This document shows positions 1 to 45,047 of a DNA stretch of 45,047 nucleotides, in pieces. The notes under the pieces were generated by a model. That model was given only the letters and a program-made list of their open reading frames with translations. It did not search any database and was not told the origin of the DNA. The translations under genes and the position numbers were made by a program. Source of the DNA: a bacterium (GTDB taxonomy: Bacteria; Chloroflexota; Chloroflexia; Chloroflexales; Kallotenuaceae); NCBI GenBank assembly GCA_016781505.1, contig JADDQF010000072.1, positions 1-45,047 of the forward strand, in the 5' to 3' direction. Every line of letters begins with the position of its first letter. The stretch's first letter is position 1.

Positions 1-42
1 CGGCATAAAGGTTGCTCACCCTTTGACCAACGACTTGTCGTG

Positions 43-60
43 CCCGCCGACGATGGCGGG
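43..60. repeat. Short GC-rich inverted repeat upstream of first gene
   Basis: A perfect 6-bp repeat, cccgcc (43-48) and ggcggg (55-60), encloses a 6-nt loop. It lies 24 nt before the first start codon. No T-run follows, so it is not a convincing terminator. It could be a leader hairpin or chance, and the upstream context is cut off by the window edge. Confidence 0.25.
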
Positions 61-84
61 GCAGTACTAACTAGGAGGCTTTGG

Positions 85-264
85 ATGTCAAACTTGCAAC
101 TTCCGCATGACGTTAACGCTAAAAAAGATCGGATTAGCCCGGCCGAGCTAGCGCAGCAAGATAAGGCAGCGCAGCGCCAGCAAGAGTCCGAAATCGAGGG
201 CCAGCCGCAAGACGAGCAGTGGGTGCCGCCTGGCAACAGCGGCCAGGGCAGTCGCAAAGACTAG
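85..264 (+). CDS. Small hydrophilic hypothetical protein (59 aa)
   Basis: I do not recognise this protein. The start at 85 is chosen because a perfect AGGAGG lies at 73-78 with 6 nt of spacing; a longer in-frame start at 40 has no such site. The product is rich in Gln, Glu, Asp and Lys, has no Cys, no hydrophobic segment and little predicted core, so it is probably disordered and cytoplasmic. The tail is rich in Gly, Ser and Pro. It precedes the eRF1-like gene on the same strand, separated by a stem-loop. Good ribosome binding site and codon-like composition argue that it is real. Function unknown. Confidence 0.6.
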   Translation: MSNLQLPHDVNAKKDRISPAELAQQDKAAQRQQESEIEGQPQDEQWVPPGNSGQGSRKD

Positions 265-288
265 GCTTGGTTGCAAAAAAGACGGTTG

Positions 289-323
289 CCAGGGGCTGGG
301 AGAAACCTACCTTCAGCCCCTGG
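289..323 (+). terminator. Stem-loop after the 59-aa gene
   Basis: A perfect 10-bp inverted repeat, ccaggggctg (289-298) and cagcccctgg (314-323), has a 15-nt loop. It sits between the 59-aa gene and the eRF1-like gene. No T-run follows directly, so it may be a weak terminator, an mRNA-stabilising hairpin or part of the next gene's leader. Confidence 0.4.
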
Positions 324-368
324 TAGCTGCTGTATCTTTAAGCGCATTGGAGCTTACGAGGAGAGTTT

Positions 369-1523
369 ATGGCAACAGATTTGCAAGCGGTGCTTGATGA
401 ACTAACTGCGTATCCCAGCACTGAGCATCCGTTCCTCAGTATTTATCTCGATATAACGCCCGACGGTACGGGCAAGCGCCAATCATTGGTTAACCTCGAT
501 CAAGATTTTGAGCGAATAGCCGGGCAAATTAAGCAGCGCGGCGGTAATCTTGAAAGCTTTGAGGCTGACCGTGACCAGATTATGCAGCTTGTTAATCAAG
601 ACCTGCCGGTTGATGCACAGGGCCTGGCCATTTTTGCCTGCAACGCCGAGGGCGTGTGGAATGTGGTTCCGCTGCAGGTGCCGGTAGAGACCCAACTATA
701 CGAAGATCGCTACCCGCATATCTTTCACCTGGCGCGGATTATCGACGACTACGAGACGTTCGCGGTGGTACTGGTCGACAGCCAGGATTCGCGCATCTTT
801 GTCGTCTCGCTGAATGAGGCCGAGAAAGCGGGTGAGGCCGACGCGGGCGAGAATATCCGGCGGTTTGAGGCCGGCGGTTGGGGCCAGATGCTCTTCCAGC
901 GCCGCATCGACAACGTCATCAAAGCCCACCATAAAGAGATGGCCGACAAGCTGGGCCGAATCATCAAGCGCTATGGCGTCCAACATGTCATCCTTGCCGG
1001 CAATGACTCGATCAAAGGCAGCGTGCGCGAAGCATTACCCACGCAGATCCAGGACATGGTGGTCGACTTCATCAACCTCGACATTCGCAGCAACATGCAG
1101 TCGATCATGGAAACCATCGAGCCGATGATGCGTGAGGTGGAGCGCATGCAGGAAGCGGACGACGTTGACGATCTGGAAACCGAGGTCAACAGCAAGGGTG
1201 GGCTCGGCTGCGTTGGGATCGGCGATGTGGCGCTGGCACTCACGAAAGGCCAGGTGCGGATGCTGCTGATGCAGCAAGACTTTGCGGCCATGGGTGGCGA
1301 ATGTCCGAACTGTGGAACGCTGCGGCCCGGTTTGCGCCCCACCTGTCCGTTTGACGGCACGGAGATGCAGCAGATTGACCTGCGCGAAGCGTTTGTGGCG
1401 CGGGCGCGGCAACAAAATGCCGTGATCCAGATCGTAGAGCAGAGCCCGTTCTTGGTGGAGCACGAAGGTGTAGGCGCCTTGTTGTACTATCGTGACGACG
1501 CTCCGCAGGAGCAGACAGCGTAA
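369..1523 (+). CDS. Bacterial eRF1-family protein, Vms1/VLRF1-like, with C-terminal zinc ribbon
   Basis: The product (384 aa) resembles the bacterial/archaeal eRF1 families (baeRF), relatives of the release-factor domain of Vms1/ANKZF1. Residues 1-120 form an alpha/beta N-terminal domain. A loop at 169-173 reads GGWGQ and is followed by a basic QRRIDN stretch. In eRF1 the GGQ loop promotes peptidyl-tRNA hydrolysis, and GGxxQ variants are known in VLRF1 proteins. The domain at about 205-290 resembles the ribosome-binding region. C312, C315 and C326 form a short zinc-ribbon-like site. The start has GAGGAG about 5 nt upstream. A role in hydrolysing peptidyl-tRNA on stalled ribosomes is inferred from the family, not shown here. 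It is flanked by the 59-aa gene and the Gly/Ser repeat gene on the same strand. Confidence 0.72.
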   Translation: MATDLQAVLDELTAYPSTEHPFLSIYLDITPDGTGKRQSLVNLDQDFERIAGQIKQRGGNLESFEADRDQIMQLVNQDLPVDAQGLAIFACNAEGVWNVVPLQVPVETQLYEDRYPHIFHLARIIDDYETFAVVLVDSQDSRIFVVSLNEAEKAGEADAGENIRRFEAGGWGQMLFQRRIDNVIKAHHKEMADKLGRIIKRYGVQHVILAGNDSIKGSVREALPTQIQDMVVDFINLDIRSNMQSIMETIEPMMREVERMQEADDVDDLETEVNSKGGLGCVGIGDVALALTKGQVRMLLMQQDFAAMGGECPNCGTLRPGLRPTCPFDGTEMQQIDLREAFVARARQQNAVIQIVEQSPFLVEHEGVGALLYYRDDAPQEQTA

Positions 1524-1665
1524 GCAGCCGCGGCCAAGCGTCGGCGTGGGCAGAGCGAGTGCTGTTTTTGCAGTGCATGACTGCATGCGGTTGGCATATT
1601 TGTTGCTCGCATAAGGCTGCAGAGCCGAAAACGACATAACGATGTAGGAAGCAAGGAGGACAATG

Positions 1666-2025
1666 ATGTCAAGTTCAGGCATGGGTGGTTCAAGCTCCGG
1701 CGGCAATTTCCCGCTCGATAACCTGACCTACGATCTGATCACGTTGCTCTACGAGAAATCCAAGGGTTTGGAAGCCTACGACAAGTACATGCGCGATGCG
1801 CAAAGCAATCAGCAGGTGAGTCAGCTCCTGCAGCAGTTGCGGCAGCAGGATGAGCAGGCCATCCAACAATTGCAGCAGCTCCTGGGCCAACAGCTCAGCG
1901 GTCAGGGCGGCATGAGCGGCTCGTCGATGGGCGGCGGCATGAGCGGCTCGTCGATGGGCGGCGGCATGGGCGGCTCGTCCATGGGCGGCGGCATGGGTGG
2001 CGGCACGTCCACCACCAATAGCTAA
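1666..2025 (+). CDS. Gln-rich helical protein with Gly/Ser/Met repeat tail
   Basis: The product is 119 aa. Two ATGs lie side by side at 1663 and 1666; the second is favoured because it is 6 nt from AAGGAGG (1653-1659). Residues from about 15 to 80 look like two amphipathic helices rich in Tyr, Asp, Gln and Leu, loosely recalling ferritin-like helical-bundle proteins. The tail is low-complexity, made of imperfect repeats of the type GGGMSGSSM. There is no signal peptide or membrane segment. A strong terminator follows at 2051, so the gene ends a transcription unit. I do not recognise a defined family; a structural or surface-associated role is possible but unproven. Confidence 0.6.
   Translation: MSSSGMGGSSSGGNFPLDNLTYDLITLLYEKSKGLEAYDKYMRDAQSNQQVSQLLQQLRQQDEQAIQQLQQLLGQQLSGQGGMSGSSMGGGMSGSSMGGGMGGSSMGGGMGGGTSTTNS
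1909..1998 (+). repeat. Tandem imperfect repeats encoding GGGMSGSSM-type units
   Basis: Three to four direct repeats of about 27-30 nt, each built around gcggcatgagcggctcgtc or a close variant, lie inside the preceding gene. The unit length is a multiple of three, so gain or loss of copies would keep the frame. Such arrays commonly vary in copy number between strains. Confidence 0.75.
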
Positions 2026-2050
2026 AAAACCGTAACCGGCTCTGCTGGAG

Positions 2051-2083
2051 GCGGCGAGTGTCATGTGACACTCGCCGCTTTTT
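2051..2083 (+). terminator. Rho-independent terminator
   Basis: A perfect 13-bp stem, gcggcgagtgtca (2051-2063) and its complement at 2066-2078, is followed at once by TTTTT (2079-2083). It ends the Gln-rich/Gly-Ser repeat gene. Confidence 0.88.
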
Positions 2084-2108
2084 CGTGCAGAAGCCCACGG
2101 GACAAGGA

Positions 2109-2117
2109 TGCTACACT
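2109..2117 (+). promoter_or_regulatory. Extended -10 promoter for the 44-aa gene
   Basis: TGCTACACT matches the extended -10 form (TGN plus TACACT). It lies between the terminator and the 44-aa gene. No clear -35 hexamer sits 17 nt upstream. Start of transcription would be near 2124. Confidence 0.4.
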
Positions 2118-2193
2118 GCTCGTAGCAGCGCCCGCCGCATACCAAAACGCTGTTTCGCCTCCTGGTCCACCCGTAACTGTAGGAGGAACACGC

Positions 2194-2328
2194 ATGTCTG
2201 ATGCATCGCCTGCTGCGGAAGAGACCCGCCCGCTGGACGAAATGGATTTTCTGCCCTTTGACTCTGGGGCAGACGAAGAGGCGAGGTTACTCGTCGCGAC
2301 GGCGGTACCGCCGACGGAGTTTAGCTGA
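2194..2328 (+). CDS. Small acidic hypothetical protein (44 aa)
   Basis: I do not recognise this protein. The start at 2194 is set by a perfect AGGAGG at 2181-2186 with 7 nt of spacing; the longer in-frame extension begins inside the upstream terminator. The product is strongly acidic (many Asp and Glu), without Cys or a membrane segment. It has its own likely promoter at 2109 and is convergent with the MutS-like gene 62 nt downstream. It is probably real on the strength of the ribosome binding site; function unknown. Confidence 0.5.
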   Translation: MSDASPAAEETRPLDEMDFLPFDSGADEEARLLVATAVPPTEFS

Positions 2329-2390
2329 TGCCACCCCGGGCTGTGTGCCTATGCTGAGCGTATAACGGCAAACAGACCCGACCACAATTC

Positions 2391-4286
2391 CTACCTCGAC
2401 GCCGCCGCTGTATCGGCATCCAGCGGCAATCCGACGAGCTCCATCAGCTTAAGCGCGTTGGTGGAGGTGGCAATGCCGGGTCGTAACCGGTAATCGAAGT
2501 GCATAACCGGGCCTTCCGGTCCCCGCGCAAATGTTTCGGTGAAATGCACAAGTTGCGCAGCAGCAGCTAGCTCGGGAGCGTCGCCGAGTGCAAGGTCATG
2601 GGTTGATACAGCTCCCAATGCTCCTTGGTTCAGCAGATGGCGAATAATCCGACGGGCTGCAATTTGGCGTTCACCCGTGTTGGTGCCGTGCAAAATTTCG
2701 TCGAGCAGGTACAGCAGCGTACGCTGCCCCGCTGCCCGGGTTTGTTCCGCCAGGTCGACAACCGCTTTGAGGCGCTGGATCTCGGCCATAAAATAGGAGA
2801 CGCCCCGCTCGAGCGAGTCTTGGACGCGCATACTGGTGGCAAGGGTGATTGGCGGCAGCTGGAGATCGCCAGCACAAACTGGTCCTCCCGCCTGCGCAAG
2901 CACAACGCTGAGGCCAACAGCCCGCAGCAAGGTGCTTTTGCCCGACATGTTGGAGCCGGTCACCAACAAAAAGGTGCCAGGTGGTCCAATCCGCACGTCG
3001 TTGTCGACGCGGGAGGCTGGTGGGAGCAGCGCGTGTCCTAGCGATCGGGCCGAGTAGCACGGTTGTCCAGCCGTCTGCAGGGTTGGAAAGGTCCAGCTGG
3101 GATGGTCATGGGCCAGCGCTGCGAGCGCGCTGAGCGCCTCAAGCTCGCCAAGGGCGGCCAACCAATCCCGCACATGGCAGCCAGCCGTGGCTTGCCACCG
3201 TTCAAGCAGCCACAGCACATGAAAGTTCCATAATGTCATAAGCTGGATTGGCAGATAAAACATAAAATGGCGCAATTCCGCCAGCGCCATGATCCGTGTC
3301 AGTCGGCGCATATGGTGGTCGGCGCGTTGGCCTTGCGCCGTCAAGCGCGCCTGTAGCCGCTGCAGCTCAGGATCGGTAAACGGTTGGGCGCTGATCAGCT
3401 GAAACAGATCGGTGTAAGTGCGGAACACAATTTGACGTGCGGCCACCCGATCGATCACTTCATCCACGCGGCCGCCGATCGTTAACACCAGCAGGAGGTT
3501 AACTACGATGCAGCCAACCCAGAGCGGATACGGGGTGAGGCCAGCGATCTGCAGCCCAATCGCAGCAAAGGTGAGCAGCGTCAGAAAACGGCTGAGCCAG
3601 ACTAGCCAGGGACGGGCGCTTAACCAGCCCGCGTCTTCGGACCAATCCAGAAAACGTTCGTAGTTGGTCTGGGCGGTGCCCATGCTGCGACCCCGCAGTG
3701 CGAGTTGGTCTCGGAAATCCAGGAGCGGCGCTAGCTGCTGTACGGCGCCTTGCCGGGCGCGCACCACTGGTGGCGCCGCGGGCTGGAGCAACCAGCGCTG
3801 CAGCGTTATCTGGCCAATCGGCGTGTAGGCCGTGTTCAGGAGATGCTGCAGCGAAGCGTGGCCGAGCAGATCAAGATCCGCCGCCAAGGCCATATCCGGG
3901 GGCTCGGGTGCTTGGCGCAGCGGCAAGGCTTGCCAGTCGCGGCGAATGCGCAGCAAGCCCTCATTGGTGATGGTCCACAGTTCGTTGAAGTGATGATGGT
4001 GGCGATCAATTGCCGTGTGATACGCATAGGCCGCCACAAAGCCAAGCGCCAGCAAGCCAGCGCCGAGGTACCACAGTGCCTCGCCCTGCCATACGCCGAT
4101 ACCTAGGCAGATGAGTGCACCCGTAAACAAAGCAAGATTTACGTTTGCCATCCGAGCACTTCGCGCGGCGTAATGATCTCGCTGGGCTGCAAACACCTGC
4201 CCACGAGCCTCGTAAGCCGTGACTGGAGCATCGATACCATCTGGAGCGGCATTCTGTCCTGGTTGTGGTGCCACGTACTGTGTCAT
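2391..4286 (-). CDS. Membrane-anchored MutS-family ATPase
   Basis: The product is 631 aa. The C-terminal 200 residues are a MutS-type ABC ATPase: Walker A at 444-452 (GSNMSGKST), Walker B LLYLLDE near 524-530, and the STHD motif near 561-564. The mismatch-recognition and connector domains of true MutS are missing. Instead there are two hydrophobic pairs, at about 48-90 and 228-272, which should be membrane helices. Residues 290-430 resemble the MutS lever/core region. This architecture is known in uncharacterised MutS-related proteins and is unlikely to act in classical mismatch repair. It is the last of three minus-strand genes, 114 nt after the Mut7-C gene. GAGGAG upstream supports the start. 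Confidence 0.8.
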   Translation of the reverse strand: MTQYVAPQPGQNAAPDGIDAPVTAYEARGQVFAAQRDHYAARSARMANVNLALFTGALICLGIGVWQGEALWYLGAGLLALGFVAAYAYHTAIDRHHHHFNELWTITNEGLLRIRRDWQALPLRQAPEPPDMALAADLDLLGHASLQHLLNTAYTPIGQITLQRWLLQPAAPPVVRARQGAVQQLAPLLDFRDQLALRGRSMGTAQTNYERFLDWSEDAGWLSARPWLVWLSRFLTLLTFAAIGLQIAGLTPYPLWVGCIVVNLLLVLTIGGRVDEVIDRVAARQIVFRTYTDLFQLISAQPFTDPELQRLQARLTAQGQRADHHMRRLTRIMALAELRHFMFYLPIQLMTLWNFHVLWLLERWQATAGCHVRDWLAALGELEALSALAALAHDHPSWTFPTLQTAGQPCYSARSLGHALLPPASRVDNDVRIGPPGTFLLVTGSNMSGKSTLLRAVGLSVVLAQAGGPVCAGDLQLPPITLATSMRVQDSLERGVSYFMAEIQRLKAVVDLAEQTRAAGQRTLLYLLDEILHGTNTGERQIAARRIIRHLLNQGALGAVSTHDLALGDAPELAAAAQLVHFTETFARGPEGPVMHFDYRLRPGIATSTNALKLMELVGLPLDADTAAASR

Positions 4287-4400
4287 CCGATCTTCGGCTC
4301 CTCAGTGCTTGAATAGTTGCTCGTTTGCGTTTCTGCGTGAGCCTTATAGCAATGTGTACGCCGAGCACATGCAACCAATGGGAATGTCATCAGGCTTTCG

Positions 4401-5168
4401 TCAAGGCTGATACGCCTGATGCGCGCCGGGCGGCCGCTGTGCACGAATCCGGTCGATAAACTCACGGAGCCGCACAAAGTGCGAACCTGCCCAGTAAATC
4501 TGGCCGCACGCTTGGCATTGCTTGAATGCGTCATGCTCTTGCTTGGTTTGTGGCAGGAGTTGGTGCTCAATGGCGGCTTTGGGCACATCCTCAAGCATGC
4601 CGTTGCAGCGACTGCAGCGTTGAAAGGGATGCAATGCATCCCACAGGTTGAACCGGCCAACGATTTCCAACACTTGCCGCTGCGGGTCGGTTGCCCGCAC
4701 GTACACTCCAAAGGTCACAACTGATCGTTTGAGCAGCCCGAGGTCGCGGGTGAGCAGGATGCGCTGCTCCCGTCCGGCAATGGCGGCCAGCTGGGGGTCA
4801 TCATAATCGTTGCGATACAGCGTATCAAAGCCGAGCAGCCGGAGATACTCGGCCAGGCGTCCGAGGTGAACGTCAAGCACAAATCGCGGCGCCGGCACGG
4901 GTTGTAACTGTGGGTATTCGGGCAGGCGGCAAGCGGAGTAGGCCGGGTACACCTCGACGTAGTCGTCCGCTTGCACCAAATAGTCAAAGTCGAGTGAGCG
5001 GCCGTGCACCACGATCTGGCCGACCTCGGGATGCGGCACGCCGAGCGCTTCAATCACATCTTTGATCGACTGCCGCTCGGCAACCACATACGTCAACGCT
5101 TGCTCACGCCGTGCAGGCGGCAGAAAATCGTTCAGCTCGCCATGGAATTGGATTGTCAGGGCTGCCAT
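4401..5168 (-). CDS. Ubiquitin-like/Mut7-C RNase domain protein
   Basis: The product (255 aa) has an N-terminal beta-grasp, ThiS/MoaD-like domain (about 1-80) joined to a Mut7-C domain (about 94-230). Mut7-C is a PIN-fold RNase family; likely acidic residues include D99 and D142 in LLTRD. Two CxxC pairs, C185/C188 and C218/C221, form a zinc ribbon. This fusion is a recognised prokaryotic family of unknown substrate, probably an RNA nuclease. The gene lies 93 nt downstream of the GDSL hydrolase and upstream of the MutS-like gene, all on the same strand, so co-transcription is possible. Confidence 0.82.
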   Translation of the reverse strand: MAALTIQFHGELNDFLPPARREQALTYVVAERQSIKDVIEALGVPHPEVGQIVVHGRSLDFDYLVQADDYVEVYPAYSACRLPEYPQLQPVPAPRFVLDVHLGRLAEYLRLLGFDTLYRNDYDDPQLAAIAGREQRILLTRDLGLLKRSVVTFGVYVRATDPQRQVLEIVGRFNLWDALHPFQRCSRCNGMLEDVPKAAIEHQLLPQTKQEHDAFKQCQACGQIYWAGSHFVRLREFIDRIRAQRPPGAHQAYQP

Positions 5169-5261
5169 ACGTGGGCATCCTTTATGTGGAAGCAGATTTG
5201 GACGTGATCGGCGTATGCAGGGGGCGCACGGTTTGCTCCACCTTCTCGACCGCTGCTCGCA

Positions 5262-5879
5262 CTAGATAGTTGGCAACGACAAGGCAAATCCGGCCGAGTT
5301 GAGCGTTTCCGCAAAAGCGTGCGCCATGATCCGATAGCCCCGCGCATTCGGATGAACACCATCAGCGCTAACATTGCGTGGGTCTTGCACTTCCGGCCGA
5401 TCTTGTAGGTCCACCACCAAGGCCTCATGCGCAGCGGCCGTCTCGACGATGATGCGATTAAAGGCACGCACGCGCTCTTGAACTGCTTCGCGATATGTGG
5501 CGAATTGCGGCGGTAACAGATGGGCAAAGTTCGGCACGGTCGCTACCACGATGGTGCTGCGTTGGTTGGCTCGCAAACCGCCCAACAGCTGTCCGTAATC
5601 CTGCGCAAACAGCCCGAGCGCAGTGCCTTGAATATCATTCGCGCCGACAGCCAGCGTAACCAAGTCCGGAGCAAGGGCGGCGACCTGTGGCAGCTGGCTC
5701 CTGAGCACGTCGGCGACACGCGCGCCGCCCACGCCGAGGTTGGTGTACCGCAAGCCGGGCTCATTCGCCCGCAGCAGATTGGCCAAAACATCGGCAAAGC
5801 CTATGTTGGCCTGCCCTCGTCCCCAATCAGAAATCCCTTGTGTTAGGCTATCGCCTAACGCGACATAACTCTTAATCAT
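5262..5879 (-). CDS. SGNH/GDSL-family hydrolase
   Basis: The product is 205 aa and carries all four SGNH blocks: GDSL with S11 (nucleophile), a Gly at about 51, GAND with N81, and DGVHPN with D173 and H176. It should hydrolyse esters or acyl groups. No signal peptide is seen, so it is probably cytoplasmic. The start at 5879 is favoured over the longer frame beginning at 5951 because AGGAGG lies just upstream and the GDSL block falls at residue 9-12, as is usual. The spacing is short (2 nt), which is somewhat odd. It is divergent from the SDR gene. Confidence 0.85.
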   Translation of the reverse strand: MIKSYVALGDSLTQGISDWGRGQANIGFADVLANLLRANEPGLRYTNLGVGGARVADVLRSQLPQVAALAPDLVTLAVGANDIQGTALGLFAQDYGQLLGGLRANQRSTIVVATVPNFAHLLPPQFATYREAVQERVRAFNRIIVETAAAHEALVVDLQDRPEVQDPRNVSADGVHPNARGYRIMAHAFAETLNSAGFALSLPTI

Positions 5880-5932
5880 CCCCTCCTCACAACTGTGCTG
5901 CGTTGATTTGTGTGAACCCAAGTTCGAGGCTA

Positions 5933-5941
5933 TGCTATACA
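5933..5941 (+). promoter_or_regulatory. Extended -10 for the SDR gene
   Basis: TGCTATACA matches an extended -10. It lies 72 nt before the SDR start and faces the GDSL promoter at 5956-5964 on the other strand, so the two promoters overlap face to face. No good -35 is seen. Confidence 0.4.
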
Positions 5942-5955
5942 CAGCACACACTTGA

Positions 5956-5964
5956 ATTATACCA
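5956..5964 (-). promoter_or_regulatory. Extended -10 for the GDSL hydrolase gene
   Basis: On the minus strand the sequence reads TGGTATAAT, a consensus extended -10. Transcription would begin near 5949, giving a leader of about 70 nt. Confidence 0.5.
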
Positions 5965-6012
5965 ATCGTGGATGTCGAACTGTCGGGCGACGATAGATGA
6001 AAGGATTCGTTC

Positions 6013-6768
6013 GTGGATTTTTCGAATCAAGTCGTTCTGGTCACTGGAGCATCGGGGAGTATTGGGCAAGCTATCGTTCGCGGATTTGCACAAGCTGGCG
6101 CTCGGGTAGCTATTCATTTTCATAGCGGTCAGGCAGCGGCCGAGCAGCTACGGGCATCATTGCCCGGAACTGGCCATATGCTGGTGCCGGCTAATATAGC
6201 CCAGCCTGGGGATGTGAAGCGGATGGTGGACGAGGTGGTCGCGGCATCCGGTCGGCTCGACGTCTTGGTCAACAATGCTGCCATTTTTGTGGAGCATCCG
6301 GTTGCCGAAATGAGCTACGGCGAGTGGAACGCGACGTTCGAGCGCGTGATCCAGGTAAATCTGCTGGGCGCGGCCAATGCCAGCTACTGCGCGGCTCGCC
6401 AGATGATGGCCCAGGGTGGAGGCCGGATCGTCAACGTCGGGTCGCGGGGCGCGTACCGCGGCGAGCCGCGCGCCACCAGCTATGGTGCGAGCAAAGCGGC
6501 ACTACACGCTCTTTCTCAATCGCTAGCGCAGGAGTTAGCGCCACACAATATCTTTGTGACAGCCGTCGCGCCTGGTTTTGTGGAGGGTGGCATGGCGACC
6601 GAAAGCCTCACGGGAGCACGCGGCGAGGCAATCCGGGCGCAAAGCCCCCTCGGGCGAGTGGCCAAGCCCGAGGAGGTTGCGCATACGGTGCTGTTTTTGG
6701 CAGCGCCCGGCTCTGAATTTTTGACCGGCGGAGTGATCGATATCAACGGGGCGTCGTATCTCCGCTAA
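6013..6768 (+). CDS. Short-chain dehydrogenase/reductase (SDR), FabG-like
   Basis: The product (251 aa) is a classical SDR. The NAD(P)-binding TGASGSIG lies at 11-18, NNAA at 87-90, the catalytic Ser near 144, and YxxxK with Y157 and K161. The end, from about 238, has the usual VIDINGASYL type closing strand. Substrate cannot be read from the sequence; 3-oxoacyl-ACP reductase, glucose dehydrogenase and other alcohol dehydrogenases share this pattern. It starts with GTG preceded by AAAGGA. It is convergent with the U32 gene, with only 13 nt between stops. Confidence 0.88.
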   Translation: MDFSNQVVLVTGASGSIGQAIVRGFAQAGARVAIHFHSGQAAAEQLRASLPGTGHMLVPANIAQPGDVKRMVDEVVAASGRLDVLVNNAAIFVEHPVAEMSYGEWNATFERVIQVNLLGAANASYCAARQMMAQGGGRIVNVGSRGAYRGEPRATSYGASKAALHALSQSLAQELAPHNIFVTAVAPGFVEGGMATESLTGARGEAIRAQSPLGRVAKPEEVAHTVLFLAAPGSEFLTGGVIDINGASYLR

Positions 6769-6781
6769 CAAACGGCATGCG

Positions 6782-9313
6782 CTACGTCATAAGTGGAATT
6801 GTCTGGTAGTTGCCGGGCACAAACAGGCTGCCTTCGGTTGTGCCCTGCGGTGCAAGCTTGCGCAGCTGCTGAGCCAGCTCTGATGCTGGAATCTGGCCCG
6901 CGAGGGTCGCGCGAAAGGCGCTGCCCACTTGCACAACCTCCTCGGCCGTTTCATGCACAAATTCCAGCCGGAAATGCCGGATACCCGCAGCGTGCCACTC
7001 GTCCAGATGGCGGCTGGCCTCTTGGGCTTCCGCGCCAAAGACCGTATTGCGACAACCCACATCGGCCATCACGGCATGGGTACGGCCATTGATATCCCGC
7101 AGCCCCACCCGATGGCTTTCACAGGGATGGCCACAATCTTTGTAGCTTGTGCCATGGGACAAAAAGCGACAAAAGACACAGTGCTCGGTGTGGAAGACCG
7201 GCAGATGTTGGTAGGCAATAACTTCCACCTGCTCTGGACCAATCCGTTCGGCCAACTCCGCAACTTGCACGGCGTTAAGATCGTGGGTCGGCGTAATCCG
7301 TTGTAGCCCGCGGTGGAGCAGCGTATCCGCGGACACGACATTAGCCGCGTTCAGGCTAAAATCCCCGATCAGCGCTGGATGTGGCTCGGCCTGGAGGGCA
7401 TGGAGCAAGCCACTTGAGCGCACCACGATTTCACAGTTGAGCTTGAGCAAAAAGCGCACGATCCGCTGTTCGCTTGGCTTCAAAATACGCGGGCTGGCTA
7501 CGCGAGCGGTGATGCCATGAGCCTGGATTCGCTCGACCGCCGGACGTAAGCCGTACAGCTCAAGATAATCGAGCGTAACACTGTCTGGCTGGAGCATAAG
7601 CGCTGCTTCCAGTTGCTCGGGTGTGCGGACCAACAGGTGCAGCTGCGGCGCGTCAGCAGGTTGCGGCGTGCTCTCACCCGAACTTTGGGCAACCAGGGTT
7701 GCTGCTGTGCTGGCGGGATCATGCACGGTGATGGCCCGAGGCTGGCCCTGCTGAGCGGCAAGCAGCTCAACCGCTTGCCTGCGAAGGTCGTTCAGCAGCG
7801 AGCTGGGGACAAACGGTTGTCCGGCGAGATCGAGCTGGATGTCGGCTAGCTCGTAGGGCGTGTTGCCCAACCGGCCAAATTGCTCGCGTAGAAACGGAAG
7901 CGAAACCGCCCGGTTCTGCGCCGCGACCAGCGGCGCTGGGGATTGCACAGCTGCCCGCACATGTGGCCGCTCGGCCAGTAGCCACTCCGCCTCCAGGAAC
8001 TCCCCTACGTGCGCTTTAACGCGAACCTGGACCGACTGTTTATGCAGCGGTGTGGTGGCCTGGGTAAATGGTCGCGCCACTTTGTCCAGATCGGGATCAT
8101 GCGTGCGCCAGACCAAATCGCCGGCTCGAATGCGGCCAAGATTGAGCGCGCCATGGCCAAAGTGCAGCTCCAGGTAGCCATTCCGCGTCGGCGTGACATG
8201 ATACACATGTCCACCCTCTTCGTGCTCCTCCGGACTGCGCCAGTCGGCGGCATCAAATACCACACCATCGCCGGGCTTCAAGGGCGCAGCGCTGGCAGCC
8301 GGGTCCGGCCCGACGATCACACGGTCGAGCAGCACCCGCTTGACCTGGCCCATCAGCACGCCGCGGTGGCGGGGCGAGCGGCCGTTGACCACGGCTTGAT
8401 GGTTCGTGCCGCTGACAAAATAAGCCCCTAAGCCACGTGAATAAACCTGTTCAAGATGAATTTCGTCGACAGGCCGAATACGCGGCGGCTGTCCTGCCCA
8501 GGCCTGGTCGACGGCCTTGCGATACGCGTCGGTGGTCAACGCAACATAGTTCGCGTCCTTGTAGCGGCCCTCGATCTTGAGCGCCGAAATGCCAAGCTCC
8601 ACAATTTCTGGCATCTGGTGAAGCGCGTATAAGTCGCCGGGTGACAGCAGGTACCGGGCATCGCCCAGCGGCTGGTGCCGACCATCCACAATCATTTCGT
8701 AGGGCAGCCGACACGCCTGCGCGCATTGGCCACGGTTGGCGCTGCGCCCACCCCACGCTTCCGAAGAAAAGCACTGGCCGGAATACGAAACGCACAGCGC
8801 GCCGTGCACAAACATCTCCAGCTCACATTCGGTGTGGGCGCGGATGGTACGAATGTCCTCAAGCGACAGCTCGCGCGCCAACACAACGCGCGAGATGCCG
8901 AGTTGCTGGGCCAGTTCAACCCCCTCGGCGCTGGTGATGCTCATCTGTGTGCTGCCATGTACCTCCAACGCTGGAGCAATCTGCTGCGCCAGCCGCGCGA
9001 TGCCAATATCCTGAACGATGATGGCATCTGCGCCCGCTTCGGCAATCGCCGCGAGGGTCTTCGCCGCCTCGAACAGCTCATGGTCGAACACAAGCGTGTT
9101 GAAGGTCACATACCCACGGACGCCGCGTTGATGAAGCGTCTGCATGACATCCGGTAGTTCTGTCAGCGTAAAGCCGACTTTAGCCCGCGCCGTAAAGTGC
9201 TTAAGGCCGAAGTACACCGCGTCGGCGCCTGCTTCAATGGCGGCCTGAAGCTGCGGCCAGTATCCGGCCGGGCTCATCACTTCCGGTTTTTGGAGGGGAG
9301 TTGGTTCTGTCAT
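6782..9313 (-). CDS. U32-family protein, RlhA-like (long form)
   Basis: The product is 843 aa. The N-terminal 300 residues are a U32 TIM-barrel-like domain with the signature EMFVHGALC ending at C174, followed by C181, C197 and C201. A middle domain (about 380-490) matches the DUF3656-type region, and a second U32-like half follows with another Cys cluster near CVFCRF. Family knowledge: E. coli RlhA hydroxylates C2501 of 23S rRNA, and the conserved Cys residues may bind a cofactor. Members were long annotated as collagenase-like peptidases. The ATG at 9313 is preferred to an in-frame TTG at 9319. No strong ribosome binding site is seen. Confidence 0.82.
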   Translation of the reverse strand: MTEPTPLQKPEVMSPAGYWPQLQAAIEAGADAVYFGLKHFTARAKVGFTLTELPDVMQTLHQRGVRGYVTFNTLVFDHELFEAAKTLAAIAEAGADAIIVQDIGIARLAQQIAPALEVHGSTQMSITSAEGVELAQQLGISRVVLARELSLEDIRTIRAHTECELEMFVHGALCVSYSGQCFSSEAWGGRSANRGQCAQACRLPYEMIVDGRHQPLGDARYLLSPGDLYALHQMPEIVELGISALKIEGRYKDANYVALTTDAYRKAVDQAWAGQPPRIRPVDEIHLEQVYSRGLGAYFVSGTNHQAVVNGRSPRHRGVLMGQVKRVLLDRVIVGPDPAASAAPLKPGDGVVFDAADWRSPEEHEEGGHVYHVTPTRNGYLELHFGHGALNLGRIRAGDLVWRTHDPDLDKVARPFTQATTPLHKQSVQVRVKAHVGEFLEAEWLLAERPHVRAAVQSPAPLVAAQNRAVSLPFLREQFGRLGNTPYELADIQLDLAGQPFVPSSLLNDLRRQAVELLAAQQGQPRAITVHDPASTAATLVAQSSGESTPQPADAPQLHLLVRTPEQLEAALMLQPDSVTLDYLELYGLRPAVERIQAHGITARVASPRILKPSEQRIVRFLLKLNCEIVVRSSGLLHALQAEPHPALIGDFSLNAANVVSADTLLHRGLQRITPTHDLNAVQVAELAERIGPEQVEVIAYQHLPVFHTEHCVFCRFLSHGTSYKDCGHPCESHRVGLRDINGRTHAVMADVGCRNTVFGAEAQEASRHLDEWHAAGIRHFRLEFVHETAEEVVQVGSAFRATLAGQIPASELAQQLRKLAPQGTTEGSLFVPGNYQTIPLMT

Positions 9314-9427
9314 ATGCAATCACATCTAGGGCAACCTATGCCGTTAACTTGAGCTACAAACGAAACATCCGATCTTCGATATTGTGTGCCATGCATTATT
9401 CCATATTCTGCGCGGTTTAGGAGGCGA

Positions 9428-9467
9428 AGGCTTGGTTTCGGGCGCAATTGCCCCCTTTGCCAAGCTC
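9428..9467. other. Stem-loop between MFS and U32 genes
   Basis: gcttgg (9430-9435) pairs with ccaagc (9460-9465), and inside it gggc can pair with gccc. No T-run follows on either strand. It lies downstream of the MFS gene and upstream of the U32 gene on the minus strand, so it may slow or stop MFS transcription. The rest of 9314-9536 holds no gene that I can support. Confidence 0.25.
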
Positions 9468-9536
9468 CCATCGTCCGGTTCCGCGATTCATAGGCGGTAT
9501 GCGACAAATTCCACGTTTACACCTAAACCGAGATTA

Positions 9537-10775
9537 TCAGGCGTCGAGGGCGGCCTGCGAGGCTGGCACGCGTAAACGGCCGAAGGTTCGCAGCGCCAGG
9601 AGCAGGCCGACGAGTGTCAACACTGCGCCGAGAAAGAACGGAGCACCCGGTAGCTTGAAGGGCTGATCGGCAGCGGTGAAGTAGCTGAAGATGCCGGTAG
9701 CGATCACGGGCGCAACAATGCCGGTCAAGCTGAGCAAGCTGGCCAGCGCCCCTTGAACGGCTCCCTGTTCGTCCGCTGCCACGGCGTTTGAGATCAGACC
9801 CTGCGCCGCCGGCTGGGCCAAAAATCCGAGGGCGGTGCCCACCATAACGAAATACATCATCCAACCCTGAGTGGCCATCCCATACAACACAAAGCCGATC
9901 AGCGAGCTTAGGAGGCCAATCACCAATGCCCGACGCTCGCCTAGCCGCGGCATCAGCACGCGTAGCAGGCCGGCTTGAATAACTGCTGCAAGGATGCCAA
10001 ACATCGCTAATGACAGGCCCTGCTGCCAGGTGGACCAGGCGAACCGATAGGTGGTGTACAACACCCACGTCGCTTGCAGCGATTGTTGGGCCAGATTGGT
10101 GCAAACAATCGTTGCCGTGAGGCTGATCACGACGGGGTAGCGCCCAAGGCCACGCAGAGATGCGAGCGGATTAGCCTCGCGTAGAGAGAAGCGGCGGCGG
10201 TTTTCAGGAGCGAGCGACTCGGGTAGCACGAAAAAGCCGTACAGCCAGTTCAGCAGGGTCAACGTGCCCGCCGCCATAAATGGAACACGCGGTCCCAACG
10301 AGCCGAGCACGCCGCCCAGTACCGGGCCGATAATAAAGCCGAGGCTGAAAGCCGCCCCAATCAGGCCAAAGTTCTGGGCGCGTTTTTCGGGAGGGCTGAC
10401 ATCTGCAATGTAGGCGTTGGCAGCGGTGAAGCTGGCAGCTGTGATACCGGCGATCACCCGCCCCACAAACAACAGCGCGAGCGTCGGCGCTACCGCCAGC
10501 AAAACATAGTCCAGGACGGCTCCGAAGAGGGAAACCAGCAGCACAGGGCGGCGGCCATACTGATCGCTAAGGGCGCCCAGAACCGGCGCGAACAAAAACT
10601 GCATGGCCGCGAATACGGCGATGAAGTAGCCGTAATACTGGGCCGCCGCACTTACATCCCCACCCAGAAAGGAAGCGATCAGGCCGGGCAAGATCGGGAT
10701 GACGATGCCCAGCCCCAACACATCCAAAAAGATTGTCACAAAAATAAACGCCAGTCCCGCCGTTCGTGTACGCAT
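9537..10775 (-). CDS. MFS transporter, TetA-like drug:H+ antiporter
   Basis: The product (412 aa) is a 12-helix major facilitator. The loop after helix 2 carries motif A, GALSDQYGRRPVL, and the first helix has the DVLGLGIVIPILP stretch typical of the tetracycline-resistance-type DHA1 group. It should expel a small molecule in exchange for protons from the inner membrane. Substrate is unknown; annotation as a tetracycline exporter would go beyond the evidence. The start at 10775 (MRTRT) places helix 1 correctly; the longer frame to 10850 adds a non-helical extension. The upstream GGGGCCCC palindrome is close to the start. Confidence 0.85.
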   Translation of the reverse strand: MRTRTAGLAFIFVTIFLDVLGLGIVIPILPGLIASFLGGDVSAAAQYYGYFIAVFAAMQFLFAPVLGALSDQYGRRPVLLVSLFGAVLDYVLLAVAPTLALLFVGRVIAGITAASFTAANAYIADVSPPEKRAQNFGLIGAAFSLGFIIGPVLGGVLGSLGPRVPFMAAGTLTLLNWLYGFFVLPESLAPENRRRFSLREANPLASLRGLGRYPVVISLTATIVCTNLAQQSLQATWVLYTTYRFAWSTWQQGLSLAMFGILAAVIQAGLLRVLMPRLGERRALVIGLLSSLIGFVLYGMATQGWMMYFVMVGTALGFLAQPAAQGLISNAVAADEQGAVQGALASLLSLTGIVAPVIATGIFSYFTAADQPFKLPGAPFFLGAVLTLVGLLLALRTFGRLRVPASQAALDA

Positions 10776-11163
10776 TAGGGCCCCTGATGTTGTTCGTGCA
10801 TATGTCAGCTGCCCAGGAATGCTCGGCCTGTTCACTGCCGCGGGTTGCAACGTCGAGCTGCCTGCCGCAGCAGCATGTCACGCTTGCTGCTCCTGTTAGT
10901 GTAGCATGGGCGCTACATGTGCAGCTTGTTTTGGCGCTTATCTGGTGTGGCTTAGTTGACGGGGTGGCCGTATGGAGCGCTCCGTGCTTTGGTGTAGAAA
11001 GTTCCAGCACGCGACCAGGATCAAGGGAACAGCACATGGGGCAAACCTCCGCAACAAGCCTTTGCCAAATCGTGCAACATTTTGGCAGCACCCTACGTCA
11101 TACCGACCACAAGCTGCTGAAACGAACAGCATAATGGGCTGAATAAAAACAAGAGGAAACGCC
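10776..11163. other. 388-nt divergent intergenic region
   Basis: This lies between the MFS gene (-) and the PspC gene (+). It contains a palindrome, tgtagc (10900-10905) with gctaca (10912-10917), and a 7-bp repeat agcagca/tgctgct around 10870-10892. Both could be operator-like. A 32-codon frame at 11036-11134 has an AAGGGA upstream but nothing else to support it. I see no RNA gene. Confidence 0.4.
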
Positions 11164-11547
11164 ATGAAAACTCAATTGAATCGGTCAACGACTGATAAAG
11201 TCGTCGCTGGTGTTGCTGGCGGTATTGCGGAATCGTTTGGTTGGGATCCCGCACTGGTGCGCTTAGGCTTTGTGCTGCTAACCCTGGCGCATGGCAGCGG
11301 GCTGCTGTTGTACTTGCTGCTGTTGCTGGTATTGCCAAAAGCCGGTCAGCCATCAGTTGCGCAGCATGCTATGAACAGTGTCCAACAATCTAGCTACCAC
11401 CTGCCAAGCTCAAATCGTAACCAAACGCTTGGTTACATCTTGCTGGGCATCGGCACCATCATGCTGATCGGTATGCTCAACATCCCGGGTCCCCTGATCG
11501 CATTGTTGGTTATTGGCGGCGGCTGGTATCTGCTTCGCCGCGGATAA
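11164..11547 (+). CDS. PspC-domain membrane protein
   Basis: The product is 127 aa. Residues 6-60 are a PspC domain with the typical VAGVAGGIAE motif and a hydrophobic helix ending in LVLPK. A second hydrophobic region at about 90-122 resembles the small LiaF-type membrane domain. PspC domains sense or respond to membrane stress; no other psp genes are nearby. It is divergent from the MFS gene and followed by a strong terminator. GAGG lies upstream of the start. Confidence 0.82.
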   Translation: MKTQLNRSTTDKVVAGVAGGIAESFGWDPALVRLGFVLLTLAHGSGLLLYLLLLLVLPKAGQPSVAQHAMNSVQQSSYHLPSSNRNQTLGYILLGIGTIMLIGMLNIPGPLIALLVIGGGWYLLRRG

Positions 11548-11589
11548 AGCGTATCTAAAATCAACGGCTGCGTCCCTACGTCATAAAAC

Positions 11590-11636
11590 AAGCTCCCCGT
11601 TCCGCTTTGTACTGCAAGGTGGAACGGGGAGCTTTT
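11590..11636 (+). terminator. Rho-independent terminator of the PspC gene
   Basis: A perfect 14-bp stem, aagctccccgttcc (11590-11603) with ggaacggggagctt (11621-11634), is followed by a T-rich tail. The loop is 17 nt. Confidence 0.82.
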
Positions 11637-11680
11637 GGTGTGCTGGGCTATTCTCAGGGTACATAAATTGGTACAACCTG

Positions 11681-11689
11681 TGCTACATT
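11681..11689 (+). promoter_or_regulatory. Extended -10 for pyruvate kinase
   Basis: TGCTACATT matches the extended -10 form. It lies 174 nt before the pyk start, implying a leader of roughly 165 nt (11697-11862). I see no recognisable riboswitch in that leader. No -35 is evident. Confidence 0.35.
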
Positions 11690-11862
11690 AGACACGCGCC
11701 GCAGGGTGCAACAAACTGCGCCTGGCATCGCAACAGGATTGGCAAGCATCTGGCCGGCCTACGTGCATAATGCAACGTGCAGCACACGGGCGGGTCATAG
11801 GTTGGTAGCGGTGTGGTGCTGGTGGCAGCCGCGCACACGTGCTTCCACGCTGATGGCAGTGT

Positions 11863-13299
11863 ATGCGACGAACAAAGATTGTGGCGACGCTTGGCCCGGC
11901 GAGTGACTCAGAGGCCAGCATTCGGCGACTGATTGATGCGGGTCTGGATGTGGCGCGCCTTAACTTTTCCCATGGCACGCACGCAGAACATGCGGAACGG
12001 ATTACGCGCGTTCGGGCTGCGGCGGAAGCCGCCGGCAAGCCAGTCGGCATTTTGTTGGATCTGCAGGGTCCCAAGATTCGGACAGGCGCCCTCAAAGATG
12101 ATATGCCGGTGCTGCTGCAGAACGGCGCCTCGTTTACCATTACCACCGAGCCGCTGGTGGGTGATGCGCGGCGTGTCTCGACAACCTATACCGAGCTGCC
12201 CCAAGATGTTCAGCCGCGTGACCGGATTCTGCTTTCGGATGGCAACATCGAACTGCTGGTGACTGCTGTCCGTGATACTGATGTGGTAACGCAGGTGGTG
12301 CAGGGCGGCTCATTGCGTGAACACCAGGGCATTAATTTGCCGGGCACGGCTGTCAGCACCTCGGCCATTACCGAAAAGGACCGCGAGGACTTGGAGTTCG
12401 GCTTGGCGCAAGGTGTCGATTTTGTGGCGATGTCGTTTGTGCGCCGAGCCGCCGATGTGCAACAGCTCAAGGATTTGATCGCGGCTTCCGGCTATCGTAC
12501 GCCGGTGTGCGCCAAGATCGAAAAACCGCAGGCCTTGGATGACCTCGACGCAATCCTGGAGGTGGCCGATGTGGTGATGGTGGCTCGCGGCGATCTGGGG
12601 GTTGAAATGGCGCCTGAGCGCGTACCGCTGGCCCAAAAACAGATCATCCAGGCTGCGGCTGAACATAATGTGGTGGTGATCACCGCGACTCAGATGCTCG
12701 AGTCGATGATCCAAAATCCTCGGCCGACGCGGGCCGAGGCGAGTGATGTCGCCAATGCGATTTTTGACGGCACGGACGCGATCATGCTGAGCGGCGAAAC
12801 CGCCGTAGGTAAATTCCCGGTGGAAGCAATTCAGATGATGCACCGGATCGCGGTCACTACCGAGGGCAGTGAGCGCTTTACCCAACAGAACGATGTCTTC
12901 TACCAGCTGACCAATCGGCCCCATGCCGCCGGTAATTCGTCAATCGCGATCAGCCATGCCGCCCGCACCATCGCCAACACCGCCGATGTGGCAGCAATTG
13001 TCGCCTTTACCCAATCGGGCTACACGGCGCGCCTGGTATCGAAAGATCGACCACCCGTACCGATTTTCGCGCTAACGCCCGAGCCTGCGGTCGCTCGGCG
13101 CCTGGCCTTGTATTGGGGTGTCACGCCGTTGCTCTGCCCCCCCGTTGATCGCCTCGACGATCTGACTGACTATATGATCAAAACGCTGCAGGAGCACCAT
13201 TGCGTTGCTGCCGGCGCTCAAGTCGTCATGACCGGAGGCCATCCCCTGGCCGAGCGTGGAGCCACGAATTTCATCAAGCTGGTGAATATGCTGGGCTGA
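11863..13299 (+). CDS. pyk: Pyruvate kinase
   Basis: The product (478 aa, normal length) converts phosphoenolpyruvate and ADP to pyruvate and ATP in glycolysis. It opens with RRTKIVATLGPAS, carries the LDLQGPKIRTG motif and the active-site stretch AKIEKPQALDDLDAI, followed by VMVARGDLGVEM and the ATQMLESM motif. The C-terminal domain (about 355-478) is the usual allosteric lobe, with no added PEP-utiliser domain. The ATG at 11863 lacks a good ribosome binding site; a GTG at 11857 is a weak alternative. Confidence 0.96.
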   Translation: MRRTKIVATLGPASDSEASIRRLIDAGLDVARLNFSHGTHAEHAERITRVRAAAEAAGKPVGILLDLQGPKIRTGALKDDMPVLLQNGASFTITTEPLVGDARRVSTTYTELPQDVQPRDRILLSDGNIELLVTAVRDTDVVTQVVQGGSLREHQGINLPGTAVSTSAITEKDREDLEFGLAQGVDFVAMSFVRRAADVQQLKDLIAASGYRTPVCAKIEKPQALDDLDAILEVADVVMVARGDLGVEMAPERVPLAQKQIIQAAAEHNVVVITATQMLESMIQNPRPTRAEASDVANAIFDGTDAIMLSGETAVGKFPVEAIQMMHRIAVTTEGSERFTQQNDVFYQLTNRPHAAGNSSIAISHAARTIANTADVAAIVAFTQSGYTARLVSKDRPPVPIFALTPEPAVARRLALYWGVTPLLCPPVDRLDDLTDYMIKTLQEHHCVAAGAQVVMTGGHPLAERGATNFIKLVNMLG

Positions 13300-13371
13300 T
13301 GTCGATCACACGCGGCTGCGTATCGCTCACCCATTGGTACGGCCTCGGCTACTCTGGCTGACCTACACGGT

Positions 13372-13400
13372 TTGTCAAGGATCGCCGAGGACCCTATAAT
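13372..13400 (+). promoter_or_regulatory. Promoter of psd-pssA
   Basis: TTGTCA (13372-13377), 17-nt spacer, TATAAT (13395-13400). Transcription would begin near 13407, about 40 nt before the psd start. Confidence 0.75.
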
Positions 13401-13447
13401 AGTGTTGACACCAGGTCGCCGAGTACGTATATCAGAAGCTGAGGCAT

Positions 13448-14116
13448 ATGACCACTAGCTCAACGCATAACCGCCCTTCAATCATTCCCGGCTTGGCACC
13501 GGAAGGCCTGCCGATCATCGGCATGGGCGCGGCTTTGTCGGGCGTGACAGCACTGCTCGCTCCGAAGCTTAGCGTGGTGCCATTATCACTAACGGTCGGT
13601 GCGGCCTATTTCTTTCGCGATCCCGCACGTCCTTTGCCGACCGACAGAAGTATGTTTTACAGTGCGGCCGATGGCCGCGTGCTGCGCGTGGAACAAGTCC
13701 ATGATTCCCGCTTCATCAATGGCCCTGCGCTCCGCATCGCAACGTTTTTGTCGCTCTTCGATGTGCATGTTAATCGCTCGGCGGCTGAAGGAACGGTACG
13801 CCACGTCGAACACATCCCTGGTCGCTTCGATGCAGCCTGGGGCGAGGATGTCCACGAGGTCAATGAGCGTAACTATATTGGCCTTGACACGGCCCATGGT
13901 CCCATGCTGATCGTGCAGATTGCCGGATTGGTTGCCCGTCGCATTGTGTGCAATGTCGCCCCCGGCACGGCGGTGGCGGCGGGCGAGCGCGTCGGCTTGA
14001 TCAAGTTTGGATCACGCACGGACGTATTGGTGCCCTTCGACTCGGCGCGCCCTCTGGTGGTAGCAGGGATGCGTGTGCGGGGCGGCATTACGCCGCTCGG
14101 AGCCTGGCATGAATAA
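13448..14116 (+). CDS. psd: Phosphatidylserine decarboxylase (short, archaetidyl-type)
   Basis: The product (222 aa) is a short-form, pyruvoyl-dependent phosphatidylserine decarboxylase. The FRDP motif is near 56-59, and the self-cleavage site is GS at 188-189 in KFGSRTD; S189 would become the pyruvoyl group. One hydrophobic helix at about 22-52 should anchor it. The catalytic DVHVNR block is at 105-110. It converts phosphatidylserine to phosphatidylethanolamine. Its last codons overlap the pssA start by 8 nt, which couples the two steps of the pathway. GAGG upstream is close to the start. Confidence 0.93.
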   Translation: MTTSSTHNRPSIIPGLAPEGLPIIGMGAALSGVTALLAPKLSVVPLSLTVGAAYFFRDPARPLPTDRSMFYSAADGRVLRVEQVHDSRFINGPALRIATFLSLFDVHVNRSAAEGTVRHVEHIPGRFDAAWGEDVHEVNERNYIGLDTAHGPMLIVQIAGLVARRIVCNVAPGTAVAAGERVGLIKFGSRTDVLVPFDSARPLVVAGMRVRGGITPLGAWHE

Positions 14117-14831
14117 GCGCTGCTGGTTTCCGAACTTGTTGACGTCGATCAACTTATTTTGTGGCTTTATGGCGATCACGTTTGTGGTGCACGGCATGGA
14201 GACCGGCCCGGCTGGAGCGGAGTGGTTTCGTTGGGCTGCGCTCACGATTTGCCTGTCGGCGCTCTGCGATGTGCTGGACGGCCGCTTAGCCCGCGCGCTG
14301 CACGTAAGCTCACCCTTCGGCAAAGAGCTCGACTCGCTGTCGGACATTGTCTCGTTCGGCGTGGCTCCGGCCCTGTTGGTGTATGAGGGCTTTTTTCGGG
14401 ATACGACGCAGGCTAACCCGTCGTTCTCGTTCCTGTGGATGACCATCGCAGGCTTGTTTGTGTGCTGTGGCGCGGCGCGCTTAGCGCGCTACAACGTCAG
14501 CGGCAGCAGCGGCAGCTGGTTTACCGGCATGCCCATTCCTGCCGGCGGCCTGACAATCGCGGGTTTGGCCATGTTTCCCGCCCGACTCAATGCCGCCTTG
14601 ATGGCGGCTATTGTTTTGTTCGCAGCTTTTTTGATGATCAGCACGCTGCGCTTTCCCAAGCTAGAACGGCTTGTTTTCGAGTCCCCGCTTCCCGTTCGCC
14701 TGACTCTGTTTGCTTTTTTCGTGATCGCGCTGATCGATCCCGCCAGCTGGTTTTTTCTGCTGCCCATCTCCTACATGGCCTATGGCCTAGGCGATAATCT
14801 GCTCAATGCCCTCCGACCAAAAGAAGCATAA
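14109..14831 (+). CDS. pssA: CDP-diacylglycerol-serine O-phosphatidyltransferase
   Basis: The product (240 aa) has the complete CDP-alcohol phosphatidyltransferase signature DG-x2-AR-x8-G-x3-D-x3-D: D57, G58, A61, R62, G71, D75 and D79. Several hydrophobic helices fill the rest. It joins CDP-diacylglycerol and serine to give phosphatidylserine, the substrate of the preceding psd. The ATG at 14109 overlaps the psd stop by 8 nt, so translation is probably coupled. A longer frame from 14073 is contained in psd and is rejected. Confidence 0.95.
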   Translation: MNKRCWFPNLLTSINLFCGFMAITFVVHGMETGPAGAEWFRWAALTICLSALCDVLDGRLARALHVSSPFGKELDSLSDIVSFGVAPALLVYEGFFRDTTQANPSFSFLWMTIAGLFVCCGAARLARYNVSGSSGSWFTGMPIPAGGLTIAGLAMFPARLNAALMAAIVLFAAFLMISTLRFPKLERLVFESPLPVRLTLFAFFVIALIDPASWFFLLPISYMAYGLGDNLLNALRPKEA

Positions 14832-14882
14832 TCTCGGTGGAACGTATCTGCGTGGCGGTACCTGTGCCTCCACTGCTGATCC

Positions 14883-16022
14883 TTAACTGTTCGCTTTCGG
14901 TTCCTGTGTCTCTTTCGGCTTGGGAAATTCAACGATCACTGTGGTGCCGTTGTCGTTGATCCAGTTGCAGGTGCCCTTCAGATACGAGCCGACGATGCGC
15001 CGGACAACTTGTTGACCGCTGCGCCGTCCGGCCGTCTCTTGGTCGCTCCGTAGACCAATGCCGGTATCACGGACCATTAGCTGGTAGGAGCGCGGCTTTT
15101 CCGTCAAAATCACATCGACGCTGCCCGGATGTCCCGGCAAGAACGCATGGCGGAAGCTATTGGTCAGCAGCTCGTTCAACACCATAGCCAGCGGCGAAAC
15201 CTGCTCCGGGGGAATCAACAAGGCATCGCCAGTTACTGCGGTGCTAGCCTGCATATGCGGATCGTAAAAAGGCTGAATGGTACGCGCCAAACGCTCAGCC
15301 ACCTCCCTGAACGGCGCCAGCTGATTTTCGTGTGACGCCAGCACATCATGCACGATCGCCATCGAACGCACCCGCGCGGTCGCCCGCTGCAGCACGTCCT
15401 GGCTGGGACCGTGTTCGGCGCGTGAAAGCTCCATTTCCAAAAAGCCGCTGATTGCAGCCAAATTATTGCGCACCCGATGGTTCAGCTCTTGGAGCAAGGC
15501 CGCCTTGATATCGGCGTCATCACGAGCCTGCTCGTAGAGCTGGGCATTCGTTTCAACCATCGAAGCGAGCTCGGCCGATAAGCGGAGCTGCTCCCGTTCC
15601 ATCATCCGGATCCGAATCATCGAGCGGACGCGTATCAACAGTTCGTCGTTGATAAACGGCTTAACCACGTAGTCATCCCCGCCGGCCTCGAAGCCGCGCA
15701 GCTTGTCCTTAACGCTGTTGCGGCCGGTTAGCAAAATAACGGGCGTGAACAAGCCCTGAACTGCTTTGATCCGCCGGCATACCTCATAGCCATTGTTGGG
15801 CGGAAGCATCACATCCAGCAGCACAAGATCAGGCACGGCTTGCTCAACCAGGAGGATCGCTTCCTCCGGATCGCTGGTCCAACGCACGTCGTAGCCTTCT
15901 GAACTGAGAAAATCACTGAGCAGTTGGCCTGTGCCGAGATCATCCTCCGCGATCAGAATAACGCCTGGCTGTTCGGGAGCTGGCGGTAGCTCCATCGCGA
16001 GTTGTTCCGGCACATGCGTCAT
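14883..16022 (-). CDS. Response regulator-sensor kinase hybrid (REC-HisKA_2-HATPase)
   Basis: The product is 379 aa. A receiver domain occupies about 20-137, with D27/D28 acidic pocket, phospho-acceptor D70 and K121. A short coiled-coil linker follows (about 140-175). The dimerisation domain carries LNHRVRNNL with H182, the signature of the HisKA_2/HWE family, and the ATP-binding domain fills about 270-370. Such proteins are kinases controlled by phosphorylation of their own receiver. No DNA-binding output domain is present. It begins 25 nt after the lipoprotein gene stop, so it is probably co-transcribed with it. Confidence 0.85.
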   Translation of the reverse strand: MTHVPEQLAMELPPAPEQPGVILIAEDDLGTGQLLSDFLSSEGYDVRWTSDPEEAILLVEQAVPDLVLLDVMLPPNNGYEVCRRIKAVQGLFTPVILLTGRNSVKDKLRGFEAGGDDYVVKPFINDELLIRVRSMIRIRMMEREQLRLSAELASMVETNAQLYEQARDDADIKAALLQELNHRVRNNLAAISGFLEMELSRAEHGPSQDVLQRATARVRSMAIVHDVLASHENQLAPFREVAERLARTIQPFYDPHMQASTAVTGDALLIPPEQVSPLAMVLNELLTNSFRHAFLPGHPGSVDVILTEKPRSYQLMVRDTGIGLRSDQETAGRRSGQQVVRRIVGSYLKGTCNWINDNGTTVIVEFPKPKETQEPKANS

Positions 16023-16047
16023 TATTCCTGCTCCTTTTAACAGCGAC

Positions 16048-18126
16048 CTAGCGCCGTGTCAGATTAAGCTTGTAGGCGGCGCGCTCGGTTGTGTAGGGCG
16101 TCGTCGCCATCACAATTACGGTGGCCTGTTCATCGGGGCCAATACGGTATTCGCCGCGGCGCTGAGCGTCGAGCTTCAGCGGCTCGACCGAGATCGTCGG
16201 CCCGTTGGCACGCACTAAGCGGACTTGCCACAGCTGATCAAGCTGATTGTTTGTGCGCACAAAGCCCTGAGCATCCCAACCTCCGTCGGCCATTTCCGCA
16301 CCCTCGTTCAACCCGATCTCCGGAATGCGGATGGTATCAAGCGCCATGCCGGAGCGGTTGGTGCCCTGGTCGTTAACCACGGAAAACCGTAACAGGATCT
16401 GTTTGCCGGCGTACGGCGTCAGGTCGATCTGCTCGTCGAGCCAGGCCGGCAAGTCGCTGCTTGCTTGCTCACCCAAAAGTGACGCTTCAACTCCACTCTG
16501 CCCGGTGTACCCATGGCCGAAGTTGGCATCCTGTGGATTGTCGGCGGTGGTGTACCTGCCTGGAAGCGTGGTCCAATGCCGGCCTTCATCCGTTGAAACG
16601 GTTACAAAACCGTAATCCCAACCCTGTTCAAGATCAAACCACAGCCGGAATTGCAGTGTTGCACTGGACACGCCGCGCAAATCAACCGTCCGGGTCAGAG
16701 TCATGTGGGTATTATCGCCGCGGTTGCTCCACCACATGGCACGACCCTCGGGCTGAGCCGCAACGACGGCTATTGTATCACTTCCATCGAAGCGCAAAAC
16801 ACGTTCTTGTGAACTGGCAGGCACCGTCCAATAATCCGCGCCGAATTGGGCAACCGTGTCGGCGGTGGCCGGCGCGAGCGAAACCGGCTGTACAGGTTCG
16901 GGCAGCTGGCGGTATGCGTAGCGCCCCCCCTCAAGCCGGGGATCGTTCAGCAGGTTGGCGACCGACCAATCCGCATACAGCTCGGCGAAGTCGGCGAGCG
17001 CGGGATGGCGCTGGCGAGCGATGTCGGCAAAGATGTTGAGCTGGCGGCCGGCGCCCGCTTTGATTAAGCGCCGCAAAGCGGCCGGATCGCCGTAATGTTG
17101 GTAGAAGTAGGACATGAACAGATACGAGGCGCCGTAATTTTGGATCGACTCCTGCGGTGTGTTGCCCCAATCGGTTAGCTGGAGGTCCGGATTAACCAAA
17201 AAGGCGAACGGTCCGCCCGTTGGATCGTCAACAAAGCCGTTCAGCTCCTGGGCCAGCTGCGACAAGCCCTCATTCAGCCAGGTGGTGGTCCGCTGTGTCT
17301 CGTTCCACTGAATCATATGCTGAAATTCATGCGCCAGGGTACTGCCATACGCGTCGGTGCCAGGCGGCGCGCTATCGAGATTGATGTAGAACATTTCCCG
17401 CTCGTTGGAAAAGCGGCTGACGCTTCGGGGCAGCTCATCGTTGACCGAGAAGAAACCGCCAATCCCCGCAATCCGCGCATTCAGGATCGTTAGCCGCGGA
17501 TCGCCGTCAATGCCGGGCTGCCATTCTGAGCCAAACAGCTCGCGCGTGCGCGGATACGTGGCGTCGTTGAAGGCCCGCGACGAACGCTCAAGCTCGGCCA
17601 TATCGACATCCAAGCCATCCTGCAGGTAAATCAGAACATGTTCCAACATCAACACCAACGTCGCATTGACGGTGTAATTACGTTCGGGGTCGTCGATGGC
17701 CGCGCCGGGATTGGTTATTGTAAAGAGCTGCTTGTCGCCCACCCGCACCTGGAGTGGTGCCGTATGGACGATCCGCTGCTTGCTTGCAACTCGCCCAAAC
17801 TGGTATGCCAGCTCAATCGGGTCACGCGGCGGAAGTGGAACGGCGTCGAGCGAGGCTATGCTGGCGAGTGGTTGATTGTTGCCGCTTGGCGTGGGCAGGG
17901 GTGATGGTACTGCCGCCACGGCGGTGGAAGGGCTTGGAGCAGCTGAAGGTGTCGGGGCAGGAGCTGCGATTGTTGTCGCCGGTGCCGTGGACGCCGATGA
18001 ACGTGTTTGGCCCAGCGCCGGCGTTTCCGTTACGGGGATTGTGCCAGGTATATGCTGGCATCCCAATACCAGGATGCTTACCACAAGCAGCAGCGCACTG
18101 CGGATCAAAGGCTGGCTGGTCGGCAT
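16048..18126 (-). CDS. Secreted lipoprotein metalloprotease, M6 (immune inhibitor A)-like
   Basis: The product is 692 aa. An N-terminal signal ends in a lipobox LVLGC with C23, so it is anchored outside the membrane. A Pro/Ala/Thr/Ser-rich linker (about 35-90) follows. The catalytic HEFQH lies at 266-270, and the NEG at 285-287 supplies a likely third ligand, giving an HExxH metalloprotease resembling M6/immune inhibitor A. The C-terminal 300 residues are beta-rich, with MAM/jelly-roll-like repeats. The start at 18126 is chosen because a good promoter (18165-18193) would begin transcription near 18158, downstream of the alternative ATG at 18186. Substrate unknown. Confidence 0.78.
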   Translation of the reverse strand: MPTSQPLIRSALLLVVSILVLGCQHIPGTIPVTETPALGQTRSSASTAPATTIAAPAPTPSAAPSPSTAVAAVPSPLPTPSGNNQPLASIASLDAVPLPPRDPIELAYQFGRVASKQRIVHTAPLQVRVGDKQLFTITNPGAAIDDPERNYTVNATLVLMLEHVLIYLQDGLDVDMAELERSSRAFNDATYPRTRELFGSEWQPGIDGDPRLTILNARIAGIGGFFSVNDELPRSVSRFSNEREMFYINLDSAPPGTDAYGSTLAHEFQHMIQWNETQRTTTWLNEGLSQLAQELNGFVDDPTGGPFAFLVNPDLQLTDWGNTPQESIQNYGASYLFMSYFYQHYGDPAALRRLIKAGAGRQLNIFADIARQRHPALADFAELYADWSVANLLNDPRLEGGRYAYRQLPEPVQPVSLAPATADTVAQFGADYWTVPASSQERVLRFDGSDTIAVVAAQPEGRAMWWSNRGDNTHMTLTRTVDLRGVSSATLQFRLWFDLEQGWDYGFVTVSTDEGRHWTTLPGRYTTADNPQDANFGHGYTGQSGVEASLLGEQASSDLPAWLDEQIDLTPYAGKQILLRFSVVNDQGTNRSGMALDTIRIPEIGLNEGAEMADGGWDAQGFVRTNNQLDQLWQVRLVRANGPTISVEPLKLDAQRRGEYRIGPDEQATVIVMATTPYTTERAAYKLNLTRR

Positions 18127-18164
18127 CGAGAACACGCGAACCCTTTCGGTAGCCGGGCGCACGT

Positions 18165-18193
18165 ATTGTACGAGGATGTGTAGCATGTGGCAA
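18165..18193 (-). promoter_or_regulatory. Promoter of the lipoprotein metalloprotease
   Basis: On the minus strand: TTGCCA (18193-18188), 17-nt spacer, TACAAT (18170-18165). The same hexamers and spacing occur upstream of mgtE. The start of transcription is predicted near 18158, 32 nt before the start codon at 18126. Confidence 0.7.
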
Positions 18194-18213
18194 GGCGGGC
18201 GAGCCGAGGTATG

Positions 18214-20211
18214 CTAGATCTGATTTTTCAGCTCCTCGGCGGCCTTGCGCGTCATGCCCGGCACCGCCGCCAGCTCTTCAAGCGACGCTTGGCGAATGCC
18301 GTCAAGCGACCCAAACTGTTTCAGCAGTGCTTGCTTGCGTTTGGGCCCAATGCCGGGAATCTCCACCAGCGGCGACACAAAGGTGTTTTTGTCACGTAGT
18401 TTTCGATGGTAGGTGATCGCAAAGCGATGCGCTTCCTCGTCGATCTGTTGTACCAGATGAAGGGCGGGCGAGTTTCGCGGCAAAACAATCGGCTCGGGCG
18501 CATGGGGCAGCTGCAGATCGAAGCGATCCCGGTTCGGGCCTTTGGTCGCTCCGACCACCGGAATATGGCCAAAGGACAGCTCATCCAGCACTGCTTTGAC
18601 CGCGTTAACTTGCGGCTTGCCGCCGTCGATGATCAGCAGATCGGGCAAGTCAGCCCAGCGCTCGTCGATCTCCTGTCCGTCTGCTCCGCTGGGCGCGCCA
18701 ACATCGGACGGGTCGGGACCGTCAGCCAGATCTGCCGGTGGTTGGTCGGCGTCGGTTGCATGATTGATTTCGACGATCTCGCCCTGCGCCTGCTGCGCCC
18801 GGCGGAAACGCCGCCGCAGCACCTCCTGCAGTGAAGCGACATCATTCGCGCCCGCTACGGTTTTGATCTTGAAGCGCCGATATTCACTCTTTTTTGGCTC
18901 ACCGCCGTTGAACACTACCATCGATCCGACCGAGTTAGTGCCCTGGGTGTTTGAAATGTCAAAGCACTCGATGCGCCGGGGCAAGCCCGGCAGGTCCAAT
19001 ACATCGCGGAGCTCAGTGAGTGCCCCTATCGCGCGCTGGGAAGAGTTGAGCCATTGGAGCCGCACTTCTTCCAGCTTCTGGGCGGCATTTTTGGCCGCCA
19101 GGTCGAGCAGCTGACGCGTTTCGCCACGGCGCGGCACATTGAGCGATACCCGGTGGCCGCCTTTTTGTTCCAGCCAGCGCTCGATGATCTCGGCCTCCTC
19201 GGGATGCTCCGCCAACACAATGTTGTTGGGAATCGACGCAGCCGAGTCGTAGAACTGCGTCAAGAACTGCCCAATCAGCTCTTGGTCGGCGGTATCCTCG
19301 GTGCCTTCCATGGTAAATGGCTCGGCGCCGATCAGCTTGCCGCCGCGCACAAAGAAAATCTGCACAACCGCCGAGCCATCTTCGCGGGCAAAGGCGATCA
19401 CGTCCTGGTCGGTTGAAGCTGTTTTGAGCACTTTTTGCCGTTCCAGCACGGTTTCAAGCGCCTCGACCTGATCGCGAAGGTAGGCCGCCCGCTCAAACTC
19501 CATCTCGTCTGCCGCTGCAAACATTTTTTTACGCAGGTCACGAATGATCTGCTCAGACTTGCCCTCCAAAAAAAGGCAGGCGTCGCCGATCGCCCTGCGA
19601 TATTCGTCGTTTGAGGTTAGATCGGGCACGCACGGCCCCAAACAGCGCCGAATATCGTAGTACATGCAGGGCTTGCCCAGCTTGCGATGCCGATCAAACT
19701 TCACATCGGAGCAATCATAAGGTGGCCGGAAGTGAAAAAGCTTGTTGAGCAGCTTGAGCGTCGCGCGGACCGAGCCGGCCGAGGCGAACGGGCCGAAGTA
19801 GCGTGCGCCATCGTCGACCACTTTGCGGGTGGTAAAGATGCGCGGCCACGTTTCATGCGCGGTGATCTTGATATACGGGTAGCTCTTGTCGTCCTTGAGC
19901 AGCACATTGTACTTGGGCCGGTGCTGCTTGATCAGGTTCATCTCCAAAACCAGTGCTTCAAGCTCGCTGGAGGTGAGCACATAATCGAAGTCCGCGATCA
20001 ACGACACCAGCCGCCGCGTCTTCCCGTTCAGGCCTTTTGGTGCGCCAAAGTAGGAGCGCATGCGGTCACGCAGCGCTTTGGACTTGCCGACGTACAAAAT
20101 TTTGCCGGCAACATCCTTCCACAGGTACACGCCGGGCGATAGTGGGACATTTTTGAGCCGTTCCTCGAACGCTTCCGGATCTTTGATTGCCGTGTAGTCT
20201 AGGTTTGGCAT
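18214..20211 (-). CDS. uvrC: UvrABC excinuclease subunit C
   Basis: The product (665 aa) makes both cuts in nucleotide excision repair. The GIY-YIG nuclease domain is at about 25-100 (PGVYLWKD, YVGKSK), the UvrB-binding UVR motif at about 210-245, the RNase H-like 3' endonuclease domain at 380-600, and tandem helix-hairpin-helix motifs at 610-665. An Asp/Pro/Gly-rich insert of about 45 residues lies near 505-550, just before LPDLLIIDGG, longer than usual; it may be a flexible loop. It has its own promoter at 20317-20345. Confidence 0.96.
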   Translation of the reverse strand: MPNLDYTAIKDPEAFEERLKNVPLSPGVYLWKDVAGKILYVGKSKALRDRMRSYFGAPKGLNGKTRRLVSLIADFDYVLTSSELEALVLEMNLIKQHRPKYNVLLKDDKSYPYIKITAHETWPRIFTTRKVVDDGARYFGPFASAGSVRATLKLLNKLFHFRPPYDCSDVKFDRHRKLGKPCMYYDIRRCLGPCVPDLTSNDEYRRAIGDACLFLEGKSEQIIRDLRKKMFAAADEMEFERAAYLRDQVEALETVLERQKVLKTASTDQDVIAFAREDGSAVVQIFFVRGGKLIGAEPFTMEGTEDTADQELIGQFLTQFYDSAASIPNNIVLAEHPEEAEIIERWLEQKGGHRVSLNVPRRGETRQLLDLAAKNAAQKLEEVRLQWLNSSQRAIGALTELRDVLDLPGLPRRIECFDISNTQGTNSVGSMVVFNGGEPKKSEYRRFKIKTVAGANDVASLQEVLRRRFRRAQQAQGEIVEINHATDADQPPADLADGPDPSDVGAPSGADGQEIDERWADLPDLLIIDGGKPQVNAVKAVLDELSFGHIPVVGATKGPNRDRFDLQLPHAPEPIVLPRNSPALHLVQQIDEEAHRFAITYHRKLRDKNTFVSPLVEIPGIGPKRKQALLKQFGSLDGIRQASLEELAAVPGMTRKAAEELKNQI

Positions 20212-20316
20212 AACACCTATGGACTACCGCGTGGGTAGGTCCAAACAATAGAAACGATAAGCCGGCGGTGCTTCAAGCTGTGCGCGTACGACTGCACTAC
20301 AGCCGCTGGTAGTGGC

Positions 20317-20345
20317 ATTGTACTCCTGCCTCTTATGTAGCACAA
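20317..20345 (-). promoter_or_regulatory. Promoter of uvrC
   Basis: On the minus strand: TTGTGC (20345-20340), 17-nt spacer, TACAAT (20322-20317). Transcription would begin near 20310, giving a leader of about 100 nt. Confidence 0.6.
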
Positions 20346-20382
20346 GTTTGCGCAGGATTGAGGAGTGGTACACAAAGGCACA

Positions 20383-20397
20383 GAGCAGGAGCTGCTC
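20383..20397 (-). terminator. Possible terminator hairpin after the multi-GAF kinase
   Basis: gagcag (20383-20388) and ctgctc (20392-20397) form a short stem with flanking partial pairing (gcaggc and gcac). On the minus strand only CCTTTG follows, so termination would be weak. The 227-nt gap 20212-20438 otherwise holds the uvrC promoter and nothing else I can name. Confidence 0.3.
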
Positions 20398-20438
20398 CCT
20401 GCCTGCTTTGTGGCGGACCGAAATGTTTGCTGAAGGTG

Positions 20439-23400
20439 CTAGGCGAGGGGAAGCGTGAAGCGAAAAACGGCGCCGCCATCTGGGCCATCCTCGACCCAAA
20501 TTTTGCCGCCGTGAGCGGCTACTGCCAGCTTGCAAAAGGCCAGGCCAAGCCCGGTGCCCTGCCCACGGCCAGTCGGCGCCTGGCCAAAGAGCTCGAAGAT
20601 AACGCTGCGATATGATTCGGGCACGCCCTTGCCTTGATCGGCAACGCCAACCACGACCCAAGCGCCTGGCTCATGGTCCGGCGGCAGCTCGTGGGGAGGT
20701 AGAACATAGCCACTCACCCGGACATTCTGACCACGGGGGCTGAACTTGACGGCGTTATCAACCAGATTTTGCACCACACGCCGCACCAGATCGAGATCGA
20801 CGTTGACTGGCGGCAGGGGCGCGGTGGTGTTGCTGAGCCGAATGTTTCGGTCACCAGCCAGGCGTTCGAGCCGCTCGAAGACCGCCTCCACAATCTCGAA
20901 TAGCTCGACCGGCTGGCGCTGCAGGTCCAGCTTGCGCTGCTCCAGGCGGCGAATATCGAGCAGGGCGTTGACCAGATCCAGCATCTGCTGGCTGCTTGTG
21001 CCGGCAATCTCAAGGATGCGCTGTTGCGCGGCGGTGAGCGGTCCGCTGATCTGTTTCAACAGCAGATCGTTGGAAACGATCATGTTGGTGAGCGGCGCGC
21101 GCAGATCATGCACGATCATGTTGGCCAGGTCTTGCCGCAGCTTTTCGGTTTGACGTTCCGCTGTAACATCACGCACCACGAGCAGCGCAGCGGGCTGCTG
21201 ATTAGTCGGGCTGTGAACCGGGAGCACGCTCCAGGCCAGGTCGCGGGCGACCGGCAGGGCCAGATTAACCTCGCCTTCCCGCCCAGTCCATTCGCCCTGC
21301 GCCACGCGCAAGATCGCGTCGCTGATCGGCCCGAACTGCTCCTGCGCCGCCGGTCCGGGCAAGCGGCGGCCGAGGTCGGAGACAAGCACCCCCTCCAGGC
21401 TGTGGTCGTCTAAGCCAAGCAGTTGTCGTAGGGCGGCGTTGGCGGCGGCGATCCGCCCCTGGGCTGTTGCCATCAGCATGCCTTCAGCGGTTGACGCCAA
21501 GATCGAGGCGAGCCGATCATGCGCGGCGCTGACCTGATCGAAGAGCCGCAGGTTTTCCAGCACGGCGCCGGCTGTTTTGGCATACAGCACAACCATTTCT
21601 CGCTCAGCCACAGCGATGCCAGCCTCAGAGTAGCCGATCCACATGCCGCCCAGCGACAGCTTCGCACCGCGCACCGGCACGATCACCACGCTGCATACGC
21701 CGGCATGGGCGAGTGCCGTGGGAACATGCGCTCCGGACAGCTCAACATACTCTTCGGTAAGGGCGCCCAGGTACTCCATGAGCTCGGTATCGCTGTCGTT
21801 GGGCAGGCTCAACACCATCCGCCGGGGCGAGTCATCGCGGCCCGGTACACTCCAGCCACCACCCAGACCGTTGGTTGTGCCAATCGCACCACTCACGGTC
21901 ATCTGCATGATTTCATCCGTGGACAGCTGGGATGTGGTGACGGCCAGGCTGAGGGCATTCAGCGCGGTCAGCCGGTCCACCGTTTGTTCTTGCTCGTTGG
22001 CTAGTCGCGCATTAACTACCGCGATTGCCGCCTGGTTCGCGACGATTTCCAGCTCGCGCAGGAGCTCCTGTGACAAGGGCGCGCCGCTGCCAACGTGGTC
22101 AAAGTTAATGACGCCTACCAGCATGCCACTGGCGTCGAGCAACACCAGCAGCGTCGAGTTGGTCATACTCGGCGCGAGAGGATGTTGCCCTAAATGGTAA
22201 CTCAACGTACCCAGCTGTCGCGCTCCACGCAGCAGCTCCTGCACCGTGCTGAGTGGGGTCCGCAGCTCGCGCCGCGGCGTGATATACCCGGGATCAAGGC
22301 CGATCTGAGCCGTGGCCTGAACATATTGACGATCAGGCTCGACCAGACCGACAACGACGCGGGGACTGCCGGTCATCTGCTGGATCGTTGCCACAATGTA
22401 CTGGCTCACCTCATGCACATCGTTGGATGAGCGCAGCAAATTGCTGATGGTCACAATGTTGGTGAGCTGCTTGTTGCGGTGCTCCAAATCTGCGACATGC
22501 GCCGCGAGTGCGCTATCGGTGTTGGCGTAAAGCTGAGCATTTTCCAGCGCGATCACCGCTTGTTCGGCGACTGATTGCAGCAGCTGGGCATCTGCCTGCG
22601 TGAACGAGCCATTGCGTTTGTTGCGCAGCTGGATCACGCCCGCTACTTGATGTCTGCCCACGAGCGGAGCACACAGCAAGGAACGTGTGGGCGAGGTCGG
22701 TTGGCGATGATCCAGCTGCGCAGGATGCGCGTCATGCGCAAGATCGTTGGCGATGCAGACCAGGCGCTGCCGCATGGCCTCAGCCGCCAACCGAGTTTCC
22801 TGCGGCAAAGGTGTATATTGATCGGGCTGCCAGGTGAAGCGCACCACAAGCTCGCCGGTCTGCTGATCCTCGATCAGGATGGCTCCATCCTCCACGTCGA
22901 GCGCTGCTTTGAGCTCCTGCATGATCAGCATCGGCACTTCTTGCAGGTCAAGCGTTGCGCTGATGGTCCGTCCAATGCGGTTGATCAGTGACAATTGGCT
23001 GGCTTGCTGCTGGACTTGTTTGTACAGCTGTGCATTGGCCACTGCCGCCGCGGCTTGGGCAGCCACCGATGCCATCACATGCAGATCTGTCTCGGTGTAG
23101 CGGAGCTGCGGCCTATAGATGCTGGCTACCATAACGCCGAGCACACAATCGTGGTGACTGAGCGGTACGCCCATCCAAGCAGAGCTGTACTCAAGTTGAG
23201 GCGGGGTAAAAGGTTGAATGCCCCGTTTTGCGCACTCTTCAAGATAGTTGTCGGTCACGATCGGCGCGCCCGAGCGAATGATCTGGCCCGTCAAGCCGGT
23301 GTCGATGGCCCAGCGGTGGGTGGGCTGTAAGGTGCTATGGTGCGTCGCAAGGTAGGCAAAGCCCAGATCACCCACCTCTTGGTCGATCAGGGCGATATAA

Positions 23401-23933
23401 AATTCATCCGCCACGATCAGTTCGCGCACCACGATCGCCAAATTTGGCAGCAGCTGCTCCAAGTGGAGCGTCGTCGAGAGCATCTGGCCAATCTTGTTCA
23501 TCATGGCGAGCTCGCGACTTGCGCTTGCTTGCGCGGCCTGCCGTTCCAACAGCGCGAGGGCAATACCGGCGTGCTCGACGACTTCGGACGCGCCGGCAAT
23601 ATGCTGCGGCGACTGCAATGCCACCCAGCCCCGGAGCTCGCCTAGCACCAACATCGGCAAATAGGAGATATTGCCACCTTCTGTCGTTTGCCTGGCCATC
23701 AATTGCAGCCACTCACCACCAGCTGGCATACGGAGCGTCGGCTGATTGTTGAACAACGATTGGGTAACGCCATCCGCCTGCCACATCAGTTGCATGACGT
23801 GTGCTTGGGTTAGCTCGACGAGGTGCGCTTGCAGCGCTGCAACGAGTTCGGAACGGCTCCCTGCCCGATTAAACATCGCGATTGCACGGGCAAAGCCGTC
23901 CTTGGCGCCATGTTCGGAAGGAGGGTGACTCAT
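20439..23933 (-). CDS. Histidine kinase with multiple GAF domains and a PAS domain
   Basis: The product is 1164 aa and soluble, with no clear membrane helix. In order: a divergent GAF-like region (about 10-140), GAF repeats near 145-305, 320-470, 490-640 and 660-810, a PAS domain near 825-925, HisKA with H942 in IVHDLRAPLTN, and HATPase_c with the N box near 1053-1062, DQGKG and GTGLGL. It should sense small ligands or redox state in the cytoplasm and pass a phosphoryl group to a response regulator, none of which is nearby. It has a strong promoter at 23972-24000. Confidence 0.88.
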   Translation of the reverse strand: MSHPPSEHGAKDGFARAIAMFNRAGSRSELVAALQAHLVELTQAHVMQLMWQADGVTQSLFNNQPTLRMPAGGEWLQLMARQTTEGGNISYLPMLVLGELRGWVALQSPQHIAGASEVVEHAGIALALLERQAAQASASRELAMMNKIGQMLSTTLHLEQLLPNLAIVVRELIVADEFYIALIDQEVGDLGFAYLATHHSTLQPTHRWAIDTGLTGQIIRSGAPIVTDNYLEECAKRGIQPFTPPQLEYSSAWMGVPLSHHDCVLGVMVASIYRPQLRYTETDLHVMASVAAQAAAAVANAQLYKQVQQQASQLSLINRIGRTISATLDLQEVPMLIMQELKAALDVEDGAILIEDQQTGELVVRFTWQPDQYTPLPQETRLAAEAMRQRLVCIANDLAHDAHPAQLDHRQPTSPTRSLLCAPLVGRHQVAGVIQLRNKRNGSFTQADAQLLQSVAEQAVIALENAQLYANTDSALAAHVADLEHRNKQLTNIVTISNLLRSSNDVHEVSQYIVATIQQMTGSPRVVVGLVEPDRQYVQATAQIGLDPGYITPRRELRTPLSTVQELLRGARQLGTLSYHLGQHPLAPSMTNSTLLVLLDASGMLVGVINFDHVGSGAPLSQELLRELEIVANQAAIAVVNARLANEQEQTVDRLTALNALSLAVTTSQLSTDEIMQMTVSGAIGTTNGLGGGWSVPGRDDSPRRMVLSLPNDSDTELMEYLGALTEEYVELSGAHVPTALAHAGVCSVVIVPVRGAKLSLGGMWIGYSEAGIAVAEREMVVLYAKTAGAVLENLRLFDQVSAAHDRLASILASTAEGMLMATAQGRIAAANAALRQLLGLDDHSLEGVLVSDLGRRLPGPAAQEQFGPISDAILRVAQGEWTGREGEVNLALPVARDLAWSVLPVHSPTNQQPAALLVVRDVTAERQTEKLRQDLANMIVHDLRAPLTNMIVSNDLLLKQISGPLTAAQQRILEIAGTSSQQMLDLVNALLDIRRLEQRKLDLQRQPVELFEIVEAVFERLERLAGDRNIRLSNTTAPLPPVNVDLDLVRRVVQNLVDNAVKFSPRGQNVRVSGYVLPPHELPPDHEPGAWVVVGVADQGKGVPESYRSVIFELFGQAPTGRGQGTGLGLAFCKLAVAAHGGKIWVEDGPDGGAVFRFTLPLA

Positions 23934-23971
23934 AAGCGGTGCTGGTACCTGAAGTGCGGAGATACGTCAGC

Positions 23972-24000
23972 ATTATACGGTATTGCCCTCTTTGTGACAA
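23972..24000 (-). promoter_or_regulatory. Promoter of the multi-GAF kinase
   Basis: On the minus strand: TTGTCA (24000-23995), 17-nt spacer, TATAAT (23977-23972). This is the same hexamer pair and spacing as the psd promoter. Confidence 0.78.
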
Positions 24001-24070
24001 AATGCCGACCGAAGAAATGATCCAATCATCGCTTACAAGAGCTACCTTGACCATGGCCTAAAGTTGCATT

Positions 24071-24931
24071 TCAGGCAAGCAAGGCTCGGGCGCTTTCGCG
24101 GCTGTCACGGTCGTTCAGGCTCCAATCGAAACGTGCAACCTTGATACGCGGATCATTCGACAGCGCTGCCTGCACGGGAGGCGGCAACCACGGCATGAGC
24201 ACCTGCAACACGCGCCGTCGGTCAGCCCAGCCCACCAGCAAGTTGCTTGCCTGCGGCATTGCGTACGGCCGCGCAAAATCCCCGCCAAACCAGGCCAGAA
24301 TGGGTGATACCACCAGGGTACGTGTTGCGGCTTCCCAACGCACGCCACGCGCTTCGTCGGCTAAAAAACGGCGCGCTGCGGCGTCTAGCTCCGTTTGCAG
24401 GGTAGCGCCAGTGTACGCATAGGGCATGATTGCGGCGCTGCCGCGCGCGGTATTGCAGATGGCCAGATGGACGCGCGGATCGCCAAAGGCCCGCAGAATG
24501 TTGCCGTGAAGCGTATGCAGCGAAACGTTGCGCCGCCCAACGGGATAGGACCGGAGCAAGGCGCTCGGCTGTTCCCGAATAGTGGCGAGTGGATAGGCGA
24601 TAAGCACCTGATGGATGGCGATGGCGTTGAACGCGTTGAGATAAAACGCCAGCTGATCATCCGTGTCAATAAATGTCTCGGGATCAGTGTCGGCCAGCCG
24701 CTGCAAGTAGACCTCCACCAGCCGCCGTACGCGCACCATGTTATGATAGTCGACGGCGCCGTCCTGCACAAACCGGCCGAGCAACGCGGTCCATTCGCTG
24801 TGTTGGAAGCGTCCGGCCGCAACTCCCGCCCGGAGCGGGCCAAGGCGCGGACGACGACCCGCCAGGGCTGCAGTTGCCCAGGCGAAACCTTCGACGACGG
24901 GAATACGTTGTGCCTGGCTCCGTACGCGCAT
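24071..24931 (-). CDS. DUF547-family protein
   Basis: The product is 286 aa. The region from about 45 to 250 matches DUF547: the LAFYLNAFNAIAIHQVL helix, VSLHTLHGNILRAFGDPRVHLAI and a downstream SPILAWFGGDF block. In many family members a conserved Cys-rich stretch follows the DPRVH segment; here it reads AICNTARGSAAIMP, with a single Cys. The family has no firm biochemical function. No signal peptide is clear. A long plus-strand frame over the same DNA (24395-25186) is an antisense shadow. Promoter at 24962-24990. Confidence 0.75.
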   Translation of the reverse strand: MRVRSQAQRIPVVEGFAWATAALAGRRPRLGPLRAGVAAGRFQHSEWTALLGRFVQDGAVDYHNMVRVRRLVEVYLQRLADTDPETFIDTDDQLAFYLNAFNAIAIHQVLIAYPLATIREQPSALLRSYPVGRRNVSLHTLHGNILRAFGDPRVHLAICNTARGSAAIMPYAYTGATLQTELDAAARRFLADEARGVRWEAATRTLVVSPILAWFGGDFARPYAMPQASNLLVGWADRRRVLQVLMPWLPPPVQAALSNDPRIKVARFDWSLNDRDSRESARALLA

Positions 24932-24961
24932 GGTGTATGTGCCTCGTCTTTTGATACAGGT

Positions 24962-24990
24962 ATTGTGGCAAGGGCCGGCTGTGGCGTCAA
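24962..24990 (-). promoter_or_regulatory. Promoter of the DUF547 gene
   Basis: On the minus strand: TTGACG (24990-24985), 17-nt spacer, CACAAT (24967-24962). Transcription would begin near 24955. Confidence 0.5.
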
Positions 24991-25079
24991 GTGGACGGTG
25001 TTAGGAGCGAGTCGGTTGATGTCGATACATGGCGCGGAGCAAACAGCTACAATACGTGTCTGTGTAGGTGAGGATAACG

Positions 25080-26048
25080 ATGCACGAGCTCATTGTGTGC
25101 CATGGCCCAGGACGCTTCGAAACAGAAGTCAGTCCCGAGGCGATCAGCGAGCTGCGGGAACATCCCGAATTAACGCTTTGGTTTGACTTGCTGCAGCCAA
25201 CGGCGGTCGAAATCGAGCTGCTGCGCGAGGAATTTGGGTTTCATCCCCTGGCCCTGGAAGACGCCACGCGGCCCCATCAGCGGCCCAAGGTCGATAGCTA
25301 TGGCAACTACTACTTTGTGGTCTTTTACTGTCTTGATATGGATCCGGTGACTCACGAGGTGGGTACGACGCCGGTGTACATGTTCATCGGCAGAAATTAT
25401 GTGGTCACCGTGCACAACGAGCCGATTACCCAGCTGCAAGAAACTCTGCGGCGCTGGCAAGCGCCATCATCGCCGCTGGGCCAGGATGTAGGCTCGCTGG
25501 TGTACGCCCTGTTGGACGCGATTGTTGACGAATATTTTCCGCTGATGGACCGAATCGGCGACCTAGCCGAGGAGCTGGAAGATCATATCTTTGAGGACTT
25601 TGACGACGCCGCGCTGCAACAGATTTTCCAAATGAAAAAGGATTTGCTGCGCTTACGCCGGGCGGTGGCCCCGGAGCGGGATGTTCTCAATACCATGTTG
25701 CGGCGTGATATTCCCGTCTTTGACCAGCAGGATATTGTGTATCTGCAGGATGTGTACGACCATATCGTACGCACCACCGACGCCATCGATAACTACCGTG
25801 AGCTGTTATCCAGCGCGCTCGACAGCTTTTTATCCGTTCAGTCCAACCGCCTCAATCAAGTCGTCAAGGTGCTGACGGTCACATCGATTGTGTTGATGTC
25901 GGTGACGTTGGTTGCCGGTATTTACGGCATGAACTTCAAGTACATGCCCGAGCTGGAATGGCGCTATGGCTATGCCTGGGCGCTCGGCCTGATGGTTGCC
26001 ATTGCCGCCGGCACGATCACGCTCTTCCGCCGCCTTAAGTGGCTGTAA
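25080..26048 (+). CDS. corA: Magnesium/cobalt transporter CorA
   Basis: The product (322 aa) has the large cytoplasmic N-terminal domain and two C-terminal membrane helices. The pore signature GMN appears in YGMNFKYMPE near residue 280. It takes up Mg2+ (and often Co2+) as a pentamer. The ATG at 25080 is chosen over a GTG at 25068 because GTGAGG sits at the right distance. A TACAAT hexamer at 25048-25053 may be the -10, without a clear -35. It is convergent with mgtE, another Mg2+ uptake family. Confidence 0.94.
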   Translation: MHELIVCHGPGRFETEVSPEAISELREHPELTLWFDLLQPTAVEIELLREEFGFHPLALEDATRPHQRPKVDSYGNYYFVVFYCLDMDPVTHEVGTTPVYMFIGRNYVVTVHNEPITQLQETLRRWQAPSSPLGQDVGSLVYALLDAIVDEYFPLMDRIGDLAEELEDHIFEDFDDAALQQIFQMKKDLLRLRRAVAPERDVLNTMLRRDIPVFDQQDIVYLQDVYDHIVRTTDAIDNYRELLSSALDSFLSVQSNRLNQVVKVLTVTSIVLMSVTLVAGIYGMNFKYMPELEWRYGYAWALGLMVAIAAGTITLFRRLKWL

Positions 26049-26085
26049 CGTGGTCATCAGGACGTGCAGCTGTAAAAGGTGCGCA

Positions 26086-26114
26086 GCGGCGGAGACGTAC
26101 AGTGTAGCCGCCGC
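26086..26114. terminator. Inverted repeat between corA and mgtE stops
   Basis: gcggcgg (26086-26092) and ccgccgc (26108-26114) lie between two convergent genes. It may serve both as a terminator although no T-run follows on either strand. Confidence 0.38.
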
Positions 26115-26145
26115 GCTCATTCCATCCCCGGCGCTCGTAGGCGCA

Positions 26146-27546
26146 CTACCAGCCGCCCAAAAATCCATAGCTTAGCAAAATCGTGGCAATGCCGTACAAA
26201 CAGACCGAGCCCATGACGTCGGTAAAGGTGGTGACGATAACGCCCGAAGCCAGGGCTGGATCCACTTTGCAGAGCCGCAGGCCCAACGGCACCAGCGTGC
26301 CCACGATCGCCGCGTTGATCAGATTGAGCAGAAGCGCCGCGCCCACCACCAAGCCAAGCATCATGCTGCCCTGCCACACCAGTCCGATCACGCCAACGCA
26401 GACGCCAAAGATCATGCCGTTCAGTCCACCAATGATAAACTCGCGGGTGAGAGTGCGCCAGCTATCGCGCAGGGTAATCTCGCCCAAGGCCAGCGAGCGC
26501 ACGATCAGGGTTAGTGTTTGAATACCGGCGTTGCCACCCTGGCCATTCACGATCAGCGCAAACGAGGGCAGCACCGCCAGCGCCGCGATCGTGTTGGTGA
26601 AGCGACTCACTACCCAGGCGGCGAACAGCGCGGTGGGAAGATTAACGAACAGCCAGGTCAGCCGCCGCCGGGATGAGCGGAACACGTTGTCGTACACGTC
26701 TTCGTCCGCATCCAGGTTGGCCAGGTGGTAGATATCTTCGGTTGCTTCTTCTTCCACCACATCGAACAGGTCGTCGGCGGTGACCACGCCAACCAGCTTG
26801 CGGTCGTCGTCCACGATGGGCAGCGCCAGCAAGTCATACCGCGCCAGCAAGCGGGCACACTCTTCCTGGTCGGTACCGACATCCGCCGTGATCACATCCG
26901 GCTTCATGATCGCGCCTAGCTGTACGTGTGGCGCCGCTACTACCAGTTGGCGCAGCGACACCACGCCAATCAACCGATCGGCGTCGTCGGTAACAAACAG
27001 GTAGTAGCTGGTTTCTTCGTCTGGCTTGTGGCGCCGGAGGAACTCAATCGTTTGCTGAACGGTCATGGACTGCCGGAACGCGACCACGTGCGGGATCATC
27101 AGGCCGCCCGCGCTGTCTTCCTCGTGCTCCAGGAGCTCACGGACCTCGTCTTCCTGGTCCATTTCGGCCAGCGCTGCCTCGGCCTTGGTCTCGTCCAGCT
27201 CGCCCAGAACGTCGGCGGCGTCGTCGGGCGCCATTTCGTCCAGGAATTCGGACAGCGCCTCAGCGTCCAGACGGTTGGCGACATCGGTACGCTCGTCTTC
27301 GTCCAGCTCGATCAGCACGTCCGCGCCGATGCCGGGCTCCAGCTCCTCGACAACCTCGGCGCGATCAGCGGGGTCTAGCTCTTCCAGCACGTCCGCGCCG
27401 TCGGCAGGATGGAGCGCGGCGACAACATCGGCCGCCTCAGTCGGCCGCAGCGCTGAAATAAGGTCGGCCGCTTCTTCAACCTGACCCTGAGCTAACAATG
27501 CACGGACTTGATCCAGGATCAGGTCCAGTTCATGAACCGGTGGCAT
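26146..27546 (-). CDS. mgtE: Magnesium transporter MgtE
   Basis: The product is 466 aa. An N-terminal superhelical, acidic MgtE_N domain (about 15-125) with repeated VxxLxPxDxAxVxxxL units is followed by a CBS pair (about 130-255) and a membrane domain (about 275-466) containing the VNGQGGNAGIQ motif. In the known family, Mg2+ bound by the cytoplasmic domains closes the channel. The start at 27546 is set by GGGGAGGTG just upstream; the longer frame to 27579 runs into the terminator-like hairpin. The gene sits behind a structured leader that looks like an attenuator. Confidence 0.95.
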   Translation of the reverse strand: MPPVHELDLILDQVRALLAQGQVEEAADLISALRPTEAADVVAALHPADGADVLEELDPADRAEVVEELEPGIGADVLIELDEDERTDVANRLDAEALSEFLDEMAPDDAADVLGELDETKAEAALAEMDQEDEVRELLEHEEDSAGGLMIPHVVAFRQSMTVQQTIEFLRRHKPDEETSYYLFVTDDADRLIGVVSLRQLVVAAPHVQLGAIMKPDVITADVGTDQEECARLLARYDLLALPIVDDDRKLVGVVTADDLFDVVEEEATEDIYHLANLDADEDVYDNVFRSSRRRLTWLFVNLPTALFAAWVVSRFTNTIAALAVLPSFALIVNGQGGNAGIQTLTLIVRSLALGEITLRDSWRTLTREFIIGGLNGMIFGVCVGVIGLVWQGSMMLGLVVGAALLLNLINAAIVGTLVPLGLRLCKVDPALASGVIVTTFTDVMGSVCLYGIATILLSYGFLGGW

Positions 27547-27550
27547 GGCA

Positions 27551-27559
27551 CACCTCCCC
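27551..27559 (-). promoter_or_regulatory. mgtE ribosome binding site
   Basis: GGGGAGGTG on the minus strand ends 4 nt before the mgtE ATG. It decides the start, and it lies just 18 nt downstream of the leader terminator. Confidence 0.75.
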
Positions 27560-27577
27560 GCGGGTTGTTGCGCACAC

Positions 27578-27600
27578 AAAAGGGCGGGACTAGCCCGCCC
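27578..27600 (-). terminator. Intrinsic terminator in the mgtE leader
   Basis: On the minus strand a 7-bp all-GC stem, GGGCGGG (27600-27594) and CCCGCCC (27588-27582), has a 5-nt loop and is followed by TTTT (27581-27578). No gene lies upstream on this strand, so it can only end leader transcripts. Confidence 0.65.
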
Positions 27601-27687
27601 TCGCGCATCGGCCTGCCAATGCTCTGGTCTGGCTAATCCTGCCGCACTCGAATGCGGTTACTAGAATGTCCGTCTGCATTCATATAC
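27578..27687 (-). promoter_or_regulatory. Structured mgtE leader, candidate riboswitch/attenuator
   Basis: The leader predicted from the promoter runs from about 27687 to 27547. It contains a hairpin (ccgca 27642-27646 with tgcgg 27653-27657), then GGATTAGCC (minus strand, 27639-27631), then the terminator. GGATTAGCC can form nine pairs, one of them G-U, with GGCTAGTCC (27595-27587), which spans the end of the terminator's 5' arm, its loop and the beginning of its 3' arm. The two folds exclude each other, the usual logic of transcription attenuation. I do not find the conserved blocks of the M-box Mg2+ riboswitch, so the class is unassigned. Confidence 0.5.
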
Positions 27688-27693
27688 ACTTTG

Positions 27694-27722
27694 ATTGTAC
27701 TCCAGTCACAGAGCCGTGGCAA
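27694..27722 (-). promoter_or_regulatory. Promoter of mgtE
   Basis: On the minus strand: TTGCCA (27722-27717), 17-nt spacer, TACAAT (27699-27694). Same hexamers and spacing as the lipoprotein metalloprotease promoter. Confidence 0.7.
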
Positions 27723-27753
27723 GGCATGCAGCCGGCGGTTTGTGGCGTATTTC

Positions 27754-27782
27754 TTGCACCCAGCACCCTGATGCAGTATCAA
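27754..27782 (+). promoter_or_regulatory. Possible promoter of the DUF2231 gene
   Basis: TTGCAC (27754-27759), 17-nt spacer, TATCAA (27777-27782). Transcription would begin about 12 nt before the start codon, an unusually short leader, so this is tentative. Confidence 0.35.
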
Positions 27783-27800
27783 CGTTGATTGGAGGTGCTT

Positions 27801-28493
27801 GTGAGTCCCTTACCTTCGGCACTTAATACGGTCAAAGAGCTCTTGCAAGGCAAAGGGCTCGTCTCCCATCCAATCCATGTCGCAATTAATCATATGCCGC
27901 TCGGTTTGTGGGAAGGCAGCGTTATCTTCGACGTCCTGTCACGAATGCCACGCTGGCGCAAAATGAGCGAGGGCGGCTACTATCTCAACCTTTTCGGGAT
28001 CTTCGCCGCGGTACCAACCGCGGCAACCGGGCTCGCTGAGTGGTGGGATATTCCAACCGATCATCCCGGCTGGAAAGTAGCGACCACCCACGCCCTGCTG
28101 AACGACGTTGCCCTGGGATTGTCGCTGTATAACTGGTGGACCCGGCGGAACCGCCGGAATCATAAGCCCGATACGACGAATCTGGTTGTAAGCGGCGCGC
28201 TTGTGAGCGTGCTGGGCGTGTCCGGTTATCTCGGCGGCGTTATTGCGCATGAGTATGGCTATGGTACCCATCGCCAAGGCACATCCATCGAAAAGGAGCG
28301 CGAGTCGTTGGTCGGGCCGCAGGAGCAGATTACGCATCCCAAGACCGTGCTAACCGAAACCGCTTCGGATGATCCAAGTCTGGACAGCTGGGCGGGTGTT
28401 GCTGCTTCAGAAGTGCTCGAGCGCGACGACGCGGTGGAAACGGAATTTTTGCATCCCGGCAGTGGACGTGAAGCAGGCGGCACAGGGATCTAG
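27801..28493 (+). CDS. DUF2231-family membrane protein
   Basis: The product is 230 aa. The DUF2231 domain (about 20-160) shows the conserved SHPIHVAINHMPLGLW opening and about four membrane helices; HPIH and NHMPL histidines are typical and could bind metal or haem. The C-terminal 70 residues are hydrophilic and acidic. Function of the family is unknown; it often accompanies membrane redox proteins. A GTG at 27801 is chosen because GGAGG lies at 27791-27795, 5 nt upstream; the TTG at 27789 overlaps that site. A strong terminator follows. Confidence 0.82.
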   Translation: MSPLPSALNTVKELLQGKGLVSHPIHVAINHMPLGLWEGSVIFDVLSRMPRWRKMSEGGYYLNLFGIFAAVPTAATGLAEWWDIPTDHPGWKVATTHALLNDVALGLSLYNWWTRRNRRNHKPDTTNLVVSGALVSVLGVSGYLGGVIAHEYGYGTHRQGTSIEKERESLVGPQEQITHPKTVLTETASDDPSLDSWAGVAASEVLERDDAVETEFLHPGSGREAGGTGI

Positions 28494-28512
28494 CACCAGT
28501 TGCTCCGAAGCT

Positions 28513-28546
28513 CAGGCTCCATGGATACCATGGAGCCTGTTGTTTT
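28513..28546 (+). terminator. Rho-independent terminator of the DUF2231 gene
   Basis: A perfect 12-bp stem, caggctccatgg (28513-28524) with its complement at 28528-28539, a 3-nt loop and the tail TTGTTTT. Confidence 0.87.
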
Positions 28547-28581
28547 GCGTGTATTCCTGGTCATTGTTTGACATAAGCTGA

Positions 28582-28611
28582 TTGACATGCATCACAGCCC
28601 AATGGTACAGT
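28582..28611 (+). promoter_or_regulatory. Promoter of first PMT gene
   Basis: TTGACA (28582-28587), 18-nt spacer, TACAGT (28606-28611), with TGG just before the -10. The spacer end, atgg, and both hexamers are identical in the second PMT gene's promoter. Confidence 0.72.
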
Positions 28612-28661
28612 GCTACGGCGAGCATACACACGTGGTAGCCGGATCAGAAGGAAACGATCGC

Positions 28662-30194
28662 ATGTCCACCGAAGGAGCCCCGGGCGCGCCATCTCAGCTA
28701 TTACCCTCTGAGACCTTGCGTCCATCGGTAACTGCAGCTGCGCGCCCCAGCAGCAACGCCGTTGGTGCGCGTTGGGTTCGGCTTGACACAGTTATTGTGC
28801 TGGCGGCAATTGTATCCGCGCTCAGCTTGTACCTGTTCCGGCTTGATCAGCCCGCCCAATATATCTATGACGAGCTGTATCACGCGTACACGGCGGCCAA
28901 ACTTGCCGAAGGGAGTCCGGCGCCCTATGATCCGTTTGCCAAGGTGCCCGAGGCTGATAAGCAGCGTGGCAAAGTGGCGCATGTGTGGGATCATCCTGCG
29001 TTTGCCAAATTGCCGATGCAGGTTGGGATCAAGCTTTTTGGCGACCGGCCATTCGGGTGGCGCATTGCCAATGCGGTCTTTGGCAGCCTCGGGATCGGTA
29101 TTTTTTACATCCTAGGCCGCAGACTGTTTCAGCGTGAGGTGGCCTTGTATGCCACGGCGCTGCTGTTGCTCGACGGCTTGTGGTTTGTTGAATCGCGGCT
29201 GGCGCTCAACGACATCTACCTTGTCTGCTTTTTGCTGCTGGGGTATCTTGGCTTTGCATTGTATTTCCAAAGCCCGCCGGAGCGACGTTGGCGCTACCTG
29301 TGGCTCACGGGCGCAGGGCTGGGCCTGGCGATCGCCACGAAATGGTCGGCGCTGTACTCGATTGGCCTGGTTGGCCTGGCAGCAACAATTCGTGAGACGT
29401 GGCTTTGTTTGGCCGCTGCGCGGACGCAGCCTCGACGTGCGGCGCTCCAGCTACTCGGCGCCGCCGCAACATTAGGGGGTGCGTTCCTGCTCCTGCCAGC
29501 CGCCTTGTATGTTGCGGCCTACGCCCAATATTTCAGCATGGGCTTTACCTGGAGCGACTGGCGCGAGCTCCAGCGGCAGATGTGGATCTACCATACCAAT
29601 CTGAAAGCGCCGCACAGCTGGGCATCGCCCTGGTGGTCCTGGCCGCTGATGCTGCGTCCCGTCTGGTATCACCTTTTCATTATGGGCAATCCCCTGAGCT
29701 GGTGGCTGCATCTGCCGGCTGTGCTGTTTGTAGGCATCCAATGGATTCGTGGGCGCTTTCGGTCGGCAGCCTTAGGCTTGGTGTTGCTGGGTTATTTCGG
29801 GCAGTGGTTGCCGTGGTCTTTGTCGCCGCGGGTGGCCTACTTCTACCACATGTTGCCGAGCGTGCCCTTTGCCTGTCTGGCCTTGGGATACACGTTGGCG
29901 CAGATCCGGCCGCGCCGCGTACCCATCACTCCCAGTCGCTGGATCCATGGCCGAACACTGGTACGGGGATACCTCGTCGTGGTGCTGCTGGGCTTTATCT
30001 TCTTTTATCCCATGTTTACCTGGCTGCCGGTCTCGGATGCGCCAATCGTGCCGTTGTCACGGCTCGGCCTGGGCCCTGATCTAAACTTCGTGCAGCTGCA
30101 CTATTGGCTGCCCACCTGGGTGCCGGGCAGTCCATGGGCCTACGGATCGCCCCAGCCGGCCGTATGGGATTTGCTTCGGTCACTGCTGCGCTAA
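28662..30194 (+). CDS. Protein O-mannosyltransferase-like glycosyltransferase (GT39), copy 1
   Basis: The product is 510 aa and an integral membrane protein with many hydrophobic helices. The first outside loop carries YIYDELYHAY with the catalytic-type Asp-Glu pair of the PMT family, and LLLDGLWFVESR and KWSALYSIGL match PMT blocks. Such enzymes move mannose from a polyprenyl-phosphate carrier to exported proteins (Ser/Thr). The N-terminal 45 residues are hydrophilic. The ATG at 28662 follows AAGGAAA; the longer frame from 28587 begins in the promoter. It is the first of two tandem paralogues, and the proteins can be aligned by eye along nearly their whole length. Confidence 0.86.
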   Translation: MSTEGAPGAPSQLLPSETLRPSVTAAARPSSNAVGARWVRLDTVIVLAAIVSALSLYLFRLDQPAQYIYDELYHAYTAAKLAEGSPAPYDPFAKVPEADKQRGKVAHVWDHPAFAKLPMQVGIKLFGDRPFGWRIANAVFGSLGIGIFYILGRRLFQREVALYATALLLLDGLWFVESRLALNDIYLVCFLLLGYLGFALYFQSPPERRWRYLWLTGAGLGLAIATKWSALYSIGLVGLAATIRETWLCLAAARTQPRRAALQLLGAAATLGGAFLLLPAALYVAAYAQYFSMGFTWSDWRELQRQMWIYHTNLKAPHSWASPWWSWPLMLRPVWYHLFIMGNPLSWWLHLPAVLFVGIQWIRGRFRSAALGLVLLGYFGQWLPWSLSPRVAYFYHMLPSVPFACLALGYTLAQIRPRRVPITPSRWIHGRTLVRGYLVVVLLGFIFFYPMFTWLPVSDAPIVPLSRLGLGPDLNFVQLHYWLPTWVPGSPWAYGSPQPAVWDLLRSLLR

Positions 30195-30268
30195 GCAGCC
30201 CGCAACGTGAATTAAGTACGAGCTCGTGGTCATACATGCGTACCATGGGCACGTAGTGTTTGCGTGCA

Positions 30269-30298
30269 TTGACAAGCGTTCCGTCCTGATGGTACAGT
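30269..30298 (+). promoter_or_regulatory. Promoter of second PMT gene
   Basis: TTGACA (30269-30274), 18-nt spacer, TACAGT (30293-30298). Both hexamers, the spacing and the atgg just before the -10 match the first PMT promoter; the rest of the spacer differs. Confidence 0.72.
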
Positions 30299-30343
30299 CA
30301 GCCGCGCCGTTACCGGAGCCTCCAAGCCTAAGGATGCTGAACC

Positions 30344-31747
30344 ATGAGCTCTAAAGCGCGCTCCGTACGATCACGGGCGTCCAGCAGGGCGGTTGTTGTC
30401 CCTCAGCCAGTTACAAGCAGTTGGTCGCGGGCTGACACGCTGGTCTTAGCCGTGTTGATGCTGGCCGCGCTCCTTTTATATCTGTGGCGGCTCGACCAGC
30501 CGCGCGAGTATATCTACGACGAGGTGTATCATGCCTACACCGCGGCGCGTCTGGCCGAAGGCAATCCAGCTCCCTATGATCCATTTGCAACGGTGCCGCC
30601 GGAAGGCAAGCCCGTCAATGCGGCCTATGAATGGACCCATCCGGCGCTAGCCAAGCTGATCATGCAAGGCGGCATTCTGCTGTTTGGCGATACACCGCTT
30701 GGTTGGCGTTTTGCCAGCGCTGTTTTCGGCGCCCTTGGTATCGGCATTTTTTATGTGCTTGGCCGTACACTGTTTGAGCGTCGGGTTGGGCTCACCGCTA
30801 GCGTACTGCTGCTGCTGGATGGGCTGTGGTTTGTGCAGTCGCGCACGGCCATGAACGATATTTTTCTGGTTTGCTTTCTGCTGCTCGCGTATCTCGCCTT
30901 TTACCACTACCTGACGCACCCCGATACCAAGCGCTGGCGCTATCTATGGCTCACGGGTGCTGCCCTCGGCCTGGCATTGGCGACCAAATGGTCCGGGCTT
31001 TACTCGTATGGGTTGATGGGTATGGTTGCCGCTGTACGCGAGGTGCGGCTATACGTAACGAAGCGCTCAGCCGCACCGCTCCAGGCCCTACTGACGCTAG
31101 CAGGTGCATTCGTATTGGTCCCCGCTGCGCTTTATATTGGCGGCTACGTTCAGTATTTCGGGATGGGCTATGGTTGGAGCCAGTGGCGCGAGCTGCAGCG
31201 ACAGATGGTTTACTATCATACCAATCTGCGCGCCTGCCATGACTGGGCTTCGCCCGGCTGGAGCTGGCCATTGCTGGCGCGGCCGGTCTGGTATTATGGC
31301 GCGTATCCAGCTGCCGGAACCGTGGCAAATGTGTTTGCCTTGGGCAATCCGATCTCATGGTGGCCCGCGCTTCCAGCCATTGTACTGGTTGCTCTGCGTT
31401 GGCGTGGACAAGCTTACCGTTCGATCGGCCTGGGCTTGGTGCTGCTTGGCTTTTTGGGGCAATGGCTGCCGTGGTTGTTGTCGCCGCGCATATCCTACCT
31501 GTACCACATGCTGCCCAGCGTGCCATTCGGCTGTTTAGCGATTGCCTATGCGCTGCATCAACTGCACGTGCGGCGTGTGCTGGTGTGGCTCTATTTGGCG
31601 CTGGTGCTGGCCGGATTTGTGTATTTTTATCCGCAATACGCCGCCGTGCCGATCTCGAATGCCTCTGCCGATCAACATTACTGGGTGCGGACCTGGCAAC
31701 CGAGCTCGGAGTGGGCCTATAAATGCCCATCCGGCGCGACCCCATAG
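30344..31747 (+). CDS. Protein O-mannosyltransferase-like glycosyltransferase (GT39), copy 2
   Basis: The product is 467 aa, a polytopic membrane protein closely similar to copy 1: YIYDEVYHAYTAARLAEG, LLLDGLWFVQSR, KWSGLYSYGL and the PRISYLYHMLPSVPFG block all have near-identical counterparts. It is about 40 residues shorter, mainly at the N-terminus and near the end. The Asp-Glu pair in the first loop is kept, so it is probably active. AAGGA precedes the start. The two copies may differ in acceptor or work as a pair, as PMT proteins form dimers in yeast; that is an analogy, not evidence. Confidence 0.86.
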   Translation: MSSKARSVRSRASSRAVVVPQPVTSSWSRADTLVLAVLMLAALLLYLWRLDQPREYIYDEVYHAYTAARLAEGNPAPYDPFATVPPEGKPVNAAYEWTHPALAKLIMQGGILLFGDTPLGWRFASAVFGALGIGIFYVLGRTLFERRVGLTASVLLLLDGLWFVQSRTAMNDIFLVCFLLLAYLAFYHYLTHPDTKRWRYLWLTGAALGLALATKWSGLYSYGLMGMVAAVREVRLYVTKRSAAPLQALLTLAGAFVLVPAALYIGGYVQYFGMGYGWSQWRELQRQMVYYHTNLRACHDWASPGWSWPLLARPVWYYGAYPAAGTVANVFALGNPISWWPALPAIVLVALRWRGQAYRSIGLGLVLLGFLGQWLPWLLSPRISYLYHMLPSVPFGCLAIAYALHQLHVRRVLVWLYLALVLAGFVYFYPQYAAVPISNASADQHYWVRTWQPSSEWAYKCPSGATP

Positions 31748-31751
31748 CAGT

Positions 31752-31822
31752 GGCAGTGTCACGTAACGTCGCGACCTAAAGGTTTTGCGGCGTTTGCTCG
31801 ATGATCCCCACTGCCGCTTTTT
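31752..31822 (+). terminator. Possible terminator after second PMT gene
   Basis: ggcagtg (31752-31758) pairs with cactgcc (31809-31815), followed shortly by TTTTT (31818-31822). The loop of 50 nt is long but contains its own palindrome (gtcgcgac). Moderately plausible. Confidence 0.38.
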
Positions 31823-31938
31823 CGCCGCCGTCCATGCCGCTACCACCCGCTTCACGACGGATTTGCAGCGCGTACGTACCATGCTGCACCGCTGGGCCAA
31901 CTCCGCAGTAGTTAAATCCGAAGAATGGCCGGCACGTA

Positions 31939-31947
31939 TGCTACAAT
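31939..31947 (+). promoter_or_regulatory. Extended -10 for threonine ammonia-lyase
   Basis: TGCTACAAT is a full extended -10 match. Transcription would start near 31954, 37 nt before the start codon. No -35 is apparent. Confidence 0.5.
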
Positions 31948-31990
31948 TTAGGCTATTCCATTGGCGAGCAATCGAAACGAGGAGGTTTCG

Positions 31991-33220
31991 ATGATCGAAC
32001 TAGCCGCGATCAAGGCGGCGCGGTGTGGCCTTGAAGGGATTACCGTTAATACTCCACTTTTGGCAAGCGATCGTTTGAGCGAGGATGTCGGCGGCAAGGT
32101 TTGGCTCAAGGCTGAAAATACGCAGCGCGCTGGCTCGTTCAAGCTGCGCGGCGCGTACACCAAAATGGCGGCATTAGCGCCGGCCGAGCGCGCACGCGGC
32201 ATTATTGCACACTCGGCCGGTAACCATGCCCAAGGCGTCGCACTTGCGGCCCAGCTGCTGGGAGCGCCTGCAACTGTGGTGATGCCTGAGTATGCACCGC
32301 TGGCCAAAGTTGTGGCTACAAAACGGTTTGGCGCCCATGTTGTGCTGCACGGACAGTCTTTTGACGATGCAGGGGCACACGCCCGTATGTTGCAGGAGCA
32401 GCAGGGGCTTACCTATGTGCATGCGTTTGATGATCCGCTGACGGTGGCGGGTCAAGGCACGCTGGGATTGGAAATCTTGGAAGCCTTGCCGGATGTGGGG
32501 ACGCTGGTGGTGCCGATTGGCGGCGGGGGCTTGATCGGCGGGATCGGCGTGGCCGTGCGCGCGCTCAAGCCAACAACCCGGATCATCGGCGTGCAGGCCG
32601 AGGGCTGTCCGTCCATCCGTTTATCGCTGACGGCAGGCAAGCCGGTGGTGGTGCCCGAAGCGCGCACGATTGCGGACGGCATTGCGGTCAAAAAGCCCGG
32701 CGGTATCACCCTGCCGTTGATCCGCGACCTGGTGGACGATGTGGTCACGGTTGATGAAGACGAGATCGCGCGTGGCATCGTGTATGCGTTGCAAAATTTG
32801 CGGTTGGTGGCCGAAGGTGCAGGTGCGGTAGGTATTGCAGCGCTGCTCACCGGCAAAGTGCGGCCTCGTGCTGCCGAGCAGGTGTGTGTGGTGCTGTCCG
32901 GCGGCAACATCGATGCAAATTTTCTGGCGCGCGTGATCGAGCAGGTGCTGGTCAAGCAAGGACGGTACATTGTGCTCCATACGTCGGTGCCTGATCGGCC
33001 CGGTAACTTGTCGCGGATGCTAGACCATATCGCGGCCGAAGGCGCCAATGTGATCGACATCAATCATCGGCGCGCGGCTTGGCAGGTGCCGGTGGATCGA
33101 ACCGGCATCGAGATGATTCTGGAAGTGCGTGACGAGGCCCACGGCCAAGCCATTGTGCAGCGACTAGAAGCTGCCGGGTATTGTATTGATCGGGTCGGCG
33201 TGGGCGAGTATCCGAACTGA
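31991..33220 (+). CDS. ilvA: Threonine ammonia-lyase
   Basis: The product (409 aa) is a PLP enzyme that deaminates threonine to 2-oxobutanoate, the first step toward isoleucine. K51 in GSFKLRGAY is the PLP lysine, the phosphate-binding glycine loop GGGGLIGGI is near 178, and SGGN lies near 305. A single ACT-type regulatory domain (about 325-405) closes the protein, the length of the one-ACT type. The biodegradative (tdcB) role cannot be excluded, so the symbol is moderately certain. The ATG at 31991 is set by AGGAGG at 31980-31985. Confidence 0.92.
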   Translation: MIELAAIKAARCGLEGITVNTPLLASDRLSEDVGGKVWLKAENTQRAGSFKLRGAYTKMAALAPAERARGIIAHSAGNHAQGVALAAQLLGAPATVVMPEYAPLAKVVATKRFGAHVVLHGQSFDDAGAHARMLQEQQGLTYVHAFDDPLTVAGQGTLGLEILEALPDVGTLVVPIGGGGLIGGIGVAVRALKPTTRIIGVQAEGCPSIRLSLTAGKPVVVPEARTIADGIAVKKPGGITLPLIRDLVDDVVTVDEDEIARGIVYALQNLRLVAEGAGAVGIAALLTGKVRPRAAEQVCVVLSGGNIDANFLARVIEQVLVKQGRYIVLHTSVPDRPGNLSRMLDHIAAEGANVIDINHRRAAWQVPVDRTGIEMILEVRDEAHGQAIVQRLEAAGYCIDRVGVGEYPN

Positions 33221-33310
33221 GGCCGACCCGGGCGGCGTTGGCTGCCGGTAGGTGTTCGTTGCCCCGATGGGTGCCGCGTGGATCCGCAAGCTGATACGAA
33301 AGAGTGACGT

Positions 33311-34183
33311 GTGAGCGACGGAATGCAACAGCCACAGCCAGTGCCGCGTTCGCCGCGGATCCGGCTGATTGCCACGGATATCGATGGCACGCTGCTGGAC
33401 AGTGAAAACAACCTTCCGCCGGCCAATCGTCGTGTGCTTGAAGCTGCGCTCAACGCTGGTGTGCGGCTTGCGCTGGTAACTGCCCGCAAACAGGCGTCGA
33501 CCTTTGCCGTTGCCGAACTTTTGCAGCTGCCGTGCGCGTGTATCGCGCATAACGGGGCGCGGATCTGGGATTGGGCAGGTCGTGAGCTGCAGCACCTCGT
33601 GGTCGAGCTGGACCTCGCTCGTGAAGTGGCGCGCTTCGCGGAACGTCATGCAATTCCGCTGATTATGACCATCGATGAGGTCAACTATTACGGTGCCCAC
33701 TATCCTTGGCGCATTCCCCCCGGGCTAGCCGACGAACGACGTGTTGCATCCGTGGAGCAAGCGCTTCACACGGCACCAACCCGGATCATCGTCACCGGTA
33801 CCCAAGGCGTTGATGCCGTGTGTGCAGCGTTTGGAGATGCCCCGGATGCGGTGGTGGTGCATCGCTATTATAGCCGTGAAGGAGCGATGGCTTCGGCAGT
33901 GCTGACCCATCCGCAGGCCAACAAGGCAGACGCGCTGGCTACTTTGGTGAAGGAGATTGGCCTACAACCCGCGGGGGTGTTGGCTCTGGGCGATGCCGAA
34001 GCCGACGCCGGTATGCTGGCGTGGGCTGGGATCGGCGTGGCGATGGGCAATGCCATGCCCCAGGCGCGCGCCGCTGCACACTGGATTGCGCCCAGTCATG
34101 ATGATGCAGGGTTCGCAGTGGCAGTGCGGAAGTTTGTGCTGGCTCAGCTGGAAGCGATGCAGCGAGATCCATCCGTAGCATGA
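33311..34183 (+). CDS. Cof-type HAD-IIB phosphatase
   Basis: The product (290 aa) is a HAD hydrolase with a type IIB cap. Motif I is ATDIDGTLLD with nucleophile D23 and D25; motif III/IV is LALGDAEADAGML near 222-234, and the Cof cap lies at about 100-205. It should dephosphorylate a small molecule such as a sugar phosphate or a flavin precursor. The start is a GTG at 33311, 90 nt after the threonine ammonia-lyase gene and followed 22 nt later by the metallophosphoesterase gene, so these two hydrolases may form one operon. Confidence 0.87.
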   Translation: MSDGMQQPQPVPRSPRIRLIATDIDGTLLDSENNLPPANRRVLEAALNAGVRLALVTARKQASTFAVAELLQLPCACIAHNGARIWDWAGRELQHLVVELDLAREVARFAERHAIPLIMTIDEVNYYGAHYPWRIPPGLADERRVASVEQALHTAPTRIIVTGTQGVDAVCAAFGDAPDAVVVHRYYSREGAMASAVLTHPQANKADALATLVKEIGLQPAGVLALGDAEADAGMLAWAGIGVAMGNAMPQARAAAHWIAPSHDDAGFAVAVRKFVLAQLEAMQRDPSVA

Positions 34184-34205
34184 GGAGTCGGCGTAACAGC
34201 AGACC

Positions 34206-34871
34206 ATGAAAATACTGACTGTCAGCGATGAAGTCGTTCCGACGATCTATCATGCTTCTGCGCGCGAGCGTTTTAGCGATGTCGATTTGGTGCTGGGCTG
34301 TGGCGATCTGCCGCCCTCGTATCTTGAGTACATCGTGTCGACGCTGGATGTGCCCTGCTTTTACGTGCCCGGCAATCATGATGCCGCCCCGGAGCACACC
34401 GACTATGGCAAGACGCTGGTGGACCCGCCTGGCTGTATCAGTTTGGATGGCCGGGTGATCCGTCACGCTGGCCTTGTCCTTGCTGGCTTAGGCGGCTCTG
34501 TATGGTACAACGGCGGCAAATATCAGTACACGCAGCGTACGATGCTGGCCCGGGTGTATGCGCTGCTGCCCAAAATTATCTGGTATCGCCGCTTGAATGG
34601 GTACGGCCTCGATCTGCTGATCTCGCACGCTCCGCCGGCCGGGGTCAACGACGGCCAGGGCGCGCACGCTGGCTTCAAAGCTTTGCGCTGGCTGATCGAG
34701 CGCTTTCCGCCACGTTACCACATCCATGGCCATATCCATCTGAACTATCGGATGAGCTCCCAAGTCGAAACCCGTGTGGGCAATACGCTGGTGATCAATA
34801 CATGTGGCTATCGGGTATTAACCATAGAGGAGCTTGCGCGAACCGGCCATCATCGGTACAATCAGTCTTAA
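34206..34871 (+). CDS. Calcineurin-like metallophosphoesterase
   Basis: The product is 221 aa. Metal-ligand blocks are present: D8, GD at 33-34, GNHD at 56-59, H141 in ISHAPP, and GHIH at 175-178. The usual first motif DxH is replaced by SDEV, so one metal ligand differs; this variant is seen in a group of uncharacterised bacterial phosphoesterases. It may cleave phosphodiesters or pyrophosphates. It lies directly after the HAD phosphatase gene, and a terminator follows. Confidence 0.84.
   Translation: MKILTVSDEVVPTIYHASARERFSDVDLVLGCGDLPPSYLEYIVSTLDVPCFYVPGNHDAAPEHTDYGKTLVDPPGCISLDGRVIRHAGLVLAGLGGSVWYNGGKYQYTQRTMLARVYALLPKIIWYRRLNGYGLDLLISHAPPAGVNDGQGAHAGFKALRWLIERFPPRYHIHGHIHLNYRMSSQVETRVGNTLVINTCGYRVLTIEELARTGHHRYNQS
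34834..34862 (+). promoter_or_regulatory. Promoter-like site inside the metallophosphoesterase end
   Basis: TTGCGC (34834-34839), 17-nt spacer, TACAAT (34857-34862). Transcription would begin near 34869, at the stop codon, and meet the terminator at 34887 within 20 nt. It may drive a short RNA or the next gene by read-through. Confidence 0.4.
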
Positions 34872-34886
34872 CTTGTGAAAAGTTAC

Positions 34887-34943
34887 ACAGATGCAATGGT
34901 GCCACTTCCGTTAGGTGGACCCATCTGCATCTGTTTTTGTTTT
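34887..34943 (+). terminator. Rho-independent terminator of the HAD/phosphoesterase unit
   Basis: acagatgca (34887-34895) pairs with tgcatctgt (34926-34934), with further pairing inside (ccac/gtgg), then TTTTTGTTTT. It lies 16 nt after the phosphoesterase stop. Confidence 0.78.
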
Positions 34944-35065
34944 AGACAGGGAAGACTATGAACGCGTTCGGCACACACACGTACCTCATCCTTTATCGCC
35001 CGCTGTGGCCGATTTCGAATGCAAACCGGTCAGTTTCCCAGCGTAAGGCCAGCTAGGAGGCCACT

Positions 35066-36451
35066 ATGGATACTCGCTGGTATGAAGCCCAGGCACGCGA
35101 AGATTTCGCGCGAGCGCGGCGCAAAGCATTCTTCCAATCAATCGGTGCTTTGCTGGCACGGCGTCCACGCGATCTGGTGCCGCTCGAAGAAGTCCGCGCG
35201 CGATTAAATATCCGCGGCAGCGCGTACCGTGGACTACAACAAGTTCCTCTGACCAAGATCGTCGGGAGTGAAGGACGGTACTCCGACTTTGATCGCCAGT
35301 TTTTGCCCCGACGAACGAAGACGCAGGAACGGTGGCAAAGTGTTGATATTGCCCACTACGAAGAAAAGCCTTTGCCGCCTGTGGATCTGTACAAGATCGG
35401 CGAGGTGTACTTCGTTAAAGACGGCAACCACCGCGTATCGGTGGCGCGGGAGCGCGGCCAAAGCGAGATCGATGCGTATGTGACCGAGTATCTGGTGGAT
35501 GTGCCGCTGGACGAGCGGCTATCCGTGCGCGATTTGCTGCTGAAAGAAGAATACAGCGACTTTTTGGATTGGACCAACCTGGCCGCGTTGCGTCCCGATC
35601 AGCGCATCGAGCTGTCGGCGTTGGGCGGCTATCTGGAGTTCATTGAATACATCAATGCGCATCGCTACCATCTGGCGCAGGAGCAGAATCGCGAGGTCTT
35701 CAATGACGAAGCTGTCACCAACTGGTATGACACGGTCTACCTGCCGCTGGTGCGACTGATTCGGGAACACAAGATCCTGGCGCAGTTTCCCGGCCGCACC
35801 GAAGCCGACCTAGCCTTATGGATCATGCAGCACCGGCGCTCGCTAGCCGACGTGTTCGGCTTTGATCCGGGGCCGGAACTGGCCGTGCTCGATTACGCCA
35901 CGCAGTTTGGCAAACGCTCGGTATTGGAGACGGTGGGGCAGGCCGCCCAAACAATTGCCAGCAGTGCCCGAATCGCACTGATCCCGGCCCGTGAAAATCC
36001 GCCGCTGGAGCTGCTCGACTTTCTTGAATGGTCCAAGATCGACCAGCTATGCCCGGATGTGGATGTGCGGATCTCGGGCGACACCGATTATGGTCGCCTC
36101 AGGTCGCATATCCTGGATCATCGCTATTTCTTGAGCCAGGAGCGTGGGTACGAGGTCCCGCTGGGCGAGGCGATCGAGCACTGGTGCGGCGAATGGTACA
36201 ATCCGGTCATCAAAGCGATCCGCGAGCAAGGCACCCTCAGCCATTTTCCGGGGCGGACGGAGACCGATCTTTTTTTGTGGATCATGGATCATCTGCACTA
36301 TCGCAAGCAGGCCAATCAACCTTTGGACGTGTCGACGGCCACAGCTCAGTACACCTCTGAATTCGGCACCGAAGGCGACGGCGGATCGTCGCTGAAAACC
36401 TTGATTGAGGGCGTGGGCCGGCTGCTGGGATTAGGCCGAGCAGCACGGTAG
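35066..36451 (+). CDS. ParB-like-fold protein with two DUF4032-like repeats
   Basis: The product is 461 aa. Residues about 55-140 resemble the ParB/sulfiredoxin fold, with FVKDGNHRVSVARERGQ as the clearest motif (GNHR in place of the GERR of ParB). Two internal repeats follow, at about 185-265 and 335-415, each ending in a stretch such as PGRTEADLALWIMQH or PGRTETDLFLWIMDH and carrying a YNPV/YLPLV-I-IRE helix. These resemble DUF4032 of Actinobacteria and Chloroflexota; exact family should be checked. No membrane segment. Function unknown; nucleotide or DNA binding is a guess. AGGAGG precedes the start. Confidence 0.68.
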   Translation: MDTRWYEAQAREDFARARRKAFFQSIGALLARRPRDLVPLEEVRARLNIRGSAYRGLQQVPLTKIVGSEGRYSDFDRQFLPRRTKTQERWQSVDIAHYEEKPLPPVDLYKIGEVYFVKDGNHRVSVARERGQSEIDAYVTEYLVDVPLDERLSVRDLLLKEEYSDFLDWTNLAALRPDQRIELSALGGYLEFIEYINAHRYHLAQEQNREVFNDEAVTNWYDTVYLPLVRLIREHKILAQFPGRTEADLALWIMQHRRSLADVFGFDPGPELAVLDYATQFGKRSVLETVGQAAQTIASSARIALIPARENPPLELLDFLEWSKIDQLCPDVDVRISGDTDYGRLRSHILDHRYFLSQERGYEVPLGEAIEHWCGEWYNPVIKAIREQGTLSHFPGRTETDLFLWIMDHLHYRKQANQPLDVSTATAQYTSEFGTEGDGGSSLKTLIEGVGRLLGLGRAAR

Positions 36452-36510
36452 CTTCACTGGTGCCAACGTTCCGCCGCTGGCGGTTAAGTGCGCGCGCTCA
36501 ACAGCCAGTG

Positions 36511-37410
36511 CTAGGGCTGGTTGTTGAGCCACACTTGCCACTCGGGCTGCAGCCCGACGAGGTCGGTACCCAGCACTCCCCCATAGTCTGCCGTGTTGGG
36601 CGCCATGCCTCGTCCGCTGCGATACAGCTTGTCGAAAACGTCTCGGCCGCGGGTTTCAAGCACAAAATCCACCAGCGATGCCCATTGGTAGTACAAGCGA
36701 TTCATGGCATCGATCGTCCCAATTGCCCGGTAATCGCTGTCGAGGGGCAGCAAGGCCGTGGCATAATTGTGCTGGACGAAGCTGCGAAAATCGGACTCAC
36801 TGCCCAGCCAGTATTTGCCCGCGCCCCAAGTCGCCAAGCCTTCGCTTAAAATGACGTCGGCCTGAAGGTGTGGCGGGCCGTAGTGGTCGTGGGCCAGCTG
36901 ATGCACAAGCTCATGTGCAATGATATTGACGGCGCGGCGCGGCGGCAGCTCCGGGCAGGCGTACAGCATGATGATGCGCTTTTGGGTGTAGGCCGCGCCG
37001 TCTAATCCGCAGTGTTCGCGATGGTCAAAGACGACCGACACAGGGGCCGCGAGCTGCATGTCGGTCCGCGTGCTGACATAGGCTAAGGCTTCCACGATCG
37101 GCGCGGCCATCGCCTGCACTTGCTCGGCTGTGTAGGAGCCTGCACGCGTGTACAATGCGAGCTGGTCGGCCACGACCACGGCCTGATAACCATCCAGGGG
37201 TGCCGGCTCGACGCGCACAGGCGGAACCGCTGGCGCGACTTGGGCCTTGAATTGGCCTTGGAGCGGTGCCGGCGCTCCCGGCTCACGCAGGGCATCGGGC
37301 GGCGCCGTTAGCGGTGGTTGTGGCGCACGCAGCAGCCCGGCGATCAGCACCACTGCCACAATCACAACGATCGGCTTTGCCCAGCGCTTGCCTGGTTCAA
37401 TCAGTTCCAT
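36511..37410 (-). CDS. Peptidase MA-family (gluzincin) metalloprotease, membrane-anchored
   Basis: The product is 299 aa. A single N-terminal hydrophobic helix (about 13-27) places the rest outside the membrane. The zinc motif HELVH lies at 166-170 in IIAHELVHQLAHDHYG, and E190 in LSEGLATW is a good third ligand, as in gluzincins. The Pro/Ala-rich stretch at 28-72 is a linker. Substrate unknown. It is divergent from the methyltransferase gene. Confidence 0.8.
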   Translation of the reverse strand: MELIEPGKRWAKPIVVIVAVVLIAGLLRAPQPPLTAPPDALREPGAPAPLQGQFKAQVAPAVPPVRVEPAPLDGYQAVVVADQLALYTRAGSYTAEQVQAMAAPIVEALAYVSTRTDMQLAAPVSVVFDHREHCGLDGAAYTQKRIIMLYACPELPPRRAVNIIAHELVHQLAHDHYGPPHLQADVILSEGLATWGAGKYWLGSESDFRSFVQHNYATALLPLDSDYRAIGTIDAMNRLYYQWASLVDFVLETRGRDVFDKLYRSGRGMAPNTADYGGVLGTDLVGLQPEWQVWLNNQP

Positions 37411-37513
37411 GGGTTCCGCAATCGGGTAGGTTTGAGTGACCGAAGCATACCATGGCCGTCACGGGAACGCCACCGCCGAATCGGCTTTGGGATCGGCAAG
37501 AAGGGCAACACAA

Positions 37514-38275
37514 GTGCAACAGTACGATGCGTACGCGGCGGCATATGATCGCTCGGGCCAGCTCCGGTTTTCGATCCTGATGGATGTGTACCTGCGGGAT
37601 CTGCTGCGCAGCCATGCTGTGCCCGGATGGACGATGGTGGACCTGGCGTGTGGCACAGGCACCTTGGCTTTGTTGATGGCCGAGCGCGGCTGGACGGTGC
37701 TGGGCCTGGATAATTCGCCGGCAATGCTCGCCCAGGCGGAGCAGAAGCGAGCTACCTTAAACAAGCCGGTCGCGGTCCAATTTGGCCAAGCCGATATGCG
37801 TGATTTCGCGCTAGCTACACCGGTCGATCTCGTTACCTGCTGCTTCGATACGCTCAACTATCTCACCGCGGAGGCTGAGTTGGCGTGCTGTCTCGCGGCG
37901 GTCGCCCGAGCACTGGTCCCCCAGGGATTATTCTGCTTCGATCTCGCCACGGACTACTTTTTACGCCACTATTGGCAGGGAGTGGAGTTCGAGGAGTTCG
38001 ATGGCTATTCGCAGGTCATGCACAGCCATTACGATGCGGCAACCGGCTGCTCCACGCTGGTACTCACCGGATTTACGGCCACTGCTTCGGGTTCCTATCA
38101 GCGCTTTCGGGAAGTGCATGTTGAGCGGGCTTACCCTGACGTGGTAGTGCGCCAGTTGCTGGCGCAGGCCGGCCTGGTCGTGGAGGCGGTGTACGATTGC
38201 TTTACGCTGCAGCCGCCGAATGAGCGGAGCTTACGGCTGATGTATGTGGCGCGGCGACGACCGCCGGACGAATAA
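37514..38275 (+). CDS. Class I SAM-dependent methyltransferase
   Basis: The product (253 aa) has motif I VDLACGTGT (D43, G47, G49), motif II near LGLDNS, and LVTCCFDTLNYL as motif IV. The opening YDAYAAAYD is typical of small methyltransferases. The GTG at 37514 is chosen over a GTG at 37436, which has no ribosome binding site and overlaps the divergent promoter region; AAGGG lies upstream of the chosen start. Substrate is not evident. Confidence 0.82.
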   Translation: MQQYDAYAAAYDRSGQLRFSILMDVYLRDLLRSHAVPGWTMVDLACGTGTLALLMAERGWTVLGLDNSPAMLAQAEQKRATLNKPVAVQFGQADMRDFALATPVDLVTCCFDTLNYLTAEAELACCLAAVARALVPQGLFCFDLATDYFLRHYWQGVEFEEFDGYSQVMHSHYDAATGCSTLVLTGFTATASGSYQRFREVHVERAYPDVVVRQLLAQAGLVVEAVYDCFTLQPPNERSLRLMYVARRRPPDE

Positions 38276-38309
38276 TGCGGGGCGTGGGCGACTGCTATCC
38301 CGGCAAACT

Positions 38310-41300
38310 TCAGGATTGATCGACCACTGCCGATTCAGCTGAACTAGCCAGGGGTAGCCGGACCGTAAAGGTGCTGCCCTCACCCTCCGTGCTTGTGACA
38401 TTAACCGTGCCGCCGTGGTGTGTCACAATCTCATGCACAAGATACAGGCCAATCCCGAGGCCACTGATGCGGTGGTCCTCGACATTGGTGGCGCGGTAGA
38501 AGCGTTGGAAAAGGTGCGGCTGGGCGGAAAGGGGAATGCCCATGCCCTGGTCGCTGATCGACACGCAGGCGGCTCCTGCTTCAGGCCACAGCCGGATCGT
38601 GATTGTGCCGCCGTCGACACTATATTTGACCGCGTTGCCGAGCAAGTTCTGGAGCACTTGTTCCAGTAATCGTTCGTCGCCCTCGACGATCAGCGGTTCC
38701 GCCACGCGGCTCAGGTGTAACGTGTGTCGCTCCAGTGTCGGCTCCAGCTCCAAGACCACTCGGCTGGCCAGTGCAGCAACATCCACTGGCGCGAGCTCAA
38801 TCCGAAATTGCCCCAATTCGAGCCGTGAAACATCGAGCAGTGTGGTGATCTGCTTGTTCAGCCGCAGGGTTTGGTCAACGATTATTTGCAGGGCGCGCTG
38901 GTCGCGCTCGCCGAACTGCTGCTGGCGAGTAGCCCTCCGCAGCAAGGCCTGACTATGGCCAAGCATGGTCGTTAGCGGTGTCTTCAATTCATGCGAGGCG
39001 ATCGATAAAAACTCGTCACGAAGTTGAACGGCTTCTTGGGCTGCTTGATACAGCAGCGCATTATCGATCGCCATTGCCGCGCGGCTGGCCAGCTCCTGCG
39101 CAAATGCGAGATCGTGCTCGTCATAGTGTCGGCCAGACTCGGCTGCGATCAAGGTGATGGCGCCGAGTGTGCGACCACGTGCTTGGAGCGGAACGATCAT
39201 CGCAGATGATAGCCCAAGCGTGTGCAGCAAATGCAGATGCTCTGCGTCTCGCGCCGCCGCTTGCAGCAACTCCTGGCTAATGATCGGCATCAGTTCTGCC
39301 TTGCCGGTCCGTAGCACCTGTGGCACACCATAGGCGGCGTTCATGTCCACCGGATAGCGCTCACGCAAGCGGCGGGCGAGTGCTACTTTGGCCGGATCGA
39401 CATGCGCGACGGCCATTAAGCGCGTCGAGCCAGCTTGATACAGATCCACCGCACACCAATCCGCCAGCTCCGGCACTGCCAAGTCTGCAACTTGTTGGAG
39501 CGTCGTGCCATAGTCGAGGGAGGTTGACAGCAGCGTGCTGGCCCTGACCAGGAACGCTTGGTTGCGCTCCGTGCGCTTGGCCGCCGAAATGTCCTGCGAT
39601 ACACCCACCATGCCGATGACCGTACCCTCGGCATCAAAAATCGGCGAATCGATCACCATGGCAGGAAACTGCGTTCCATCTCGGCGGCGGACCATAAACT
39701 CGGCGGACCAGCTTTCGCCAGCGCGCAAACGGGCCATAATTTGTGTGGCCTGCTCCAGTAATTCGGCCGCAGGAGTCAGGTCCAAAATATTGCAGCCGAG
39801 CGCCTCGTCTGCGGTCCAGCCATAGAGCGTTTCCGCAAAGCGATTCCAGTAGATCACGATGCCGGTCACATCTGTCGCGATCACTGCTTGCTCCACCACG
39901 TCCAGCAGGCGGGCTTGAAAGCGGATCGCTTCTTCGGCGCGTTTACGTTCGGTGATGTCCCGAACGTAGCCGGTAAAGCGTGGGCCTTGTTCACCGGGAA
40001 CGGGTGCGATCGCTAGCTCAACCGGAAACTCCGTGCCGTCGGCACGCATGGCGGTAAGCTCCAGCCGCCGGCCCAGAACATACGCTGCTCCCGTTGCGAG
40101 ATGCCGTGCCAGCCCTTGCCGGTGTTGCTCGCGCTGCGCGGGCGGGACGATTAATCTGCCTAGCTCCTGATTCAATGCCTCGGCTCGCCGATAGCCAAAG
40201 ATGCGTTCGGCGGCTGGATTCCACTCCGTTATGCGTCCGGCCGCGTCCATGCCAATGATGCCGTCCAGGGCGGTTTCAAGGATCGCATGGGTGTACTGCT
40301 CGCTTTCGCGCTGCGCTTGCTGCGCTCGTCGGCGCTCGATGAACTGGCCCATCTGCCGCCCAAGGGCTGCCGTGGTATGCAGGAGCTCAGGGTCGGACGT
40401 GAGAACATTCGAACTGAAGAATTCCATCACGCCAAAAAAGATATTTTGACCGATGATCGGGAACGCAAAAGCGGCGTGCAGCCCCGCCTGCGCAGCTGCC
40501 TCGGACCTACGGAAGCGTTGATCCTCAAGCACATTCCTGATCCACTGCGGCTCTTTGCTTTCCCAAACACAGCCGGGCAGACCACCGCCCCGCGGTAATT
40601 GGATATGACGACTGGCAGCCAGAAACTCTTGTGACCATGCTGCCGCAGACCACGTCGCGGTACATGCAAGCAGATTGGTATCGCCCTGCACACACCACAT
40701 CAGGCCGACTTCCCAATCAAGCTGCTCGCCGATTGTTTGGAGAATGGCCTCCGCCACATCCATAAACGAGGGCGCCTCGGCCAAAATACGTGTCACAGTG
40801 TATTGGGCTGCGATCAGGCCGACCTGCCTGGTTTGGTCGGCAACGTCCGCTTGCAACACTTGGAGCCGGCCAGCCTGCGCAAGTTGGCCGCTAAGCAGCG
40901 TCGCAATCGTTTGCAGCAGCGTCAGCTCGGTCTCGTCGAAGCTTTGGACGGCCAAGGATTGCAGCTCAAGTACGCCAAAGACCTGGCTATTCCCGGCCAA
41001 CGGCAGCGCCAGATACTGCCCCGTTTGCTCAGCCTGCGGTTGAGCCGTGTGTGACGCATCTAAGCCGCTATATGTCTTGCCTGTGGTTACAGCCTGCCAG
41101 AGGGCTTCGCCCGTGCGCGCCAGCACCTGGCCGGGAACCCGGTCCAACCCGTCGCCATACACCGCCTTAACGACCAGCAGGTCGTCGTGGAGCAGCGCAA
41201 TCGCCGCGGCGCGAACGGGTATTGCCTGGGCGATATGGTGCAGCGCAGCTGTGCAACCATGCTCAAGATCGTGCTCGGGCAATGCTAGGCCGGCGATCTT

Positions 41301-41372
41301 GGCAACAGCGTCGGCAAACACAAGTAGGCGATCGGTTTCTTGCTCCAGCAGACGATTTCTAGCCTTACCCAT
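38310..41372 (-). CDS. Histidine kinase with GAF and PAS domains
   Basis: The product (1020 aa) has no membrane helix. In order: GAF (about 10-175), GAF (about 190-350), PAS (about 360-480), PAS (about 485-605), GAF (about 625-775), HisKA with H794 in IASHELKTPLTT, and HATPase_c with the N box QNLLGNAVKYS, DQGMG and GLGIGLYL. It is a cytoplasmic sensor that would phosphorylate an unlinked response regulator. The PAS domains keep the FGYRR/LYGWT-type contacts but no haem or flavin signature can be assigned. Confidence 0.88.
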   Translation of the reverse strand: MGKARNRLLEQETDRLLVFADAVAKIAGLALPEHDLEHGCTAALHHIAQAIPVRAAAIALLHDDLLVVKAVYGDGLDRVPGQVLARTGEALWQAVTTGKTYSGLDASHTAQPQAEQTGQYLALPLAGNSQVFGVLELQSLAVQSFDETELTLLQTIATLLSGQLAQAGRLQVLQADVADQTRQVGLIAAQYTVTRILAEAPSFMDVAEAILQTIGEQLDWEVGLMWCVQGDTNLLACTATWSAAAWSQEFLAASRHIQLPRGGGLPGCVWESKEPQWIRNVLEDQRFRRSEAAAQAGLHAAFAFPIIGQNIFFGVMEFFSSNVLTSDPELLHTTAALGRQMGQFIERRRAQQAQRESEQYTHAILETALDGIIGMDAAGRITEWNPAAERIFGYRRAEALNQELGRLIVPPAQREQHRQGLARHLATGAAYVLGRRLELTAMRADGTEFPVELAIAPVPGEQGPRFTGYVRDITERKRAEEAIRFQARLLDVVEQAVIATDVTGIVIYWNRFAETLYGWTADEALGCNILDLTPAAELLEQATQIMARLRAGESWSAEFMVRRRDGTQFPAMVIDSPIFDAEGTVIGMVGVSQDISAAKRTERNQAFLVRASTLLSTSLDYGTTLQQVADLAVPELADWCAVDLYQAGSTRLMAVAHVDPAKVALARRLRERYPVDMNAAYGVPQVLRTGKAELMPIISQELLQAAARDAEHLHLLHTLGLSSAMIVPLQARGRTLGAITLIAAESGRHYDEHDLAFAQELASRAAMAIDNALLYQAAQEAVQLRDEFLSIASHELKTPLTTMLGHSQALLRRATRQQQFGERDQRALQIIVDQTLRLNKQITTLLDVSRLELGQFRIELAPVDVAALASRVVLELEPTLERHTLHLSRVAEPLIVEGDERLLEQVLQNLLGNAVKYSVDGGTITIRLWPEAGAACVSISDQGMGIPLSAQPHLFQRFYRATNVEDHRISGLGIGLYLVHEIVTHHGGTVNVTSTEGEGSTFTVRLPLASSAESAVVDQS

Positions 41373-41847
41373 AAACAGCCCAATCTACGTGTAGCAAGCG
41401 AGAAAGTAAACATTCCAGGCTGGCCTGCCATATGCTATTCTGCACAAGGAACGCTCGTGCCTATGGCTGATGTGTACTTGCGGTTGTTGCAGTATAGACG
41501 CTCGTTTTGGCTGGCGTCAAGCGGAACGGGTGGCATATTGTCGCCGATGTATGTCTTAGTACCGGATCTGACCTCCTGTTCCCGAAGGCAACCACGGATC
41601 GGCTTAACCGCAGAACGAATACGAGACTCTCGGCCAGTACCTTCTATTGACCGTGTCGGCTGTCGGTGATGCTCACGCATGGCTCTGAAGGTAAGCAGTG
41701 TTACCAAAGGAAGGTTGTTGGAGGTGCGGCAACCGGTAACTTTCCCGGCACCGCACACAACATTCCTGGATGCAGGAGCGTAGTTGGTGCAATTGGGCAC
41801 AAGTGGACCAGGTGCACATACGAATGGCCGCGCCGGGTCACAGGTAG
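41373..41847. other. 475-nt intergenic region without a convincing gene
   Basis: This gap separates proA from the GAF/PAS kinase (both minus). It contains a hairpin at 41724-41756 (gtgcgg with ccgcac, and inner ccgg pairs) that may mark the end of the proBA transcript although no T-run follows. A plus-strand frame from 41463 to 41669 lacks a good ribosome binding site. I see no tRNA, riboswitch or small RNA that I can name. Confidence 0.45.
41724..41756. other. Hairpin downstream of proBA
   Basis: gtgcgg (41724-41729) pairs with ccgcac (41751-41756); inside, ccgg (41733-41736) pairs with ccgg (41745-41748). GC-rich and compact, 92 nt after the proA stop on the minus strand. Confidence 0.4.
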
Positions 41848-43113
41848 CTATGGTCGCACGTGGCCATTCCCTTCGACCACCCATTTGTAGGTTGTTAGCT
41901 CCTGGAGCGCCATGGGACCGCGCGCATGCGTCTTTTGGGTGCTGACCGCGACCTCCGCGCCCAAGCCGAACTGACCGCCGTCGTTGAAGCGCGTGGAGGC
42001 ATTCACAAAGACCGCCGCTGAATCGACCTCTTCTATAAAGCGGGCAGCAGCGCTTGCGTCGGTGGTTAAGATGGCGTCCGAGTGACCGGTACTGTAGCGC
42101 CAGATGTGTTCCAACGCTTCATCAAGTCCGTCGACCACCCGCACCGCCAGCACGAGCGCCAAAAATTCCGTATTCCAATCGCTCGCTGTCGCCGGCACGA
42201 TGTTGGGGGCGGCTGTGCTTAACAGCGGAAAGGCTTCGGCGTCGGCCCGCAGCTCCACTCCAACCGCAGCCAGATCGGCCGCAACTCGGGGCAGGAGCTG
42301 GGGTGCGATTACGCGTTCCACCAGCAAGGTATCCAATGCGTTGCAAGCACTTGGCCGTTGTACTTTGGCATTATGAATCACCGGTAAAGCCTGCTCGATG
42401 TTCGCCGTCGCGTCCACAAACATATGGCATACACCAACCCCTCCGGTGATGACCGGGATGGTGGCGTGCTCACGGCAAAATTGATGAAGGCCAGCGCCGC
42501 CGCGGGGAATAATCATATCCACATACTGATCCATCCGCAGCAGCTCCACCACCCGCTCGCGACTCGGGTCGGTAATCACCTGGACGGCGTCGTCGGGCAG
42601 ACCCGCCGTAGCTAATGCCCGCCGGATCGCCGCCACCAGCACAGCGTTGGAGCGGGTCGTCTCTTTGCCTCCGCGCAGGATGACGGCATTGCCGGTCTTA
42701 AGGCACAAGCAGGCAACATCAACGGTGACGTTTGGCCGCGACTCATAGATCACACCGACGACGCCGATTGGCACCCGGCGGCGATGCAGGTGAAGGCCGT
42801 TTGGCAACATACGGACGTCGAAGCGTTCGCCCACGGGGTCGGCCAGCGTGATGACGTGCTCCACATCCGCTGCGATGGCTTGCAGCCGCTCGGGCGTTAA
42901 GCGCAAACGATCAATCAGCGCAGCACTCAGGCCGTTTGTGCGCGCGTCGGCCACATCTTGCTCGTTGGCTGCCAGGATCGCATCCATGTCGGCGCGTAAC
43001 TGCGCGGCAATTGCTTGCAGCGCTGTGTTTTTGGTGACGGTTGATACCGTTGCCAGGCTGCGCGCCGCGGCTTTTGCCCGCTGCCCGAGTGCCTGTACGC
43101 TGGGTGTGTCCAT
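41848..43113 (-). CDS. proA: Glutamate-5-semialdehyde dehydrogenase (gamma-glutamyl phosphate reductase)
   Basis: The product (421 aa) reduces gamma-glutamyl phosphate with NADPH to glutamate semialdehyde, the second step of proline synthesis. It has the aldehyde-dehydrogenase fold with the [20 protein letters not shown] and LRGGKET stretches and the catalytic Cys in [11 protein letters not shown]. The start at 43113 is set by GAGGAG upstream; the longer frame to 43140 lies before that site. It follows proB by 68 nt on the same strand. Confidence 0.96.
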
Positions 43114-43181
43114 ATTTAACTCCTCGCTTACACGAGCCAAGATATGCTCATTCCTGGTTCAGAATTGCGTGCTTGGCGGAG

Positions 43182-44300
43182 CTACCGCAACAGCACCATG
43201 TCGTCGCGGTGAACCGCTTGAGGGCCATAGGTGTAGCCCAAGATTGTTTCAATATGCGCGGAGTGCTGGCCGCAGATCAAAGCCAGGTCGGCGGCGCGAT
43301 ACTGCGTTAGGCCACGCGCTAGCTCGACGCCATCCGTGGTAAAGATGCGAATTGTTTGGCCGCGATCAAACGCGCCTTCAACGGCAACAATGCCCGCGGG
43401 CAGCAAGCTGCGGCCGGCGTCAACCAGCGCATGCGCGGCACCCGGATCGACCACGACACGACTTTGCCGTACGGTTTCGGCCACGATCCAGCGCTTGCGC
43501 GCTTCCAAGCGCGTAGCACGGGCATGGAGCCGCGTGCCGACGGCAACCCCTTCGGCGGCGCGCAGCACCACGTCGGGCGCGTCTCCGGCAGCGATAACCA
43601 CGTTGATGCCCGTCCGCGTGGCCAGTTCGGCTGCTTGGATTTTGGTACGCATGCCACCAGTGCCACGATGACTGCCGGCATCACCGGCCAGGCGCCAGAT
43701 GGTGTCGTCGATCACGGGCACGTCCGTAATCAGCTCGGCGGCGGGATTGAGATTGGGATCGGCGTTGAACAGGCCTTGCCGGTCGGTACAGATGATCAGC
43801 AGATCGGCTTCAACCAAACTTGCGACCAACGCCGAGAGTGTATCGTTGTCGCCGACTTTGATCTCATCGACGGCGACCACATCATTTTCGTTAACGATCG
43901 GCAGCACACCGCGGGCTAGACAGCCAAGCAGGGTATTACGGGCGTTCAGGTAGCGCCGCCGATCCCGCAGATCATCACGCGTCAGCAGCGTTTGGGCGAC
44001 CGGCAGGCCATAAATATCGGCGAGCTGCGCGTACAGATGCATCAGCCGACTTTGCCCAATGGCGGCCAGCAACTGCTTTTCGGCTACGTTGCGTTTGCGC
44101 GGCGGGAAACCCAGCTGTTCCCAGCCAGCCAAAACAGCTCCTGATGTTACCAGGATCGGCTCCCCGCCGCGGCTGCGCAGCGTTGCGATCTGCCGCACAA
44201 GGTCGACCATGCGTGGGCGATGCAGCCGGTCGGTGCCGGCCGACAACACGCTGGTTCCCACTTTGACGACGATCCGCCGGTAGCGGAGCGGTTCGACCAT
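43182..44300 (-). CDS. proB: Glutamate 5-kinase with PUA domain
   Basis: The product (372 aa) phosphorylates glutamate in the first, feedback-controlled step of proline synthesis. It opens with RRIVVKVGTSVLS (phosphate loop), includes NENDVVAVDEIKVGDNDTLSA and GTGGMRTKIQAA, and ends in a PUA domain (about 275-355). The ATG at 44300 is set by GGAGAG upstream; the longer frame to 44369 spans the promoter. First gene of the proBA operon. Confidence 0.96.
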   Translation of the reverse strand: MVEPLRYRRIVVKVGTSVLSAGTDRLHRPRMVDLVRQIATLRSRGGEPILVTSGAVLAGWEQLGFPPRKRNVAEKQLLAAIGQSRLMHLYAQLADIYGLPVAQTLLTRDDLRDRRRYLNARNTLLGCLARGVLPIVNENDVVAVDEIKVGDNDTLSALVASLVEADLLIICTDRQGLFNADPNLNPAAELITDVPVIDDTIWRLAGDAGSHRGTGGMRTKIQAAELATRTGINVVIAAGDAPDVVLRAAEGVAVGTRLHARATRLEARKRWIVAETVRQSRVVVDPGAAHALVDAGRSLLPAGIVAVEGAFDRGQTIRIFTTDGVELARGLTQYRAADLALICGQHSAHIETILGYTYGPQAVHRDDMVLLR

Positions 44301-44333
44301 AACAAAACTCTCCGTGGCTTGGGTATGGTGCCA

Positions 44334-44342
44334 ATAGTACCA
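44334..44342 (-). promoter_or_regulatory. Extended -10 for proBA
   Basis: On the minus strand the sequence reads TGGTACTAT. No -35 is present at 17-18 nt. It faces the ABC gene promoter at 44387-44395, giving a compact divergent control region. Confidence 0.4.
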
Positions 44343-44386
44343 TGTCTCGCTTGGCATGGGTTGGCCCAAAAAGCACCTTGGCTGGC

Positions 44387-44395
44387 TGGTACAAT
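44387..44395 (+). promoter_or_regulatory. Extended -10 for the ABC transporter gene
   Basis: TGGTACAAT is a full extended -10 match. Transcription would begin near 44402, 50 nt before the start codon. Confidence 0.48.
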
Positions 44396-44451
44396 ATTCT
44401 GCTCATGTGTACGAAGAGCGACGCCGACGGCAGTGCGTTGGAGGAAGCGGC

Positions 44452-45047
44452 ATGGCGCTGATCGAGGTTGACCGGCTAAGCAAGCACTACCAACAAGCGG
44501 TACGGCGGGAAGGCCGCTTCGCTGCACTGCGGTCGCTGCTGGCGCGTGAGCAACGAACAATCCATGCGGTCGATCAGATCTCGTTCATGATCGAGCGGGG
44601 CGAAATGGTCGGCTATATTGGTCCGAATGGTGCCGGCAAATCAACCACCATGAAGATGCTGACGGGTATTTTGGTGCCCAGTGGGGGGCATTTGCTGGTG
44701 GATGGCCGTGTGCCACATCGACAACGGGTCGCGCATGTACGGCAGATCGGCGTTGTATTTGGCCAGCGCACCCAGCTCTGGTGGGACCTGCCCACGATCG
44801 AGACGTTTGAGCTGCTGCGCTATATCTACCGTATTCCCCAAGAGCGCTGGCGCCAAAATCTGGACACATTTACCAAGCTGCTGGAGCTCCACCCATTTTT
44901 GGAAACGCCGGTTCGGCAATTGTCACTCGGCCAGCGCATGCGCGCTGATCTGGCGGCAGCACTGCTGCATGATCCGGCTATTTTGTTTTTGGACGAGCCC
45001 ACCATCGGCCTGGATGTGGTAGCGCGCGAGCGGATTCGCCAATTTTT
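44452..45047 (+). CDS. ABC transporter ATP-binding protein (3' end beyond the window)
   Basis: The gene starts at 44452 with GGAGGA at 44440-44445 and runs off the right edge; 198 residues are visible. Walker A is GPNGAGKST, the Q-loop stretch reads FGQRTQLWWDLP, the signature is LSLGQRMR and Walker B is ILFLDEPT. The FGQRTQLWWDLP stretch and an N-terminal insert before the ATPase core suggest the uncharacterised ABC-2-type exporter ATPase group (COG4586-like). Its membrane partner genes probably follow outside the window. Confidence 0.87.
   Translation, partial: MALIEVDRLSKHYQQAVRREGRFAALRSLLAREQRTIHAVDQISFMIERGEMVGYIGPNGAGKSTTMKMLTGILVPSGGHLLVDGRVPHRQRVAHVRQIGVVFGQRTQLWWDLPTIETFELLRYIYRIPQERWRQNLDTFTKLLELHPFLETPVRQLSLGQRMRADLAAALLHDPAILFLDEPTIGLDVVARERIRQF

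Follow-up and report, generated by a model that had tools for sequence, protein, structure and literature searches.

A short leader ORF and alternative hairpins ahead of mgtE suggest a translation-coupled attenuator, probably responsive to Mg2+, in Chloroflexota

The leader of mgtE in the window (i.e. the whole stretch of 45,047 nucleotides of Kallotenuaceae DNA that was analyzed) probably acts as a translation-coupled attenuator, for which low Mg2+, sensed via the ribosome, is the likeliest signal. A candidate promoter, a short upstream ORF (uORF), two alternative helices, the placement of the uORF stop codon at one helix arm, and the association of all these with mgtE can be read from the sequence. 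The features, listed from 5' to 3' along the minus strand, are as follows.

27717 to 27722, minus strand: -35 hexamer TTGCCA, present in the congener G002 too
27694 to 27699, minus strand: -10 hexamer TACAAT, 8-11 nt ahead of the leader ATG wherever both are visible in orthologs
27633 to 27683, minus strand: uORF of 16 codons plus TAG, MNADGHSSNRIRVRQD, predicted to be leaderless; read from the sequence, with counterparts in orthologs
27642 to 27657, minus strand: hairpin CCGCAT-TCGA-GTGCGG within the uORF, kept in four congeners (covariation unusable) and not found outside the genus
27631 to 27639, minus strand: antiterminator 5' arm GGATTAGCC, which holds the uORF TAG
27605 to 27622, minus strand: hairpin inside the antiterminator helix, from folding and congener comparison
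27582 to 27600, minus strand: terminator hairpin GGGCGGG-CTAGT-CCCGCCC, whose seven pairs are all conserved in four congeners; a hairpin lies in the same place in all orthologs of the window's family and the second family
27587 to 27595, minus strand: antiterminator 3' arm GGCTAGTCC, covering the end of the terminator 5' arm, the loop, and the start of the 3' arm
27578 to 27581, minus strand: short T-tract TTTT after the terminator hairpin, identical in congeners
27551 to 27559, minus strand: Shine-Dalgarno (SD) sequence of mgtE, GGGGAGGTG
26146 to 27546, minus strand: mgtE (ATG at 27546-27544), Mg2+ transporter of 466 amino acids, assigned by TIGR00400 and Pfam

The mgtE product matches the curated TIGR00400 model with 341 bits (cut-off 233) and contains the Pfam domains MgtE, MgtE_N, and CBS. 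A preliminary description of the leader had placed a promoter, a hairpin, and an intrinsic terminator 18 nt before the SD sequence GGGGAGGTG on this strand, and all three were found where it had put them, the hairpin at 27657-27642. The promoter, with its 17-nt spacer, is the only sigma-70-like site of the intergenic region (0.1 expected from shuffled sequences), and the seven-pair GC stem of the terminator is followed by a U-tract of only four T, with the result that a strict terminator scan of the intergenic region did not list the hairpin. The description had further held that this terminator has no other evident purpose. We agree, because the upstream neighbor of mgtE, a DUF2231 gene (Pfam), is divergent and leaves no minus-strand gene upstream for the terminator to end. 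Around the locus we note that mgtE (26146-27546, minus strand) and corA (25068-26048, plus strand), which encode unrelated Mg2+ transporters, lie next to each other in convergent orientation, and that no leader ORF comparable with that of mgtE was seen for corA. Directly 3' of the DUF2231 gene there is a strong hairpin of 12 bp followed by T-rich sequence (28513-28539, plus strand), which looks like an ordinary terminator, and two tandem O-mannosyltransferase-like genes follow (28582-31747, plus strand), with a TTGACA-18-TACAGT promoter-like site near each start (28582 and 30269).

The uORF does not figure in the preliminary description and was found by reading the minus strand from 27683 (codons ATG AAT GCA GAC GGA CAT TCT AGT AAC CGC ATT CGA GTG CGG CAG GAT TAG). 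Its ATG sits 10 nt downstream of the -10 box TACAAT, and so a leaderless or almost leaderless transcript is predicted; a TANNNT box ~10 bp ahead of the start codon is a signature of leaderless genes that has been reported for some Chloroflexi too (PMC3160421). Fourteen close mgtE orthologs from the window's family (f1) and a second family (f2) were compared, and all 14 have a uORF ahead of a hairpin before mgtE. Where the start is visible (13 of 13 orthologs), it lies 8-11 nt after a -10 box, the spacing predicted for leaderless genes, and the peptide mostly begins M(N/S)xDG. Within the genus, the leader is kept in three congeners, with 10 nt between the -10 box and the ATG in both of those whose contig reaches the start; their uORF peptides are MNADGHSSNRIQLRQG and MSTDEHSSYRIRLRTG, and the third is represented by the tail SSYRIRLRTG at the beginning of a contig. 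The congener alignment has no indels in the uORF and has indels downstream of it. Its substitutions show, by eye, no third-position bias, and the within-genus substitutions are thus by themselves no proof of coding. The uORF of the sister genus (G005) reads MNADGDPRQAWPWGQAITKQHRYPQQG, with its stop codon within GGGATAG, followed by GGGCGGGCTGATCCCGCCC. In the second family, the order TATACT or TACAAT, 8-9 nt, ATG, short ORF, hairpin, and mgtE was seen in all nine genomes that have a close mgtE ortholog (for example, MSTDGSTTEDDPQQAELPLIG, MSTDGPTYQHRLIR, MSTDGPIIYSTT, and MSNGESQPIQLMA); the U-tract is weak in this family and absent in G030. A pattern combining the -10 box, the spacing, and an ATG with Asp-Gly codons (ATGARYNCNGAYGG) had eight matches in 400 genomes of the phylum, seven of which are mgtE leaders, compared with three matches for the reversed-pattern control; a match in G050 lies inside a TolB-like gene and was ruled out as an mgtE leader. 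Across genera and families there is again a short ORF with an Asp-Gly N terminus that starts 8-11 nt downstream of the -10 box and has a pairing arm at its stop codon, which is the anatomy of a leader-peptide attenuator.

We propose that the mRNA starts a few bases ahead of the AUG of the 16-codon leader ORF and that this ORF is translated. A ribosome reaching the uORF stop codon would cover the antiterminator arm GGAUUAGCC, so that the terminator hairpin would form and transcription would stop before mgtE. If uORF translation breaks down early, because the ribosome does not start, drops off, or stalls near the start, GGAUUAGCC would instead pair with GGCUAGUCC, no terminator would form, and mgtE would be made. 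Low Mg2+, which would weaken the ribosome itself, is the likeliest cause of such failure, through drop-off at an acidic N terminus, as reported for enterobacterial MgtL and MgtQ, and/or through poor 70S initiation at the leaderless start. The window's peptide has one acidic residue in its first fifteen, and acidic drop-off is therefore not strongly indicated there; Mg2+-sensitive 70S initiation on the leaderless start is just as possible.

The switch at the heart of this proposal depends on pairing between GGATTAGCC (27639-27631) and GGCTAGTCC (27595-27587), for which the preliminary description had claimed nine paired positions, one of them G-U. We recovered exactly this pairing, and it exceeds chance: its duplex energy gave p=0.001, and when the upstream sequence was shuffled and the terminator kept, the mean probability of the terminator, P(terminator), was 0.92, compared with 0.000 for the real leader, a value as low in 0/200 shuffles. 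The uORF stop codon (TAG, 27635-27633) falls within GGATTAGCC. For covariation in the two helices, which the description had named as a check, the four sequences gave no power: they hold no usable covariation, and of the nine base pairs the full set occurs only in the window's species, with 8/9 and 7/9 positions in congeners. Each leader was next folded up to the end of its hairpin, both free and with the bases that a ribosome would cover at the uORF stop codon kept unpaired, and nine leaders (G000, G002, G003, G005, G006, G012, G027, G030, and G096) were compared with 200 shuffles. In the window (G000), predicted P(terminator) rose from 0.00 when free to 0.99 when occupied, a shift as strong in 0/200 shuffles. 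The predicted values were 0.01 and 0.99 for G006 (0/200), 0.24 and 0.98 for G012 (3/200), 0.04 and 0.85 for G027 (9/200), and 0.00 and 0.87 for G096 (0/200), which belongs to another family of the class and has a strong terminator. The G006 mask stops at the hairpin; a full ribosome footprint would overlap the hairpin itself and gave P(terminator) of 0.00. The predicted switch was weak in G002 (11/200 shuffles as strong) and absent in G003, G005, and G030. From these shifts, five of the nine leaders are predicted to switch the gene off once the uORF is completed and to switch it on if translation fails early. Further, complementarity between the arm at the uORF stop codon and the hairpin is enriched in terminator-type leaders (Fisher p 5e-6, not corrected for relatedness). 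Another account would make the hairpin a partial terminator that acts constitutively, or an element of mRNA stability, with the ORF and alternative pairing being coincidence. The short U-tract, which escapes the strict scan, and the relatives lacking a predicted switch are consistent with it, but hairpin and ORF are kept together in 14/14 orthologs and the switch strength lies above that of all 200 shuffles in three lineages, and we regard this account as highly improbable.

The preliminary description had interpreted the leader as an unclassified attenuating riboswitch responding to Mg2+. A covariance search of the leader against Rfam gave no match at gathering, and the M-box (RF00380) was without a match at E up to 10, which bears out the remark that M-box blocks are not recognizable; just one irrelevant viral pseudoknot (E 3.6) appeared, and it was rejected. 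Direct binding of Mg2+ or another ligand, with the ORF being incidental, would be in keeping with the strong nucleotide conservation within the genus, the hairpin at 27657-27642 included, and with the stable, mutually exclusive structures. Outside the genus, however, the terminator hairpin is the only structure that the leaders of the sister genus and the second family share, and these keep just the -10 box, the ATG, the short ORF, and this hairpin, with nothing resembling an aptamer; moreover, in other lineages the alternative arm follows the stop codon of the uORF. Together with the Rfam result, this makes a ligand-binding riboswitch improbable. Of the earlier interpretation, an attenuating, probably Mg2+-related, non-M-box element is supported; the ligand-binding part is not, because no aptamer-like structure is kept beyond the genus. 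M-boxes were found in 0/15 genomes of f1 and f2 compared with 23/67 genomes of the sister families f3 and f4, and the two controls thus seem to complement each other, although shared ancestry of the genomes is a caveat here. We note that one M-box in a sister family (L140 of G026, ~2440-2608, minus strand) is followed by small ORFs and a CorA-like gene rather than by mgtE.

An attenuator with the same anatomy could respond to something other than Mg2+, such as an amino acid, the general state of translation, or an antibiotic; ribosome-sensing uORFs are common, and the window's uORF has three Arg codons. Attenuation by arginine was rejected because the Arg codons are not common to the lineages, and no codon type recurs across them except Asp-Gly at codons 4-5. 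Further, the controlled gene is mgtE every time, and uORFs with early acidic codons ahead of Mg2+ transporters are established in Mg2+ control. We therefore consider a signal other than Mg2+ rather unlikely and favor the Mg2+-responsive, translation-coupled attenuator.

Short ORFs also precede mgtE homologs in other classes of the phylum. Two with acidic N termini, MNDDEPVGDRNK... and MNDDDLAGDR..., both start 9 nt downstream of TATACT and are followed by strong terminators. MNTDPDSYQQTAPPGITHC is a further acidic-N-terminus ORF ahead of a terminator and an mgtE homolog of another class. We collected 61 further mgtE leaders from 249 genomes of another class and scored uORFs in which codons 2-5 include two or more Asp/Glu. 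Such acidic uORFs preceded mgtE in 20/61 leaders, compared with 5.7 in shuffles (sd 2.3, maximum 13) and 5 on the reverse strand; against 13/205 upstream regions of other genes the odds ratio was 7.2, with a p of 6e-7 that is indicative only, because the criterion was picked after some leaders had been seen and the genomes are related. Under a looser criterion (one or more Asp/Glu in codons 2-5 together with four or more Asp/Glu/Pro in codons 2-12), there were 14 compared with 9.7 expected, 15/200 shuffles reached 14, and enrichment is unclear. The acidic or proline-bearing N termini found elsewhere include DGDP, EDDP, MNDDEP, MNTDPD, and MDEIKPEDGPP, compared with the single Asp of the window (MNADGH).

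In many of the 61 leaders the SD sequence of mgtE lies in a hairpin, and an arm a few nucleotides past the uORF stop codon is complementary to the anti-SD strand (TCCCAGAGG/CCTCTGGGA, CCCCCGGA/TCCGGGGG, and CCCCTGG/CCAGGG); the Fisher p for this complementarity at the stop codon is 5e-14, not corrected for relatedness. Release of the SD sequence was not seen in these leaders, as equilibrium folding keeps it sequestered in both states, and an SD-type switch, if real, must therefore be kinetic. A second leader type of the other class (L107, L109, L112, L118, L122-L125, L127, L130, and L132) combines such an SD hairpin, and an arm complementary to the anti-SD strand just past the uORF stop codon, with an acidic uORF that ends 57-70 nt before mgtE. 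Other arrangements were also observed. First, in family f35 (L063, L073, and L108), a uORF with the pattern M(N/D)xEGxxP begins at or adjoining the stop codon of the gene ahead of it, and coupling to that gene may allow its translation. Second, in two f4 genomes (L036 and L039), the start codon of mgtE is overlapped by a tiny acidic ORF (MSEGEER or MSEGERDDPTDQ), which may reflect translational coupling rather than attenuation; in the f4 genomes G017 and G063, mgtE has no leader like the window's and only a tiny ORF that overlaps its start. Tentatively, and with clearly less confidence than for the window's own leader, we suggest that ribosome-based Mg2+ sensing by short leader ORFs may be a general control of mgtE across Chloroflexota, with an intrinsic terminator or SD sequestration as output. 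Because the ORF is leaderless in the window's lineage, Mg2+-dependent 70S initiation may itself be the sensor there.

The proposed logic has precedents. MgtL of Escherichia coli and Salmonella, with its EPDP motif and ribosome drop-off at low Mg2+ (PMC11282234 and PMC11552253), is likewise a short ORF before a Mg2+ transporter gene, completion of which means off and failure on. Its early acidic and proline codons resemble those of mgtE leaders in other lineages, although the window's peptide has one early acidic residue, and it differs in governing mgtA through Rho-dependent termination and in having its own SD sequence, whereas the window has mgtE, an intrinsic-type hairpin, and a predicted leaderless ORF. 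In MgtQ of Salmonella mgtB, an ORF with Asp2/Glu5, ribosome destabilization frees a sequestered ribosome-binding site (PMC8092293), a logic shared with the SD-type mgtE leaders of other Chloroflexota classes; MgtQ, however, lies between operon genes and has a translational output only, unlike the window's leader with its terminator. The mgtE motif (riboswitch candidate SRC-65-1), reported upstream of mgtE only in Thioalkalivibrio (PMC11109978), has the SD sequence in a large P4 stem and no described uORF, and so does not resemble the window's leader. The M-box is also a Mg2+-dependent attenuator before Mg2+ transporter genes, but is unmatched in the window and in f1 and f2. Work by Canestrari from 2020 is said to describe leaderless polycysteine attenuators in mycobacteria, in which leaderless leader ORFs control downstream genes. 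These and the mycobacterial ilvB1 attenuator sense amino acids via runs of regulatory codons, whereas the window's uORF has no such runs. In the ilvB1 case a ribosome at the stop codon masks the antiterminator (PMC13236596), as we propose for the window. Among open-licence papers we found no report of uORF or riboswitch control of an mgtE leader in Chloroflexi, the Thioalkalivibrio motif being the only mgtE leader candidate.

Overall, the principle is known in enterobacteria, and the best reading is that the window's element would work like MgtL; we do not claim common descent. If this is true, gauging Mg2+ by the success of translation would not be an enterobacterial peculiarity but would have arisen or persisted in a distant phylum, in Chloroflexota with a different transporter and different output modules. 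The leaders would also offer a natural set of ORFs in which an acidic N terminus, proline, and a leaderless start can be compared as causes of ribosomal sensitivity to Mg2+, and orphan riboswitch candidates ahead of ion transporters would warrant a check for hidden ORFs.
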